A DNA stretch of 64,000 nt, from positions 1,627,001 through 1,691,000 of the forward strand of contig NZ_CP058648.1 of assembly GCF_018141405.1 (NCBI RefSeq), read 5' to 3'. Of the stretch, positions 1-64,000 are shown piece after piece. The notes under the pieces were generated by a model. It was given only the letters and a program-made list of their open reading frames with translations, had not been told where the DNA came from and did no database searches. This stretch comes from Serpentinicella alkaliphila (GTDB taxonomy: Bacteria; Bacillota; Clostridia; Peptostreptococcales; Natronincolaceae). The translations under genes and the position numbers were made by a program. Within the stretch, counting starts at the first letter, position 1. The number at the start of each line of letters is the position of its first letter.

Positions 1-228
1 AGCGAGCTCATTAAAAAGGGTTATTTAATTAAAGTACCATCTGTTACCGATAGGAGAAGTTATACAGTTTCTATTACTAATGAAGGTCATGAATTAGTTC
101 AATCAACACGTGATGAATACTATAAAATCATAGAACTGCTTAAAGAAAAAATGGGACCAGAGAACTTTGAAGCATTTCTAAAGCTTATTCACAGTGCAAA
201 TCAAATACTTAAGGAGGTTAGAGGTTAA
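1..228 (+). CDS. MarR-family regulator, C-terminal fragment
   Basis: The window opens inside this reading frame; 75 residues remain before TAA. The visible part has the end of a winged-helix (GYLIKVPSVTDRRSY, where the D-R-R of the wing is typical of MarR proteins) followed by a long C-terminal helix that would dimerise. MarR proteins are DNA-binding repressors that usually control adjacent detoxification genes. Its TAA overlaps the ATG of the next gene (TAATG), so the two are translationally coupled, and the downstream oxidoreductase is the likely partner or target. The N-terminus lies outside the window, so the exact subfamily cannot be judged. Confidence 0.75.
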   Translation, partial: SELIKKGYLIKVPSVTDRRSYTVSITNEGHELVQSTRDEYYKIIELLKEKMGPENFEAFLKLIHSANQILKEVRG

Positions 229-1082
229 TGAAAATACTTGTAACCGGTGCTTCTGGTAATGTAGGAAGTTATGTTGTAAAAGAATTACTGAATAAAGGAG
301 AAAAGGTAGTAGTAGCTGGAACTGATATTGAAAAATTAACGAGAATGTTTGGAGATAATGTTGAAGTAGTTAAATTTGATTTTGAAGATGAAGGAACGTT
401 TAATAATGCATTAGAAGGAGTAGACCGTGTATTCCTTATGCGACCTCCACATATCGGTGAGCCTGAGGGAATATATCCCTTTGTTGATGCTATGAGGTCT
501 CATAATATAAAATTGGTATCTTTCTTATCATTAATGGGTGTAGAAAAAAATACAATACCACCTCACCATAAAATAGAAAAATATATTGAAAAAATTGGTG
601 TTCCATATGCACATGTTAGGCCTGGATTCTTTATGCAAAACTTATCTGGGATTCACTCAGTTGAGATTAAAGAAAAGGGTGAAATATTTATCCCCGCTGG
701 AAAGAGTAAAACGAGCTTTATCGATACAGCAGATATTGGTCTTATAGTGGCAACTTTACTACATGAATCAGAAACCTATGCAAATACTGCCCATACTATA
801 ACTGGATCAGAGTCTTTAGATTATTATGAAATAGCTGAAATTTTAAGTAAGGTCACTGGGAAGAAAATAACATACAAAAAACCTGGATTTTTTAAGTATA
901 GAAGCTACTACATTAATAATAGGGGTTTAGATAAAAAATATGTCAATGTGACCGTAGCACTGTATTTCATGACAAGGATGGGTACCGCAAAGATGGTGAC
1001 TGATGAGTTCTATAATATAACAGGAAGAAAACCTAGATCTTTTTATGATTTTGCTAGGGATAACGTAGATTGTTTTATGTAA
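228..1082 (+). CDS. NmrA-like NAD(P)-binding oxidoreductase
   Basis: The 284-residue protein begins with a Rossmann fold: MKILVTGASGNVGSYVV carries the GxxGxxG dinucleotide-binding glycines at residues 7-13. It follows the atypical short-chain dehydrogenase pattern of NmrA/QOR2-like proteins, with a C-terminal substrate domain and a HHKIEKYI segment where classical SDRs have YxxxK. Such proteins either reduce quinones or other small electrophiles, or sense the NAD(P) redox state. No catalytic Tyr-Lys pair is evident, so activity cannot be assigned. The gene overlaps the preceding MarR gene by one base and has an aaggagg ribosome site inside it, so the pair forms one operon. The cytosolic oxidoreductase fold is well supported; the substrate is unknown. 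Confidence 0.8.
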   Translation: MKILVTGASGNVGSYVVKELLNKGEKVVVAGTDIEKLTRMFGDNVEVVKFDFEDEGTFNNALEGVDRVFLMRPPHIGEPEGIYPFVDAMRSHNIKLVSFLSLMGVEKNTIPPHHKIEKYIEKIGVPYAHVRPGFFMQNLSGIHSVEIKEKGEIFIPAGKSKTSFIDTADIGLIVATLLHESETYANTAHTITGSESLDYYEIAEILSKVTGKKITYKKPGFFKYRSYYINNRGLDKKYVNVTVALYFMTRMGTAKMVTDEFYNITGRKPRSFYDFARDNVDCFM

Positions 1083-1244
1083 GGATTTTTACCCATATTA
1101 ATTAAAAAAAGTGTATTTAATAAAATAAATTTGCCTTTAGGTGCGAGGAGACTAACTATATGAAGTCAAGAAAAATTTCGTATTTAAAGAAGTCATGAAG
1201 AAAATAATTTTAAAGACATCTATTACAAAAAAATGCATGACAAA

Positions 1245-1265
1245 CAGAGCAACTCAGTTGCTCTG
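1245..1265. terminator. hairpin between the oxidoreductase gene and the IS110 transposase
   Basis: CAGAGCAAC and GTTGCTCTG form a perfect 9-bp stem with a TCA loop. It is followed by an A-run on the plus strand and by a weak T-rich stretch on the minus strand. It may end transcription of the minus-strand transposase or belong to the element end. The rest of 1083-1281 holds no convincing gene. Confidence 0.5.
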
Positions 1266-1281
1266 AAAAAAATAGATTAAA

Positions 1282-2460
1282 TTAGACTTGTGGAACAAAT
1301 GCAGTATTGTTTTTTAGGAGGTAGTAAATTACCCTAATTAACTTTTTACCGACATGGCATCTGGCAACATTGAAGTGTTTGCCTTCAGAACGCTTTTTGA
1401 CCATATAATCACTAAAGACTTTATCGCGCATAGCAACAAGTCTAGATGCTTGCATAATAGCCCACCTAAGGTATGTAGAGCCTCTCTTAACCATTGGAGT
1501 TTTAGATGCATTGTAAGTCCCAGATTGGTAAGTAGAAGGATCCATACCTGCAAATGCAAGAAGTTTAGCTGGGTTGGAGAAACGATCAATATGACCAATT
1601 TCAGCTAATATAATGGCAGCTAGAGTATATCCAATGCCAGGAATAGTAATGAGTGGGGTATTGAGTTCTTGTACGACTAATTTAATTTGATTATCTAATG
1701 CATCTATTTCTGTTTGTACAGATTGTATGAGGCGAATAGTTTGTTGTAATTCGAAGGCTGTAGAGCGATTGCTTGACCCAATAGATTTGATAGCAAGCTC
1801 TTTTAAAGCAATTGCTTTCTCTTTGCTATATTTACCTTTAGAGGCTGTTCTTATTAGGTTTGTCAACTTTGTCAGATTGCAGTTGTAAATACTATCGGGG
1901 GTTGGTAATTCAATTAATAATGCATATTTGGAACTTTGGTGTATAGACCAAAATAAGCTTGGCAATTCAGGAAAAATGATATCTATTAAGCGACTAACTG
2001 AAAGTTTAAGTCTAGAACGGTAACTAACCATTCTATGACGGTGTCTTGTTAGTGACTTTAGCTCCTGAATCTGATATGATACTGGTGAATAGGATTTAGA
2101 TTCATCAGTAAAGAGCATAGTTGCAATGACCTTAGCGTCGGTCTTATCTGTTTTAGTTTTCCTAAGGGTTTGAGCCTTACGGAAAAGATTAGTAGCCAAT
2201 GGATTTAGGATGGTGACCTGAAAGCCTTTGGAATACAGATAATTTGTGATATTTGTGCTGTAATGACCTGTTGATTCAAGTCCTATTTTTACGTTGTTAA
2301 TACTCTTGGAGCCAAGAGCAGAAAGGATAGAAGAATATAGGGTATCAAAACCTTCCTTAGAATTAGAAATACGTAAAGAATTAGTATGAATAACACCATC
2401 AGAGTCTAAGATACAGCAATCGTGTTTAGCTTTGGCAACATCAATGCCCACAAATAACAT
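1282..2460 (-). CDS. IS110-family transposase (DEDD recombinase)
   Basis: With the start at the ATG nine bases after AAGGAG (minus strand), the protein has 392 residues, the normal length for IS110 transposases. The N-terminal RuvC-like half starts MLFVGIDVAKAKHD with the first catalytic Asp in GIDVAK, followed by a KTDKTDAK segment that holds further acidic residues. The C-terminal transposase_20 half has PGIGYTLAAIILAEIG and the AFAGMDPSTYQSG motif containing the nucleophilic serine of the Tnp domain. IS110 enzymes are DEDD recombinases that act with an element-encoded bridge RNA. The reading frame is uninterrupted, so the enzyme could be active. An ATG three codons earlier is less well placed for the ribosome site. 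Confidence 0.93.
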   Translation of the reverse strand: MLFVGIDVAKAKHDCCILDSDGVIHTNSLRISNSKEGFDTLYSSILSALGSKSINNVKIGLESTGHYSTNITNYLYSKGFQVTILNPLATNLFRKAQTLRKTKTDKTDAKVIATMLFTDESKSYSPVSYQIQELKSLTRHRHRMVSYRSRLKLSVSRLIDIIFPELPSLFWSIHQSSKYALLIELPTPDSIYNCNLTKLTNLIRTASKGKYSKEKAIALKELAIKSIGSSNRSTAFELQQTIRLIQSVQTEIDALDNQIKLVVQELNTPLITIPGIGYTLAAIILAEIGHIDRFSNPAKLLAFAGMDPSTYQSGTYNASKTPMVKRGSTYLRWAIMQASRLVAMRDKVFSDYMVKKRSEGKHFNVARCHVGKKLIRVIYYLLKNNTAFVPQV

Positions 2461-2477
2461 AGTAATCAACTCCTTAA

Positions 2478-2690
2478 ATATAGTACGCTATGTTTCCACA
2501 AACCCTATGTTAAATGTATCCTTGCTATATATAAAACGTCAAAGCGTTATCTAACTAATTAACAAATGAACATAGAGCTGTGGTTATAGCCTCAAAAGAA
2601 ACAGTCGGCTGTATAGGGACAGCTGCCGTAGGTGAACAAACTAATCCACAGCGCCTATAAAGATTATATAGAAAATAATCTAGAAAGGAA
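2478..2690 (-). ncRNA. candidate IS110 bridge RNA (5' leader of the transposase)
   Basis: The non-coding stretch upstream of the transposase is strongly structured. GCTGTGG (from 2578) pairs with CCACAGC (to 2652), enclosing a second hairpin, GCTGT-ATAGGG-ACAGC, near 2610-2630. The layout of nested stem-loops in the leader, transcribed in the direction of the transposase, matches what is known of bridge RNAs in the IS110 subgroup. The word CTATGTT occurs twice in the part nearest the gene (2488-2494 and 2505-2511) and again near the presumed element edge at 2709-2715, as a guide loop might. Ends and folding are inferred by eye. Confidence 0.5.
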
Positions 2691-2692
2691 AA

Positions 2693-2726
2693 TGTATAAT
2701 GACTTCCCCTATGTTTTCATTATACA
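2693..2726. repeat. 10-bp inverted repeat before the flavoprotein gene
   Basis: TGTATAATGA (2693-2702) and TCATTATACA (2717-2726) are exact inverted copies around the 14-base spacer CTTCCCCTATGTTT. The structure ends 10 bases before the start codon at 2737, so it may be an operator, or the palindromic target into which the IS110 element inserted. Confidence 0.5.
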
Positions 2727-2736
2727 AGGTTAATAA

Positions 2737-3444
2737 ATGGATACAATAAAAAACTATTTATCAATATTTAAAAAACATGAAATATATCTTATTGACAAGT
2801 ACAGAGAAGTCGGTGACATTTATACTTTTGTTTTTGATATGAAGAAGCCTATAAGCTGGAAGGCCGGGCAACATGGGATATTTACAATAAATCATATAAA
2901 GGTTAATAGACCTACTAGGGCATTTAGTATAGCTTCGACACCATATGAGGGGCACATAAAGATATCTATGAAAATTAGTGGAAATCCAAGTGATTTTAAA
3001 AAATCTTTGCTGGATTTAGAGCTAGGCAAGAAAATATTAATGAGAGGACCAATAGGGTCGCTTTATACACAAAGTCAAAAACCACTATTATTTATAGCCG
3101 GTGGGATAGGTATAACTCCTTATAGGGCTTTGATAAAGGAGCGTATTTTGAAGTCAGCAGATTTTTCAAATGATATACAATTACTCTATATGGACAGTAG
3201 AGAAGAATTCATATATGTCGAGGAACTAGATAATGCAAGTAAAGAATCGTCTATTAAAATTAGATATATAGCTAAACGTGATGATTTGAACCTAGAAATT
3301 GAAAAATTTGTGGAGGAGCATAGAAACGAAGCAGAATATTTTATTGTAGGGCCAAAAACGATGATTAAATCTATTGAAGCTCTCTTAAGAAGTAAAGAAA
3401 TAGGAAAAAGGAATATAAAAAAAGATACCTTTATTGGTTACTAA
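2737..3444 (+). CDS. FNR-type flavoprotein oxidoreductase
   Basis: This 235-residue protein has the two domains of ferredoxin-NADP reductases. An FAD-binding beta barrel carries RAFSIAST (residues 61-68, the RxxS flavin motif), and an NAD(P)-binding domain carries AGGIGITPYRAL (about 121-132). It ends in TFIGY, where the aromatic residue normally stacks on the flavin. No iron-sulfur motif is present, so it should pass electrons between NAD(P)H and a separate carrier such as ferredoxin or flavodoxin. The gene is monocistronic with a weak aagg ribosome site and an inverted repeat just upstream. Family is well supported; the partner protein is unknown. Confidence 0.85.
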   Translation: MDTIKNYLSIFKKHEIYLIDKYREVGDIYTFVFDMKKPISWKAGQHGIFTINHIKVNRPTRAFSIASTPYEGHIKISMKISGNPSDFKKSLLDLELGKKILMRGPIGSLYTQSQKPLLFIAGGIGITPYRALIKERILKSADFSNDIQLLYMDSREEFIYVEELDNASKESSIKIRYIAKRDDLNLEIEKFVEEHRNEAEYFIVGPKTMIKSIEALLRSKEIGKRNIKKDTFIGY

Positions 3445-3545
3445 ATGAAAGTATGAGTGTATAAAATAATTTATCATCGTGCTGAATTGTTTCAGCAAAT
3501 GATTATAAAATACATAATTTATGGAGAAAGTTACTTAATATATTG

Positions 3546-3577
3546 AATCCTTCAAATTAGCTCTGAAGGATTTTTTT
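3546..3577 (+). terminator. rho-independent terminator after the flavoprotein gene
   Basis: AATCCTTCA and TGAAGGATT pair across a 9-base loop and run into seven T. Between 3445 and 3545 there is also a small GCTGAA/TTCAGC hairpin (3481-3496) without a T-run. Confidence 0.85.
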
Positions 3578-3735
3578 ATGAACTGATTACTAAATTAAAG
3601 TCAGCGTGCGGTAATAGTTGTAAATTAACAAAAGTTAAAGTAAAATAAAAGCAACAATAGTATCAAGTATTTATACATATTATTAATTATGTAACTATAG
3701 AATTTAAAGACTGGTTGATAAAGGAGTAGATAATC

Positions 3736-4905
3736 ATGCAGTTCGCTAAAAGAATGAATCAATTTGGAGAGGGCATCTTTACAAAATTGGCAGAAATCAA
3801 AAGAAAGAAATTAGAAAAGGGAGAGCCTGTTGTTGATTTAAGTATAGGTGCACCAAATATTCCACCGGCTGACCACATAATAGAGGCTTTATGTACTGCG
3901 GCTTTAGACAAAAACAATTATACTTATGCTATTAATGACCAAAATGATTTATTAGAAGCTGTAAGTTATTGGTATAAAAAAAGATATGGTGTTGATTTGA
4001 ACCCTAAAACAGAGGTATGTTCACTTTTAGGTTCTCAAGAAGGGCTTGCACATATTTCATTGTCTATTATAGATGAGGGGGATTTAGTTTTGGTACCCGA
4101 TCCTTGCTACCCTGTATTTGCAGACGGACCACTATTAGCAGGAGCAAAGCTATATTTTATGCCACAGAAAAAAGAAAATGGTTATATTATAAATCTGGAG
4201 GATATTCCGGAATACGTTGCCAAAGAAGCTAAATTTATGATTGTATCATATCCAAATAATCCTACTACAGCTATGGCACCTGATGAATTTTATGTTGATT
4301 TAGTTGCCTTTGCAAAAAAATATGATATTATAGTACTTCATGATAATGCATATAGTGAACTTGTATTTGATGGACAACAGTGTGGAAGCTTTCTTGCATT
4401 TCCAGGAGCGAAAGATGTAGGAATCGAGTTTAACTCTCTATCTAAAACCTATGGTTTAGCAGGGGCCAGAATTGGTTTTTGTATTGGTAATGAGGAAGTT
4501 GTATCTCGGTTAAAGATTCTAAAATCTAACATGGATTATGGTATGTTTCTGCCAATTCAAAAAGCCGCAATTTCAGCTATTACTCAAAATCAAGATTGTG
4601 TAGAGGAAACTAGAAAGGCTTATGAAAAGAGAAGGGATATTCTCTGTAATGGATTTAATGAAATAGGTTGGAACATACAAAAACCTCAGGGAACTATGTT
4701 TGTTTGGTCGGAAATACCTACTAATTACAAGAAGTCTGAAGACTTTGTCATTGATATGATAGAAAAGGCAGGAGTTATCATTACCCCAGGAAGTGCTTTT
4801 GGTCCTTTAGGAGAAGGATATGTTAGGATGGCATTAGTGCAAGATGAAGAGGAATTGAGAAAGGCAATTAAAGCTGTTGATGAAAGTGGAATTTTAAAAG
4901 TATAG
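3736..4905 (+). CDS. class I/II PLP-dependent aminotransferase (DapL-like)
   Basis: The 389-residue fold-type I aminotransferase shows the family motifs in order: YPNNPTT (substrate and PLP Asn), HDNAYSELVFDG (pyridine-N Asp) and SLSKTYGLAGARIGF with Schiff-base Lys237, then a C-terminal arm with MFVWSEIP. The N-terminal text VVDLSIGAPNIPP resembles LL-diaminopimelate aminotransferases and related clostridial enzymes, but the substrate cannot be fixed from sequence alone. It is cytosolic and is followed by a perfect palindromic terminator, then an NhaC-type transporter gene with its own promoter. It may act in amino-acid use, lysine synthesis or peptidoglycan precursor supply. Confidence 0.88.
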   Translation: MQFAKRMNQFGEGIFTKLAEIKRKKLEKGEPVVDLSIGAPNIPPADHIIEALCTAALDKNNYTYAINDQNDLLEAVSYWYKKRYGVDLNPKTEVCSLLGSQEGLAHISLSIIDEGDLVLVPDPCYPVFADGPLLAGAKLYFMPQKKENGYIINLEDIPEYVAKEAKFMIVSYPNNPTTAMAPDEFYVDLVAFAKKYDIIVLHDNAYSELVFDGQQCGSFLAFPGAKDVGIEFNSLSKTYGLAGARIGFCIGNEEVVSRLKILKSNMDYGMFLPIQKAAISAITQNQDCVEETRKAYEKRRDILCNGFNEIGWNIQKPQGTMFVWSEIPTNYKKSEDFVIDMIEKAGVIITPGSAFGPLGEGYVRMALVQDEEELRKAIKAVDESGILKV

Positions 4906-4991
4906 CCTTGCATAATATTGCATGCTACATGTATAAAGTAATAAAAGTATGTTTTTTAAAAAGCAATACAACCATATTTCTCTCTTTATAA

Positions 4992-5014
4992 ACCCTACTT
5001 TAAAGTAGGGTTTT
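4992..5014 (+). terminator. palindromic terminator after the aminotransferase
   Basis: ACCCTACTTTAAAGTAGGGT is a perfect 20-base palindrome followed by only a short TTTG run. It separates the aminotransferase from the nhaC promoter. Confidence 0.7.
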
Positions 5015-5058
5015 GTGTACGATAATTATGGTAAATAATTGTTTTCAAAGGAATGTTA

Positions 5059-5098
5059 TTGACATATTTGACATACTTTCTTATACTATCAAAGTATG
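5059..5098 (+). promoter_or_regulatory. nhaC promoter with overlapping inverted repeat
   Basis: TTGACA (5059-5064), a 17-base spacer and TATACT (5082-5087) form a good sigma-A promoter. CATACTTT (5072-5079) and AAAGTATG (5091-5098) are inverted copies that flank the -10 box, a suitable place for a repressor to bind. Downstream, TTCACTG (5157-5163) can pair with CAGTGAA (5186-5192), which abuts the AAGGGGG ribosome site. Confidence 0.65.
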
Positions 5099-5204
5099 CA
5101 AAAATAATAAAGGATTTTATTTTATCCTATTTATATGTAATGATGTGCTTCTTGCTTTCACTGCAAGGGGTTTTTTTCATGTATACAGTGAAGGGGGTAT
5201 AGAG

Positions 5205-6511
5205 ATGATTATTAATAAAAGAAAAGGTAGTCCATGGGCATTACTACCATTAGCAGTCTTTCTGGTAGTATATCTTGTCACTTCAATTGTTTTAGGGGAT
5301 TTCTATAAGATGCCAGTAAGCGTAGCTTTCTTAATTTCAAGCATTGTGGCAATCTGTATGAATAAAAATGAAAGCATAAGTAATAAAGCGGAAATTTTTT
5401 GTAAAGGTGCTGGAAATGTAAATATAATTTTAATGTGTGTTATTTTCATATTAGCAGGAGCTTTCGCACAAGTAGCCAAGGAGATGGGAGCTGTAGATTC
5501 TACAGTAAACTTAGGATTAAGTATTTTGCCAAGCAATATTTTAATTGCGGGTATATTTATTATAGGTTGCTTTATATCTTTATCAATAGGGACTTCTGTA
5601 GGTACTATTGTGGCTTTAGCACCAATGGCAGTAGGAATAGCTGAAAAAACTGGAAGTCCTATGGGATTAGCTTTGGGTGCTGTTGTTAGTGGTGCTATGT
5701 TTGGTGATAACTTATCTCAATGATTTCAGATACAACCATTGCAGCAGCAAGAACACAAGGTTGTAACATGACAGATAAGTTTAAAATGAACTTTAGGATT
5801 GTTGTACCAGCAGCTATCATTACGACTATTATTTTTGCATTAATAAATGCTGGTAATACAATAGTATTAGAGGGGAATTATGAATATAGCATTATTAAAG
5901 TATTAACTTATGTTGCGGTCTTAATTGGGGCGCTTCTTGGGGTCAATGTTATGGTTGTTTTAGTTGGTGGTACACTTTTAGCCGGTGGAATAGGTATTTT
6001 TACAAATGCCTTTGATATTTGGGGATTTGTACAAGCTATAGAAAAAGGCATAATGGGTATGTCAGAAATAATAATTATTTCTCTGCTAATTGGGGGAATA
6101 GTTGAAATTATAAAATTTAATGGGGGAATAGAGTTTTTATTGAACTATATTAAAAAAAGTATCAAGAGCAAAAAAGGAGCAGAATTCGGTATTGGTATTT
6201 TGGTAACTTTAGTAAATATGTGCACGGCTAATAATACTATAGCTATTGTAACTGCTGGGCCTATTGCAAAAGATATTGCTGATGAGTATGGTATAGATCC
6301 TAGAAGGTCAGCAAGTTTACTCGATACTTTTTCTTGTTTCTGTCAAGGTTTAATTCCGTATGGAGCACAGCTTCTTGTTGCAGCTAGCATAGCAGGTATA
6401 TCAAGTCTGGATATTATGAAGTTTCTATATTATCCATATTTAATGGGTATATGTGTACTATTGGCGATTATATTCGGTATACCAAGTATGAAAAATGTAT
6501 ACGCAAAGTAA
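5205..6511 (+). pseudogene. nhaC: NhaC-family Na+/H+ antiporter, split by a frameshift
   Basis: Two reading frames together give a full-length NhaC protein of about 435 residues with many hydrophobic segments. The first half (5205-5723) starts at ATG after AAGGGGG and ends GAMFGDNLSQ. The second (5720-6511) begins MISDTTIAAARTQGC. Joined, they restore the conserved GDNLS-ISDTTI signature, so a one-base loss or two-base gain lies near 5717-5721, exactly in the signature loop. The stop and the next ATG overlap as ATGA, so coupled translation of two half-transporters is possible, though more likely the gene is dead or the base call is wrong. NhaC proteins exchange Na+ (or organic ions) for protons in the membrane. 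Confidence 0.85.
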
Positions 6512-6553
6512 ACTTAATGTATTAATATATGAATTAAATAAGAATTAATTTAG

Positions 6554-6584
6554 AAAACCCTTGACCCATGTTTAGGGTTTTTTT
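6554..6584 (+). terminator. terminator after nhaC
   Basis: AAAACCCT (6554-6561) pairs with AGGGTTTT (6574-6581), followed by a T-run to 6584. Confidence 0.85.
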
Positions 6585-6656
6585 ATATATCTCTTTTACA
6601 AGACGTAATGGTCAGATTTTTGTGTTATTTATTAATTTAACTTAACATTATGGGTA

Positions 6657-6686
6657 TTGATTTACTGGGTGGATTTGTGGTATAGT
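6657..6686 (+). promoter_or_regulatory. promoter of the DAHP synthase gene
   Basis: TTGATT (6657-6662) and TATAGT (6681-6686) are separated by 18 bases and lie about 50 bases before the gene. No T-box or attenuator is visible between promoter and start. Confidence 0.5.
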
Positions 6687-6739
6687 CTCATATAAGATTA
6701 ATTTTCTGAAAATTCAAAAAAGCAAAGGAGATAACAAAC

Positions 6740-7768
6740 ATGAGCATGATATTCAAGCGAAGAATTCCTACTTCTGAAGAAATAATGGAGCAAATTCCTA
6801 TACCGGAACATATAAAAGCTATTAAGGAAACAAGAGATAGAGATATAAGAAATGTTTTTGAAAACAAAGATGATAGATTTGTTCTTATTATTGGACCATG
6901 CTCAGCAGATAATGAAGATTCTGTATGTGAATACATCGGTAAGCTGGCAAAGGTGCAAGAACAAGTAAAAGATTCAATTTTGATTGTACCTAGAATTTAT
7001 ACTAACAAACCTAGAACTACTGGTGAAGGATATAAGGGGATGGCACATCAACCGGACCCAACTAAAACCCCGGATTTATTTGAAGGAATTAAAGCAATTA
7101 GAAAAATGCATATAAGGGCTTTAAGTGAATTTCATATGCCTGCGGCAGATGAAATGTTATATCCAGAAAATTATATTTATTTGTCGGATTTATTAGGGTA
7201 TATTGCTATAGGTGCACGTTCTGTTGAAAATCAGGGACATAGGTTGGCCGTCAGTGGTGTGGATGTACCTACTGGTATGAAAAATCCTACAAGTGGAGAT
7301 TTGACAGTGATGTTAAATTCTATAATAGCAGCTCAACAATCACATACTTTTACCTATTCAGGATGGGAAGTTGAAACTACTGGGAATAAGCTAACTCATG
7401 CTATATTAAGAGGTGCTGTAGATTCAAATGGAAGAAATATACCGAATTATCACTATGAAGATTTAATTAGGGCTGCAACAGAATATGAAAAATTACAGCT
7501 TTGCAATACAGCAATGATAGTAGATGTAAATCATGCAAATTCAATGAAATGCTATTATGAACAACCACGAATTGCAAAGGAAGTACTATCTAGTAGAAAC
7601 TATGACCCACTATTGAAGAAAATGATAAAAGGATTAATGATAGAAAGCTATTTAATAGAGGGTAAACAAGATGTAAACGAAAATATATATGGAAAGTCTA
7701 TAACAGATGGGTGTATAGGTTGGGATACAACAGAAAGGTTAATATATGGTATTGCTGAGAAACTTTAA
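6740..7768 (+). CDS. aroF: 3-deoxy-7-phosphoheptulonate synthase, class I
   Basis: The 342-residue enzyme condenses phosphoenolpyruvate and erythrose 4-phosphate to DAHP, the first step of aromatic amino-acid synthesis. Class I hallmarks are IIGPCSADNEDSV (residues 50-62), RIYTNKPRTTGEGYKG, GARSVENQGHR, GNKLTHAILRG and VDVNHANSMK, which supply PEP, phosphate and metal ligands. The length agrees with AroFGH-type enzymes. It starts at ATG after aaaggag, stands alone between two terminators, and has its own promoter. An allosteric (Phe, Tyr or Trp) specificity cannot be read from the sequence with confidence. The gene symbol denotes the family, not the isozyme. Confidence 0.92.
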   Translation: MSMIFKRRIPTSEEIMEQIPIPEHIKAIKETRDRDIRNVFENKDDRFVLIIGPCSADNEDSVCEYIGKLAKVQEQVKDSILIVPRIYTNKPRTTGEGYKGMAHQPDPTKTPDLFEGIKAIRKMHIRALSEFHMPAADEMLYPENYIYLSDLLGYIAIGARSVENQGHRLAVSGVDVPTGMKNPTSGDLTVMLNSIIAAQQSHTFTYSGWEVETTGNKLTHAILRGAVDSNGRNIPNYHYEDLIRAATEYEKLQLCNTAMIVDVNHANSMKCYYEQPRIAKEVLSSRNYDPLLKKMIKGLMIESYLIEGKQDVNENIYGKSITDGCIGWDTTERLIYGIAEKL

Positions 7769-7787
7769 ATACTGTTATCTTTACAAG

Positions 7788-7815
7788 AAAAGAGGAGCGA
7801 AAGCTTCTCTTTTGT
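7788..7815. terminator. terminator shared by aroF and the PadR gene
   Basis: AAAAGAGGAGC and GCTTCTCTTTT form an 11-bp stem with a GAAA tetraloop. The stem has A/T-rich flanks on both sides and lies between convergent genes, so it can serve both. Confidence 0.8.
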
Positions 7816-7825
7816 TGTAAAGTAC

Positions 7826-8134
7826 TCAGTCCTTTATCTCTTTAAATAATTCATATGCTTTCTTTTTTGCTTCCTCCAAAATTTCACTACCCAGTGGTGT
7901 TATTGTATAGTATTTTCTAATTTTACCTTCTACTGTTTTATCTTGTCTTTCTAATAGTCCTTTAGACTCCATATTATGAAGTAAAGGATAGAGTGTTCCA
8001 GGGCTCATATCGTATCCATGTTCTTTAAGTTCATCAATCATCCATACACCGTAAAAGGGACATTTCTTAGCGTGATGAAGTATATGGATTTGTATAAAAC
8101 CAAGGAAAAATTTTCTTAATATTTGCTCTTGCAA
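7826..8134 (-). CDS. PadR-family transcriptional regulator
   Basis: I place the start at a TTG codon eight bases after AGGAG (minus strand), giving 102 residues. An upstream ATG at 8164 lacks a ribosome site and lies in the operator region. The protein is a short PadR regulator: a winged helix with the characteristic YDMSPGTLYPLLHNMESKGLL, the wing KIRKYYTITPLG and one C-terminal dimerisation helix. PadR proteins repress neighbouring transporter or stress genes and respond to small ligands. It is divergent from the chromate transporter gene, with palindromes between them, so it very likely controls that gene and itself. Confidence 0.88.
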   Translation of the reverse strand: MQEQILRKFFLGFIQIHILHHAKKCPFYGVWMIDELKEHGYDMSPGTLYPLLHNMESKGLLERQDKTVEGKIRKYYTITPLGSEILEEAKKKAYELFKEIKD

Positions 8135-8162
8135 TGTATTCACTCCTAAATTATAATTATAC

Positions 8163-8185
8163 ATATCGATATCGAAAATCGATAT
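8163..8185. promoter_or_regulatory. probable PadR operator between padR and chrA
   Basis: ATATCGA and TCGATAT (8169-8185) are inverted 7-base arms around AAA, and ATATCGATAT at 8163-8172 overlaps them as a second palindrome. The position, just upstream of the PadR start and in the shared intergenic region, fits autorepression and control of the chromate transporter. Confidence 0.6.
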
Positions 8186-8296
8186 TAAATAACGATACTA
8201 AGTAATGAGATTATTATATCACTGAAGTCCAGTAATCTCAATAAGATCTATTAAATTAGTTAGTAATAGTAGGAATTTATGGTGGAGGATGATTAT

Positions 8297-9487
8297 ATGA
8301 TTAAAAAAAAGTACAAAGATAGTATAAAATGGAGTACATTCTTAAAAGATGTATTTATTTGTTCACTTGGGGCCTATGGTGGGCCTGAAGCTCACTATGG
8401 AGTTTTTACTGATCAATTAGTAACAAAGAAAGAATATATACACGAAGAAGAACTTGTAGAACTTATAGCCCTTTGTAGTATATTACCTGGGCCTACAAGT
8501 ACCCAAACGATTGTATCAATTGGATATAAAATGGGTGGACCATTATTAGCACTATTAACAATGTTAGTATGGGCACTTCCTGTACTAACTCTTATGGGGC
8601 TATTATCGTTTTTATATGAATTTCTAGAGAGTATGAATATATCGCAAGCGGGTCTACGTTATATAGGTCCTATGGCAGTAGGATTTATAGTAGTAGCCGC
8701 ATATAGAATAGGAAGTAAAGTAGTAACTGATAATATTACAGGGTTTTTATTAATTTTAGGTTGTTTAACAACTTATTTTATTAGAGAACCTTGGGTTTTT
8801 CCATTAATACTTGTTTTTGGTGGACTGGTAAGTGTAATTACCACTAAAGAAGATAAGCTATGGAATGGGGTAAAATTAAACCCACCATGGGCGTATTTAA
8901 TTACATTTGTGATTTTTACTTTAGGAAGTATTGTACTTTCAGTAATTCTAGACAATCATATTATTCGCTTATTCGAAAGTTTCTATCGATATGGATACTT
9001 AGTATTTGGAGGGGGGCAAGTTGTTGTACCTGTAATGTATAGTGAATTAGTTGAAGTTAATAGATTTATGACAAATCAAGAATTTTTAACAGGCTATGGC
9101 TTAGTACAGGGACTACCTGGCCCGATGTTTAGTTTTAGTGCCTATGCTGGGGGGATGGCAAGTAGAGGAGGTTCATACCTAACTCAAATACTTGGTGCTA
9201 TAACAGGTGGTATTGGTATATTTTTACCAGGTCTTTTATTAATCTATTTTATATATCCTATCTGGGAGAATCTAAAGAAAATAAAAGGCATAAAGATTTC
9301 ATTAAGAGGCATCAACGCTGTAGCAGGAGGATTAATAACTGTAGCTGCAATAATATTAATGCAGAAAAGTGGTTTTTTTATTGATAATATCCTTATAACA
9401 TTAATTACAATACTATTATTATTAACAAAAAAGATACCTGCGCCACTAATTGTTTTACTTGTCTTAGTAGCAGGATATATTGTATAA
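8297..9487 (+). CDS. chrA: chromate transporter, two-domain ChrA
   Basis: The best start is the ATG eight bases after GGTGGAGG, giving 396 residues; an upstream ATG at 8279 precedes that ribosome site. The protein is a long-chain CHR transporter with two homologous membrane domains. The first has GGPEAHYGVFTDQLV and LPGPTSTQ; the second has FGGGQVVVPVM and GLPGPMFSFSAYAGG. About ten to twelve hydrophobic segments are evident. Proteins of this family export chromate across the membrane. A divergent PadR gene and palindromic operator suggest inducible control. Chromate as the true substrate is by family only. Confidence 0.88.
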   Translation: MIKKKYKDSIKWSTFLKDVFICSLGAYGGPEAHYGVFTDQLVTKKEYIHEEELVELIALCSILPGPTSTQTIVSIGYKMGGPLLALLTMLVWALPVLTLMGLLSFLYEFLESMNISQAGLRYIGPMAVGFIVVAAYRIGSKVVTDNITGFLLILGCLTTYFIREPWVFPLILVFGGLVSVITTKEDKLWNGVKLNPPWAYLITFVIFTLGSIVLSVILDNHIIRLFESFYRYGYLVFGGGQVVVPVMYSELVEVNRFMTNQEFLTGYGLVQGLPGPMFSFSAYAGGMASRGGSYLTQILGAITGGIGIFLPGLLLIYFIYPIWENLKKIKGIKISLRGINAVAGGLITVAAIILMQKSGFFIDNILITLITILLLLTKKIPAPLIVLLVLVAGYIV

Positions 9488-9500
9488 AAATAATATAGTA

Positions 9501-9539
9501 ATTATAAACACCCTTTTAAATAGGGTGTTTATAATTTTT
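9501..9539 (+). terminator. terminator after chrA
   Basis: A 14-bp stem (9501-9514 with 9522-9535, containing AAACACCCT/AGGGTGTTT) with a 7-base loop runs into T5. Confidence 0.88.
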
Positions 9540-9624
9540 AGGAGTGTGAAGAAATATAAATAAAACTTAGAGACTGGATTCGTGGAGATGATTTATAAAA
9601 ATGAATAAATTGTACTGGTAAGAG

Positions 9625-11301
9625 ATGAAGAAAGTATATAACATGTCAATTAGTTTGCGTACACGGTTTGCAGGAACAATTACTTTATTTATGATTGTAT
9701 TAACTATATTATTAAGTTTTGTAATAGGACAAAGGTCTACTCAAGAGGTTAGAAGTGAAATTGGTAACTCTCTTGCAGAAATGGCTTTTCAAATGGCGGA
9801 TAAACTGGATCAGTATATGTGGTCAAGATATGGGGAAATAGAAATAATGACGGAATTGGAAGCATTAAAAGAGCCTAAGGATTTTATGGTAATCGAAAAT
9901 TTGCTTAATAGGTTACAAATTAGTTTTCCTTCCTTCTCATGGATTGGTTATATAAACCCAGAAGGAGTAGTAAAAGCTGCTACTGGAGGTATTCTGAGGG
10001 AACATGACATATCTAGCCGTCCTGTTTACATAGAAGGTATGAAAGGTCACTTTATTGGTGATGTACATGATGCAGTACTTCTTTCAAATCTATTACCAAA
10101 TCCTACTGGGGAACCAATGAAGTTTGTGGATATAAGTATACCAATTTTAAATTCAGAAGGTCAATTATCAGGTATATTGGCAGCGCACCTGAGTTGGGAA
10201 TGGGCGAAGGAAGTTGAGATATCGCTACTAGAGCCTCTAAGAAACCGTAAAGGTATAGAGCTATTTATTGTAAGCGCAAATGATAATACGATTTTATTAG
10301 GACCAAATGAGTTAATTGGTCAAACACTTAATCTGAATAGTATAAATAACGCGGGTTTAGGTAAAAACAGTTGGGATTTAGAAGATTGGGGTAATGGCAA
10401 GAAATATTTAACAGGTTATGTTAAGGCAAATGGGTACATGAATTATCCAGGTTTGGATTGGGTAGTACTTGTGAGACAACCTATAGAAGAGGCATATTTA
10501 ACTATTGCTAACTTAAAAAAATTCATTCTAAGACTTGGTCTAGTTATTTCTACTCTATTTGCAATAATTGGATGGATAACGGCAAATAAGGTAGTGAAGC
10601 CATTACAAGAAATTGCAATGGCAGCAGATAGATTGAAGGTTGGGGAGAAAGTTGCTATTCCGAAGCATAAAGGTATAAAGGAAATAGAAATATTAGAATC
10701 ATCTTTAAGTCAATTAATAGGTAGTCTTATCCACACCGAAAGTGCTTTAGGCGAAATGGAGAATTTAGCCCAACACGATGCTTTAACAGGTTTACCAAAT
10801 AGAATTGCATTGGATTTTCATATTGAAGAGGCAAAGAAGAAAGCGACTAGGAGTGGATTAACACTAACTTTTCTGTATCTGGATTTAGATGGTTTTAAAC
10901 AAGTTAATGACTTATTAGGTCATAATGTTGGTGATATATTATTACAACGAGTAGCAATAATACTCAAGGAAAATGTCCGGGATGACGAGATAGTAGTTAG
11001 ACTAGGTGGTGATGAGTTTCTAATGGTACTCTACACTTCTTTAAATAAATCTAGAGAAAACGGTACAGTCGTAGCAGATCGAGTAATTAGTGCACTTAAT
11101 AAACCCTTTGACATTAATGGAAATATTGCTAAAATAGGCTGTAGTATTGGCGGAGCTGTTTGGCCATCAGATGGTATTGATACAATAGAAATAGTTAGAT
11201 TAGCTGATGAAGCACTATATATATCAAAACGTACTGGAAAAAATAAAACAACATTTCATCAAGATTATGACAGTTCGTTAAAGGAAGAGTATAGTGTATA
11301 G
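9625..11301 (+). CDS. membrane diguanylate cyclase with Cache-type sensor and GGDEF
   Basis: The 558-residue protein has an N-terminal membrane segment (about 15-37), a large extracellular region (about 40-295) that looks like a double Cache ligand sensor, a second membrane segment (about 297-318), a HAMP-like linker and a C-terminal GGDEF domain (about 385-550). The active site RLGGDEF is intact, as is the NLLGHN-type helix LDLDGFKQVNDLLGH, so it should make c-di-GMP from GTP. The inhibitory site in front of GGDEF reads RDDE instead of RxxD, so product inhibition may be weak. The ribosome site before the chosen ATG is poor; a second ATG at codon 7 is possible. It is convergent with a second GGDEF gene. 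Confidence 0.88.
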   Translation: MKKVYNMSISLRTRFAGTITLFMIVLTILLSFVIGQRSTQEVRSEIGNSLAEMAFQMADKLDQYMWSRYGEIEIMTELEALKEPKDFMVIENLLNRLQISFPSFSWIGYINPEGVVKAATGGILREHDISSRPVYIEGMKGHFIGDVHDAVLLSNLLPNPTGEPMKFVDISIPILNSEGQLSGILAAHLSWEWAKEVEISLLEPLRNRKGIELFIVSANDNTILLGPNELIGQTLNLNSINNAGLGKNSWDLEDWGNGKKYLTGYVKANGYMNYPGLDWVVLVRQPIEEAYLTIANLKKFILRLGLVISTLFAIIGWITANKVVKPLQEIAMAADRLKVGEKVAIPKHKGIKEIEILESSLSQLIGSLIHTESALGEMENLAQHDALTGLPNRIALDFHIEEAKKKATRSGLTLTFLYLDLDGFKQVNDLLGHNVGDILLQRVAIILKENVRDDEIVVRLGGDEFLMVLYTSLNKSRENGTVVADRVISALNKPFDINGNIAKIGCSIGGAVWPSDGIDTIEIVRLADEALYISKRTGKNKTTFHQDYDSSLKEEYSV

Positions 11302-11317
11302 TCATTGATAATAAAAG

Positions 11318-11341
11318 AGAGGATAGTGTTTACTATCCTCT
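11318..11341. terminator. terminator between convergent GGDEF genes
   Basis: AGAGGATAGT and ACTATCCTCT form a perfect 10-bp stem with a GTTT loop. The T-rich tail is better on the minus strand (CTTTTATTAT). Confidence 0.8.
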
Positions 11342-11348
11342 TAAAGCT

Positions 11349-13916
11349 CTACAGTAAATTACGATTTGACGACTTATTTTCATACATGGCATTGTCAGCC
11401 TTTTCGATTAAATCATCAATTGACTCACAATCCTCTTGATATTGTGAAAATCCATAGCTAATACTTATGTTATATGGGCTAGATCCAGTTAGGTTATATT
11501 CTTCTATGGAAGTTATAATTAATTCTAATGTATTTTTAGCTTCCTCTAAGCTTAAGTCATCAAAGATAATCAAAAACTCATCTCCGGCAAATCTGCAAAG
11601 CATATCAACTTCACGCAAGGTTGATTTTATGAGTTGACATACGACTGTTAGTAGATTATCACCTTCTCTATGGCCAAAGGTATCATTTATTACTTTTAAG
11701 TCATTTACATCTATAAAACAGATCGTTGTTTGAAAGGTTGATTCCTGGGATTTTTTTATCTGCTTATTTAAATGTTCTATTCCTGCTCTTCGATTAGGAA
11801 CTCCTGTTAAAGAGTCGGTTAAAGCAAAATAACGTTCTTTTTCTTCAGCTATTTTTCTACTTCTTATATTAATATACATCAACAATACAATAATACATAA
11901 GGATGTAAAAATTGAAACTAATGACACAAAAACCTTTTTGTTGTTTGTGTAATAGTCAATAATAGAGTTTGGTTTGTTAATTACTATACTTCCATTAGGT
12001 AAGTTTCTCATACTTAGATTAAATTTTTTAAGTACGCTGTAATCAAACATATAAATATTAGGACTATCTATAACAACAGGTATTTCACTAGGTTTTTCAC
12101 CACTTAATATTGAAATGGCCATATCACCTACAGTTTGTCCATGGGTAAACCCAGAGGTAAGAACTCCACCTAAGAGACCCTTTCCTAAATAAAAATCCCA
12201 TACTCCATAGATTGGCACACTTGCATTTTTTGAAATCAGACTAATACTTTCATCATATGAAAAATTGTTATTAGACTTATCTCTATTAAATGACAATAGC
12301 AAAATTATACTATCATGGTTAATAGTTTTTACTTTTTCTTGAATTTCCGGCATATTGTAGTTATCCCAAATTTCAAAAGAAACTACATCATTATAAAATG
12401 GCAAAATTAGATCAAGATTTTTTCGATTCGCTTGACCGGTTACTGTAGTATCATTAATTACTATAATATTATTAACTTTAGAATTAATCTGAAGTGCTAC
12501 ATCAATTGTCCCTTTTAAGTCGTAGGACTCTACTACACCAGTGAATAAGTCATGGTTTTCAATCATAGACTCCTCAAAATAATTTACACCACAAAAAATC
12601 GCTGGTACATTCTTAAATATTTTATCATGGTACATCTTTACAAAATTAAATGCTACATCATCAGTAGAGATAACTAAATCAAATTGTTTATTCTTATACT
12701 TTCTAATAAGAAGCTCATATAAATGTTGAAGATACACGGGATCAGTATTTCTTTGTACATCCATAAATTCATAAGTGAATTCGATATTGTCCATACTGGC
12801 ATCTAATTTGGATTTAATACCTAATTCTAAATCATCAGTCCACTTTAGTCCCTTATTATATGAATTCAGAATAAGTATTTGTTTTTTTGATGGCTTAGCA
12901 ACATTAATGACTATGCTATTTTGCGGAAGTAATTCTAACGGGATATTATGCTTCTCCAACTGCTTAAAATCAAATTCATAGCTCGTTGTTTTTTCAGTAA
13001 CAACAGGTATATTTGACGGATGTTCTCCGTTTAAAATCCTAATTGCAATTTCAGCAGCGGTTTTACCTTGATAGAAACCACTTGTTAACTTACCACCAAC
13101 AATACCATGACCTAAAGTGAAGTTCCAAACACTATAAATGGGGATCGAACAATTTTGCTCTATCATTGAAACAGCTTCATAATAATCATAGTGATTACCC
13201 TGATTATCTTTAAAATAGATCAAATACAAAATAATACTATTTTGAGGTAAACTATTTACTGAATTAATAATTTCCCTAAGGTTTTCCTCATCAAGCTTAA
13301 TGAAATCTAATCTATCAGAGTATTCAGGTATTACATTTGAGAATTCCCTCATAATTGATACACCCGTTGTTGTATCATCAACTACATAATATACTGTTTT
13401 AGTTTCGGGATGGAGTTTAATTGCAGTATCAATTGTTGCACCAATATCAAAACCTTCCACAACACCGGTATACGAACTATGGTTATTAATCATTTGTTGT
13501 TCAAAATAATTTACACCACAAAAAACAACAGGAGTATTTGGAAACAGCTGGTCTCCATATTTTAAAAGGAATTCAAAAGCAGCATCATCAGATGAGATAA
13601 TCAAATCAAAATTTCTATCACTAAATTTATATCTATAAGTATCCAAAAGGAGTTGTAAATACTGACTATCCACTACTCTTTGAGTATCCATATATTCTAC
13701 TTGTAATTTTATGTTTGCATAATCGGAATTAAGGACAGATTTAATACCATCAAAAATATCATCACTCCATTTATAACCTGAATGATATGAATTGATAAAT
13801 AGAACAGTTTTTGTTTCTAAAGTAGAGGAGCTATAAGCTTGTACATTTATATAAGAGAAATTAGTTATAAATAATAGTGCTAAGGCTAAGGATAGGATTT
13901 TATAATATTTTTTCAT
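11349..13916 (-). CDS. tandem ABC-substrate-binding-like domains fused to GGDEF
   Basis: The chosen ATG lies seven bases after GAGG and gives 855 residues with a signal peptide. An in-frame start 14 codons earlier has no ribosome site. Two homologous extracellular domains of about 320 residues follow, each like the ABC transporter substrate-binding family PF04392. Paired motifs are LFINSYHSGYKWSDD / LILNSYNKGLKWTDD, VFCGVNYFEQ / IFCGVNYFEE and VVDDTTTG / VINDTTVTG. Then come one membrane helix (VSLVSIFTSLCIIVLLMYI) and a GGDEF domain. The active site reads RFAGDEF, an AGDEF variant known in some active cyclases. It likely senses a ligand outside the cell and changes c-di-GMP inside. A broken paralogue follows upstream on the same strand. 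Confidence 0.85.
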   Translation of the reverse strand: MKKYYKILSLALALLFITNFSYINVQAYSSSTLETKTVLFINSYHSGYKWSDDIFDGIKSVLNSDYANIKLQVEYMDTQRVVDSQYLQLLLDTYRYKFSDRNFDLIISSDDAAFEFLLKYGDQLFPNTPVVFCGVNYFEQQMINNHSSYTGVVEGFDIGATIDTAIKLHPETKTVYYVVDDTTTGVSIMREFSNVIPEYSDRLDFIKLDEENLREIINSVNSLPQNSIILYLIYFKDNQGNHYDYYEAVSMIEQNCSIPIYSVWNFTLGHGIVGGKLTSGFYQGKTAAEIAIRILNGEHPSNIPVVTEKTTSYEFDFKQLEKHNIPLELLPQNSIVINVAKPSKKQILILNSYNKGLKWTDDLELGIKSKLDASMDNIEFTYEFMDVQRNTDPVYLQHLYELLIRKYKNKQFDLVISTDDVAFNFVKMYHDKIFKNVPAIFCGVNYFEESMIENHDLFTGVVESYDLKGTIDVALQINSKVNNIIVINDTTVTGQANRKNLDLILPFYNDVVSFEIWDNYNMPEIQEKVKTINHDSIILLLSFNRDKSNNNFSYDESISLISKNASVPIYGVWDFYLGKGLLGGVLTSGFTHGQTVGDMAISILSGEKPSEIPVVIDSPNIYMFDYSVLKKFNLSMRNLPNGSIVINKPNSIIDYYTNNKKVFVSLVSIFTSLCIIVLLMYINIRSRKIAEEKERYFALTDSLTGVPNRRAGIEHLNKQIKKSQESTFQTTICFIDVNDLKVINDTFGHREGDNLLTVVCQLIKSTLREVDMLCRFAGDEFLIIFDDLSLEEAKNTLELIITSIEEYNLTGSSPYNISISYGFSQYQEDCESIDDLIEKADNAMYENKSSNRNLL

Positions 13917-14045
13917 TATATAACCTCGCAATTTGTTGAAATATATGTACTTATTCAACTATTATATCATTGTAAGAGATTAACAGGAAGTACAATATTT
14001 AGTGATTCTACATATTTTCCAAAATTTACAAATACTATTAATAAA

Positions 14046-14077
14046 CTAGCCCTCTTTATATAATTAAAGGGGGCTAG
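14046..14077 (-). terminator. terminator of the second binding-domain/GGDEF gene
   Basis: CTAGCCCTCTTTA (14046-14058) pairs with TAAAGGGGGCTAG (14065-14077) with one G-T pair. The minus-strand product runs into TTTATT. Confidence 0.75.
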
Positions 14078-14092
14078 TGATTTCTATAAAAC

Positions 14093-16652
14093 TTAATTGT
14101 TTAATTGACGACTTTTAACCTTAGATTGGTACATGGCATTATCTGCTTTGTCTATAAGGTCATCGATAGATTTATATTCATCGGGGTTATATTCAGAAAA
14201 CCCATAACTAAAACTTATCTCATAAGCATTATTATTACTATGATTATATTCAGTAATACACTTAGTGATTTCATTTAATATGGATTTAGCCTCCTCGATG
14301 CCTATATCACTAAAAATAATTAAGAATTCATCTCCAGCAAATCTACAAAGCATATCAACACTACGTAGCTTTGGTTGGATTAGCCTACATAAAGCAGATA
14401 GTAAATTATCTCCTTCTCTGTGCCCAAAGGTGTCATTTACTATTTTAAGGTTGTTAACATCAATAAAACAAATAGTGGTTTGAAATTTGCCATACTGGGA
14501 CTTTTTAATAAGTTTTTCTAAATGTTCGATAGCTGCTCTTCTATTTGGTATTCCAGTTAGTAAGTCTGTTAATGCATAGTATCTCTCTTTATTATGAGAA
14601 GCCTTCAAATATATTAATAAAAGAATTATACATAACACTAAAAAAAATGGAGGCAGTTGATAATAGAACTTTTTTATTATCCTGATAGTAATCAAATATT
14701 GTACTCGGTTTGTTAATAATAGTACTGCCTATAGGAAGTTTATCTATATTAATACTAAACTTTTTTAGCATAAAGTAATCAAACATATAGATATTAGGAC
14801 TTTCAGTAACAACTACTATTTCCGAAGGATATTTTCCATTCAAAATTTCAATAGCCATATGGCCTACAGTTTCACCATGTGTTATGCCGGAGGTGAGTAC
14901 ACCACCAAGTAACCCTTTTCCTAAGTAGAAATCCCATACTCCGTATATTGGAACGCTTGCATTTTCTGAAATTAGACTTATGCTCTCATCATAGGAAAAA
15001 CTATTATTTGATTTGTCCCTATTAAGGGATAAAAGTAGAATAATATCTTCAGTATTTAGTGATTTTACTCCTTCTTGAATTTCAGCCATAGTTAAGTTGT
15101 TCCATATTTTGAATGACACTCTATCTGAATATTCTGGAATAATAATATCTAGATTTTTTTGATTAGATTGACCAGTAATAGTTGTATCATTGATAACAAT
15201 AATATTTTTAATTTTAGGATTAATTTCAAGAGCCATATCTAATGTGCCTCTTAAATCATAGGATTCAACAACTCCTGTTAAAAAATCATGCTCTTCGAGC
15301 ATGCATTCCTCAAAATAATTAACTCCACAGAAAATACTAGGTATTCCTTTAAAAACATTATTATGATGAGTCTTAATAAAATTAAAGGCAACATCGTCTG
15401 TAGTAATAACTAAATCAAATTGTTTGTCTTTGTATTTTCTTATAAGTAATTCATATAAGTGATGAAGATATACGGGGTCAGAATTTCTTTGTGAGTCCAT
15501 ATATTCATATGTAAATTCTAAATTTAAATTGCTCTCTGCTAATTTAGATTTAATACCAAGTTCTAAGTCATCAGTCCACTTTAAACCTTTATTATACGAG
15601 TGTAATATTAAAATTTGTTTTTTAAAAGGACTGGATTTATTAATTATTTTGCTATCTTGAGGAAGCAACTCTAAGGGGATATTATGTTTTACTAATTGGT
15701 TGAAATCAAATTCATAGTGAGTAGTTTCTTCAGTTAAAACTGGTATATTATTGGGTTGCTCTCCGGCTAAAATTCTTAATGCAATCTTTGCAGCAGTTTT
15801 ACCTTGATAAAATCCATTTGTTAGTTTTCCACCAACAATGCCATGCCCAAGATTAAAATTCCAAACTCCGTAGATAGGAACTGAACTATTTTGTTCTATC
15901 ATAGAAATGGCTTCATAGTACTCATAGTAGTTATTTTGGTTATCTCTAAAGTGAATTAAATATAGAATAATACTGTTTTTAGAAAGGAAGCTAACTTTAT
16001 TAATTATTTCATCAAGATTTTCCCCATATAACTGTACAAAATCTAAATTACTAGAGTAACCAGATATACTTTTTGAAAACTCCTTCATTATTGAGTTACC
16101 AGTAGTTGTATCATCTACTATGTAGTATACATTTTGAATGTACGGATGAAATTTTATTGCAGTATCTATAGTAGAGCTTATATCAAAGCCTTCTATTACA
16201 CCTGTAAACTGCTTATGATTATCAATAGTGCTTTGTTCAAAGTAGTTAACTCCACAAAAAACAACCGGAGTTTCAGGAAACAATTCGTTGCTATGCTTTA
16301 TTAGGAATTCGAAAGCTGCATCATCTGATGAAATTATTAAATCGAAATATTTATCTCGGAATTTGTATTTATATGTATCTAATAATAATTTAAGGTATTG
16401 CTCATCTACGCCTCTTTGAGTATCCATATACTCAACCTGAAGCTTTATTTTATCAGGCCCAGAATTTAGTACCGATCTAATGCCATCATAGATATCATCA
16501 CTCCATTTATAACCTGAATGATAAGAATTTAAAAATAGAATATTTTTTGTTGTATGAGTAGGTTTAGATGTATTAGCTATAACAACCGAAAAAGATTTAC
16601 TTAAAAATAACAGAAAAAATATTAATGATAGTATCCTAATAAAACGTTTCAT
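14093..16652 (-). pseudogene. tandem binding-domain/GGDEF paralogue, frameshifted at a T8 run
   Basis: This gene parallels its neighbour along its whole length: signal peptide, two PF04392-like domains (FLNSYHSGYKWSDD and LHSYNKGLKWTDD), a membrane helix and GGDEF with RFAGDEF. The reading frame breaks in the membrane helix. The upstream frame reads ASIFFSVM then strays to a stop at 14592, while the other frame continues PFFLVLCIILLLIYL into GGDEF (to 14093). The switch point is a run of eight A on the plus strand (14640-14647; eight T in the coding strand). One base more or less restores a protein of about 850 residues. It may be a phase-variable gene, a pseudogene, or a homopolymer read error. 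The start follows TGAGG. Confidence 0.8.
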
Positions 16653-16895
16653 TAATCTAACCTCACATTTAGTCGAATTATGTTAAAAGTAATTATATCA
16701 CTGCAAAAGTGCAACAGGAAGTACTATATTTTATAAAATATAAGTATTTGAGAGTAAGGATTTATAAATAGTATATAAAATAATGAAAGGTAAAGTTTTT
16801 AAATTAATTAAAACGCCTTGTATATATTATCTTTTAAGTTTAATATTTATTTCAGAAGTATATCAATTACACAGAATAGGGAAGGACTGTATTAG
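16653..16895. other. intergenic region, promoter area only
   Basis: This stretch of about 240 bases between divergent genes is AT-rich. It presumably holds the promoters of the GGDEF paralogue (minus) and the cysteine-cluster gene (plus). A 60-codon plus-strand frame inside it has no ribosome site and overlaps the next gene, so I do not call it. Confidence 0.4.
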
Positions 16896-17153
16896 ATGGA
16901 ATGTAAAATCGGTTGTGCAGCATGTTGTATTGCACCTTCTATTTCTTCTTCAATTCCTGGTATGACTAAAGGAAAACCCGCGGGAGTTAGGTGTATTCAG
17001 TTAACTGACGATAATAAATGTAGGTTGTTTGGAAAAAAGGATAGACCAAAGGTGTGTAGTAACTTAAAGGCTTCTTCAGAAATGTGCGGAAATTCAGCAA
17101 GTGAAGCTTTTAAGTATCTTGAAGAATTAGAACAGGCAACAGTACCCGATTAA
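16896..17153 (+). CDS. YkgJ-type cysteine cluster protein
   Basis: The 85-residue protein begins MECKIGCAACC, with cysteines 3, 7, 10 and 11 forming the N-terminal part of the PF03692 (YkgJ) zinc/iron-chelating pattern, and adds RCIQL, CRLFG and RPKVCSNL cysteines later. Proteins of this family are thought to bind Zn or an Fe-S cluster; no reaction is established. The length fits the short members found in clostridia. A ggaagg ribosome site lies before the ATG. It stands alone between the GGDEF genes and the ECF sigma operon, without evidence of co-transcription. Confidence 0.8.
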   Translation: MECKIGCAACCIAPSISSSIPGMTKGKPAGVRCIQLTDDNKCRLFGKKDRPKVCSNLKASSEMCGNSASEAFKYLEELEQATVPD

Positions 17154-17472
17154 AAATAAATTTTATATGTTGTTTACATTAGAATTTAACTAAAATTATT
17201 AAAACTATAAAACTATAATTTCTTTTAACTAACTTAGAAATATGTAAAAGGATCTTTTCTCATTATTCTTTTTTGTTAGGTAGAGGTACCTTACAATTCA
17301 TCGTGAAAAATGTTAGATCAGTATTATACTATACATAGAAGATTTCTTATACTGATTAAGTTGCTGACAAAAAACTATATCTAGCGTGACTTGATGGCAC
17401 GCTAAAAACTTTTTTGAAAACTTTGTAACAAAAATTAGAAAACTGTAACTAATTATTGAAAGGAGGATTTGA
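17154..17472 (+). promoter_or_regulatory. intergenic region with hairpin and ECF operon promoter area
   Basis: TAGCGTG (17382-17388) pairs with CACGCTA (17398-17404) and is followed by AAAAACTTTTTT, so it may end upstream transcription. TGTAAC and CTGTAAC words near 17424-17454 lie just before the sigma gene and could belong to an auto-regulated ECF promoter, but no sure -10 can be named. No gene is seen here. Confidence 0.45.
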
Positions 17473-17970
17473 GTGTTTGAGATTGAAGAACTATATATGA
17501 ACTATAAGGATGATGTATTTTATTACTTAATGAGTCTCACACACGATTATGCTCTTTCTGAGGATTTGTTATCGGAGACTTTTACGAGTGCAATTAAAGG
17601 CATTACAAATTTTAAAGGAAACTCTTCAATTAAAACATGGCTTTTTTCGATAGCTAGAAACTTATGGCTACTACATCTACGTAATACTAAGAAGAGTATA
17701 GAATATAATGATATGATAGGTATATATGTTACTGAAACATTAGAAGACAACTTTTTTACAAAAGAGGCAGCAGAAAGAATACAAGAGCTAATAAATACTA
17801 AAGACAAGCGAACACAAGAAGTTGTGAGGATGAGAATAGACGGAATACCATACGCAGATATAGCAGTTAGACTAACAATATCTGAAAGTTCAGCTAGGGT
17901 TATAGATTTTAGATGTAAAAAATGGCTTAAGAATATATTGTACGAGGAGGGGCTATATGAACCAACATAA
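17473..17970 (+). CDS. ECF-type RNA polymerase sigma factor
   Basis: A GTG start six bases after AGGAGG gives 165 residues. Region 2 is seen in YKDDVFYYLMSLTHDYALSEDLLSETF and the helix SIKTWLFSIARNLWLLHLR (promoter melting and -10 contact). Region 4 is seen in TQEVVRMRIDGIPYADIAVRL with the helix-turn-helix ISESSARVIDFRCKKWL (-35 contact). It lacks regions 1 and 3, as expected for group 4 sigma factors. The next gene, overlapping by 14 bases, encodes a zinc-finger membrane anti-sigma factor, and a third overlapping gene follows. It should direct an extracytoplasmic stress response and probably its own operon. Confidence 0.92.
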   Translation: MFEIEELYMNYKDDVFYYLMSLTHDYALSEDLLSETFTSAIKGITNFKGNSSIKTWLFSIARNLWLLHLRNTKKSIEYNDMIGIYVTETLEDNFFTKEAAERIQELINTKDKRTQEVVRMRIDGIPYADIAVRLTISESSARVIDFRCKKWLKNILYEEGLYEPT

Positions 17971-18514
17971 GTCAAATATATCATGTGGTATCTGCCAGGA
18001 TCTCATACCATTGGTTCTGGACAACGTGGCTAGTGAAGATAGTCAAAGAATTGTTACTGCACATGTAGAATGCTGTAAAGACTGTGAAATCCTATATAAT
18101 AGTGTTAAAGGTCCAGATTCTAATCTACAGGATGATAGTAAGATTATTAAGTCCATAAAGAGAAAAATTTATTTTAGTTGTATTGCACTTCTTGTAATTG
18201 GAACTATGATTGGAGTGTATCTGTCTAATTCAATGGGGATGTTCTATAACATTATATTAATGCCTATGATAGGTGCAATTGCCTATTACATCCTAGGGAA
18301 AAGATGGTATATTGTATCTGTAGGTGTTTTCATAACTTCTTACATTTGGTTATTTGTCGGATTTGTTATTGAATACCGTAAATTAGCCATAGAAATATTT
18401 TATTACCCTATATATTTAACCGCTATATATACAGCTCTGACAGTTATTGGAGTTTTTGTTTCGAAATTATTGTATTTTGCTTTTAAAAAGGAAGGGGTAA
18501 AACATGTTAAATAA
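17957..18514 (+). CDS. membrane anti-sigma factor with zinc-finger (ZAS-type)
   Basis: The 185-residue protein has an N-terminal zinc-binding anti-sigma motif: a first pair CGIC (C10, C13) and the hallmark HVECCKDC (His36-x3-Cys40-x2-Cys43). About four hydrophobic segments follow (roughly residues 70-90, 92-108, 112-135 and 145-172), so it sits in the membrane with its zinc domain inside. Such proteins hold their ECF sigma factor inactive until an envelope signal arrives. Its start overlaps the sigma gene by 14 bases, which favours matched amounts of the pair. The extra membrane helices, beyond the single one of many anti-sigmas, could themselves sense the signal. Confidence 0.88.
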   Translation: MNQHKSNISCGICQDLIPLVLDNVASEDSQRIVTAHVECCKDCEILYNSVKGPDSNLQDDSKIIKSIKRKIYFSCIALLVIGTMIGVYLSNSMGMFYNIILMPMIGAIAYYILGKRWYIVSVGVFITSYIWLFVGFVIEYRKLAIEIFYYPIYLTAIYTALTVIGVFVSKLLYFAFKKEGVKHVK

Positions 18515-19268
18515 AAATAGAGTTTTAAAAGTTATAGCAGGATTGTTAGCATTACTAATAGTTTCAGGATTGTTATTTATTGTTAATTCATTTGTTGGAA
18601 ACCCAATTTCTGCGAGTATTGCAACATCAAAAATTAATTCTTATGTGCAAGCAAATTATTCAGATTTAGAATTAGAAGTATCAAAGGCAACATATAATTT
18701 TAAAACCTCAGCATATCAATCATTCGCTGTATCTAAAAAAAGTGAGGATACCAGGTTTTCAATTAGCTGGCGAAAAGGCCATATTTCAGATTACTATGAG
18801 TCTGAGGTAGTGAGCAGATTCTCAACTTATAGGAGGCTAAGTGAGGAGTTTGATAATGCAATAGAAAGAATAATTTCTGAGGAGTTTCCATATGAAGTAG
18901 ATTTGATAATCGGGGATTTTGCAAAAAGTGAAGGGGATTTTAGTACTTTAGTTTTAGATATGCCGTTGGACATACATAATCCACCCCTAAAGACTACGCT
19001 TACCATATGGACTTTTATTGAGGAATATAGCTATGAAGCATTGGCAGAGCAACTTTTGGACTTACATAGGCTAATGTTAAAACATCAAATACCAATTAAT
19101 GAGTATTCATTAAGATTAGTGAAAGATTATAGAAATTCTGAAAAGAAAGAGTTTACTCCAGATGAGTTTTATATATTTGATTTCCCTGCAGAATTTATTT
19201 ATGAACATGGCTTAATTGAAAGAATAAAAGATCATCAAAAAGATTATGAAACTAAATATAGTAAATAA
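18504..19268 (+). CDS. YfjL-like membrane-anchored extracytoplasmic protein
   Basis: The 254-residue protein has one N-terminal membrane anchor (VIAGLLALLIVSGLLFIVNSF) and an outside domain beginning NPISASIATSKINSYVQANY, the pattern of B. subtilis YfjL-like proteins. A Lys/Asp-rich tail ends the chain. No enzymatic motif is seen. The gene follows aaggaaggggt and overlaps the anti-sigma gene by 11 bases, so it is the third member of the ECF operon. It may be a target or co-sensor of the sigma factor. The function of YfjL proteins is not established. Confidence 0.72.
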   Translation: MLNKNRVLKVIAGLLALLIVSGLLFIVNSFVGNPISASIATSKINSYVQANYSDLELEVSKATYNFKTSAYQSFAVSKKSEDTRFSISWRKGHISDYYESEVVSRFSTYRRLSEEFDNAIERIISEEFPYEVDLIIGDFAKSEGDFSTLVLDMPLDIHNPPLKTTLTIWTFIEEYSYEALAEQLLDLHRLMLKHQIPINEYSLRLVKDYRNSEKKEFTPDEFYIFDFPAEFIYEHGLIERIKDHQKDYETKYSK

Positions 19269-19308
19269 CAGTTAAAGGATGTGTGAAGACTGCACGTCCT
19301 TTAACTGT
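19268..19308 (+). terminator. hairpin ending the ECF operon
   Basis: ACAGTTAAAGGA and TCCTTTAACTGT form a perfect 12-bp stem, with an inner GTG/CAC pairing. The following T-run is weak (ATAGTTATTT). The stem overlaps the stop codon. Confidence 0.7.
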
Positions 19309-19358
19309 ATAGTTATTTATAACTTATTATAAATACTAAATACTTTTTTAAAAAAGAG

Positions 19359-19478
19359 ATGAACTTTATAGTCTTGAAAGCACTTAAAGAACCTCGTTTA
19401 TATCAGGCAGCCTTTTTAGAAGGAACAGGATCAACACTAAATCCTAAGGGGATCAGTTTAGATTTAAAAGATTTTTGA
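19359..19478 (+). CDS. short ORF of unknown origin, possibly a gene relic
   Basis: An ATG-initiated frame of 39 codons (MNFIVLKALKEPRLYQAAF at its start) is present, with a weak gag ribosome site. Composition looks protein-like, but I recognise no family, and it lies between the ECF operon terminator and a decayed transposase. It may be the tail of a lost gene. Apart from this and the terminator, 19269-19576 holds nothing I can support. Confidence 0.25.
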   Translation: MNFIVLKALKEPRLYQAAFLEGTGSTLNPKGISLDLKDF

Positions 19479-19576
19479 TAATTATTTTCTAGGCTCTGCT
19501 TAAGAAAAATGTTGAAAATTGATATTACTTGAATATTTGGTTATAATTAAGACTACACAGATGATTATGGAGGTCT

Positions 19577-20575
19577 TTGTATGCCACAATTGTAGAGTCA
19601 ATTATAAAACACATACAGGTTTTGGGAACAACGGGACAAGAAGAAGTATTAAATTACCTTGAAGAAGTAATTGTGTTAGGCTCATTTGTTACTGAAGCTG
19701 CAGATGAGGTTAAGGAAAATAGATTTTCAAGGGGAAGGTTTGTCCTCATTGTGAAAACGATAAAGTATCAAGAAACGTTAAATTTGATGGAAAACAAAGG
19801 TATATCTGTAAGTCTTGTAGAAGAACTTTTAATAATTTTGCACAATAACCAAGTTACAATAGTAAGAAAGATACACGAAAATGGATATTATATGCGAAGT
19901 GCATGATAAATGGCTACTCTATCAGAAAATGTGCAGATATAGTTGAAATCAGTGTACCTACAACATTCTTCTGGAGGCATAAAATTATAGATGCAATTAG
20001 AACTTTCGTGGGAATGGGTAGCGTCGGAGGGGTTGTAGAAGTTGACGAAACCTTCTTCAGAGAATCATTCAAAGGGAACCATAAAAAAGCACAACCTTTA
20101 CCATGCCCAGAAAATAACGAAGGAGAGGAGCAAAGGGTAGTCAAAGCAATAAGGGTCAAAAGAAAAAAAGAGGAATCTCCAACGAGCATGTTTGTGTGCT
20201 ATGTGCTTTGTGCTATGGATAGGGCTGGGAATATTATGACCGAACTTATATGTAAAGGAAGGATGAAGCATACAGATATAGAAAGGTTCTTTGAGAATAG
20301 GATTGATGATGATTCTATTTTCTGTACTGACAACATAAGAGTTATATTAAGTTTGCACAAAATACGGGAGTTGAACTAAAACAAATTAAGCGTGGAAGGC
20401 ATAAAGAAGGGGTTTATCATATACAACACATCAACTCTTATCATAGTAAACTCAAAAGTGGTTGAATAGGTTTAATGGTGTGGCTACTAAGTATCTTTCA
20501 AATTATATGTATTGGTTTAAATGGCTTCAATATTTTGATACAGAGAAGAATACTTTAAGAGTAAACATCTTATAG
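19577..20575 (+). pseudogene. IS1595-type (ISXO2-like) transposase relic
   Basis: Pieced-together frames give one transposase. The N-terminal part (TTG start, QVLGTTGQEEVLNYLEEVIV) is followed after a frameshift near 19735 by the zinc ribbon CPHCEND and CKSCRRTFNNFAQ. An in-frame TAA lies at 19846. The DDE part has EVDETFFRESFKGNHKK and ends in FCTDN. A frame change near 20345 leads to KFAQNTGVELKQIKRGRHK, and another near 20459 leads to LSNYMYWFKWLQYF, which runs to TAG at 20573-20575. These are all features of IS1595-family DDE transposases (PF12762). Three frame breaks plus a nonsense codon make it inactive. I could not find terminal repeats. Confidence 0.85.
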
Positions 20576-20762
20576 TGCAATCTCACACTTCTCATTGTGA
20601 TACAAAACTAAGAGATTTTAAAATCAAGAAAACCATGTTTGTATAATAAATTTTCTAACATAAAAACGCATTTGTAAGATAATGTTCACTAATATATTTG
20701 GTTGTGAATCTTAATGCTATGCGGCCTATCAGTGAAACTTGAAATTATTAGGGGGAGATTTT

Positions 20763-20984
20763 TTGAGCACCAATAAAACAAATGGTTTTTGGGTTTGGCT
20801 TATATCTGTTGTTATAGCTGGCATAATAAATGGTGTTGTTAATAGCATTGCAGGATTTGAATATGATGTGTTTTCGGATAATTTTAACATTATAAAATTG
20901 TCAGTAGATTTACTTATATATGTTATTATTTTTGTACCTACATATTATTTGATAGTATATATTATAAATAAATCTAGAAAATAG
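20763..20984 (+). CDS. small two-helix membrane protein of unknown function
   Basis: A TTG start six bases after GGGGGAG is preferred over an in-frame TTG eight codons earlier that precedes the ribosome site. The 73-residue product has two hydrophobic helices (about FWVWLISVVIAGIINGVV and LLIYVIIFVPTYYLIVYII) and ends in a basic KSRK tail. No motif or family is recognised. It is followed by a convergent peroxiredoxin relic and lies next to a decayed insertion sequence, so it may itself be a leftover or an orphan gene. Confidence 0.5.
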   Translation: MSTNKTNGFWVWLISVVIAGIINGVVNSIAGFEYDVFSDNFNIIKLSVDLLIYVIIFVPTYYLIVYIINKSRK

Positions 20985-20991
20985 ACATCAT

Positions 20992-21234
20992 TCATAAAAT
21001 ACGACATAATGGGCCCTTTTTTAATAGGCTCCCATTAATAATCTTTAATATCAACAACATTCTTAAACAGAGCCATTTTCTAAAGATTTGATCAGTACTA
21101 ACTGGAGTCCAGGCTAAAGGATGCCAAGATAGCAATACTTTTTTTTCGTTAAAGTCAGATAAACTTAAACTTTTATTATTAGTATTTTTAACAGTGAACA
21201 TCGGGGCAACATTACCTACTTTAATAATACTCAT
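20992..21234 (-). pseudogene. peroxiredoxin (AhpC/TSA) N-terminal fragment
   Basis: Residues 1-47 match the start of 1-Cys/2-Cys peroxiredoxins: VGNVAPMFTVKNTNNKSL, then SDFNEKKVLLSWHPLAWTP. After TDQ the similarity stops and the frame wanders. The peroxidatic cysteine of the usual TPVCT motif is serine here (TPVST), so even the remaining part could not reduce peroxides. Only about a third of the normal length of 150-180 residues survives, so I call it a decayed gene. It neighbours an IS relic, which may mark the deletion. Confidence 0.7.
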
Positions 21235-21369
21235 TTTTAAACTCTCTCAAATAGCATATGTATTAGTTAAAATTATAGTTTTTTATGTTTATACTAGTAT
21301 TATTAGTTTTGAATTAGTAGGTTATGAGGTATAAAAATTAAAATGTATCCTGTGAAATGGAGAAAATAT

Positions 21370-21400
21370 AAAAATTTAGCTTACCAAACGGCAAGCTAAA
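21370..21400 (-). terminator. terminator of the MarR-ABC operon
   Basis: TTTAGCTTACC (21375-21385) pairs with GGCAAGCTAAA (21390-21400) with one mismatch. The minus-strand transcript then enters ATTTTTATATTTT. Confidence 0.8.
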
Positions 21401-21425
21401 TTATATATAGAAGTATAATGTTCTC

Positions 21426-23306
21426 TTATGCACCGGAGGCAATAATATTTTTTCCAGTAAATTGACTATTGTATAACTCCGCATAGAAACCCTGGTGAGC
21501 TAATAATTCTTGGTGGTTTCCTTTTTCGATGATATTACCATCATTCATAACCAAAATTAAATCAGCATCTTTAATAGTTGAAAGTCTATGTGCAATTACA
21601 AAGCTAGTTCTTCCTTTCATAAGGAGATTCATTGCTTTTTGTATATGGACTTCGGTCCTTGTATCTACACTGCTGGTAGCCTCATCTAAGATTAAAATAG
21701 CTGGATCTGCAAGTAAAGCCCTTGCAATGGTAAGAAGCTGTTTTTGTCCTTGGGAGATATTTGATGCTTCTTCTGTTAGTATTGTGTCATATCCATCAGG
21801 TAAAGTCCTAATAAAGTAATCTGCCCTTGCCGCCTTAGCTACACTTATAATTTCATCATCAGATGCATCTTTTCGTCCGTAGCCAATATTTTCTTTAATA
21901 GTACCTTTAAATAGCCATGTATCCTGCAGCACCATTCCGAATACACTTCTCAAATGCTCTCTTGTCATATCCTTTATATTTACTCCATCGATCGTAATTG
22001 TTCCACCATCGATTTCGTAGAAACGCATTAATAGATTAACTAAGGTAGTTTTACCTGCCCCGGTTGGTCCTACTATTGCAATTGTTTGACCTGCTGAAAC
22101 ATTAATATTCATAGCTTCAATTAGAGGTTCATCCTGTTTATATGCAAACTTAACATCCTCAAAGACTACATTCCCCAAAGGTTTAGTAATTGATTTACCA
22201 TTTTCAGAATCAGGTATCTCCTCTGTTTCATCAAGCAACTCAAAAACTCTTTCTGAAGATGCTATAGTAGATTGAATAATATTAGCAATATTTGCTGTTT
22301 GGATGATTGGATGCGTAAATTGCCTAGAGTATTGAATAAAAGCTTGAATGTCTCCAATATTTATAGCACCTTTTGTCGCAAGAAGGCCACCAACAACAGA
22401 AATTATCACATAACCTATATTATTCACGAAGTTCATAAGAGGCATAATTACGCCTGAGATAAAGTCAGCTTTCCATCCTGCGTTATATAGTTGATTGTTT
22501 ATTTCATCAAAGTATTTCTTTGATTTCTCTTCTAAGGAAAATGCTTTAACAATTCTGTGTCCAGTATACATTTCTTCAATATGGCCATTAAGTTTACCTA
22601 AACTTTTTTGTTGCTCAGAAAAATATTTCTGTGATTTTTTAGCAATGTTTTTTGTTACTATAGCATATAGAGGCAATGTTACTAACAGTATTAGAGTCAT
22701 AATTGGACTAATTGTAAGCATCATAACAATTATACCTATTAAAGTTATAATTGAAGAAATAAGTTGGGTTATGCTCTGTTGAAGTGTATTACTAATATTG
22801 TCAATATCATTTGTTATTCGACTTAATATTTCTCCGTGAGTATGGGTATCGTAAAATTTTAATGGTAGCTTAGAAAGCTTTTTGCTTACATCTGATCTCA
22901 TATTGTAAACTGTTTTTTGAGCAACTGTTGCCATAATAACCTGCTGTATATAGTTGAAAAGTGCGCTTAATATATAAAGACCGCATAAAGTTAGCAATAT
23001 GTTTAATATATATCCAAAATCAATTGTTGACTCACTTAGCCCATGAAGCCTTTGAATTGTACCAGAGAATAGCTCTGTTGTAATTTTACCCATAATTTTA
23101 GGGCTAACAACACTAAAACCGGTTCCTAATATTGAAGTTATGACTACTACAAATAAGTGATATTTAAATGGTTTAAGATAACCTAATAATCTTTTGAGTG
23201 TGCCTTTAAAATCCTTAGGCTTTTCGGTAGGCATTATCATTGGTCCTAGTCCAGAGCCAGGGCCTCTTCGTGGTCTGGTATTTGAGATTTTGTCATTACC
23301 TTTCAT
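21426..23306 (-). CDS. ABC exporter half-transporter, catalytic subunit (copy 1)
   Basis: The 626-residue protein joins a six-helix exporter membrane domain (about 40-340) to an ATPase domain (about 375-615). Walker A is GPTGAGKTT, the signature is ISQGQKQ, Walker B ends ILILDEATSSVD with the catalytic Glu, and the switch is IAHRLST with His. It therefore supplies the working ATP site of a heterodimer. Its partner is the preceding gene, whose TAA overlaps this ATG by one base. Heterodimers of this type (BmrCD, LmrCD, TM287/288) expel drugs or lipids. A glycine- and arginine-rich N-terminal extension (RPRRGPGSGLGP) is typical of this subfamily. The operon is headed by a MarR regulator. Confidence 0.92.
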   Translation of the reverse strand: MKGNDKISNTRPRRGPGSGLGPMIMPTEKPKDFKGTLKRLLGYLKPFKYHLFVVVITSILGTGFSVVSPKIMGKITTELFSGTIQRLHGLSESTIDFGYILNILLTLCGLYILSALFNYIQQVIMATVAQKTVYNMRSDVSKKLSKLPLKFYDTHTHGEILSRITNDIDNISNTLQQSITQLISSIITLIGIIVMMLTISPIMTLILLVTLPLYAIVTKNIAKKSQKYFSEQQKSLGKLNGHIEEMYTGHRIVKAFSLEEKSKKYFDEINNQLYNAGWKADFISGVIMPLMNFVNNIGYVIISVVGGLLATKGAINIGDIQAFIQYSRQFTHPIIQTANIANIIQSTIASSERVFELLDETEEIPDSENGKSITKPLGNVVFEDVKFAYKQDEPLIEAMNINVSAGQTIAIVGPTGAGKTTLVNLLMRFYEIDGGTITIDGVNIKDMTREHLRSVFGMVLQDTWLFKGTIKENIGYGRKDASDDEIISVAKAARADYFIRTLPDGYDTILTEEASNISQGQKQLLTIARALLADPAILILDEATSSVDTRTEVHIQKAMNLLMKGRTSFVIAHRLSTIKDADLILVMNDGNIIEKGNHQELLAHQGFYAELYNSQFTGKNIIASGA

Positions 23307-25033
23307 TAGGCTATCTCCTCCTCTGAAAGCTGAGAAGATACAATTTCTCTATATACATCGCAGCTATTTAAAAGTTGTTTATGATTACCTATGGCCGTAA
23401 TTTCTCCTTTATCTAGAACGATTATTTGATCAGCATCAATTATAGTACTTACACGCTGTGCCACAATAATTAATGTAGCTTTTTTAGTTTGGTTTATAAG
23501 CGCAGCTCTAAGTCTAGCATCTGTCTTAAAGTCTAGGGCTGAAAAGCTATCGTCAAATAAATATATTTCTGGTTTTCTAACCAGGGCTCTAGCTATTGAT
23601 AATCGTTGTTTTTGTCCCCCGGATAAGTTTGTTCCACTTTGTGAAATTACAGATTCAAAACCTTCCTTCATATTATAAATAAACTCAGTAGCCTGAGCGA
23701 TTTCACATGCCTCTTGAATTTCATCAAATGTAGCATTTTCTTTTCCATGTTTTATGTTATCTAATACAGTTCCACTAAAAAGTACTGATTTTTGCGGAAC
23801 AAAACCTATTTTATTTCTTAGTGTTTTTTGTGTTAAATCTTTAATATTTATTCCATCAACTAGAATGATACCACTATTTGTCTCATAGAATCGGGGAATT
23901 AGGTTAAGTAATGTTGATTTTCCTGAACCAGTTCCACCAATTATTGCTGTGAATTTACCTGGTTCTGCTCTGAAAGTAATATTTTTTAAAGTAGGCTCTT
24001 CTGCACCAGGATAACTAAAGGTTACGTCATTAAACTCCACTAAACCATCCTGCTTATTAGCCTCAATAAAGTTGTTAGTATCCTTAATTTCGGGTATAGT
24101 TTCTAAGACCTCATTGATTCTTACTGCTGATGCAGATGCTCTTGGTATCATTACAAACATCATTGATACCATAATTAATGCAAACATTATTTGCATAACA
24201 TACTGAATAAAGGCCATAAGATCTCCTACTTGCATAGTACCACTATTTATTCTAATAGCTCCAAACCAGATTACTGCTATTGTTGCAAAATTAAGAGTAA
24301 GAGACATTACTGGCATTAGAGCAGCCATCAATTTATTTACTTTGAGTGTTGTATTTGTAAGATCATGGTTTGCTTCATCAAAGCGTGTTCTTTCATGATT
24401 TTCCTTATTGAACGCCCTAATAACTCTTACACCAGTTAGATTTTCACGAACTACATGATTTAATTTATCAAGCTTAGTTTGCACTAATCTAAAAAGGGGA
24501 GTAACTCTTTTTCCAACAACAACAATTCCCAAGGATATTAATGGTATTATAAATACTATAGTTAATGACAGTTTTGCATCCCTTGTAAATGCCATAACAA
24601 TACCACCAATTGCCATCATCGGTGCCCTAGCCATTAATCGAAGAGACATAATTACTAAATGCTGAACTTGAGTGATATCGTTGGTTGTTCTAGTGATTAG
24701 GGAGGATGTTCCTATTTTATCAAATTCATTTAAAGAAAAGTCTTCAGCTCGTCTAAATATTGCACTACGTAAGTCTCTTCCAAATGACAAAGCAGCTTTA
24801 GCTGACAAATAACTAGATAGTATTGCACATGAAGTGCCTACTAACGCAATTATTAACATTTGACCACCAAGTTTAATAATATAAGGGGTATCTCCATTAA
24901 CTATACCTATATCAACAATGTTTGCCATTAATGTAGGAAGGAATAATTCGCTAAGGGCTTGAAGGAAAATTAATAGCAAAGCAGCAATAACTGATAGCCT
25001 ATATGGCTTTAAAAATTTAACTAATTTAAACAT
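23306..25033 (-). CDS. ABC exporter half-transporter, degenerate-site subunit (copy 1)
   Basis: The 575-residue partner has six membrane helices and one ATPase domain: Walker A GGTGSGKST, signature LSGGQKQRLSIARAL. Walker B ends IYLFDDSFSALD, with Asp instead of the catalytic Glu, and the switch reads VAQRVST, with Gln instead of His. Its own Walker site is thus degenerate, while its normal signature completes the active site of the partner. This asymmetry is the hallmark of heterodimeric type IV exporters. It lies between the MarR gene (56 bases upstream) and the catalytic subunit. A second such pair lies at 55.5-59 kb. Confidence 0.92.
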   Translation of the reverse strand: MFKLVKFLKPYRLSVIAALLLIFLQALSELFLPTLMANIVDIGIVNGDTPYIIKLGGQMLIIALVGTSCAILSSYLSAKAALSFGRDLRSAIFRRAEDFSLNEFDKIGTSSLITRTTNDITQVQHLVIMSLRLMARAPMMAIGGIVMAFTRDAKLSLTIVFIIPLISLGIVVVGKRVTPLFRLVQTKLDKLNHVVRENLTGVRVIRAFNKENHERTRFDEANHDLTNTTLKVNKLMAALMPVMSLTLNFATIAVIWFGAIRINSGTMQVGDLMAFIQYVMQIMFALIMVSMMFVMIPRASASAVRINEVLETIPEIKDTNNFIEANKQDGLVEFNDVTFSYPGAEEPTLKNITFRAEPGKFTAIIGGTGSGKSTLLNLIPRFYETNSGIILVDGINIKDLTQKTLRNKIGFVPQKSVLFSGTVLDNIKHGKENATFDEIQEACEIAQATEFIYNMKEGFESVISQSGTNLSGGQKQRLSIARALVRKPEIYLFDDSFSALDFKTDARLRAALINQTKKATLIIVAQRVSTIIDADQIIVLDKGEITAIGNHKQLLNSCDVYREIVSSQLSEEEIA

Positions 25034-25089
25034 TAAATCATCTCTCCTATATACTGATAAGTTTGCAATAATAGTTAATATATATAGAC

Positions 25090-25533
25090 TTAAGGGTTTT
25101 CGCAGGCAGTAATCAAATTACGTTTCATCTGAGTAAATAGTTCTTTAAGCTTTATTTTATCTTCTTCAGTAAAATTTCTAAAAGTTTCAAATTCTATCTC
25201 TTTTTTTATCTTATCAACTTCCATACAAACTTCTTTACCTTTGTCTGTAATATATACTCTTGATATTCGTTGGTCTATGCTATCTTGTCTACGTTCGATA
25301 AGTCCAGATTTTTCCATTCTTTTTACCATCGCTGTAATGGTTGATGCTTTAATATTTAGCTTATTGGCTAAATCTTTTTGACTCTGACCATCACTTTTGT
25401 ATAGGGCAAAAAGAAGAAATGGTTGACCAGGATAAAGTCCAATTTTATCTAGAAGCATATGGGTTCTTTGGTAGTGGTAGCGTATAACTTGATAAAACAT
25501 ACTATTAAGAGAATCTGGTTCATTAAAGTGCAT
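25090..25533 (-). CDS. MarR-family regulator of the ABC exporter operon
   Basis: The 147-residue protein has the full MarR fold: N-terminal dimer helices, a winged helix with LANKLNIKASTITAMVKRMEKSGLI and the wing RRQDSIDQRISRVYITDKG, and C-terminal dimer helices. MarR repressors release DNA when they bind small, often toxic, compounds. It is the first gene of the minus-strand operon with the two exporter subunits, and a palindrome lies just upstream of its ribosome site (aggagtg). Autorepression with control of export is the usual arrangement. The inducing compound cannot be predicted. Confidence 0.9.
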   Translation of the reverse strand: MHFNEPDSLNSMFYQVIRYHYQRTHMLLDKIGLYPGQPFLLFALYKSDGQSQKDLANKLNIKASTITAMVKRMEKSGLIERRQDSIDQRISRVYITDKGKEVCMEVDKIKKEIEFETFRNFTEEDKIKLKELFTQMKRNLITACENP

Positions 25534-25552
25534 AATATCACTCCTAAATTAG

Positions 25553-25564
25553 TTAGTCGACTAA
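25553..25564. promoter_or_regulatory. probable MarR operator
   Basis: TTAGTCGACTAA is a perfect 12-base palindrome about 20 bases before the MarR start codon, immediately downstream of a TATAAT -10-like box on the minus strand. Binding here would block transcription of the MarR-ABC operon. Confidence 0.65.
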
Positions 25565-25774
25565 ACATTATTATACTATCATTGACATTTTTTATAGTCA
25601 ATATTATTTTTATATGTAAAAAGTTCATACTAGGTTCATAATTAAAGTCTAAAATGCAAATATCATCATTATGAAAATTCTTTATTTATTGATAAACTAT
25701 TTTATAGGGAATTATATAAGTAAAGGTATATTAAATCCTTGTATATTATATGTGAGTTCCCCTCTCAATATATA

Positions 25775-25835
25775 GCACATTAAAAATGTGCAACTTAAAG
25801 AGTCAATGGTCTATCAATATGTATAGGCCATTGAC
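25775..25835. repeat. two hairpins between the MarR and two-component genes
   Basis: GCACATT/AATGTGC (25775-25791, AAA loop) is followed by a 13-bp stem, GTCAATGGTCTAT (25802-25814) with ATAGGCCATTGAC (25823-25835). There is no T-run, so neither is a normal terminator. The rest of 25534-25877 is AT-rich and gene-free. The response-regulator promoter should lie downstream of 25830. Confidence 0.55.
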
Positions 25836-25877
25836 AGTATTACAAATATATTCATAGACAATAATGGGGTGATAGTT

Positions 25878-26552
25878 ATGGTAAACATTTTAGTTGTTGA
25901 GGACGATAAAAATCTTCAAAAACTTATGACCGCTGTTTTAAAACAAAGTGGATACAATGTTATTGTTGCAAGGGATGGTGAAGAGGCACTCGATGAAATG
26001 AGTACTTCTCATGTTGACTTATTAATTAGTGATATAATGATGCCAACAATGGATGGGTATACTTTAATTGATACGTTGAGAAAGGCAAACTATACTTTAC
26101 CTATACTAATGGTTACAGCAAAAGAAACTTTTGATGATAAAAGAAAGGGGTTTCTTGTGGGAACAGATGATTATATGGTAAAACCCATTGACATGGATGA
26201 GATGCTTTTGCGGGTAGCGGCTTTACTTAGACGTTCTAGAATAATAAATGAAAATAAATTAAAGATTGGTGATGTAGAGCTAGATAATAATACTCTTACA
26301 ATTAGTAGGAACAATGAAATAATACTTTTGCCGAAAAAAGAATTTTACCTTTTATTTAAGCTACTAAGCTACCCTAAACAAATTTTTACGAGACAACAGC
26401 TTATGGATGAAATATGGGGAATGGACACAGAGGCAGATGAAAGAACCGTTGATGTTCACATAAAAAGGCTAAGGGAGAAATTAGCAAGTTTCACTGAATT
26501 TGAAATCATTACTGTAAGAGGACTTGGTTATAAGGTGGAAAAAAGGATATGA
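25878..26552 (+). CDS. OmpR-family response regulator
   Basis: I start at the ATG after GGGGTGA rather than an in-frame GTG three codons earlier; the product has 224 residues. The receiver domain has the acidic pair in VVEDDKNLQ, phospho-acceptor Asp52 in LLISDIMMP, the switch Thr in VTAKE and Lys in VKPID. The C-terminal winged helix shows FTRQQLMDEIWG and DERTVDVHIKRLREKL, ending GLGYKVEKRI. It should bind direct repeats near target promoters after phosphorylation by the kinase encoded next, with which it overlaps by four bases (ATGA). Targets may include the adjacent exporter genes, but no binding site was identified. Confidence 0.93.
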   Translation: MVNILVVEDDKNLQKLMTAVLKQSGYNVIVARDGEEALDEMSTSHVDLLISDIMMPTMDGYTLIDTLRKANYTLPILMVTAKETFDDKRKGFLVGTDDYMVKPIDMDEMLLRVAALLRRSRIINENKLKIGDVELDNNTLTISRNNEIILLPKKEFYLLFKLLSYPKQIFTRQQLMDEIWGMDTEADERTVDVHIKRLREKLASFTEFEIITVRGLGYKVEKRI

Positions 26553-27841
26553 AAAGAATAACTACAAAACTAATAGCTTTATGTGTTTCAGTGTTGTGCT
26601 TATCCTCATTATTAGGAGTTATCGTATCTACCTTTTTTGCAGAAAATATTAAAAATGAAATAAGAACAAATCAGTATTCAATTGCTACATCCGTACAAAA
26701 ATTAGGTTATAAAACTGATTTAACTGTCGAAGAGATTGTCCAGTTAACATCCGCCCCTATGTATGATGTAAAATTAGTTGAAGATATTCGTTCCTTAAGA
26801 ATTGATGAAGAGGAGTTAAATAGAATTCAAACCGGGGAGATTGTTCTTTTATCACCAAATAAACGTCATGGTTCAACAACTATGGTAATGGTGAAAAATT
26901 CATTTATTTCGGTTAGTCTCCATCCGCATAATACAATTTTTAAAGTAGTTGCTTCGAGGGTATGGTTTGCAATGCTATCCTATACGTTAATTGGCGCATT
27001 GTTAATAATAATATCCGTAAGAATAACGATAAAGCGCATTCTAAAACTTAACTCAGCTACGAAAGAAGTAGCAAAGGGAAATTTTGATATACAAATAGAA
27101 AATCATAGCAATGATGAAATTGGACAGCTCACAGACAATTTTAATAAAATGACTAGAGAGTTAAGGAGTATTGAGTATTTGCGAAAGGATTTCATAACTA
27201 GTGTGTCTCATGAATTTAAAACTCCTCTTGCGTCAATACAAGGATTTGCAAAACTACTTCAAAAAGGTAATTTATCAGAGGATGAGGTAAAGGATTATAC
27301 TAATATTATTGTTGAAGAAAGCGCAAGGTTATCGAATTTATCCTCTAATATATTAAAGCTTTCAAAACTAGAGAATCAGGTGATTTTAGAGAAACGTTCT
27401 AAATTTTCCTTAGATGAACAAATGAGAAAGAGTATCCTGCTCCTGGAACATGAATGGAGTAAAAAGAATATCGAATTTGATATTGAGCTTGATAGTGTAG
27501 ATTATTCAGGGGATGAGGAGCTACTTCAACAGGTTTGGATCAATATTATAAATAATGCTATTAAATTTTCGAATGAAAATGGAAAGATTAGATTAAGACT
27601 TAGGGAGAGAGGTACATTTATACAGGTTATAGTAGAGGACAATGGAATTGGTATGAAAGAGGAAACACTTAACCGTATATTTGAAAAATTTTATCAAGGG
27701 GATGAGTCTCACTCTCACGAAGGGAATGGGTTAGGATTACCTTTAGTAAAACGTATTCTTGATTTATGTGGTGGAAGCATTAAAGTAGAAAGTGGTATAA
27801 ACGAAGGTTCTATATTTATTGTGGAATTACCATTGGATTAA
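26549..27841 (+). CDS. membrane sensor histidine kinase
   Basis: The 430-residue kinase has two membrane helices (about 8-30 and 142-165) around a short extracellular loop of roughly 110 residues, then HAMP (about 165-218), HisKA with phospho-acceptor His221 in SVSHEFKTPLASIQGF, and a Bergerat ATPase with N box IINNAIKFS, G1 box VEDNGIGMKEET, F box FEKFYQG and G2 box GNGLGLPLV. It pairs with the response regulator directly upstream, with overlapping start and stop codons. The small outer domain suggests sensing of an envelope or membrane signal. The nature of the signal is not visible. Confidence 0.93.
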   Translation: MKRITTKLIALCVSVLCLSSLLGVIVSTFFAENIKNEIRTNQYSIATSVQKLGYKTDLTVEEIVQLTSAPMYDVKLVEDIRSLRIDEEELNRIQTGEIVLLSPNKRHGSTTMVMVKNSFISVSLHPHNTIFKVVASRVWFAMLSYTLIGALLIIISVRITIKRILKLNSATKEVAKGNFDIQIENHSNDEIGQLTDNFNKMTRELRSIEYLRKDFITSVSHEFKTPLASIQGFAKLLQKGNLSEDEVKDYTNIIVEESARLSNLSSNILKLSKLENQVILEKRSKFSLDEQMRKSILLLEHEWSKKNIEFDIELDSVDYSGDEELLQQVWINIINNAIKFSNENGKIRLRLRERGTFIQVIVEDNGIGMKEETLNRIFEKFYQGDESHSHEGNGLGLPLVKRILDLCGGSIKVESGINEGSIFIVELPLD

Positions 27842-28143
27842 TAATGGACTACTACACTGTTTTCTTGATGATGATATGAAGGCTATCTCTTAAAATAAGG
27901 TAAATTAATTAAGTTAAATGAGAAAGTATCTCTCATATTGTAAAAAAAATGGAGATTCTACATTAATATATAGTATTACAGAAAACATTTCTACAAATGA
28001 CAAGTTTGTAGTTGCCTTACTATTATTACCCGGGAAATGACAGAAAAATATCTATAATAGACATTAGTTAACAATTCCTTTAAATTTTGTCGATAAAGGT
28101 CCACTATGAAAAATATAATGAACAATTTTGAGGAGCGATATAT
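27842..28143 (+). other. intergenic region after the kinase gene
   Basis: About 300 bases of AT-rich sequence. Two weak stem-loops are seen, ATGAGA/TCTCAT near 27919-27935 and CTACAAA/TTTGTAG near 27991-28011; neither has a convincing T-run. No gene is supported. A promoter for the VOC gene presumably lies near 28070-28110. Confidence 0.35.
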
Positions 28144-28506
28144 ATGAAATTTTGTTGGTGTACTATCTCTGTAGAAAGTATGGAAGAATCACTGAAGTTT
28201 TATGAAGAAATAATAGGGCTTAACATTACAAGTCGTTTTCAGGCTGGGCCTAATAAAGAAATCGCATTTTTAGGTAACGGGGAAACACAAGTAGAGCTTG
28301 TTTGGGACAAAAATCAAAAGTTACTAGGTAATATCGATGGTATTTCTCTAGGATTTAAAGTCGATTCTGTAGATAATATGATAGACTTTATAGAAGAAAA
28401 AGGACTTGAAGTGGAAAGTGGGCCATTTCAACCTAGTCCCAATATTAAATTCTTTTTTGTTAAAGACCCAAATGGATTCAGTATTCAATTTGTAGAAACT
28501 TTATAA
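28144..28506 (+). CDS. VOC-superfamily (glyoxalase/bleomycin-resistance-like) protein
   Basis: The 120-residue protein is one glyoxalase-fold unit of two beta-alpha-beta-beta-beta modules: WCTISVESMEESLKFYEEI in the first and FFVKDPNGFSIQFVE, the family's usual end, in the second. Glu in QVELVW and Glu or His at equivalent places normally bind a metal. VOC proteins are dimers that act as lyases, dioxygenases or antibiotic-sequestering proteins. The ATG follows gaggag. Position near a MarR-ABC exporter, a two-component system and an MFS pump hints at detoxification, but the substrate is unknown. Confidence 0.82.
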   Translation: MKFCWCTISVESMEESLKFYEEIIGLNITSRFQAGPNKEIAFLGNGETQVELVWDKNQKLLGNIDGISLGFKVDSVDNMIDFIEEKGLEVESGPFQPSPNIKFFFVKDPNGFSIQFVETL

Positions 28507-28511
28507 AAGTA

Positions 28512-28542
28512 TTAAGGCATCTTCAAAATGAAGATGCCTTAA
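28512..28542. terminator. hairpin between convergent genes
   Basis: TTAAGGCATCTTC and GAAGATGCCTTAA form a perfect 13-bp stem with a 5-base loop. Neither side has a clean T-run, but its place between converging genes suits a shared terminator. Confidence 0.7.
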
Positions 28543-28563
28543 TAAATAAAAAGAATATAAGGA

Positions 28564-28938
28564 TTAGATAACAGAACCTGCAATTTTTTCGATTATTTTC
28601 ATAGCTAATGGCCAATTACCTTCATTTGTATCTACAATAATTTTATGTTTTATACTTATTATTTCATCAAATCCACCCATGCCACTGACACTTGGATCAG
28701 CAGCATATAGAGGAGCTTTTTCTATGTCTCCTATACTATTACCTGAATTTAAAACTAAACCTGACAAGCTTGCATTGATGCTAGTTCCTGCTAAATTAGT
28801 GAATCCATTTGTATACTGCATATTCTTATCGTTGAGATCTAGATATGCTGTAATTCCGTGTTTTTTTAACTCTGCGATAGCTTTTTCTGCCTTATTTATA
28901 TTATTAAAGTAACCTGCTAGGTTAATGGTTTTCACCAT
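28564..28938 (-). CDS. conserved-looking small protein of unknown function
   Basis: The 124-residue protein has no signal or membrane helix. The N-terminus (VKTINLAGYFNNINKAEKAI) resembles proteins that pair a beta strand with a helix, as in small alpha/beta stress or ferredoxin-like folds (FNNINKAEKAIAELKKHGI). A glycine-, serine- and asparagine-rich middle with LAGTSINASLSGLVLNSG follows, and the end is a helix (WPLAMKIIEKIAGSVI). An aaagga ribosome site precedes the ATG. I do not recognise the family and make no functional call. Codon use is like that of its neighbours. Confidence 0.6.
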   Translation of the reverse strand: MVKTINLAGYFNNINKAEKAIAELKKHGITAYLDLNDKNMQYTNGFTNLAGTSINASLSGLVLNSGNSIGDIEKAPLYAADPSVSGMGGFDEIISIKHKIIVDTNEGNWPLAMKIIEKIAGSVI

Positions 28939-29076
28939 CCTTTCGTTTTAGTATATAATAGTATATCCTTAATAATAATTTTTATTAGTAAAAATTACAT
29001 ATTATTGCAAAATATATGTGTACAAATTGCAGTTATTTAGTAAAAGGAGGCTTTTATAAGGGTATATTAAATTTGG

Positions 29077-30264
29077 TTATGATTTTTTCTCGGATAAAGA
29101 TTTCACAAAAGGATGTCTTAATAAAAGTGCTAGGAATATTCCGAATCCAAAAATGATGTACCAAGGGGTGAAAGATCCTTTAATGCCATAAATATCTATC
29201 ATTCTGCCACTTGCAAAGTTCCCTATAGCTGCACCTACGCCAGAAGCAAAATTCGCTACACTAAAATATACTCCAATAAGTTTTGGGTCAGAAATTGAAC
29301 TAGTAATACTGTCTAAAACGGGCATTACAAACATTTCTCCGATAATGAATACTAAAGAACAGATTAATAGAAAGTAAAAATTATTCGCAAATCCTATTAA
29401 TGTTATGCCAATTCCTAGAAAAAATACACCGAAAAACATGGAAAAACTAAGGGGTTTCTTTTCTAAGATATTGTGGGAAATAAAAGGCTGAGTTACAATA
29501 ACAAAAACACTTGAGATAGTCCAAATTATACCCAAAGGGTTTGTATTTACTAAGACTACGTCAGCTCTTAAAGGTAATAATATGCCTAATTGAGTATGTA
29601 AAGCCCAAATAAGTGCAGACACTAAACTAAATAATAGAAAACGTTTATCCTTAAAGATTGTTAAATAAGAATGTAAGCTTAAAGTTGGACAAGGTTCATT
29701 TCCACAATCTCTAGGCATGAATATCCAAGATCCTATCATTAAAAAGAGATAAATAATACTTGCTATAAAAAAGTTTCGGTTTGTAGCGGTAAAGATAATA
29801 AAAATCCCCGCTAATGCGGTTCCACTGTGGGCTGCTACACCTCTTAATGAAAATGCTGTAGTTCTTTGTCCCTCTGTAGCAACATAAGAAATTGCAGCTT
29901 TTATTGTAGGGATAAATATACCAGTACCAACACCGTTTATTGCAGAAAAGACAATTAATAGATGAAATGAATTTGTTAAACCGAATCCAATTAGAGCTAT
30001 GGCTTGACAAAGATTACCTACAATTAGAGTTAGGTGGTTACCTAAACGATGGCTTATTAATCCGGAAATAATACTACCTAATTGTATAAATAAAGAACCA
30101 GCACCTATAACAATACCGACTTGACTAGCGGTCAGACTTTTATTTGCTTTTAAAATTATTGGGAATATTGGAACTATTAAATATGCTGCTATATGAATAA
30201 TAAATATTGAAGAAAGTAGAACCCAGAGATCTCTACTAAATTTAAAGTTTTTAATACCAAACAT
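29077..30264 (-). CDS. MFS transporter (drug-efflux type)
   Basis: The ATG seven bases after AGGAG gives 395 residues; upstream in-frame codons precede that ribosome site. The chain has about twelve membrane helices in two halves. The loop between helices 2 and 3 reads GLISHRLGNHLTLIVG, a form of the MFS GxxxDRxGxR motif, and helix 4 has the start NGVGTGIFIPTIKAAIS, with the repeated G pattern of efflux antiporters. Small proton-coupled exporters of this type expel drugs or metabolites. It sits near other export genes. The substrate is unknown. Confidence 0.88.
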   Translation of the reverse strand: MFGIKNFKFSRDLWVLLSSIFIIHIAAYLIVPIFPIILKANKSLTASQVGIVIGAGSLFIQLGSIISGLISHRLGNHLTLIVGNLCQAIALIGFGLTNSFHLLIVFSAINGVGTGIFIPTIKAAISYVATEGQRTTAFSLRGVAAHSGTALAGIFIIFTATNRNFFIASIIYLFLMIGSWIFMPRDCGNEPCPTLSLHSYLTIFKDKRFLLFSLVSALIWALHTQLGILLPLRADVVLVNTNPLGIIWTISSVFVIVTQPFISHNILEKKPLSFSMFFGVFFLGIGITLIGFANNFYFLLICSLVFIIGEMFVMPVLDSITSSISDPKLIGVYFSVANFASGVGAAIGNFASGRMIDIYGIKGSFTPWYIIFGFGIFLALLLRHPFVKSLSEKKS

Positions 30265-30357
30265 AGGCATTCTCCTATACAAACATTATCTAATGTTAGT
30301 ATGTCATAAATAATCGCTATTATTAAAGTAATGAAATGCTATGTTCAAAAAATAAAA

Positions 30358-30377
30358 AGTGGACGTAAACGCCCACT
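30358..30377 (-). terminator. terminator of the secreted-protein gene
   Basis: AGTGGACG and CGCCCACT pair with one mismatch around TAAA. The minus-strand transcript runs on into TTTTTATTTTTT. Confidence 0.7.
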
Positions 30378-30388
30378 CAAAATGTATA

Positions 30389-31102
30389 TTAAATTTGTAG
30401 TAAGGTCCTTAATAATACTACGTAATTCTCAAAAGTTAAAACTAAGTCCTTATCAAGCTCTTCACTCAATTCCAGAGCCTCTAAAACAGCAGCCCTAAAG
30501 TTGACTTCCTCATCTTCTAATATATTTGTATTTTCTACTTTTATTTCTTTATCTTTATCTACGACATTTTCTGTTTTCTCATCTTCATTTAGTAGTACTT
30601 CGTCCTTTGAATCTACAATGTCTTCAACCATACCACCCCTTAGTTCTATAAGGTGAGAAATTACAGAGAAGGCCGGAGTGTTTCTGGCATTTTCTAATGC
30701 ATTCAGTAGACCATTTAAGCCGTTATTATGTTTAATTTTAGTTTCTTTTTTAATTTGCTGTTTTTCCTTGTTTTTTAACTTTGCTTTAATAATCTTATTT
30801 GTTTTATCTTTAATTTCCTCTTTTTTATGTAAATCTGAAGATTTCTCTTGATTTCCATCTTGTATTAATGAACTTTCTAGGGTTATTTCTATTAAAGAAT
30901 TATTTAACGGGGTAAGAACGATAACTTCTTCAGTTGATTGTTCTTGACGAACGATATTTGACTTCCTTTGTCCTTGAGAACCTGGGGGATATCCCTTCTT
31001 GTTAGCACCGTTACCGCGCCCATTATTAGCAAAAACTGTTGATGGAATTATAAGCAATAATGTTAAAGTGATAATAAGTGTTTTAGCTACAGTATTCTTC
31101 AT
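30389..31102 (-). CDS. secreted protein of unknown function with charged repeats
   Basis: The 237-residue protein has a clear Sec signal peptide (KTLIITLTLLLIIPSTVFA, cleaved after Ala) and then a Gly/Asn-rich start (NNGRGNGANKKGYPPGSQG). The middle is very rich in Lys and Glu (KAKLKNKEKQQIKKETKIK), likely a disordered or coiled segment. The C-terminal part is acidic and ends in helices around AAVLEALELSEELDKDLV. No enzyme or binding motif is seen. The ATG follows taggagg. It is monocistronic, with a good terminator. It may be an envelope or matrix protein, but that is only inference. Confidence 0.65.
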   Translation of the reverse strand: MKNTVAKTLIITLTLLLIIPSTVFANNGRGNGANKKGYPPGSQGQRKSNIVRQEQSTEEVIVLTPLNNSLIEITLESSLIQDGNQEKSSDLHKKEEIKDKTNKIIKAKLKNKEKQQIKKETKIKHNNGLNGLLNALENARNTPAFSVISHLIELRGGMVEDIVDSKDEVLLNEDEKTENVVDKDKEIKVENTNILEDEEVNFRAAVLEALELSEELDKDLVLTFENYVVLLRTLLQI

Positions 31103-31216
31103 TTGTTGTCCTCCTAAGATTAGTTTGTTTGCTAAGTTAATTATATAATAGCTATATTAATAGAGGACAGTCCTAAAATCATTTTGATACATATGTCCTA
31201 GGTCTACTATGGGTGT

Positions 31217-31240
31217 AAAAAAACTAGGTTTAACCTAGTT
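31217..31240 (-). terminator. terminator of the XRE regulator gene
   Basis: AACTAGGTT and AACCTAGTT (31222-31240) form the hairpin. On the minus strand it is followed by a run of seven T. Confidence 0.82.
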
Positions 31241-31247
31241 CTTAAAA

Positions 31248-31943
31248 TTATTTAATTAAGTCTATTTCTATTCTAATTACTTTTCCAAGAATTTTAATAT
31301 CTTTACTGTTTTTTACGACAGATTTTTCATTTTTTATGCCATCTATTAATTGAATATTATTTCCATCAATTCTTTTGATTTTTCTAATACTTTTAGTTTT
31401 ATCAAATTCTACAAGCTGGAATGCACCATTTACTATTTCTTGATTTAAATAGATAAGACATCTATCTCCTTTATGTATTCTATATTGACTTAAGCTATCG
31501 TCAGGTGCTTCTACATAGATCAATTTATCAGGGTTATAGCCTTCCACTTTCTTATCAATTATTGGGAAGCTTTTATTTCCCTTAATATTTGTTAATTCAA
31601 TATTAAAAATAGGAACTTCTTTAATAATATTAGAGAAGGCTAGTTCCCACTGGGGTAGAGGCTCAACTTCTGTACGTTTTATAGGTGATAATTTATTTTG
31701 AACATTGACATTTTTTGTGTGATTATTTTCTTGTTTTATAGGTGCTTCATCAATAATGTTATCATCTAAATTAACACCTAGAATTTTTGATATTTGAGAA
31801 ATAAGCTTATCGTTAATAATTTTTTTTCCGCTCTCAATATCTATAATATATGATTCAGCTACACCACATTTTTGTCCTAATTGTTTTGGGCTTATTCCTT
31901 TTTTTACTCTTTCTTCTTTAATTCTTTTTCCAACACGACTCAT
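31248..31943 (-). CDS. XRE-family regulator with LexA/S24-like C-terminal domain
   Basis: I start at the ATG after GAGGTGG, giving 231 residues; an in-frame GTG lies three codons earlier. The N-terminal HTH_3 domain reads GKRIKEERVKKGISPKQLGQ and continues through the helix-turn-helix and SGKKIINDKLISQISKILGV. A Lys-rich linker leads to a C-terminal half with LIYVEAPDDSLSQYRIHKGDRCLI, resembling the beta-rich S24/LexA peptidase fold with the serine region (DDSLS). A self-cleaving Lys is not obvious, so it may only sense a ligand. Phage-repressor-like regulators have this shape, but no phage genes are near. Confidence 0.75.
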   Translation of the reverse strand: MSRVGKRIKEERVKKGISPKQLGQKCGVAESYIIDIESGKKIINDKLISQISKILGVNLDDNIIDEAPIKQENNHTKNVNVQNKLSPIKRTEVEPLPQWELAFSNIIKEVPIFNIELTNIKGNKSFPIIDKKVEGYNPDKLIYVEAPDDSLSQYRIHKGDRCLIYLNQEIVNGAFQLVEFDKTKSIRKIKRIDGNNIQLIDGIKNEKSVVKNSKDIKILGKVIRIEIDLIK

Positions 31944-31992
31944 GTATTCCACCTCTTTGAAAATGTATTTATTATTATGAGTTACAAATGTA

Positions 31993-32634
31993 TTATAATC
32001 TTTTTTTACCTTCGCATCTATATATTCTCATACCCATTGAAGAAAATTTATCCTCATATTCGGTAGTAACTAAATGCTTTATTCCACTATTATGTAGATC
32101 GAATGTTATATTATTTAATTGGAAGTCTGAAAATGATAATTCATTTAATGAGAACTCAAATAATTTTTCATTGTCAGTTTTAAAGTGCACTTCACCTTTT
32201 TCTCTAAGAATATAATTGTATTTTTCTAAAAAGTTTCTATGGGTAAGTCGCCTTTTATCCCATCTTGATTTAGGCCATGGATCACAGAAGTTAATATATA
32301 TCCTATCTAATTCTTCTTTGTCAAAAACCTCTTCAATTTTGTTAATGTCAAACCAAAGAAATACAATATTAGATAGGGCTTTTTCATAAGCTTTTTGGAC
32401 AGCTTTTAATAAAACCTCTTCCTTTATTTCTATACCTATATAATTAATATGAGGATTTTCAGCAGCTAGTGTAGTAATAAACTGACCTCTTCCAGTACCA
32501 AACTCCACATGTATGTTTTGAGGTGTGTTAAAATACTCTTTCCACTTACCTTTATTTTCCTCAGGTTTTATACATAAATAATCAGTGAATGAAAGTAGTT
32601 TTTCTACTGATCCAGGTTTTTTCCTTCTTCTCAT
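31993..32634 (-). CDS. trmB: tRNA (guanine-N7-)-methyltransferase
   Basis: The 213-residue enzyme uses S-adenosylmethionine to methylate G46 of tRNA. The AdoMet-binding loop is HVEFGTGRGQF (residues 42-52), the second acidic site is YIGIEIKEEV, the substrate-contact motif is NFCDPWPKSRWDKRRLT, and the C-terminal part has HFKTDNE. Length and order are those of bacterial TrmB. An aaggag ribosome site precedes the ATG. It is cytosolic and not in an operon with its upstream neighbour, which is divergent. Confidence 0.95.
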   Translation of the reverse strand: MRRRKKPGSVEKLLSFTDYLCIKPEENKGKWKEYFNTPQNIHVEFGTGRGQFITTLAAENPHINYIGIEIKEEVLLKAVQKAYEKALSNIVFLWFDINKIEEVFDKEELDRIYINFCDPWPKSRWDKRRLTHRNFLEKYNYILREKGEVHFKTDNEKLFEFSLNELSFSDFQLNNITFDLHNSGIKHLVTTEYEDKFSSMGMRIYRCEGKKRL

Positions 32635-33103
32635 TTATAAAAACTCCTTATAATAGTATTTAATTTTTATTATACCATCTTTTAACTGTATCATATACTA
32701 ATTACGATAAGAGAAAATGTGTAGTATCCAAGGGGCTTTATGAATATATTTCTACAATCAATATAAGAGGGTGATTTGGTATGGATATGTTAACGATAAT
32801 AAATAGTGTATTATCTCTATTTGTAATTATGCTAGTGGGGGTTTATTCTAGTAAGAAAAGAATTATTACAAATGATATAAACAAGGGACTAACGGATATT
32901 TTATTAAAGATAACCTTACCATTTTTAATTATTTCTTCTTTTATTATTACATACGATGAATCAGTAAAGTCAAATGTAATAAAGGCTTTTATGTATAGCC
33001 TTGTAACTTTTATTTTTATAGGTATAGTTTCGTATTTAGTATTAATACCTATAAAAAAGGATAAAAAAATAATATTACAATTTTCAAATGTATTTACTAA
33101 CAC

Positions 33104-33216
33104 AGGATATATTGGATTCCCTATATTAAATGCAGTATATGGGTCGGAAGGAATTTTATACGGTTCTATATTTCAAATATTTTATACAATATTCATTTGG
33201 ACATATGGAGTTATAT
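33104..33216 (+). repeat. left copy of 113-bp target duplication of IS element 1
   Basis: This stretch inside the AEC permease gene is identical, base for base, to 35261-35373. It starts AGGATATATT and ends GGAGTTATAT; the flanking bases differ on both sides. Confidence 0.97.
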
Positions 33217-35260
33217 CCTGAGTTTAGAACTTAGAGGCGAATAAAACGGTATAAACGTTAATATATAAACATTTATACCGCTTTATACTTGTCCTATTAT
33301 TTAAGATTTACTGATAAATCAAGTTTTGTGCAAGCTCTGAACTTCGTTAATGTCATATTACTTTTTAGTGTAGATAATTTTAGTATCTCAGCTAAGACAA
33401 GATAAGATTGAGAAATTCGTGTAGGTGTGACAACAACTTTTGGAAACTTGCCTTGAACCAAGACTAGTGGTTCTCTTATCGCTTCCATAATTTCAGCCAC
33501 TGACACCTGCCTACCTTGTTCACTTGATAAAAGGTATTGCATATATCGTAAAATACATAAACATAGAAAGCACATTGTAAAATGCCCTTTAATATGATTA
33601 TCACTCCACACGAATACTGGACGAGCTCTTAGGTCTGTCTTTAATATACGAAAGCTTTCTTCTATTTTCCAAAGTCCCCCGTATATTTTCATTACTTCTT
33701 CTGTACTTAACTCTAGGTTGTTTGTTATTATTGCATAATAACCATCATAGCGTGATGCTTCATTTATTTTATTTTCATCTAATTTCCAAACCCTCTGTAT
33801 CTAATTCCATTTCAAGATATTGATTACATCCTCTTCTTAGAGCTGCTTTTAATTGGTATGGCTTATCCAATTTCTTTTTTAATTTTTCAAGCATTCTTTC
33901 TCTATCTTGGTTATCTTTTTTAGCGCGTTTAGACGACCATGTCAGATGAATCTTTACTGGTATTTCTTCAATTCTATATTTTTAGGCCTACCCCGTTTGC
34001 CAATTTCTGAAATTTCATCTTCTTTTAGAGGAACTTTAACTTCTATATTTTGATTAACAACCTTACTGCGATATATGATTTCACCACTCATTGGATCTGT
34101 AGTGTTATTCCAGTTACTTTCATCCCAAACCATTTCTTTGAATCGTTCTTTAGAACGTTTCAAAGTATAACTAATTACAAAGTCTTGTCCACCTTTGATA
34201 AGGTATTCTAAGTTACTTCCACTATTAAGTCCTCTATCTGCTACCACGGTAATCTTCTCTAACCCATATAACTTTTTTAGTTTTTCAACAGATTGTACTA
34301 AAGTATTTTGGTCCATTGTGTTCCCTGGAAAAAGCTCAAATGTTATTGGAATGCCGTTATTATCCATCAAAAGCCCCATTACTACTTGAACTTCATTATT
34401 TTTATGATCTTTTGAAAATCCAAACATTCTAAGTTCGCCCCATTTGGTACTTTCGAAGGAATATGTCGTTACATCATAGTAAGCTTCAGACTCTTTTCGG
34501 TTCGTTTTCTTTTGAAAAAAGTCTGCTAAATGGGCTACCACGGCTTCTTTTTGGTCGGCAAGAACGTCTAAAACATCATAAAATATATCGTTTCCCAGAA
34601 TTGGTACTCCAGCATAACGTTTTTGCTCTGAAGCCGCTAGATTAATGCTTGATGGGTGTGCGCAGCGATGAGCAATTAAATAATAAAGTGCTTGGGCCAC
34701 AGTCTTTGCATTGCGCTTTCCAGAACTAACTTCAAAGAAGTTATCAAGGGCCATATTACTCCATAGTTGGTTGATTAGTGCATGACCGAAGTTATAGGAA
34801 GGAACAACATCAGTAGGAGACAAAATATCCATAACGGGTACTTCAAGAGCTAAAGGTGCAGTAGAAGTTTTCTTTGCCTTAGTAATTTCAAATTTGCTTC
34901 GGCTTTTAATTTTGCAATAATATCTGGATCTTCTGCAAGCATACGTTCATAGTTGCCAATAGTTTTTACAACATGAGTTTTCTTGCGATTAGTTCCCGGA
35001 ATGCGAGTATCTTCTCTAAATTGAATTACACGAGCCTTTCCTGAACCTGTTATTGCAACGTACATAACCTGTTCCCCCTGAATAATTATTTATATTCCTA
35101 TTATACCATTTTTAAGTATAAATGGAAAGAAAATAATAGGAAATAACAGGACAAAATATATTAAAATTTTACAAATAAAAAGATCTCTGAAAACCGCTTC
35201 ATTAGCAATCCTCAGAGATTCCTATTAAATTTAATGGGCATAATATCTTCTAAAGTCAGG
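33217..35260 (-). mobile_element. IS1634-type insertion sequence, element 1 (2044 bp)
   Basis: The element begins CCTGAGTTTAGAAC and ends with the inverted copy GTTCTAAAGTCAGG-like TTCTAAAGTCAGG, giving 12 of 13 matching terminal bases. It is bordered by perfect 113-bp direct repeats. The only gene is a minus-strand transposase broken into three frames. The ends carry stem-loops: CGGTATAAA/TTTATACCG near the left and ATCTCTGA/TCAGAGAT near the right. Length and long duplication suit the IS1634 family, which includes IS1549. Confidence 0.92.
33297..35065 (-). pseudogene. IS1634-family transposase with three frameshifts
   Basis: The coding frame starts at ATG 35065 after GGGGGA (MYVAITGSGKARVIQFRED) and runs to 33297. 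It shifts near 34870 (KFEITKAKKTSTAPLALEVP links the parts), near 33980 in a run of five T on the plus strand, and near 33783. Joined, it gives a protein of roughly 580 residues with DDE-type features: YYDVTTYSFES (first Asp), VVADRGLNSGSNLEY (second Asp) and the C-terminal YGGLWKIEESFRILKTDL, the YxxxxxIExxFR signature with catalytic Glu. The three breaks are single-base and no other stop is seen, so decay is recent or the base calls are at fault. Confidence 0.9.
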
Positions 35261-35373
35261 AGGATATATTGGATTCCCTATATTAAATGCAGTATATGGG
35301 TCGGAAGGAATTTTATACGGTTCTATATTTCAAATATTTTATACAATATTCATTTGGACATATGGAGTTATAT
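35261..35373 (+). repeat. right copy of 113-bp target duplication of IS element 1
   Basis: This stretch is identical to 33104-33216 and belongs to the permease gene. The gene's second part continues directly from base 35374. Confidence 0.97.
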
Positions 35374-36061
35374 TATTTAAAAATAAAGTAGAGGAGCAGG
35401 TGAGTAACAAGGATATTAAGAAGGCCATATTAGAGGTGGTTTTGAACCCTAATATTATTGCTGTGTATATTGGTATTATAATTATGGCTGTTGATATAAG
35501 ACTACCTAATATGCTACTACTAAGCGTTAATGCTATTGGTAGCATAACCGGCCCTCTATCTATGATAATAGTAGGAGTTATACTATCAGAAGTTGATATT
35601 AAAAACTATATAAAGGATATTACTGTATATTATGGAGTTATCGTAAAATTAATTGTTATGCCCCTAATACTTTACTTTTTATTACTATTAATTAGTAATA
35701 TTTCGATAATAAATAATACTCTAGTAATTCTCGTAGCAATGCCATCTGCTATTATGACATCTATCTTCGCGGAAAGCTATAAAAAGGAAAAAGATTATGC
35801 CACTGTAATTGTGTTTTTAACTACTGTATTTTCAATAGTCACCCTGCCATTGCTTTTGAAATTAATTGTATAGAACTACACTTGAAAATTTTTCATTAAA
35901 ATGTTAAGTTAATATTGCTAAAAAATATATATAATTGTTTAGGTTAAACTATCTGTATAAATATAAGAATTAGTTTTTTACTAAGAAAGAAAATATTATG
36001 ATTTATTATTAATCACTAGCTTAGAAATGTTAAGAAAGCTTGTTGGAGGGAAGATATACAT

Positions 36062-37657
36062 ATGATAAGAATAAATGAAGTTAAACTATCTATAGATGAA
36101 GATATTAGTTTGCTGAAAAATAAAATTGCAAAACAGTTAAGGATAAATCATCAGGATATTATTGAGTATTCAATCTATAAAGAGTCTATTGATGCTAGAA
36201 AAAGAAATGAAATCTATTTTGTATATATAGTCGATGTAGTTGTGAAAAATGAAGCACAGGTCTTAAGTAAAAACAAAAATTTGAAAATTAGTCCAGATGT
36301 TAGCTATAAGGATGTACAATCAGGAGGAAAAGAATTAAAAGACTCACCGATAATTATTGGATCTGGTCCTGCAGGGATGTTTGGGGCTTTAATATTGGCA
36401 CAAAGAGGTTATAAACCAATATTATTAGAGCGAGGAGCAGACGTTGATACGAGAACAGCGGATGTAGATAGATTCTGGAAAGAAGGCAAACTCAATGTTG
36501 AATCCAATGTTCAATTTGGAGAAGGTGGCGCCGGTACCTTTTCAGATGGAAAGCTAACAACACGAATAAAGGATATTAGATGTAGAAAGGTGTTAGAGGA
36601 GTTTGTTTTAGCCGGTTCCCCTGAAGAGATATTATATTCATATAAACCACATATTGGAACAGATATATTAAAAAATGTAGTAAAAAGGATTAGAGAGAAT
36701 ATTATAGAGCTAGGTGGACAAGTAAGATTTAATAGCAAAGTCACGGATATACTAATCGAAAATGGCGCTATTACAGGAGTAGTAGTAAATAATACAGAAA
36801 AGATCGAGGCGCAGCAGATTATATTAGCCATAGGACATAGTGCCAGAGATACATACGAGATGCTATATGAAAGAGGAATAAGTATTAGGCAAAAACCCTT
36901 CTCGATAGGAGTTAGAATAGAGCATCCTCAAGAATTGATAAATACTTCACAATATAAACAACATTCAGAGCATCCACGATTAGGTGCTGCAGATTATAGA
37001 CTTACATACCAATGTACAAATGGAAGGGCAGCCTATACATTTTGCATGTGTCCGGGTGGAATCGTTGTAGCAGCAGCTTCAGAACTTGAGACTGTTGTTA
37101 CTAATGGAATGAGTGAATATGCTAGAGATAAAGCTAATGCTAATAGTGCCTTGCTAATTCAAATTAATACTGAGGACTTTGAAAGTAAACATCCCTTAGC
37201 AGGAGTAGAGTTTCAAAGAAAATGGGAGCGAGCTGCATATGAATTAGGCGGTAGGAATTATACAGCACCTGCCCAATTAGTAAAGGATTTCCTTATAGAT
37301 GAGGATTCAAAAGAGGTAGGGGAAGTTAGACCATCATATTTACCGAAAGTAAAAATGACAAATCTAAAATACTGTTTACCTGACTATGTTATTCAGTCAA
37401 TGAGAGAAGCCATTGTTGAAATGGATAAAAAACTAAAAGGCTTTTCCGTTGATGATGCGATAATGACAGGAGTAGAAACTAGAAGCTCTGCGCCTATAAG
37501 AATTGATAGGGATGGGGATACAATGGAAAGTCTTAGTACGAAAGGAATTTATCCTGTAGGAGAAGGTGGAGGTTACGCTGGTGGGATTATTTCCGCAGCA
37601 GTAGATGGAATTAAAGCAGCAGAAAAAATTATAAGTAAGTATAAACCTTTTATTTAG
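36062..37657 (+). CDS. FAD-dependent protein of the COG2509 type
   Basis: The 531-residue protein starts with a small domain (about 1-95) of mixed strands and helices, then an FAD-binding Rossmann motif PIIIGSGPAGMFGALILAQRG (glycines at about residues 99-104) and a long oxidoreductase domain. QFGEGGAGTFSDGKL and VGEGGGYAGGIISAAVDGI near the end contact the flavin. TFCMCPGG and AIGHSARDTYEML are typical of this uncharacterised family of FAD-dependent dehydrogenases. The substrate and role are unknown. Ribosome site ggaggg precedes the ATG. Two small genes follow, with gaps of 25 and 34 bases, so they may be co-transcribed. Confidence 0.88.
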   Translation: MIRINEVKLSIDEDISLLKNKIAKQLRINHQDIIEYSIYKESIDARKRNEIYFVYIVDVVVKNEAQVLSKNKNLKISPDVSYKDVQSGGKELKDSPIIIGSGPAGMFGALILAQRGYKPILLERGADVDTRTADVDRFWKEGKLNVESNVQFGEGGAGTFSDGKLTTRIKDIRCRKVLEEFVLAGSPEEILYSYKPHIGTDILKNVVKRIRENIIELGGQVRFNSKVTDILIENGAITGVVVNNTEKIEAQQIILAIGHSARDTYEMLYERGISIRQKPFSIGVRIEHPQELINTSQYKQHSEHPRLGAADYRLTYQCTNGRAAYTFCMCPGGIVVAAASELETVVTNGMSEYARDKANANSALLIQINTEDFESKHPLAGVEFQRKWERAAYELGGRNYTAPAQLVKDFLIDEDSKEVGEVRPSYLPKVKMTNLKYCLPDYVIQSMREAIVEMDKKLKGFSVDDAIMTGVETRSSAPIRIDRDGDTMESLSTKGIYPVGEGGGYAGGIISAAVDGIKAAEKIISKYKPFI

Positions 37658-37682
37658 TATTTTAACACTTGGAGGAAAAAAG

Positions 37683-37940
37683 ATGAGAATACAGGAATTA
37701 GCTGAAGCCTTGCAACCTGAATTAGAGAAAGGTAATATGAACTACATTATATTCCAAGAGGGACGACAATGGAAATTTGAGCCCTATGGAACCATAGATA
37801 AAATAGAAGATGAAGATGAAAAGCGATTTCTAACAATAAGACATAGAATAGATGACAAAGCAATAATTGTAAGTGGACAAGATTTTGATTATTATGATTT
37901 AAAATATCTGCAAAATCAAATAAAGAAATTAAGAAAATAA
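37683..37940 (+). CDS. small conserved-type protein of unknown function
   Basis: The 85-residue protein is hydrophilic, with no membrane helix or signal. It begins MRIQELAEALQPELEK and has a strand-rich middle (MNYIIFQEGRQWKFEPYGTI) and an acidic, then basic, C-terminus (YYDLKYLQNQIKKLRK). It follows the COG2509 gene by 25 bases with ggaggaaaa as ribosome site, so the two are likely in one operon. I do not recognise a named family. The pattern suggests a small alpha/beta protein. Confidence 0.65.
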   Translation: MRIQELAEALQPELEKGNMNYIIFQEGRQWKFEPYGTIDKIEDEDEKRFLTIRHRIDDKAIIVSGQDFDYYDLKYLQNQIKKLRK

Positions 37941-37974
37941 AAATTATATAAAGAATTAAGTATGGGGGTTGGGG

Positions 37975-38178
37975 ATGAATATTTTACTATTTCCATTTAA
38001 ATTAGTACTAAATATTGTAGAGCTTGTATTTAAATTAACTGGCAGGTTGATAGCGATAATAATTGGGTTACTATTAATGATTATTGGTGGAGTCCTTTGT
38101 TTGACAATAGTAGGTGGAATTGTAGGAGTCCCGTTAGCTATATTTGGACTTATATTATTAGTAAAAGGTTTCTTTTAG
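37975..38178 (+). CDS. small two-helix membrane protein
   Basis: The ATG after GGGGGTTGGGG starts a 67-residue product; an in-frame TTG two codons earlier is part of the ribosome site region. Nearly the whole chain is hydrophobic, with helices around LVLNIVELVFKLTGRL, LIAIIIGLLLMIIGGVLCL and VGVPLAIFGLILLVKGFF. Glycine-rich turns separate them. No motif links it to a known function. It is the last gene before a strong terminator. Confidence 0.65.
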   Translation: MNILLFPFKLVLNIVELVFKLTGRLIAIIIGLLLMIIGGVLCLTIVGGIVGVPLAIFGLILLVKGFF

Positions 38179-38198
38179 AAAATGTATAAATATACATA

Positions 38199-38240
38199 AA
38201 AAATCTAAGGGTTTAAACATAATAATCCTTAGATTTTTTT
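38199..38240 (+). terminator. terminator after the COG2509 cluster
   Basis: AAAAATCTAAGG (38199-38210) pairs with CCTTAGATTTTT (38227-38238), with a T-run to 38240. Confidence 0.88.
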
Positions 38241-38591
38241 ATTTTGTATAAGTATTGGGTGTAAATTAATATCTGGAACTGCATAAACGCATGTACACAA
38301 TATTGTGAATTATTAAACAATTCAAAAAATTCTCAAATACTATGTTCAGATTATTTACAAATTCTATTGTATTATTAAGCCCGTATATTGTCTGTAATGT
38401 ATTTGTCTATTTGATCTAATTAATAAAAAGTTTCACTTTAAAAGACATTAATTTATTGACTTCTATGGATTTCCATTGCATTTACATTAAGAAAATGTTA
38501 CAGTAACTAAAGATATTGCTTCAGTCAGTTGCGCAAGAATGTGTTAAATTATTGTACAAGTTGTTAGGTAAATAGACAAGATATAAATCTG

Positions 38592-38609
38592 TGTCATAAT
38601 TTGTCATAA
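38592..38609 (+). promoter_or_regulatory. direct repeats upstream of the pflB -35 box
   Basis: TGTCATAA occurs twice with a 10-base spacing, about one helical turn, ending 16 bases before the -35 box. This suits an activator binding as a dimer on one face of the DNA. The regulator is not known. Confidence 0.45.
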
Positions 38610-38625
38610 GTTTTATAAAAAAGGT

Positions 38626-38654
38626 TTGACATCAAACTAATCCAACCTTATAAT
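38626..38654 (+). promoter_or_regulatory. consensus sigma-A promoter of pflB
   Basis: TTGACA (38626-38631), a 17-base spacer and TATAAT (38649-38654) match the consensus exactly. Such a strong core promoter usually needs a repressor. Confidence 0.85.
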
Positions 38655-38673
38655 AGTTTTATATAAAACTATT
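38652..38673. promoter_or_regulatory. 22-base palindrome over the pflB transcription start
   Basis: AATAGTTTTATATAAAACTATT is a perfect palindrome that shares its first three bases with the -10 box and covers the expected start site. It is followed by T7, so it could look like a terminator, but its overlap with the promoter favours an operator. Confidence 0.6.
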
Positions 38674-38828
38674 TTTTTATTTGTATGAAAGTTAATAACA
38701 ATAAAAATTTATGCATTAATATGAAATAATTATAAAAAGTTCAAAATTTAGTAAGAGTTAATTAGTAGCGGCATAGGATAATAGTTCTGCTTCTAATCAG
38801 TATATAAACTATAAAGGGAGGCTTTAAA

Positions 38829-41060
38829 TTGACTAATAATTGGTGGAGAGGCTTTGTTAGCGGAGACTGGCAAGAAACAATTAATGTAAGAGATTTTATA
38901 CAGAAAAACTATAGCGTTTACACAGGTGATGAAACATTTTTAGCGAAGGCTACAGACAGAACAAATAAAATGAAAAAGAAGTTTGATGAGCTATATGCTT
39001 TAGAACAAGAAAAGGGCGGAGTTTTAGATATCGATACTGATACGGTTTCATCTCTATTATCTTATGCTCCTGCGTATTTAGATAAAGATAATGAAATTAT
39101 TGTAGGTTTCCAAACGAATAGTCCTTTAACTAGAGGAGTAAACCCTTTTGCAGGTATAACTATGGCTAGACAAGCGTGTGATGCCTATGGTTATAAAGTG
39201 GGTCAACGTGTGGAAGAAAACGTTAAATATTTAACAACTCATAACGATGGGGTTTTTAAAGTTTATTCAGATGAAATGAAAAAGATTAGAAAAAGTGGAG
39301 TAATTACTGGTCTACCAGATGCTTATGGTAGAGGTAGAGTAATTGGAGATTATAGAAGAGTTGCTTTATATGGAGTAAATAAATTAATTGAAGAAAAGAT
39401 AAAAGATAAAAAAGCTCTAGGTCAAATGGAAATGAATGAGGAAAACATAAGACTTTCTGAAGAGCTTCATGAACAAATAGACTTTTTAAAGCAATTAAAA
39501 GAAATGGCTTTAGGATATGGTATTGATATATCTAACCCTGCAATGAATGCAAAGGAAGCTGTTCAGTGGACATACTTTGCATATCTTGGATCAATTAAGC
39601 AACAGAATGGTGCAGCTCTTTCAATTGGAAGAATTAGTACATTCCTAGACATATATTTTGAAAGAGATATAAAAGAAGGAATTCTAACAGAGGAAACTGC
39701 TCAAGAAATAACTGATGATTTTGTATTAAAACTAAGAATGGCAAGACAATTAAGAACAACTGACTATAACGAATTGTTTGCTGGGGACCCAATGTGGATT
39801 ACAGAATCAGTTGGTGGAATCAGTGAAGATGGTACTCCATTAGTAACTAAGAGTTCCTTTAGATTTCTTCATACACTATATACTTTAGGACCTGCTCCAG
39901 AGCCTAATATTACAATTCTATGGTCTCAAATGCTTCCTGAAGGATTTAAAAGATATTGTAGTAAAGTATCTATTGAAACTGATTCAATTCAATACGAAAA
40001 TGATGACATAATGCGTCCGATATATGGGGATGACTATGGAATAGCATGTTGTGTTTCTGCAATGAGAATGGGTAAAGACATGCAATTCTTTGGAGCAAGA
40101 TGTAATCTTCCGAAGGTGTTATTAATGGCTTTAAATGGCGGTATTGACGAAATGACTGGGTTGCAAGTTGGACCAACGATGGATCCAATTAAGAGTGAGT
40201 ATTTAGACTTTAACGAAGTTATGACAAGATTTGATTATTATAGAGATTGGTTATGTAAGACTTATGTTAATACTATGAATGTAATCCATTATATGCATGA
40301 CAAATACGCTTATGAAAAGCTTCATATGGCTCTTCATGATACTAATGTTCATAGATTTATGGCCTTTGGTATAGCTGGTTTATCTGTAGTTGGGGATTCT
40401 TTAAGTGCAATAAAATATGCAAAGGTAAAACCAGTAAGAAATGAGCAGGGTATTATTGTTGATTTTGAAGTTGAGGGAGAATATCCTGAATTCGGAAACG
40501 ATAATGACAAGGTTGATGATATTGTTGTAAATGTAGTTAAGGACTTTGATAAGAGTTTAAAGAAAAATAAAACTTATAGAAATGCTGAACACACATTATC
40601 AATTCTTACTATAACATCAAATGTAGTTTATGGTAAAAAGACTGGTTCTACACCAGATGGAAGAAAAAGTGGTGAACCATTTGCACCTGGAGCTAATCCA
40701 ATGCACAATCGCGATCAAATGGGGGCTTTAGCTTCGTTAAACTCTGTAGCTAAAATACCTTTTGAGAACTGTAGAGATGGGGTATCTTGTACGTTTACTG
40801 TAACTCCAAAGGCTATTGGTTCAAATCTTGACGAGCAAATTGACAATTTAGTATCTATTATGGATGGATATTTTGGACAAAATGCACATCATTTAAATGT
40901 AAATGTTTTAGATAAAAGTAAACTTATAAAAGCTATGGAAGAGCCACAAAATTATCCAAACCTGACTATAAGAGTATCTGGATACGCCGTTAACTTCCAC
41001 AGATTGACTAAGAAACAGCAGTTAGAGGTAATAAGTAGAACATTCCACGAAAGGCTGTAG
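38829..41060 (+). CDS. pflB: formate C-acetyltransferase (pyruvate formate-lyase)
   Basis: A TTG start seven bases after GGGAGG gives 743 residues, the usual PflB length. The enzyme splits pyruvate with CoA into acetyl-CoA and formate in the cytosol without oxygen. The catalytic cysteines are adjacent, Cys407-Cys408 in GIACCVSAM. The glycyl radical site is Gly718 in RVSGYAVNF near the C-terminus. Substrate-side motifs such as [10 protein letters not shown] and [16 protein letters not shown] are intact. The activating enzyme is encoded six bases downstream. The strong promoter and long regulatory region imply tight control, probably by fermentation state. Confidence 0.97.
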
Positions 41061-41066
41061 AACATT

Positions 41067-41786
41067 ATGTTAGGTAAAATACATTCAATAGAAACAATGG
41101 GTGCACTTGATGGACCAGGCTTAAGATTTATTGTATTTTTGCAAGGGTGTCCTTTGAGATGTGTATATTGTCATAATCCAGACACTTGGAATTATAGTTT
41201 GGGAAGTGAAATGGACAGTGATGAGATTGTAAAAAAAGCAAAAAGGTTTGCTCCTTACTTTAAAAATAAGGGAGGGGTAACTCTTTCTGGCGGAGACCCT
41301 TTAATGCAATCTGAATTTTGCACAGAAATTTTTAAGAAACTAAAAGAAAACAAAATTCATACTGCACTAGACACCTCTGGATGTATTTTTAACGATAATG
41401 TAAAGAAATTATTAGACTACACGGATCTAGTTATATTAGATATAAAGCATACTGACCCTTTGAAATTTAAAGAAATAACAGGATACGAAATAGATAATAC
41501 ACTAGCCCTATTAAAATACGCTAATAAAAAAAATACTCCCCTTTGGATTAGACAGGTTATTGTACCTGGAATAAATGACACAAAGGCTGATATAGAGCAG
41601 CTAGTGAATATGATAAAACCATTTCAAACTATTGAGAAGGTTGAATTATTACCATATCACACAATGGGTGTGAAGAAGTGGAATGAGTTAGGCATAGAGT
41701 ATAAGTTAGAAAATACACTGGAGCCTACTCAAGAAAAAATGGATTATTTAAAAGAAGTGATTAGAAATATGGGATTTAAAATGTAG
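41067..41786 (+). CDS. pflA: pyruvate formate-lyase activating enzyme
   Basis: The 239-residue radical-SAM enzyme places the glycyl radical on PflB. The cluster-binding motif is GCPLRCVYCHN, with Cys28-x3-Cys32-x2-Cys35. GGVTLSGGDPLMQ holds the GGE-like AdoMet motif, and later VILDIKHTDPLKF, WIRQVIVPGINDT and LLPYHTMGVKKW are family landmarks. It starts six bases after pflB, so the two form one operon, and a good terminator follows. No second cluster domain is present, which fits PflA of PFL rather than activases of glycerol dehydratases. Confidence 0.96.
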   Translation: MLGKIHSIETMGALDGPGLRFIVFLQGCPLRCVYCHNPDTWNYSLGSEMDSDEIVKKAKRFAPYFKNKGGVTLSGGDPLMQSEFCTEIFKKLKENKIHTALDTSGCIFNDNVKKLLDYTDLVILDIKHTDPLKFKEITGYEIDNTLALLKYANKKNTPLWIRQVIVPGINDTKADIEQLVNMIKPFQTIEKVELLPYHTMGVKKWNELGIEYKLENTLEPTQEKMDYLKEVIRNMGFKM

Positions 41787-41794
41787 AATAAAAT

Positions 41795-41825
41795 AGAACC
41801 TTGATGAATATCAGGGTTCTTTTTT
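41795..41825 (+). terminator. terminator after pflBA
   Basis: AGAACCTTGAT and ATCAGGGTTCT form an 11-bp stem with one G-T pair and run into T6. Confidence 0.9.
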
Positions 41826-42046
41826 ACGTTTAACTATGATTAAATAACAATACTCTTGTCTTAGAGTAAATTATTGTATTAGTAAAATATATTCTTCTCA
41901 AAATTTGCCTATTGTGATCTTCAAAGCTTTATCTAAAACATAAAAATTAAATATGGATTAGTAAAATAATATGATTATATAATTCTCTCTTGGGTATTAT
42001 ATTAAATGTAAAAAATATAATATATGATTTAAGGAGGATATATAGT

Positions 42047-42514
42047 ATGAGAAATATAGGGATTGATGAACAAGGTGCAAAGGATTTAGCAGATGGTTTA
42101 AATATTTATTTAGCTAATTTACATGTGCTTTATACAAAGCTTCATAATTTTCATTGGAATGTTGAAGGAAAAGCATTTTTCCAAATTCACTCTAAATTAG
42201 AAGAACTTTATAATGGCACTGCGGAAGAAATAGATGAAGTTGCTGAAAGAATACTTCAATTAGGACATAGACCTATTGCAACAATGAAAGAATACTTAGA
42301 AGTAGCACAATTAAAAGAAGCTCCTAGCAAAAAGTATACTAGTGAAGAAATTTGTAACTCTTTACTAGATGACTATAGCTTTATGGCAAACGAACTTAGA
42401 AAAGGTATTAAACAAGCAGAAAAATATGATGATCAAGTTACTGTTGGTCTAGCTGTAGAAAAGCTTACAAAATTAGAAAAGACTATTTGGATGCTAAGTG
42501 CATTTTTAGCATAG
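42047..42514 (+). CDS. dps: Dps/ferritin-like DNA-protection protein
   Basis: The ATG nine bases after AAGGAGG gives 155 residues, the normal length; an in-frame ATG further upstream lacks a ribosome site. The ferroxidase region is clear: LHNFHWNVEGKAFFQIHSKL followed by EEIDEVAERILQLGHRPIATM, carrying the His, Asp and Glu iron ligands shared between subunits. Dps forms a 12-subunit shell that oxidises and stores iron with peroxide, and some bind DNA. It is cytosolic and monocistronic. In an anaerobe it protects against oxygen. No PerR box was identified with certainty. Confidence 0.93.
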   Translation: MRNIGIDEQGAKDLADGLNIYLANLHVLYTKLHNFHWNVEGKAFFQIHSKLEELYNGTAEEIDEVAERILQLGHRPIATMKEYLEVAQLKEAPSKKYTSEEICNSLLDDYSFMANELRKGIKQAEKYDDQVTVGLAVEKLTKLEKTIWMLSAFLA

Positions 42515-42537
42515 GAACTAAAATTAAATAATAAATC

Positions 42538-42574
42538 GTGGTTGTCTGAATAAAGGCAACCACTTTTTATTTTT
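42538..42574 (+). terminator. terminator after dps
   Basis: GTGGTTG and CAACCAC form the stem, followed by TTTTTATTTTT. Confidence 0.85.
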
Positions 42575-42664
42575 ATTATTACTATATTTATACATTTATG
42601 GTACAATGATGATAATTAACTGCTTCAAGTTGGTAGGTATATCCATATATATAGTACAATATAT

Positions 42665-42728
42665 ATATATTTTACTTTTTGAAAAATTGATGCAATATTT
42701 TTAATATTCTGGATAGTATGAATATGCT
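42665..42728 (+). repeat. left copy of 64-bp target duplication of IS element 2
   Basis: Identical to 44629-44692, starting ATATATTTTAC and ending GAATATGCT. The flanking bases differ on both outer sides. Confidence 0.96.
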
Positions 42729-44628
42729 CCTGAGTTTATAGGTTGCAAGAACAAAAAATCAGCTAAACACCTTAAAAATACTAGGTCATAGCTGATTTGT
42801 TTTTATTTTTTTATGTTGTGAACTATTTCTTTCCTATAAGAACGAATTTGCTCGATTCTTATATTTCTGTAATTTAGAGAAACACCAAATAATTTTTCGA
42901 TATCTCTATAAATTTCATCTTGTTTATTAAGTGAGTAGATTCCATTGGTAATAAATCTACACGTCGCATTTCTAAGAGACTCTTGTATTCGTTTAATAGA
43001 GTATTTGTTTTTGAGTTTATTCTCTAAAATTCTCGAAATTAATAATGCTACGAAACAAATAAGAAAATGTCCTTCTATTCTATCCTCTCTTCGAACATAG
43101 ACAGGACGACCTTCTAAATCTGACTTTAAAACTTTAAAAGATTCTTCTATCTTCCAAAGACCTCTATACCTTTCAATTATTTCTTCATCAGGCATTTCAA
43201 GCTCACTGGTAACAAGAGCATAATACCCATCTAAGGCCACATCTCTTTCGTACTTAGCGACTTCAAACTCTAAGAGCGTTTTTTTATCTTCCACTTCACC
43301 TGTAAAAGTATCTATCTCTATTTCTTTTAAATACTTTTTTACACCATAACGATTAGAAGCTTTATATTTCGAAGGATTTTCAAGATACTCTTGAATTTTT
43401 TCTTCTAATTTTTCTCTTTTGTGTTTTTCTCTAGCATCATAATCGGCGGCCCAGAAAGATACAACTTTTTCTTTGAGTGTAATTTCCTCACCATTTTCGT
43501 TATTAGTTTTTCTTTCCCTGAAGAAAGATTTAATCTTAAAAGTTTTAGTAGAGTTATAAACGTAGCCTTCATCTTTAAGAATTTCTTTTATAAATGTCTT
43601 AGAGCAAGACCTCTTACCTTTTGTGAAACTATGTAACCATCATTGTTTTCTACAAGAAAAGCTAGGTTTTTACCACTATTTAGAGCTTTGTCTCTTTGTT
43701 AGAATTACTCTCTCAAGAGCATATCTATTTTTCATATTCTTTAAGGCAGGAATAAGCATTGTACTATCATGGGTATTACCAGAAAAAGATCATACCCAAC
43801 AGGTAGGCCTGCTCTATCAATTGCTAGACTCATTTGTACGATTGGCGTTGTTCTTTTTTGTTTAGAGATACCAACTTTTTTAAGATTATTTTCTAAGTCT
43901 GATTCAAAGTAATAGTTAGTTACATCAAAGAAAACAAGTGAAGTATCTCTACCGTGGATCTGTGAAACTTGTTGATGAAGATGTTGTTGTAGGTCTTCTT
44001 TAATATCCTTCATTAGAGAGAGAGACTCGTAAATAGAATTTATAGTTACTTTAAAAGATTCGAAATACTCATCTTTATTTTCAAATGTTGATTTTTTACT
44101 AGCAGGTTTCAGAATTCTTCCATATAGAAGCAATTGAAAAACTTCATTCAAGTCAAAAACATGCTTTCTTTTACGCATTTGTGATTTAAAAAACTGAGGT
44201 AAACTAAGCTCATTATAGAGTCTTTCAAGAAAAAAAGTAGCCATAGTTCTTATCAATTTCCATATCATCGTTACTATCACTAAGGTTCAATGTTAGATTT
44301 ACTTGGTTTTTAGTTATCAATTTAGCAGAATCTTTTAGCTTTTGTAGAATATCCGGATCATTAGCCTCTAATTCTTCAAGATTGCCATAGCATTTAATAA
44401 TTCTTTGTTTAGATTTACCATTTTCGTCACGGTAGCCTTCAACAAGATATACTTTTTTATACTTAGCTGTAGGACTCTTAGTCACTCTAATAAACATAAA
44501 ATCACCCTCTTTTATTATATCACAGTACATCGAAGTACACAACGATTATTTCCAAAATTTCCAATAAAAAAACACCTGAAATTCAAGTGTTTTATTATCT
44601 TTTTAGTTTTTGAACCTATAAACTCAGG
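42729..44628 (-). mobile_element. IS1634-type insertion sequence, element 2 (1900 bp)
   Basis: The ends are CCTGAGTTTATAGGTT and its perfect 16-base inverted copy, with further CAAGAAC/CAAAAAC similarity. The first ten bases are the same as in element 1. A stem (42756-42765 with 42789-42798) near the left end sits between T-rich tracts and can stop transcription in both directions. The single gene is a broken minus-strand transposase. The element sits between dps and the peptide transporter operon, flanked by perfect 64-bp repeats. Confidence 0.93.
42803..44497 (-). pseudogene. IS1634-family transposase, frameshifted
   Basis: The frame begins at ATG 44497 after AGAGGGTGA (MFIRVTKSPTAKYKKVYLV), shifts near 44240 into SLPQFFKSQMRKRKHVFDLN with SLVFFDVTNYYFESDL (first Asp), and shifts again near 43760. 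A GKNLAFLVENNDGYIVSQK segment and another shift near 43610 lead to the long C-terminal part that ends at 42803. The C-terminus has YRGLWKIEESFKVLKSDLEG, the YxxxxxIExxFK signature with catalytic Glu. At least three frame breaks make it inactive. It is a distant paralogue of the transposase of element 1, sharing the C-terminal LWKIEESF block and the DVTxYxFES block. Confidence 0.88.
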
Positions 44629-44692
44629 ATATATTTTACTTTTTGAAAAATTGATGCAATATTTTTAATATTCTGGATAGTATGAATATGCT
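44629..44692 (+). repeat. right copy of 64-bp target duplication of IS element 2
   Basis: Identical to 42665-42728. The sequence then runs on towards the peptide transporter promoter, which begins 30 bases further. Confidence 0.96.
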
Positions 44693-44721
44693 GTGTATAT
44701 TGAAAAATGCGTATAATTTGA

Positions 44722-44751
44722 TTGACATTTTACTAATTTTATTGGTATATT
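44722..44751 (+). promoter_or_regulatory. promoter of the peptide transporter operon
   Basis: TTGACA (44722-44727), an 18-base spacer and TATATT (44746-44751). The leader of about 150 bases contains TCGCCTAT twice (near 44791 and 44810), of unknown meaning. Confidence 0.6.
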
Positions 44752-44909
44752 AGAGTATAGGCTTGATTATATTTCAGAATATTATCAAATCGCCTATTAG
44801 TTATTTTATCGCCTATATTTTTTCTCAGTAATAAAATGTTGGTGATTAAAATAGGATTGTTTGTGTGAAAGTGAACAAGCATTAATTATCTAAGGGGGGT
44901 TTTAAAAAA

Positions 44910-46451
44910 ATGAAAAAGACTATAGTTTTAGTATTAGCTTTATGCTTAGTTGTAATGGCATTTGCAACTGGCTGTAGCAAACCTGCAACAACTGAAGTTG
45001 GAAAAGCAGCTGATAAGGATACACTAGTTGTAGCTACTATGTCAGACGCAAGATCATTAGACCCACATGCGACTAATGACCAGGCTTCATCAAGAGTTAT
45101 GAAACAGTTATACAACACGTTAATGGAACAAAATGAAGATTTATCTTTAGATTTAGGACTTGCTGAAAGTTACGAAATGGTAAGTGAAACAGAGTACAAA
45201 TTCGTACTTCGTCAAGGTGTAAAATTCCACAATGGTGAAGAATTAACAGCTAACGATGTTAAATTTACTTTTGAAAGAATGTTAGCGCCAGAAACTAAAT
45301 CACCAGGTGCATTCTTATTAAATGCAGTGGATAGAATCGAAGTTGAAGATGATTATAACTTCACTATTCATTTAAAATTTGCATTCGGACCATTTATAAC
45401 TCATTTAGGACATACTGCAACAGCAATCTTAAATGAATCAGCTGTAGTAGCATCAGGTGCTGACTATGGAAGAAATCCTGTTGGAACAGGTCCTTTCAAA
45501 TTTATTAAATGGAACTCTGGAGATTCTATCGAGTTAGAAAGATTTGAAGACTATTATGAGGGACCAGCTGCTTCTAAGTTTGTAACATTTAGATTTATTA
45601 CAGAAAATACTCCAAGAGCAATTGCATTAGAAACAGGCGAAGTAGATGTTATCTATGATGCAGGTCCAGATGATTTCCCGAACTTAGAAAACACTGAGGG
45701 AATTACTGCTCTTAAAACAGATGGATTAACAACGTTCTTTATGGGCTTTAACACAAACAAAGCGCCATTTAACGATGTAAGAGTTAGAAAAGCTATTACT
45801 TTAGCTTTAGATACAGAGTTAGCAACAGAAGTTGCATTCAAAGGATATGCTACTGTAGCTAAAGGTCCTTTAGCACCAAATGTTGCATTTGCTAAAACTG
45901 ATTTACCAGGATACGCTCAAAATTTAGAAGAAGCTAAAGCATTATTAGCAGAAGCTGGATTTGAAAACGGGTTCAAAACAACTATTTGGACAAATGATAA
46001 TCCAATAAGAATTAAGTACGCTGAAATCTTCCAAGAGCAATTAGCCCAAGTTGGAATTGAAGTAGCAATAGAAATTATGGAGTTTGCTCCATATCTACAA
46101 AGAACTTCTTTAGGTGAGCATGATATGTATCTATTAGGTTGGGTTGCGGTAACTGGAGATGCAGACTACGGTCTTTACTCTCTATTCCACTCTAGTCAAT
46201 TTGGTGATGCTGGAAATAGATCATTCTATTCTAACCCTAGAGTTGATGAATTATTAGATATCGGTAAAACAAGTGCTGATGAAGCAGATAGAGCTGCAGC
46301 ATATGATGAAGCACAACAAATAGTAGTAGATGAAGCTCCATTACTATTCCTAGCATTTAGAGATGAACTTAATGCTCATAGAGATTATGTTGAAGGTTTT
46401 AGACCTCATATAGCAGGACATCACAAATTATATAAAGTTTACAATAAGTAA
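44910..46451 (+). CDS. peptide/nickel-type ABC substrate-binding lipoprotein
   Basis: The 513-residue protein has a lipoprotein signal with lipobox FATGC (Cys22), so it is anchored on the outer face of the membrane. The mature part is a family 5 solute-binding protein (SBP_bac_5): VATMSDARSLDPHATND at the start, then VKFHNGEELTANDVKFTFER, YGRNPVGTGPFKFIKW and a C-terminal FLAFRDELNAHRDYVEGF. Such proteins capture oligopeptides, dipeptides, glutathione or nickel complexes. It heads an operon with two permeases and two ATPases. The ribosome site aaggggggt is strong, as expected for the most abundant subunit. Exact substrate is not readable. Confidence 0.93.
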   Translation: MKKTIVLVLALCLVVMAFATGCSKPATTEVGKAADKDTLVVATMSDARSLDPHATNDQASSRVMKQLYNTLMEQNEDLSLDLGLAESYEMVSETEYKFVLRQGVKFHNGEELTANDVKFTFERMLAPETKSPGAFLLNAVDRIEVEDDYNFTIHLKFAFGPFITHLGHTATAILNESAVVASGADYGRNPVGTGPFKFIKWNSGDSIELERFEDYYEGPAASKFVTFRFITENTPRAIALETGEVDVIYDAGPDDFPNLENTEGITALKTDGLTTFFMGFNTNKAPFNDVRVRKAITLALDTELATEVAFKGYATVAKGPLAPNVAFAKTDLPGYAQNLEEAKALLAEAGFENGFKTTIWTNDNPIRIKYAEIFQEQLAQVGIEVAIEIMEFAPYLQRTSLGEHDMYLLGWVAVTGDADYGLYSLFHSSQFGDAGNRSFYSNPRVDELLDIGKTSADEADRAAAYDEAQQIVVDEAPLLFLAFRDELNAHRDYVEGFRPHIAGHHKLYKVYNK

Positions 46452-46541
46452 TACATTGAATTAAAAGACACTAAATAACAATAAATTGGGTCATGCATAA
46501 TGACCCAATTTTCAATTAATACGGAATTTGGGGGAAATTGT

Positions 46542-47468
46542 ATGCATAGGTATATTCTGAGACGATTACTATTACTAATACCTGTTATGCTGGGAGTTTC
46601 ATTTGTAGTTTTTACTATTATGTATTTTACACCTGGTGATCCAGCTCAGGTAATGTTAGGAGAAAGAGCACCAAAAGAGGAAGTGGAAGCTTTAAGAGAA
46701 CAGATGGGACTTAATGACCCATTCCATGAGCAATACTTTAATTTTGTAAAAAATGCCCTTAAAGGGGATTTAGGTAGATCACTTGTAACAAAACAACCAG
46801 TTACAAGCGAATTAATGGGGAGGTTTCCTGCGACATTACAATTAGCTGCAGCTGCGGTATTGATAGCTGTTCTTATAGGTATTCCAATTGGAATTATCTC
46901 CGCAACCAAGCAATACTCGGTCTTCGATATGGTAAGTATGGTTTTTGCCCTAATCGGAGTTTCAATGCCTAACTTTTGGCAAGGGTTAATGATGATATTA
47001 CTATTTTCAGTAACATTAGGTATGCTGCCTTCAGGTGGCTATGGTACATTTAGACATTTAATTTTGCCTGCTTTAACCATAGGTACAAGTTCAGCGGCTA
47101 TAATTACACGAATGACACGTTCAAGTATGCTTGAGGTAGTAAGACAGGACTATATTAGAACAGCTAGAGCTAAGGGCTTAAAAGAAAGTGTTGTTATTAA
47201 TAGACACGCTCTTAAAAATGCACTTATACCAATTGTAACAGTTATTGGTTTGCAGTTTGGATATCTTTTAGGTGGGGCAGTTTTAACAGAGTCAATATTT
47301 TCATGGCCAGGTGTTGGAAGACTTATGGTTGATGCAATAAGACAAAAAGACTACTTTGTAGTTCAAGGTGGAGTATTATTAATTGCACTAGCTTTCAGTC
47401 TTGTAAACCTAACTGTTGATATTCTTTACGCGTTTTTAGATCCTAGAATAAAGGCTCAATATAAATAA
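46542..47468 (+). CDS. ABC transporter permease, DppB-type
   Basis: The ATG after GGGGGAAA gives 308 residues (MHRYILRRLLLLIPVMLGVS), matching the family; in-frame codons upstream are non-native. Six membrane helices are evident. The BPD coupling motif is KNALIPIVTVIGLQFGYLLGGAVLTE with the preceding EVVRQDYIRTARAKGLKE, which contacts the ATPases. N-terminal PGDPAQVMLGERAP is typical of the DppB/OppB branch. It works with the DppC-type partner to form the channel. It is 90 bases after the binding-protein stop and 9 bases before the next gene. Confidence 0.93.
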   Translation: MHRYILRRLLLLIPVMLGVSFVVFTIMYFTPGDPAQVMLGERAPKEEVEALREQMGLNDPFHEQYFNFVKNALKGDLGRSLVTKQPVTSELMGRFPATLQLAAAAVLIAVLIGIPIGIISATKQYSVFDMVSMVFALIGVSMPNFWQGLMMILLFSVTLGMLPSGGYGTFRHLILPALTIGTSSAAIITRMTRSSMLEVVRQDYIRTARAKGLKESVVINRHALKNALIPIVTVIGLQFGYLLGGAVLTESIFSWPGVGRLMVDAIRQKDYFVVQGGVLLIALAFSLVNLTVDILYAFLDPRIKAQYK

Positions 47469-47477
47469 GGGGGGTAT

Positions 47478-48389
47478 ATGATGAAAACTACAATTGAAAA
47501 ACAAACTACTACAGTCATTCAACCTAATGCCCCTAAAAAACATAAAAAAAGAAGCCAATGGGCAGAGGTTTGGAGAAGTTTAAGAAGAAATAAAATGGCT
47601 ATGTTTGGATTAGCAGTATTATTAATTATTGTATTTACAGCGATCTTTGCTGACCAACTAGCACCATATAGCTACAGAGATCAAAACTTAAGAAATATTA
47701 ATCAACCACCAAATAGTCAACATATTTTAGGTACTGACGACTTAGGTCGAGATATGTTAAGTAGAGTTATTCATGGTTCCCGTATATCTTTACAAGTAGG
47801 TTTAGTTGCTGTAGGCATATCAATTATCCTTGGGGGCTCTTTAGGAGCTTTAGCTGGTTACTATGGTGGAAAATTAGATAATGCTATTATGAGATTTATG
47901 GATATATTTCTAGCCATTCCGCAGATTTTACTTGCTATTGCAATAGTAAGTGCCTTTGGTGGGGGGCTAATAAAGGTAATGATTGCTGTTGGTATAAGCT
48001 CCGTTCCAACATATGCTAGGATTGTTAGGGCTTCTGTTATTACTATAAAGGAACAAGAATTTATTGAGGCAGCAAGAGCTATTGGAGCAAATGATTTTAG
48101 AATTATAACAAAACATATCATCCCTAACTCAATGGCACCAATAATTGTACAGGGTACCTTAGGGGTTGCAGGGGCAATTCTTTCTGCCGCTGGGCTAAGC
48201 TTCATTGGATTAGGAATTACACCACCTACTCCTGAATGGGGAGCTATGTTGTCAAGTGGTAGAAACTTAATTAGAACTGCACCACACGTTGCTACGTTTC
48301 CTGGTCTTGCAATTATGATTACAATATTTGCATTGAACCTTTTAGGTGACGGTCTAAGGGATGCATTGGACCCACGACTTAAACAATAA
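47478..48389 (+). CDS. ABC transporter permease, DppC-type
   Basis: The 303-residue permease starts at the ATG after aaggggggt; the next codon is also ATG. A cytoplasmic N-terminal tail rich in Lys leads to helix 1 (MAMFGLAVLLIIVFTAIFADQL), and the DppC landmark HILGTDDLGRDMLSRVIHGSR follows. The coupling motif is EFIEAARAIGANDFRIITKHIIPN, and the C-terminus has GLGITPPTPEWGAMLSSGRN. It forms the channel with the DppB-type subunit and lies 22 bases before the first ATPase gene. Confidence 0.93.
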   Translation: MMKTTIEKQTTTVIQPNAPKKHKKRSQWAEVWRSLRRNKMAMFGLAVLLIIVFTAIFADQLAPYSYRDQNLRNINQPPNSQHILGTDDLGRDMLSRVIHGSRISLQVGLVAVGISIILGGSLGALAGYYGGKLDNAIMRFMDIFLAIPQILLAIAIVSAFGGGLIKVMIAVGISSVPTYARIVRASVITIKEQEFIEAARAIGANDFRIITKHIIPNSMAPIIVQGTLGVAGAILSAAGLSFIGLGITPPTPEWGAMLSSGRNLIRTAPHVATFPGLAIMITIFALNLLGDGLRDALDPRLKQ

Positions 48390-48411
48390 TTGGGATTGGA
48401 GTGAATAAACC

Positions 48412-49395
48412 GTGTCAGAGGTAATTTTAGATATAAGGAATCTTAGAGTTGAATATAAAACTCAGGATGGTTCTGTAAAAGCAGTAGAAAACCTTTCTTT
48501 TAACCTAAGAAAAGGTGAAACCTTAGGATTAGTAGGGGAGACAGGAGCTGGTAAAACTACAACAGCTCTATCAATTATGCAGTTAGTACCGAATCCTCCT
48601 GGAAAAATATTAGAAGGACAAATATTATTTAATGGAGAAGATTTGCTTCTTAAAAGAACTGAAGAAATGAGAAAAATTAGAGGTAATAAAATATCTATGA
48701 TATTCCAAGACCCTATGACATCTCTTAATCCTGTAATGCCAGTAGGCTTTCAAATTACAGAATCCATTGCACTTCATCAAAAGCTAAATAAAAAGGAAGC
48801 TGCTATAAAAGCTGAAGAAATGCTAGATTTAGTTGGTATTCCAAAGGCAAGAGCTGGAGAGTTCCCACATCAATTTAGTGGTGGTATGAGACAAAGGGTT
48901 GGTATTGCCATGGCCCTATCATGTAACCCTGAGTTACTAATATCCGATGAGCCTACTACAGCCTTGGACGTTACAATTCAAGCGCAGGTTCTCGAACTTA
49001 TGAAAAAGTTAAAGGAGCAATTCAAAACTTCAATGCTTCTAATAACACATGACTTAGGTGTAGTGGCTGAGGTGTGTGATAAGGTTGCAATTATGTACGC
49101 AGGGAAAGTTGTTGAATTTGCAGATGTTAATGCACTTTTCACTGAGCCAAAGCATCCATATACTAAGGGACTATTTGGTTCTATTCCAAGTTTAGATGAA
49201 GAGGTAGATAGGCTAAATCCTATTAGAGGTACAATGCCAGACCCTACTAATCTTCCTACTGGATGTACATTCCATCCTAGATGCCCTCATACTCAAGAGA
49301 TTTGTAAAACTAGGGAGCCAGATATAGTTGAACTTGAAGATGGTACTAAAATCTCATGTTTAATATATCAAGGGCTTGTAGCTACTGGAAAATAG
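48412..49395 (+). CDS. ABC transporter ATP-binding protein, DppD-type
   Basis: A GTG start gives 327 residues. The ATPase motifs are Walker [15 protein letters not shown]-loop [13 protein letters not shown], signature [15 protein letters not shown], Walker [13 protein letters not shown] and switch ITHDLGV. The C-terminal [18 protein letters not shown] is the oligopeptide/dipeptide-type extension with paired cysteines that may hold a cluster. It powers the importer together with the DppF-type ATPase encoded next. The ribosome site (ggag) is rather far from the start, so the exact start is less certain. Confidence 0.93.
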
Positions 49396-49406
49396 GGGGG
49401 AAGATT

Positions 49407-50357
49407 ATGAAGGAAACTTTATTAAAAGTAAATAATCTAAAAAAATATTTCCCAACTAAGAAAGGGTTATTACATGCGGTTGATGGTGTAAACTTTGAAA
49501 TTAAGAAAGGTGAAACCCTAGGTATAGTTGGGGAAAGTGGTTGTGGTAAGTCTACTACGGGTAGAGTAGTGTTAAGATTAATTGAAGCAACTGATGGTGA
49601 AATATTATTTGAAGGAAAAGACATTAGAAAATATAGCGAAAGACAAATGAGAGATGCTAGAAAAGAAATGCAAATTGTGTTTCAGGATCCATTTGCTTCA
49701 CTAAATCCAAGACTAAGTCTTTCAGAAATAATTGGTGAGCCTTTTGAAATATTCAATATGTATAAACCAAAGGAAAGAGAAGAAAAAGTTGTAGAGTTAA
49801 TGGAATTAGTTGGGCTAAGTGAAAGACTAGTGAACACATATCCCCATGAGTTAGATGGGGGAAGAAGACAAAGAGTTGGAGTTGCAAGAGCATTAGCTTT
49901 AAATCCAAAGTTTATTGTTTGTGATGAACCAGTTTCTGCTTTAGACGTTTCTATTCAGGCACAAATATTAAATTTAATGCAGGACTTACAAGAAAAGCTT
50001 GGCTTAACATATATGTTTATTTCTCATGACTTAAGTGTTGTTAAGCATATAAGTGATAGAATTGCAGTAATGTATTTAGGAAAAGTTGTAGAGATAACTA
50101 CATCTAAGCAAATATTCCAGAACCCACTACATCCATATACACAAGCACTATTATCTGCTATACCAATTCCTAAAATTGGACAGAAAAGGAATAGAATTAT
50201 ACTTGAAGGAGATGTTCCAAGCCCTATAAACCCACCAAATGGCTGTAGGTTTGCAGGAAGATGTCCATATGTAATGGATAAATGCTTTGGACTTGAACCA
50301 GAGTTAATAGATGTAGGCGGAGATCACTCAGTAGCTTGTCATTTAGTTAATAAATAG
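49407..50357 (+). CDS. ABC transporter ATP-binding protein, DppF-type
   Basis: The ATG after GGGGGGAAG gives 317 residues; upstream in-frame codons overlap the previous gene. Motifs are Walker [15 protein letters not shown]-loop [13 protein letters not shown], Walker [13 protein letters not shown] and switch ISHDLSV. The signature reads [16 protein letters not shown] instead of the usual LSGGQRQR, with Asp for Ser and Arg for Gln. This variant is, to my knowledge, common in clostridial members, so it is not taken as loss of function. The end has [15 protein letters not shown] with the family cysteines. Last gene of the operon, followed by a terminator. Confidence 0.93.
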
Positions 50358-50373
50358 TATATTCAATAATATA

Positions 50374-50398
50374 GCCCATGGGACACCATGGGCATTTT
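50374..50398 (+). terminator. terminator of the peptide transporter operon
   Basis: GCCCATGG-GACA-CCATGGGC makes a perfect 8-bp stem followed by ATTTTG. Confidence 0.85.
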
Positions 50399-50475
50399 GC
50401 ATAAGCTTTTAAAATGAATTTTTCTAAGTAATAGTCTAATAATATATATAATTATAATATATAAGGGTGGTTTTT

Positions 50476-51168
50476 ATGAGGATTAATAAATATATTAGTG
50501 AAACAGGGTTCTGCTCAAGAAGAGAAGCAGATAAGTTAATTGAAGCTAAAAGAGTTAAAATAAACGGGGGTATAGCAGAAGTAGGTAGTATTGTAGAGAT
50601 TGGGGATACAGTATACATAGATAATAATAAAACTGGTAAAAAGAAAAAAGCTATATATATAGCCCTTAATAAACCAGTAGGAATAACTTCAACTACTGAA
50701 AAACATATTGAAGGTAATATAGTAGACTTCGTTAATCACCCAGAGAGAATATTCCCAATTGGTAGGTTAGACAAGGATTCTGAGGGCTTAATATTACTGA
50801 CTAATAATGGGGATATAGTAAATAAAATTTTAAGGGCAGAAAATAACCATGAGAAAGAATACATAGTAACAGTAAATAAAAAAATAACTGAATCCTTTAT
50901 TGAGGGTATGGCTAAGGGTGTTAACATTTTAGGTACTAAAACAAAACCCTGCAAAGTCACTGCCATAAGTGATCGCGTTTTCAAAATTATCCTAACACAA
51001 GGGCTAAATAGACAGATTAGGAGAATGTGCCAAAAATTTGATTACAGGGTTGTAAAGCTTAAACGAATTAGGATAATGAATATACATTTAGGCGACCTTA
51101 GAATAGGTAAATGGAGAAATCTAACAAGTGGTGAATTAAGTGAGCTAATGAAAAATATCGACTATTAA
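50476..51168 (+). CDS. rluF: 23S rRNA pseudouridine synthase (RluF/RsuA family)
   Basis: The ATG after AAGGGTGG gives 230 residues. An S4 RNA-binding domain ([19 protein letters not shown]) is followed by a PseudoU_synth_2 catalytic domain. The catalytic aspartate is in [17 protein letters not shown], and the C-terminal motif is [14 protein letters not shown], typical of the RluB/E/F-RsuA group. In E. coli, RluF modifies U2604 of 23S rRNA; here the group assignment rests on the NRQIRRM motif and length. It is cytosolic and monocistronic. Confidence 0.85.
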
Positions 51169-52302
51169 CTAATAGTTTACTCTCACTAAAATGAATCTTA
51201 TACCCTTATTACTCCAGCCCAAATCCCATGGAACCCTATGTCTGTCAGAGTTATGAGAGTTTACCAGGGCATAGCCCTTTGAATCAGCTGAGGTTACAAC
51301 AGATATATGGGTTACCTTCCCTTGTTTTTCGTAAGCAACATAATCACCTGGTATTAATTTATATGTGCTCTCTAGTACCTCCGCATAGGCTCCACGGGCA
51401 ATTACAGATCCTCTTCCGCTATTTAACATATAGTCATTAAAACCATGGGCATTTATCCATGACTTACTCCCGGCCCCTCTTTCATAATTCCAAGTTCGAT
51501 TTTTCTTAAACTGCGCCCCCTCATATAGCATTTGTGATGCAAAATTTGCACAGTCACCACCAAGACTATTATAATTTCTATATTTAGAATTATATTTAAA
51601 TCCATACTTAGGAAGACTTGCGGCTCCACTATACATATCTACGTACTCCACAGCTTTTACCCTTCTTTCATTAAGGTTGGAAAGATCTTTGGGCGTCCCT
51701 GAATGGATAGTTTCTTTAATTTTGTTACTTTTTATATCATCTAATTCCAAGGAATCAGCAAATGGGTCCGTATACCATTCTTTACTAATAATCCAACCTT
51801 CTTCCTCATGGGGCATTAAGTCAATAGAATGATAAGTACCAATTCTAAAGGAATTAGTATCACGAGAGTCTTCATATTTATATATATATTCCGTTGAAAC
51901 AAGCAGATTAAGGGTGTAGCCTTCATTTTTCGCTTGAGCAGATCTTATTATAATATGAGAGTTTATATCATGAAATTGTACACCTTGTTTTTCTGACCAT
52001 TTATGTAAATACTTCATTTTTTTTATTTCGTGCTCATATGCCCATAAGCTTTTTTGTTCTGTCCTAATATATAATTCGTCTAATCCTTCAGTATCAGCTT
52101 TTAATAAGACACTATTTCTAAATTCAAAAATCTCATTTATTTTAGCATCTAAAAACTTTTGTAACCCTTCATCTAACTCAGTAAATGATGACATAGAGGT
52201 AGGCCTATGTAGATAGGACATTAATCCTGCGAATATGACAATTATAACTAGTATAATTATTATTGCATAAGTGAATTTTTTTTTAGAAATTATTACAATC
52301 AT
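51169..52302 (-). CDS. membrane-anchored amidase-domain (Amidase_6) protein
   Basis: The ATG after GGGGGAG gives 377 residues; an earlier in-frame ATG lacks a ribosome site. A single membrane anchor (TYAIIIILVIIVIFAGLM) is followed by a large outside region and a C-terminal Amidase_6-type domain (PF12671): LGGDCANFASQMLYEGA holds the catalytic Cys, GDYVAYEKQGKVTHISVV the His and ALVNSHNSDRHRVPWDLGW further active-site residues. Proteins of this class are common in spore-formers and probably cut cell-wall or peptide amides. The gene converges on rluF with the stops adjacent. Specific substrate unknown. Confidence 0.85.
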   Translation of the reverse strand: MIVIISKKKFTYAIIIILVIIVIFAGLMSYLHRPTSMSSFTELDEGLQKFLDAKINEIFEFRNSVLLKADTEGLDELYIRTEQKSLWAYEHEIKKMKYLHKWSEKQGVQFHDINSHIIIRSAQAKNEGYTLNLLVSTEYIYKYEDSRDTNSFRIGTYHSIDLMPHEEEGWIISKEWYTDPFADSLELDDIKSNKIKETIHSGTPKDLSNLNERRVKAVEYVDMYSGAASLPKYGFKYNSKYRNYNSLGGDCANFASQMLYEGAQFKKNRTWNYERGAGSKSWINAHGFNDYMLNSGRGSVIARGAYAEVLESTYKLIPGDYVAYEKQGKVTHISVVTSADSKGYALVNSHNSDRHRVPWDLGWSNKGIRFILVRVNY

Positions 52303-52478
52303 ATTTAACTCCCCCAATAAATGCTCTCCTATGATTATTATGAATTTAGGGCTAGTACTATAACTTCTATTTAAAAAGAAAAAAGGCAGGAAGATTGACA
52401 TTGTATAGAGAATAATAAAGATGTTAAAATTATTGTATATGTAAAATGTTTACATAGGATTAATAAGGAGGCAATGAA

Positions 52479-53492
52479 ATGATTCAAAGAACTTTAGGAA
52501 AAACAAATTTTGATATAGGTGTAATAGGTTTCGGTGGCATTCCGATTCAAAGACTTCCAGAGGATAAGGCTGTTTCAATAGTAAAACTGGCACTTGAAAA
52601 GGGTGTTAATTTTATTGATAGTGCTAGGGCCTATGGAGATAGTGAGAGACTAATTGGACTAGCTTTAAAGGGCCATAATAAAAAATGCTTTATTGCTACT
52701 AAATCTATGTCTAGAACTTATGATGCTATGAAAAAAGACCTAGAAATCAGTCTAAAAAATTTTGACTGTGGTGTTATAGATTTGTATCAATTTCACTTAG
52801 TAAAGACTAAGGGGCAATTAGATCAAATAATGGGACCAGACGGGGCTTATAGAGCATTAAAGGAAGCACAAGAGCAAGGCCTTGTAAAGGAAATTGGCAT
52901 AACAAGTCATGACTTCGACTTAATTAATTATGCCCTTGATACTGATTATTTTTCAACTATTCAATTTCCATATAATATAGTTGAAAGTCAGGGGGAGGCT
53001 TTATTTAAAAAGGCAGCAAAAAAGAATATTGGCGTTATAATTATGAAACCAATGGCTGGTGGAGCCCTAGATAATGGAAATTTAGCTATTAGATACATAC
53101 TTGAAAATCCAAATATCTCAGTAGTAATTCCTGGTATGGATGAAGAAAAGCAAGTAGAGGAAAATCTAAATGCTGGAATTAACTACATTCCATTATCTGA
53201 GGATGAGAAAGATGCTATAGATAAAATTAAAAGAGAGTTAGGAACAAAATTCTGCAGACGATGTGGATATTGTCTACCATGTCCTCAAGGAATAGATATA
53301 CCAGCTGCATTTTTAATGGAGGGGTATTTCACGAGATACGATTTAACAGAATGGGCACAATCAAGATATGACGCCTTACCTCATAAGGCTTCTGAATGTA
53401 TAGAATGTGGTGCCTGTGAGCCTCGATGTCCATATAATCTGCAAATAAGAGACATGTTAAAGGACGTTGCATTAAAACTAGAGAAAAGATAG
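52479..53492 (+). CDS. ferredoxin-type aldo/keto reductase
   Basis: The 337-residue protein has an aldo/keto reductase barrel (FGGIPIQRLPEDKAV, FIDSARAYGDSE with catalytic Asp and Tyr, Lys in ATKSM) followed by a C-terminal bacterial ferredoxin region with CRRCGYCLPCP and CIECGACEPRCPYNL, that is, two 4Fe-4S motifs. This fusion is frequent in clostridia and is thought to link carbonyl reduction to ferredoxin-type electron flow; the substrate is not known. Ribosome site aaggagg precedes the ATG. It stands alone. Confidence 0.9.
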   Translation: MIQRTLGKTNFDIGVIGFGGIPIQRLPEDKAVSIVKLALEKGVNFIDSARAYGDSERLIGLALKGHNKKCFIATKSMSRTYDAMKKDLEISLKNFDCGVIDLYQFHLVKTKGQLDQIMGPDGAYRALKEAQEQGLVKEIGITSHDFDLINYALDTDYFSTIQFPYNIVESQGEALFKKAAKKNIGVIIMKPMAGGALDNGNLAIRYILENPNISVVIPGMDEEKQVEENLNAGINYIPLSEDEKDAIDKIKRELGTKFCRRCGYCLPCPQGIDIPAAFLMEGYFTRYDLTEWAQSRYDALPHKASECIECGACEPRCPYNLQIRDMLKDVALKLEKR

Positions 53493-53654
53493 GGAATTAA
53501 ATTTAATGGACTTTATGCACTTCAAAAAAATGCTTAAAGTTCTTTTTATTTGTTTTTTAAGAAGTAAATGTACAAATACTATAGTAACAAGTTTAAATTT
53601 TGCTTAAATATGGTATTATATTAAGAGTATACAATAAAGAAAAGAAGGTGAACT

Positions 53655-54494
53655 ATGATAGAAATAGGAAAAATTCAAAAGCTAGAAATATTAAGAATGA
53701 CTTCAGTCGGAGCGTTTTTAAACTCTAAAGAAGATTCAGATGGCGACGATATACTTTTACCAAACAATCAGATTGATAGCGATTTAGAGGTTGGAGATGA
53801 AGTAGAGGTTTTCGTTTATAGGGACTCAGAGGATAGATTAATTGCTACTGTAAATAAGCCTAAGCTAACCTTAGGTCAATTAGCTTATTTAAAAGTTGTG
53901 GATGTAACAAAAATAGGTGCTTTTATGGACTGGGGCTTAGAAAAGGATTTACTGCTACCATTTAACGAGCAAACTGTTCGTGTAAGAGTAGGTAAGGAGT
54001 ATTTAGTTGCGCTTTATTTGGATAAAAGTCAAAGATTATGTGCAACTATGGATATATATAAATATTTACAGGAAGACGCACCATACAAAGAAGATGCTAG
54101 GGTTAGAGGTATAGTATATAAAGTAAATGAAGATGTGGGTGTCTTTGTGGCTGTAGATAATACATATTATGGTCTAATTCCAAAAAGTGAAGTATTTAGG
54201 GATTATAAAGTTGGAGAAAGAATCGAAGCTAGGGTAGTAAGGGCTAGGGAAGATGGAAAACTAGATTTAAGTATGAGAGAAAAGGCTTATCTACAAATGG
54301 ATGAAGACTCCAAACTAATTTTAGAAAAGCTTGAAAATAATAATGGAATACTATATTTAAATGATAAAAGTGATGCCAATGCAATTAAATTAGAATTAAA
54401 TATGAGTAAAAATGCTTTTAAAAGAGCAGTTGGTAGACTACTTAAAGAAGGAAAGATTAAATTTATAGATAATGGTATTGAATTATTAGATTAG
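53655..54494 (+). CDS. cvfB: CvfB-type S1-domain RNA-binding protein
   Basis: The 279-residue protein has repeated S1-like OB folds: residues about 1-65 (IQKLEILRMTSVGAFLN), about 70-130 (LAYLKVVDVTKIGAFMDWGL) and about 140-210 (VRGIVYKVNEDVGVFVAVD), then a winged-helix end (MSKNAFKRAVGRLLKEGKI). That order is that of CvfB/YitL, an RNA-binding regulator of virulence and metabolism in Gram-positive bacteria. The ATG follows aagaaggtg. The next gene starts 21 bases after the stop, so the two may be co-transcribed. Confidence 0.9.
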   Translation: MIEIGKIQKLEILRMTSVGAFLNSKEDSDGDDILLPNNQIDSDLEVGDEVEVFVYRDSEDRLIATVNKPKLTLGQLAYLKVVDVTKIGAFMDWGLEKDLLLPFNEQTVRVRVGKEYLVALYLDKSQRLCATMDIYKYLQEDAPYKEDARVRGIVYKVNEDVGVFVAVDNTYYGLIPKSEVFRDYKVGERIEARVVRAREDGKLDLSMREKAYLQMDEDSKLILEKLENNNGILYLNDKSDANAIKLELNMSKNAFKRAVGRLLKEGKIKFIDNGIELLD

Positions 54495-54515
54495 CATAGG
54501 CTAAGAGAGGATAAC

Positions 54516-55358
54516 ATGATGATGAAAAAACTTAGGGCTATAGGAACAAGCTTTTTATTTATGGGTATTTATCTATCCTTTCAACTAATTTATCTTACTG
54601 TCGTTAGTTTTATGTTTGGTATAAAGTATGGTGGATTAGAACAAGAGATATTCACAGAAAACTTAGATCGGATGCTGTCCACAAATACTTTATTAGCCAT
54701 AATATTTTCAGCATTTTTTTCAATATTATTGTATTATCGATTGTGCAATAACAGAAAGAAAAACTTTATTGAATGTTGTACCTTTGAAAGAATAAGCTTG
54801 AAAGATATATGCATATCTGCCTTAGGTGGGTTTACTTTTTTATTTATAAATGGATATATTGTAGGCCTAATAAGATATTTAGGTATTTTAACTAATTATA
54901 TGGATTCCTTTCAGGAATTTTCTAATAGTATATACTCTGCTAATATAGCACTACTTATAATCAGTGTAGGTGTAGTAGGACCAATAATAGAAGAAATAAT
55001 ATTTAGGGGATTGATTTTTAATGAGCTAAAAGCAAATATGCCCACTAGAACCGTAGTAATAGTACAGGCGGTTTTATTCGGCATATTTCATATGAGAGCT
55101 ATACAAATGATATACGCTACGTTATTAGGACTATTTTTAGGTGTAGTATTTGTAAAAACTAAAACTATTTTGGCCCCAATTATTTTGCATATAACCTACA
55201 ATATAACGAGCGTAATGGTAAGCAACTATGGAAGTGATACAATTTTTGGACAATACTTTAATTATATAGTTGTACTTAGTTTCATTATAGTAGCTGTAAT
55301 ATTACTATATTTATTTAAAAATAAATCAAATAGCATTAAGGATGAGCTAATACTTTAA
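54516..55358 (+). CDS. CPBP-family intramembrane glutamic protease
   Basis: The 280-residue membrane protein has about eight helices and the CPBP/CAAX protease motifs: GPIIEEIIFRGLIFNEL (Glu159-Glu160, Arg) and FGIFHMRAIQMIYATLLGLFLG (His), with HITYN in the last helix. The Glu, Glu-Arg, His set forms the active site inside the membrane. Bacterial members process peptides or protect against bacteriocins; the local target is unknown. Three ATG codons in a row (54516 onwards) follow gagaggataac, so the start can vary by two codons. It shares the CvfB transcript probably. Confidence 0.88.
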   Translation: MMMKKLRAIGTSFLFMGIYLSFQLIYLTVVSFMFGIKYGGLEQEIFTENLDRMLSTNTLLAIIFSAFFSILLYYRLCNNRKKNFIECCTFERISLKDICISALGGFTFLFINGYIVGLIRYLGILTNYMDSFQEFSNSIYSANIALLIISVGVVGPIIEEIIFRGLIFNELKANMPTRTVVIVQAVLFGIFHMRAIQMIYATLLGLFLGVVFVKTKTILAPIILHITYNITSVMVSNYGSDTIFGQYFNYIVVLSFIIVAVILLYLFKNKSNSIKDELIL

Positions 55359-55373
55359 GTAAAGATATAATTT

Positions 55374-55417
55374 AAACCCTAGGGTCATATTATTTTGACC
55401 CAGGGGTTTATTTTTTT
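55374..55417 (+). terminator. terminator after the CPBP protease gene
   Basis: AAACCC-AGGGTCA pairs with TGACCC-GGGGTTT with two internal mismatches, and is followed by TTTATTTTTTT. Confidence 0.75.
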
Positions 55418-55482
55418 GTTTTAAAAAAGTTATTAAAGGACAATATAATTCATGTAGTGCAACAATAAGGGAGGCTATATGA

Positions 55483-57204
55483 ATGAAAAAGTTGATTTTT
55501 TACTTAAAACCATATATAAAATTAGTAATATTAGCTCCGCTGCTTATGTTATTTGAAGTTTCAGCTGAATTAATACAGCCTCTACTCATGGCATCTATAG
55601 TTGACTATGGAATTAAAACTGGAGACATTGTATTCATTATGCGTACTGGAGCAATTATGATTGGAGTTGTAATAATCGGAGCTTTAGGTGGGGTGGGAAG
55701 CACTATTTGCGCCAGTTTTGTTTCACAAAATTATGGTGCTGATTTAAGGATGGATTTATTTAAAAATATACAGGCATTTTCATTTACCAATATTGATAGC
55801 TTTAAATCATCATCACTGATTACGAGATTGACTAATGATGTAGTGTTATTGCAAAATGTAATTCAGTCATCCCTCAGAATAGTACTTAGGGCACCAATAT
55901 TTATAATAGGTGGATTGGCTATTGCTTTTAGAATAAATGCAAGGTTAGCATTAATTATGGTCCTCATAGTACCTGTTATTGGATTAGTTTCAGTAATTGT
56001 TATGAGAAAGGCTTTTCCAATGTTTAAAAAGGTCCAACGAGGACTAGATAAAGTAAATAGCGTAATTCAAGAAAACTTAGCTGGAGTTAAAGTGGTAAAG
56101 GCTTTTATGCGTATGGAATTTGAAAAGAAAAGATTCAATAAATCAAATGAAGAATTGATGGATAGCATGATACAAGCAACAAGATTAGCTGCAATAATTT
56201 TACCACTTATGATACTACTTATGAATTTAAGTATAGTGGCAGTGGTATGGTTCGGAGGGGTACAAGTAAATTTAGGAAATATGCAGGTTGGAGAAGTACT
56301 GGCATTTATAAATTATATGACACAAATACTATTTTCTTTAATGATGGTGGCTTTTATGCTTATGTTTGCATCTAGGGCAAAGGCTTCTGTTGACAGGGTG
56401 ATAGAGGTATTAGAAACCGAACCAAGTATCAACGATAATAAATTATATACTAATGAAAAACTTATAATTCATGGCAACATATGCTTCAAAAATGTGTACT
56501 TTAAATATGAAAATAAAGAGGTTTTGACTAATATTAATCTAAATATTAAATCTGGAGAAACCCTAGGAATAATTGGATCAACTGGGACTGGAAAGACTAC
56601 ATTAGTTAATCTAATAGCTCGGTTCTATGATGTAACCAGTGGTGAGATTCTGATAGATGGTAATAATGTGAAAAACATTCCATTAAAACAACTGCGGGAA
56701 AATATAAGTATGGTATTGCAGGAACCAATTTTGTTTTCAGGAACTATAGTGGAGAATATTCTTTGGGGTAGAGAAAATGCTAGTATGGATGAAGTTATAT
56801 ATTCGACAAAGATGGCTCAAGCCCATGATTTTATTGAAAAGTTCACTGAAGGATATAACACAGTTTTAGGCCAACGAGGAGTGAATTTATCTGGAGGGCA
56901 AAAACAAAGGATTTCCATTGCTAGAGCATTACTTAAAAAACCGAAAATTCTAGTTTTAGATGATAGTACCAGCGCAGTTGATATGATTACGGAAGTGAAA
57001 ATTCTAAATGCACTTAAAGAGCAACTTTCAGATGTAACTAAAATTATAATTGCTCAAAGAATAAGTTCCATAATAGAAGCGGATAAAATCGTTGTTTTAG
57101 AACAGGGAAGCATAGTGAGTATTGGTAGTCATAAAGAACTAGTTGAGCATTCAGCAATCTATAAAGAAATATACAACTCACAAATAGGGGAGGCTGTTAA
57201 TTGA
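55483..57204 (+). CDS. ABC exporter half-transporter, degenerate-site subunit (copy 2)
   Basis: The 573-residue protein mirrors the gene at 23306-25033, with six membrane helices (N-terminus MKKLIFYLKPYIKLVILAPL) and an ATPase domain. Walker A is GSTGTGKTT, the signature LSGGQKQRISIARAL. Walker B ends LVLDDSTSAVD with Asp for the catalytic Glu, and the switch is IAQRISS with Gln for His, so its own site is degenerate. It needs the following gene as partner. Unlike copy 1, no MarR gene precedes it. The ATG follows aagggagg. Drug or lipid export is likely by family. Confidence 0.92.
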   Translation: MKKLIFYLKPYIKLVILAPLLMLFEVSAELIQPLLMASIVDYGIKTGDIVFIMRTGAIMIGVVIIGALGGVGSTICASFVSQNYGADLRMDLFKNIQAFSFTNIDSFKSSSLITRLTNDVVLLQNVIQSSLRIVLRAPIFIIGGLAIAFRINARLALIMVLIVPVIGLVSVIVMRKAFPMFKKVQRGLDKVNSVIQENLAGVKVVKAFMRMEFEKKRFNKSNEELMDSMIQATRLAAIILPLMILLMNLSIVAVVWFGGVQVNLGNMQVGEVLAFINYMTQILFSLMMVAFMLMFASRAKASVDRVIEVLETEPSINDNKLYTNEKLIIHGNICFKNVYFKYENKEVLTNINLNIKSGETLGIIGSTGTGKTTLVNLIARFYDVTSGEILIDGNNVKNIPLKQLRENISMVLQEPILFSGTIVENILWGRENASMDEVIYSTKMAQAHDFIEKFTEGYNTVLGQRGVNLSGGQKQRISIARALLKKPKILVLDDSTSAVDMITEVKILNALKEQLSDVTKIIIAQRISSIIEADKIVVLEQGSIVSIGSHKELVEHSAIYKEIYNSQIGEAVN

Positions 57205-57205
57205 G

Positions 57206-59038
57206 ATGAGGAAGGAAGGTCCAAAGGAGAATAGTATACGTCGAATGGCTTCTAATATAAATGGACTAATTAACCCGGAAACAAAAACGGAAAACTCAAA
57301 AGATACTCTAAGACGCCTATGGACATATTTAGGAAGAAAGAATACGAAACTATTTTTAGTGTTTATTTTAGTCGTACTAAGTACATTACTAGGGCTAGCC
57401 GGACCCTATTTAATTGGCTTAGCCATAGATAGTATTAAACTAGGCCAGGCATCGATTAACTTCACTAGGTTAAGAAATTTAATATTTCTTATGACTGCTA
57501 CATACCTACTAAGTACATTTTTAACATGGCTTCAAATGTATATAATGATTGATATCTCACAAAAAACAATAAGGAATATTAGACGGGACATATTTGAAAA
57601 GCTACAAAGCTTACCCCTTAGCTTTTTTGAGCTAAAAACCCATGGGGAGCTTATGAGTCGATTAACAAATGATGTTGAAAATATCAATCACTCTCTAACA
57701 CAAAGCACGATACAATTGTTCACTAGTATAATAACTATATTAGGTGTGGCGGTAATTATTTTTATAATAAATCCAATACTAGCTTTATTAAGTCTTATTA
57801 CTATACCAATAGGTATAATAATTACGAAAATAATTTCAAATCGTACTCGTAATTATTTTAGTGAACAGCAAACGGAGCTAGGCAATTTAAATGGTCATAT
57901 AGAAGAAAATATAACTGGTCTAAAAGTAATAAAAGCCTTTGCACAAGAAGAAAAGTCTATTGAAAAGTTTAATGAGATTAATATAAGACTAAGGAAATCA
58001 AGTGTAAGGGCACAAATATATTCAGGAATTATACTTCCACTTGTGAATATATCCAATAATTTAAGTTTTGCTATTGTGGCTATAGTTGGAGGTGTAATGG
58101 GTGCTAGAGGAGTTATCACAATAGGTACAATTGCAATGTTTCTAAGTTACTCAAGAATATTTACTAGGCCGATAACTGAAATCGCTAATCAATATAATAT
58201 GGTTCAATCGGCAATTGCTGGGGCAGAAAGAGTATTTGAGATTATTGATGAAACTTCTGAAAAAGATTTAAAGGAAGGTCTAGTAGAGTTAGATAAGGTT
58301 AATGGTGAAATTATATTTAAAAATGTAAACTTTGCATATAAGGATGAAGAGATAGTGCTAGAAAATATTAATTTTATAGTAAAGCCAGGTCAAAAAATAG
58401 CCTTAGTAGGAGAAACTGGTGCAGGTAAAACAACAATAGTAAATTTGCTTATGAGATTCTATGATTTGCATTCTGGTGAAATATTAATCGATGGTTGTAA
58501 TATAAATAAAATTACTCGAAAAAATCTACGAAATAATATAAGTATGGTTCTGCAAGATAACTATTTATTTGCAGGAACTATTATGGAGAATATTCGTTAT
58601 GGAAAATTAGATGCTACGGATGAAGAAGTTAGGAAGGCTGCAAAGCTTGCAAATGCGCATTTGTTTATATTAAAGCTGACAGAAGGATATGATACTTTAG
58701 TAACTGAAGGGGGTAATAGTTTAAGTCAAGGTGAGAGACAATTACTTTCTATTGCAAGAGCAATATTAGCTAAGGCTTCTATATTAATATTGGATGAAGC
58801 AACAAGTAGTGTTGATACTAGAACAGAGATAAAAATTCAGCAGGCAATGAATACCTTAATGAGAGATAAAACAAGTCTTATTATTGCACATAGACTAAGT
58901 ACTATAAAAGATGCGGATCAAATTTTAATTATAAATGACGGTAAAATTGCTGAAAAAGGAACTCATCAACAATTACTCCAACAAAAGGGTCTTTATTATA
59001 GCCTGTACTATAGCCAAATTAGTAATAGAGTTTCGTAA
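57206..59038 (+). CDS. ABC exporter half-transporter, catalytic subunit (copy 2)
   Basis: The 610-residue partner parallels the gene at 21426-23306: an N-terminal cytoplasmic extension, a six-helix membrane domain and an ATPase with Walker [10 protein letters not shown], signature LSQGERQ, Walker B ILILDEATSSVD with Glu and switch IAHRLST with His. It starts one base after the stop of the degenerate-site gene, with the upstream ggggagg serving both coupling and initiation. The two form a heterodimeric exporter. The order (degenerate first) is the same as in copy 1, so the pairs are duplicates that kept their arrangement. Confidence 0.92.
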   Translation: MRKEGPKENSIRRMASNINGLINPETKTENSKDTLRRLWTYLGRKNTKLFLVFILVVLSTLLGLAGPYLIGLAIDSIKLGQASINFTRLRNLIFLMTATYLLSTFLTWLQMYIMIDISQKTIRNIRRDIFEKLQSLPLSFFELKTHGELMSRLTNDVENINHSLTQSTIQLFTSIITILGVAVIIFIINPILALLSLITIPIGIIITKIISNRTRNYFSEQQTELGNLNGHIEENITGLKVIKAFAQEEKSIEKFNEINIRLRKSSVRAQIYSGIILPLVNISNNLSFAIVAIVGGVMGARGVITIGTIAMFLSYSRIFTRPITEIANQYNMVQSAIAGAERVFEIIDETSEKDLKEGLVELDKVNGEIIFKNVNFAYKDEEIVLENINFIVKPGQKIALVGETGAGKTTIVNLLMRFYDLHSGEILIDGCNINKITRKNLRNNISMVLQDNYLFAGTIMENIRYGKLDATDEEVRKAAKLANAHLFILKLTEGYDTLVTEGGNSLSQGERQLLSIARAILAKASILILDEATSSVDTRTEIKIQQAMNTLMRDKTSLIIAHRLSTIKDADQILIINDGKIAEKGTHQQLLQQKGLYYSLYYSQISNRVS

Positions 59039-59180
59039 ATATTAAAAATTATAAAATAATAGTGGAAAATATATACTTATATTGATAATATATTCCTATA
59101 ACGTATTAGAATATATAAATTAACAGTGGACAAAATATATTTGTAACTGTACGTAACTAGTTTTGAATAGGAGGGATTTT

Positions 59181-59396
59181 GTGCGAGAAGGCGTGATTCC
59201 AGCTCTATTAGGTACCGGTGTTACAGCAACAGGTATAGCATTAAAAACTTTAACGATGGCTGACGACAATATGGATATGGGTGACAGAATGGATCGTGAC
59301 AAGTTAATGCCATTAGTTGCAGCAGGTATTATAGGATTTGGGTTAGCACATGTCGTACTAGGAACCATAGATATAATTCAGGACAATAGATGGTAA
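59181..59396 (+). CDS. small membrane-associated protein of unknown function
   Basis: A GTG start six bases after AGGAGG gives 71 residues; an in-frame TTG at 59163 precedes that ribosome site. The chain has a glycine/alanine-rich hydrophobic start (IPALLGTGVTATGIALKTL), a Met- and Asp-rich middle (DDNMDMGDRMDRDKLMP) and a second hydrophobic segment (VAAGIIGFGLAHVVLGTID). Two membrane segments joined by an acidic, methionine-rich loop are the main features. I know no family. A terminator hairpin separates it from msrA. Confidence 0.55.
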   Translation: MREGVIPALLGTGVTATGIALKTLTMADDNMDMGDRMDRDKLMPLVAAGIIGFGLAHVVLGTIDIIQDNRW

Positions 59397-59404
59397 CAGT
59401 TATA

Positions 59405-59432
59405 AAGATAGGGTGGTAACACCCTTTCTTTA
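59405..59432 (+). terminator. terminator before msrA
   Basis: AGGGTG (59410-59415) and CACCCT (59420-59425) pair around GTAA and are followed by TTTCTTT. Confidence 0.8.
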
Positions 59433-59461
59433 ATTAAATAAAACAGAAAGGGGAGCTTGTA

Positions 59462-59941
59462 TTGAAAGAAATAGTATTAGCAGGAGGTTGTTTTTGGGGT
59501 GTTGAGGCATATATGGGTAGAATTAAAGGGGTAGTCGAAACTTTAGTTGGATATTCTAACGGAGACTTAGTAGATCCTACATATGAAGATGTAAAAACTT
59601 CGACTACAGGACATGCAGAAGTTTGTTATATAAAATATGATGAAAATATAATAAGTTTAGAGGCACTTTTAAATAAATTTTGGAATATTATTGATCCGAC
59701 TGTATTTAATAGACAAGGGCCAGATATAGGATCTCAATATAGAACTGGAATATTTTACATAAACGAAGAAGATCTAAAAACTATTATAAAGACTAAAGAA
59801 GAGCAACAGAAGAAATATGATAAAAAAATTGTTACTGAGATAGAACCATTAAAAAGTTTTTATCCAGCTGAAGAGTACCATCAAAAGTATCTTGAAAAAA
59901 ACCCAAATGGTTATTGTCATATAGATTTAAGTACAATGTAG
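59462..59941 (+). CDS. msrA: peptide methionine (S)-S-oxide reductase
   Basis: A TTG start after AAGGGGAG gives 159 residues. The MsrA active site is at the very start, AGGCFWGVE with catalytic Cys10, and the substrate pocket motif [14 protein letters not shown] follows. Near the end, [16 protein letters not shown] is the usual C-terminal block. No fused MsrB domain is present, and recycling cysteines at the C-terminus are limited to GYCHID. It repairs oxidised methionine using thioredoxin or a similar donor. It is cytosolic and converges on trpB. Confidence 0.95.
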
Positions 59942-59953
59942 TAAAGAAGGTAG

Positions 59954-59975
59954 TGGCAGGAGAAATCCCCTGCCA
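59954..59975. terminator. hairpin between msrA and trpB
   Basis: TGGCAGG and CCTGCCA make a perfect 7-bp stem with an 8-base loop between the converging stop codons. T-runs are weak on both sides. Confidence 0.65.
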
Positions 59976-59979
59976 TTAA

Positions 59980-61161
59980 TTATTTGCTTTGCATCATCTC
60001 TTTTACTTGCTTAACATCCTTATCTCCACGACCGGATAAATTGACTATAATTATTTTATCCTTTGGAAGATCTTTAGCTAGCTTAATTGCATAGGCTACA
60101 GCATGGGAACTTTCTATAGCTGGAATAATACCTTCTGTTTTTGATAGGGAAAAGAAGGCATCAAGAGCTTCTTGGTCTGTAATAGAAACATATTCTGCTC
60201 TGCCAGAAGCATGATAGTGGCTATGTTCAGGGCCTACTCCAGGATAATCCAAACCCGCTGCAATTGAATGAACTGGCAGAGGATCACCATTTTCATCTTG
60301 AAGGGTATAGCACTTAAACCCATGAATCACTCCAACAGAGCCTTTAGATATAGAGGCGGCATGCTCTTCTGTATCCAGTCCTTTACCAGCAGGTTCAACA
60401 CCTACTATTTTTACTTCTTTATCTTCTACAAAAGGATGGAAGAGACCAATGGCATTACTACCACCACCTACACATGCAATAACATAGTCTGGTAATCTAT
60501 TTTCTGCCTCTAGGATCTGTTTTCTAGCTTCAATTCCGATAATGCTTTGGAACTCTCTAACCATTATCGGATATGGATGAGGGCCAACTGCTGAACCTAG
60601 TAAATAGAAGGTTGAATCAGCGTTTTGCACAAAATCTATTAATGCAGCGTCTACTGCATCCTTTAAGGTTTTTGTTCCAGTTGTAACTGGTACAACTTTA
60701 GCACCTAGTAGTTCCATTCTAAAAACATTAAGTTCTTGTCTTTTAGTATCAATTTCACCCATATATATCGTACAGTCAATTCCAAATAGGGCACATACAG
60801 TTGCTGTGGCTACCCCATGCTGACCAGCTCCAGTTTCAGCAATTATTCTTTTTTTACCCATTCGCTTAGCAAGAAGCACTTGGCCAACTGTGTTATTAAT
60901 TTTGTGAGCCCCAGTATGGTTTAAGTCTTCACGTTTTAAATATATTTTAGCACCACCTGCATTTTCAGTTAATCTCTCTGCAAAGTATAAAGGATTTTCT
61001 CGACCAATATATTGTTTTTGATAATATGCTAACTCCTCTAAAAATTTTGGATCATCAATAAATCTAAAGAAGTTCTCCTCTACTTCCTTTAATATTTTTT
61101 TTAGCTCCTCTGGAACAAAACATCCGCCAAACTCTCCGAAGTATCCATTATTATTTTTCAT
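59980..61161 (-). CDS. trpB: tryptophan synthase beta chain
   Basis: The 393-residue PLP enzyme joins indole and serine to tryptophan. The Schiff-base lysine is Lys87 in HTGAHKINN; the PLP phosphate loop is [10 protein letters not shown], and GVEPAGKG and NLSGRGDKD complete the site. The sequence is TrpB1-like (starts [15 protein letters not shown]). No trpA or other trp genes are near, so the gene is an orphan here and may salvage indole or pair with a distant trpA. A GAGGAGG ribosome site precedes the ATG. A T-box leader that reads a Trp codon lies directly upstream, so expression should rise when charged tRNA-Trp is scarce. Confidence 0.96.
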
Positions 61162-61217
61162 TTTTACTTCCTCCTCTTATATTTAAATTATTGTGTATAA
61201 ATAATTGTTTATAAAAT

Positions 61218-61503
61218 AAAAAAACGCCCTAAACATGTGTAAATAAATACACATATAAAGGACGGTTATATATAGACCGCGGTGCCACCTTAATTGGTAA
61301 TGATACCCTCTTTTTTCAAATACGGGATAAATATCCGATATTCTATCTCTATAACGGGAGAACCCGTGTTGCCTACTAATTATTTCAGCTCCAACTCATA
61401 AGTCCATTCAGTACGATCGTTAATACTAGGATTCCACCACCCCTAGCTCTCTTTAAATAAACCACATACTTACTTCTCTTAATCATCACTTTAATCGTAT
61501 TTT
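61218..61503 (-). ncRNA. tryptophan T-box riboswitch leader of trpB
   Basis: On the minus strand the leader has the conserved T-box GGTGGCACCGCGGT (61276-61289) and, before it, a stem I region beginning AGAGAGCTAGGGGTGG. The specifier region reads GAATGGACTTATGAG, with TGG (61404-61406) as the probable Trp codon. The end is a terminator: CGTCCTTTATATGTGTA pairs with TTACACATGTTTAGGGCG, followed by T7 (61218-61224). Uncharged tRNA-Trp is expected to stabilise the alternative antiterminator. The fold was traced by eye. Confidence 0.9.
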
Positions 61504-61509
61504 TTTATA

Positions 61510-61538
61510 ATTGTATAGGTAAAAGTTGTAACTGTCAA
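61510..61538 (-). promoter_or_regulatory. promoter of the trpB T-box transcript
   Basis: On the minus strand TTGACA (61533-61538), a 17-base spacer and TACAAT (61510-61515) form a near-consensus promoter about 7 bases before the start of the T-box RNA. The remainder up to 61686 should hold the divergent promoter of the transporter gene. Confidence 0.8.
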
Positions 61539-61686
61539 GAGATTAAACTTAAATTTCAGAATAATTTTAATATTTCGTGTATTTTTCAAACTATAGACAA
61601 ACTAGATAAAATATTAGAAAATATAAACAAGACATCAATTTAGTGTATTAAAGTAAAGAAGCATTAAAGAATGAGGAGGCAAAAAA

Positions 61687-62988
61687 ATGTTTACTAATCC
61701 AGTAGTTTTATCAGTTCTTATTATGACTGTATTATGTCTTTTAAAATTAAACGTTATTATTTCATTAATTATTGCAGCTTTAGCTGGTGGAATCTTAGCA
61801 GGTATGCCTGTTTCTGAAATAATGAAAACTTTAATAGGTGGAATGGGTGGAAATGCCGAAACGGCATTAAGCTATATTTTAATTGGGGCTTTTGCTGTAG
61901 CGGTTACAACAACAGGCGCAACTGAGCTATTAACAAGAAAAGTCGGTACATTAATGAAAAAGAAAAGCTTTATTTTAGTTCTTCTGATTGCAGCTGTAAG
62001 CTCACTTTCACAAAATCTTATACCGGTACATATTGCTTTTATACCGATATTAGTACCACCACTATTAGCACTATTCAATAAACTTAATATTGATAGAAGG
62101 GCAGTAGCTTCAGCTTTAACATTTGGTTTAAAAGCACCATATGTAGCATTACCTGTAGGATATGGACTTATATTTCACAACATAATTAGAGATCAGATGA
62201 CAGCTAACGGCATGGAAATAACTACTGATATGGTATATAAAGTTATGTGGATTCCAGGGTTAGCTATGGTATTGGGACTACTTATAGCAGTTTTCTATAC
62301 TTACAGAAAGCCTAGAGAGTACAATGTGGACTTAGTAGTACAAGAAATAGCAGCTACAACTGATACACCAGTTAATATGATTGGAGTGTATGCTTCATTA
62401 GTAGGTGCCATTGCTGCCTTAGCAATACAAATTAAAGTAGGTTCTTTACCCTTAGGGGCATTGGTTGGACTTTTAATTATGCTTTTATCTGGTGCAATTA
62501 AGTTCAAAGACTTAGATAAATTTGTTAACAGCGGTATCGGAATGATGGGTTTCATTGCCTTTGTAATGTTAGTTGCTTCAGGTTATGGATCAGTTATACG
62601 TGCAACTGGTGGAGTTGATTTATTAGTTCAAGCAGTATCTAGTGTTATGACAACTAAGTTAATTGGTGCAACAGTAATGATTTTATTAGGCTTAGTAATA
62701 ACAATGGGAATAGGTACTTCCTTTGGAACAATTCCAATAATTGCAGTTATATATGTTCCTCTAGCAACAGCTATCGGATTCAGTATACCAGCAACAATTC
62801 TTCTTATAGGAACTGCTGCAGCTCTTGGTGATGCTGGGTCACCAGTATCAGATAGTACTCTAGGGCCTACAGCAGGATTAAATGCAGATGGGCAGCACGA
62901 TCACATTTGGGACACTTGTGTACCTACATTTATTCACTACAATATCCCATTAGTTATATTTGGTATATTAGGAGCTCTTATTTTATAA
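61687..62988 (+). CDS. Na+/H+ antiporter-family transporter (YuiF-like)
   Basis: The 433-residue membrane protein has about eleven to twelve helices. It starts with a Na_H_antiport_2-type N-terminus (VVLSVLIMTVLCLLKLNVII) and later shows GYGLIFHNIIRDQM, MGIGTSFGTIPIIAVIYVPL and AAALGDAGSPVSDSTLGPTAGLNADGQHDHIWDTCVPT, the conserved block of the YuiF branch. Members are thought to carry cations or amino acids; the Trp-linked neighbour suggests amino-acid transport but proves nothing, since the promoters diverge. The ATG follows gaggagg. Confidence 0.82.
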   Translation: MFTNPVVLSVLIMTVLCLLKLNVIISLIIAALAGGILAGMPVSEIMKTLIGGMGGNAETALSYILIGAFAVAVTTTGATELLTRKVGTLMKKKSFILVLLIAAVSSLSQNLIPVHIAFIPILVPPLLALFNKLNIDRRAVASALTFGLKAPYVALPVGYGLIFHNIIRDQMTANGMEITTDMVYKVMWIPGLAMVLGLLIAVFYTYRKPREYNVDLVVQEIAATTDTPVNMIGVYASLVGAIAALAIQIKVGSLPLGALVGLLIMLLSGAIKFKDLDKFVNSGIGMMGFIAFVMLVASGYGSVIRATGGVDLLVQAVSSVMTTKLIGATVMILLGLVITMGIGTSFGTIPIIAVIYVPLATAIGFSIPATILLIGTAAALGDAGSPVSDSTLGPTAGLNADGQHDHIWDTCVPTFIHYNIPLVIFGILGALIL

Positions 62989-63010
62989 TCTTAAATAAAT
63001 AGCTAAATTT

Positions 63011-63053
63011 CAACCAGTTACGTAAATTAGTAACTGGTTGTTTATATTTTTTA
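63011..63053 (+). terminator. terminator after the YuiF-like gene
   Basis: CAACCAGTTAC and GTAACTGGTTG form a perfect 11-bp stem with an 8-base loop, followed by TTTATATTTTTT. Confidence 0.88.
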
Positions 63054-63174
63054 TAGTTTTATCTAATTATTCAGAATATAATTCCTTTGATTAAGAAGAT
63101 TATTCGTGTTAAAATAATATATTATTATTAGTTGTTTATTACTATTTATTAAGTAGAGAGATAGGAGGGAAAAG

Positions 63175-63711
63175 ATGAACACTAGAAAATTATTATATAA
63201 TTTAATTATAACAGGGTTATTAATGGCCTTAGTAACAGTTGCAACAATGCTGATCAAAGTGCCGATTCCAGTAACTAATGGATATATACATGTAGGGGAT
63301 AGTATGATTTTCTTAGCTGCAATTATGTTTGGTAAAAGAAAAGGGGCTCTTGCTGGGGGTATAGGCTCAGCTTTTGCAGATTTACTATGGGGGTATCCAC
63401 AATGGATATTACCAACTTTAGTTGTAAAGGGGCTAATGGGTTATTTAGTTGGAGCAATTGCAGATCAAGATAATGATAACGTAATTAATTTAAGAAATAT
63501 TCTAGCATTAGTTATAGGTGCTATAACTATGGCAACAGGCTATTTATTTGTGGGTGCTATTATGACTGGAAGCTTTGTTGCAGTTTTAGTTGAGGGGTTC
63601 CCGGCTGACTTAGTTCAAGGATTCGGTGGGGCCGCACTATTTATACCAATCGGTATTGCTTTAAAAAAAACAGATTATTTCAAAGGATCTATACTAAATA
63701 AAAGCTTATAA
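63175..63711 (+). CDS. ECF transporter substrate-binding (S) component
   Basis: The 178-residue membrane protein has about six helices, the size of an S component of energy-coupling factor importers. Its N-terminal part (LLYNLIITGLLMALVTVATM and IPVTNGYIHVGDSMIFLAAIMFG) and the GGIGSAFADLLWGYPQWILPTL block are typical of the ECF-type S unit family PF07155. Such proteins bind a vitamin or other small nutrient and rely on shared EcfA/EcfT units encoded elsewhere. The ligand cannot be told from the sequence, and no riboswitch is seen upstream. The ATG follows gggagg. Confidence 0.85.
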   Translation: MNTRKLLYNLIITGLLMALVTVATMLIKVPIPVTNGYIHVGDSMIFLAAIMFGKRKGALAGGIGSAFADLLWGYPQWILPTLVVKGLMGYLVGAIADQDNDNVINLRNILALVIGAITMATGYLFVGAIMTGSFVAVLVEGFPADLVQGFGGAALFIPIGIALKKTDYFKGSILNKSL

Positions 63712-63719
63712 AGATAATT

Positions 63720-63748
63720 AAGATATAGTCTAGACTATATCTTTTTCT
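63720..63748 (+). terminator. terminator after the S component gene
   Basis: A perfect 24-base palindrome centred on GTCTAGAC (63720-63743), whose final T's run on into a T-rich tail. Confidence 0.9.
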
Positions 63749-63765
63749 TTTAGGGGGACGGCTAA

Positions 63766-64000
63766 ATGGAAAGTAGAAAGATATATTCTTTAAGTATACT
63801 AACTTTAATAATACTTACATTAACGAGTTCAATTACAGCAAATGAAATATTGAACGGTAACAGTAGAGTTACGGATAGGACACACAGCATAATAGCCAAT
63901 GAAATAGTAAAAAATATGACTTTAGAAGAAAAAGTTGGTCAGATGTTTATCGTTGATGCTGCTGGCTATAAACATAAACAGCCAACAGGTGGCATTATAC
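63766..64000 (+). CDS. glycoside hydrolase family 3 (NagZ-like), N-terminal part
   Basis: The ATG after AGGGGGACGG starts a frame that continues past the window end; 78 codons are visible. A signal peptide or membrane anchor (IYSLSILTLIILTLTSSITA) is followed by IVKNMTLEEKVGQMFIVDA, the usual start of GH3 beta-N-acetylhexosaminidases. The enzyme should trim GlcNAc from cell-wall fragments outside the membrane. The active-site Asp and His lie beyond the end of the window, so the call rests on the N-terminal block alone. Confidence 0.78.
   Translation, partial: MESRKIYSLSILTLIILTLTSSITANEILNGNSRVTDRTHSIIANEIVKNMTLEEKVGQMFIVDAAGYKHKQPTGGII

Follow-up and report, generated by a model that had tools for sequence, protein, structure and literature searches.

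Among characterised systems, the nearest to the gene pair described here is CdgH of Vibrio cholerae, a receptor cyclase in which two serial binding domains lie outside the membrane and a GGDEF domain lies inside the cell (PMC5431781). The CdgH domains are PBPb domains of the arginine and glutamine/histidine amino acid-binding types (PMC5431781), whereas the outer domains of our genes A and B belong to PF04392, with a predicted type I fold, and their carriers are Firmicutes relatives. PF04392 was the sole family to match the outer part of A and B, which sets them apart from the PBPb/SBP_bac_3 type of CdgH. In Pfam family and fold the A and B domains resemble TrpX/SP1069, CD0873, and VC_1101 (Z about 24), but these are free binding proteins, two of which (CD0873 and TrpX) serve importers, whereas A and B fix two such domains to a membrane enzyme, with changed selectivity residues and in a genome that has no further PF04392 gene (none was found outside A and B in a scan of all 3.26 Mb). 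BvgS likewise has tandem flytrap domains, and the type I sensor kinase BT1754 (2X7X) has a type I binding domain on a signalling output, but both differ from A and B in their kinase output and domain families. VCA0965 of V. cholerae (PMC3974145) has the AGDEF signature and RxxD I-site of A and B but a different sensor part.

A 2022 review of c-di-GMP sensing describes binding-protein-clan domains as common on c-di-GMP enzymes, with only SBP_bac_3 studied (PMC8846402). Our search of the open-licence literature for PF04392, ABC_sub_bind, or COG2984 together with GGDEF, sensor, or cyclase returned no paper describing the A/B architecture. The receptor plan is already known, PF04392 on cyclases is uncharacterised in the searched papers, and few genomes have the tandem form, which is old. 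The earlier note's proposal of an undescribed signalling module holds for the architecture within that literature, but not for the plan, which CdgH has (PMC5431781), or for the single-domain sensor, which is widespread.

The two genes lie in tandem on the minus strand of the window, the 64,000-nucleotide stretch of DNA that we analysed (Table 1). Both pass the Pfam cut-off for PF04392 (ABC_sub_bind; 25.9 bits): gene A scores 59.5 bits over two stretches and 133.5 bits for GGDEF (PF00990), and gene B scores 68.3 bits over two stretches and 129.2 bits for a GGDEF domain in another frame. Profiles and alignment bear out the composition first read from the letters, namely paralogous genes for a signal peptide, a pair of homologous PF04392 domains, a single membrane helix, and a GGDEF domain bearing an AGDEF signature.

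Table 1. Features of the tandem-sensor locus (positions within the window)
Feature	Position	Strand	Remarks
Gene A	11349-13916	-	855 aa, intact: signal peptide, two PF04392 domains, one membrane helix, GGDEF
A domain 1	12900-13811	-	residues 36-339; predicted type I solute-binding fold; model pLDDT 93.8
A domain 2	11964-12884	-	residues 345-651; predicted fold as domain 1; 43% identical to it
A membrane helix	11823-11939	-	residues 660-698; runs on as one helix into the GGDEF domain (model)
A GGDEF domain	11358-11825	-	AGDEF signature, REVD I-site (profile and alignment)
Gene B, first frame	14592-16652	-	signal peptide and both PF04392 domains; frame lost after the membrane helix has begun
Gene B PF04392 domains	about 15630-16547 and 14703-15620	-	both in first frame
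T8 run	14640-14647	-	meeting point of the two frames of gene B, within membrane-helix codons
Gene B, second frame	14093-14695	-	rest of membrane helix and GGDEF (AGDEF, RSVD I-site), without decay
33-bp promoter-like element, upstream of B	16692-16724	-	TATAAT box
33-bp promoter-like element, upstream of A	13961-13993	-	TATAAT box
Hairpin between B and A	14045-14078		14 pairs; a consensus scan calls it terminator-like, but only for the plus strand
Hairpin after A	11318-11341	-	terminator-like; in the gap to the converging gene
Converging GGDEF gene	9625-11301	+	weak Cache match; separate sensor outside the tandem family

We consider it likely that, taken as a whole, the locus consists of a one-pass two-domain receptor cyclase with non-interchangeable domains, encoded by gene A, and a frame-broken second copy, gene B. 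In the mechanism we propose, the product of gene A would be a one-pass membrane receptor whose extracellular part is a pair of type I solute-binding domains, as profile and predicted fold show. Small molecules would bind in the clefts of these domains, closure of one or both would act on the single continuous helix (modelled, with low pTM), and the helix would alter how the inner GGDEF domain pairs or how active it is. This domain probably makes c-di-GMP, to judge from its kept residues and the active AGDEF signature of VCA0965, and the c-di-GMP would reach seven c-di-GMP-I riboswitches and other effectors. The two domains appear to have been separate in identity since before the classes of their carriers split, or since the gene moved between classes. 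Gene B would be a lineage-specific second copy with a matching promoter-like element and a faster-changing outer part. Because the frame of gene B is broken in this assembly, A alone is expected to work as drawn.

The outer domains are, in our models, type I solute-binding folds closest to TrpX-like structures. A phmmer search of one domain against solved structures gave no useful match, but the profile search did match. The domain 1 model compares with 3LFT, 6HNI, 3LKV, and 6HNJ at Z of 24.6, 24.4, 23.9, and 23.6, respectively, and with the next structural families at Z of 17.7 or less. The top solved matches are the PF04392 aromatic-amino-acid binders TrpX, CD0873, and VC_1101, and Z of 24.6-23.9 to PF04392 structures upholds the earlier reading of the outer domains as substrate-binding folds. 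The full-length model of A (pLDDT 87) contains the signal helix, both domains, helix 660-698, and the GGDEF domain, but at pTM 0.48 the placement of the domains relative to one another is not trustworthy. Structure prediction, put forward earlier as a check, thus yielded the folds of the tandem domains but not their arrangement.

At E 1e-3, a search with the outer domain found it in 21 of the 98 near genomes; at E 1e-20 it occurred in 29 genomes among 391 from the class and in 11 among 398 from the phylum. The three samples overlap partly. Across the phylum the single-domain sensor is widespread, and in nearly every case it is joined to a GGDEF/EAL or histidine-kinase output. The partly overlapping loci L028-L146 hold 115 open frames with the domain, 107 with one domain and 8 with two, the latter representing six different proteins; a second copy in genome G920 is a seventh tandem protein beyond these. 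Among 36 relatives scanned, 24 matched GGDEF, 21 EAL, and 12 HisKA, the outputs including GGDEF-EAL, PAS-GGDEF-EAL, and histidine kinases. Signalling proteins make up nearly all of the relatives fetched; one distant match, a 323-aa frame (L048), may be a free binding protein. The view that the binding domains have left transport agrees with this distribution and with their fusion to a helix and GGDEF domain in A and B. It had been argued from a lack of ABC permease or ATPase genes nearby, and indeed no genes for importers of this family were found beside the pair, but an ABC exporter pair lies in the window at 21426-25033. Throughout the phylum, PF04392 sensors coupled to cyclases, phosphodiesterases, or kinases make up a defined family.

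The tandem-domain cyclase is far rarer: the domain search suggested earlier for counting this architecture found it in 5 of roughly 1,000 genomes, namely G000 (two), HGW-Firmicutes-7 (G469), G920 (two), G784, and G917. In G784 and G917 a single-domain kinase, followed by a receiver-DUF3369-HD-GYP protein, is found within a few kb of it, so that, as read from the sequence, related sensors would face a cyclase and a likely phosphodiesterase. Such an arrangement, with the receiver-DUF3369-HD-GYP gene directly after that of the PF04392 single-domain kinase and a tandem-sensor cyclase a few kb away, is seen at L110:10397-14283 and L148:2773-6564, in two genomes of one genus. At L147:7076-12549 a head-to-tail pair of tandem-sensor cyclases lies between pyrimidine-type and glmM/glmS-like genes (names assigned by eye), and the HGW-7 locus (L007) has one tandem copy in the same setting.

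In the tree, the first domains form one clade (99/96) and the second domains another (99/94), with genomes of two classes in them, which indicates that the two domains have been distinct for a long time. The second-domain clade adjoins single-domain kinases of G011 and G784. Within A, the two domains are 43% identical, whereas A and B are 73% identical in domain 1 and 75% in domain 2; the domain doubling therefore preceded the gene doubling. The tree joins A with B (100/100), which makes the doubling in the window an event of its own. The window pair and the G920 pair show no copy-for-copy match, and the tree does not resolve how the G920 copies and HGW-7 branch.

Gene B (14093-16652) is the upstream paralog, and its GGDEF domain lies in a different frame from its outer domains. 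The description of two adjacent genes therefore stands as to a paralogous pair, but B is not one open frame and breaks at the T8 run. G920 also has two adjacent tandem copies, and both of those frames are open. We regard it as a real possibility, though not the one we favour, that B is merely a new pseudogene and A alone matters. The break within the membrane helix fits this, as does the outer part, which has 70 unique changes in B against 37 in A (p 0.002). However, the GGDEF domain of B beyond the break has not decayed: it carries 11 unique changes, compared with 13 for A, and dN between A and B is 0.25 there and 0.18 in the outer part, with synonymous sites (dS) saturated. The intact state of this domain implies that the break is very recent, is variable between cells, or is an assembly error. 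A single assembly error at the T8 run may account for it. Homopolymer error as a general assembly fault is unlikely, as other 8-9 A/T runs in ORFs of the window leave their frames open. A far more speculative scenario, which we consider very improbable, makes the T8 run a slippage switch: cells would produce either a full second double-sensor cyclase or a truncated outer receptor able to compete or pair with A, and the c-di-GMP response to two external ligands would then vary within a population.

Upstream of each gene is a 33-bp promoter-like element, of which no third copy was found genome-wide with three mismatches allowed; it was not seen in the HGW-7 relative. Its preservation despite saturated synonymous sites suggests that shared regulation of A and B has been retained. 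The element has a poor -35 region, and an activator may thus be involved.

Returning to the two-domain receptor, the earlier note suggested that it compares or integrates ligands. Two non-equivalent domains are supported by the clades described above, but binding and comparison of two ligands was an overstatement; two-ligand integration by the tandem receptor is no more than plausible. A competing account, which we judge rather unlikely, is that one outer domain alone binds ligand and the other is a spacer or dimer-building part. The CdgH dimer requires both domains and its crystal ligand occupies the first domain only (PMC5431781), and single-domain relatives work with one domain. Yet calorimetry showed amino acid binding by both CdgH domains (PMC5431781), domain 1 and domain 2 within a protein share the same residue at 32-36 of the 40 positions best conserved in the family, and both clades persist. 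The rare tandem form, with its separately evolving domains, is a natural system in which to ask whether a cyclase reads two ligands.

As to the ligand, the three nearest solved PF04392 proteins (3LFT, 6HNI, and 3LKV) hold Trp, Tyr, and Phe (PMC6816091), which would favour sensors that detect aromatic amino acids as the solved transport proteins do. We find this doubtful. The published selectivity positions are Glu/Ala and Tyr/Gln in the solved homologues (PMC6816091), but A, B, and HGW-7 have Trp and Gly, respectively, at the aligned positions (profile alignment, gap-free stretch), and identity to the solved proteins is just about 14%. With these residues replaced, the ligand is not predictable from the solved homologues. 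Conservation in the strand-end loops showed no significant excess overall (p 0.26); polar conserved residues fall there in 7 of 13 cases (p 0.006), a post hoc count that is only suggestive.

The genome encodes 24 GGDEF and 7 EAL domains and 7 c-di-GMP-I riboswitches, and a circuit is thus present for a c-di-GMP signal to enter. The AGDEF signature occurs in A and B only, the remaining tandem proteins having GGDEF, and the RxxD I-site is kept in the six intact tandem proteins and in B. That the AGDEF domains are catalytically dead receptors binding c-di-GMP through the I-site could be argued from that retained site and from a departure confined to the two copies of this genome, but is quite improbable, since VCA0965 makes c-di-GMP with AGDEF (PMC3974145) and the remaining GGDEF-fold catalytic residues appear kept in A and B (alignment by eye and general family knowledge).

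The third GGDEF gene does converge on A as first described, its Cache match being weak (29.3 bits, under the Pfam cut-off of 45). Divergent from gene B, at 17473-19268, are an ECF-type sigma factor, a zinc-finger (anti-sigma-like) protein, and a YfjL-like protein in a row, with a small cysteine-rich frame (about 16900-17150, plus strand; by eye) between the sigma factor and gene B. Elsewhere in the window, an IS110-family transposase lies at 1282-2469 (minus strand), and a T-box leader at 61255-61495 (minus strand) is the sole Rfam match. Each of two overlapping short ORFs at 5013-6511 matches the Na+/H+ antiporter family, with similar parts of the profile covered, and together they perhaps encode a two-part antiporter.
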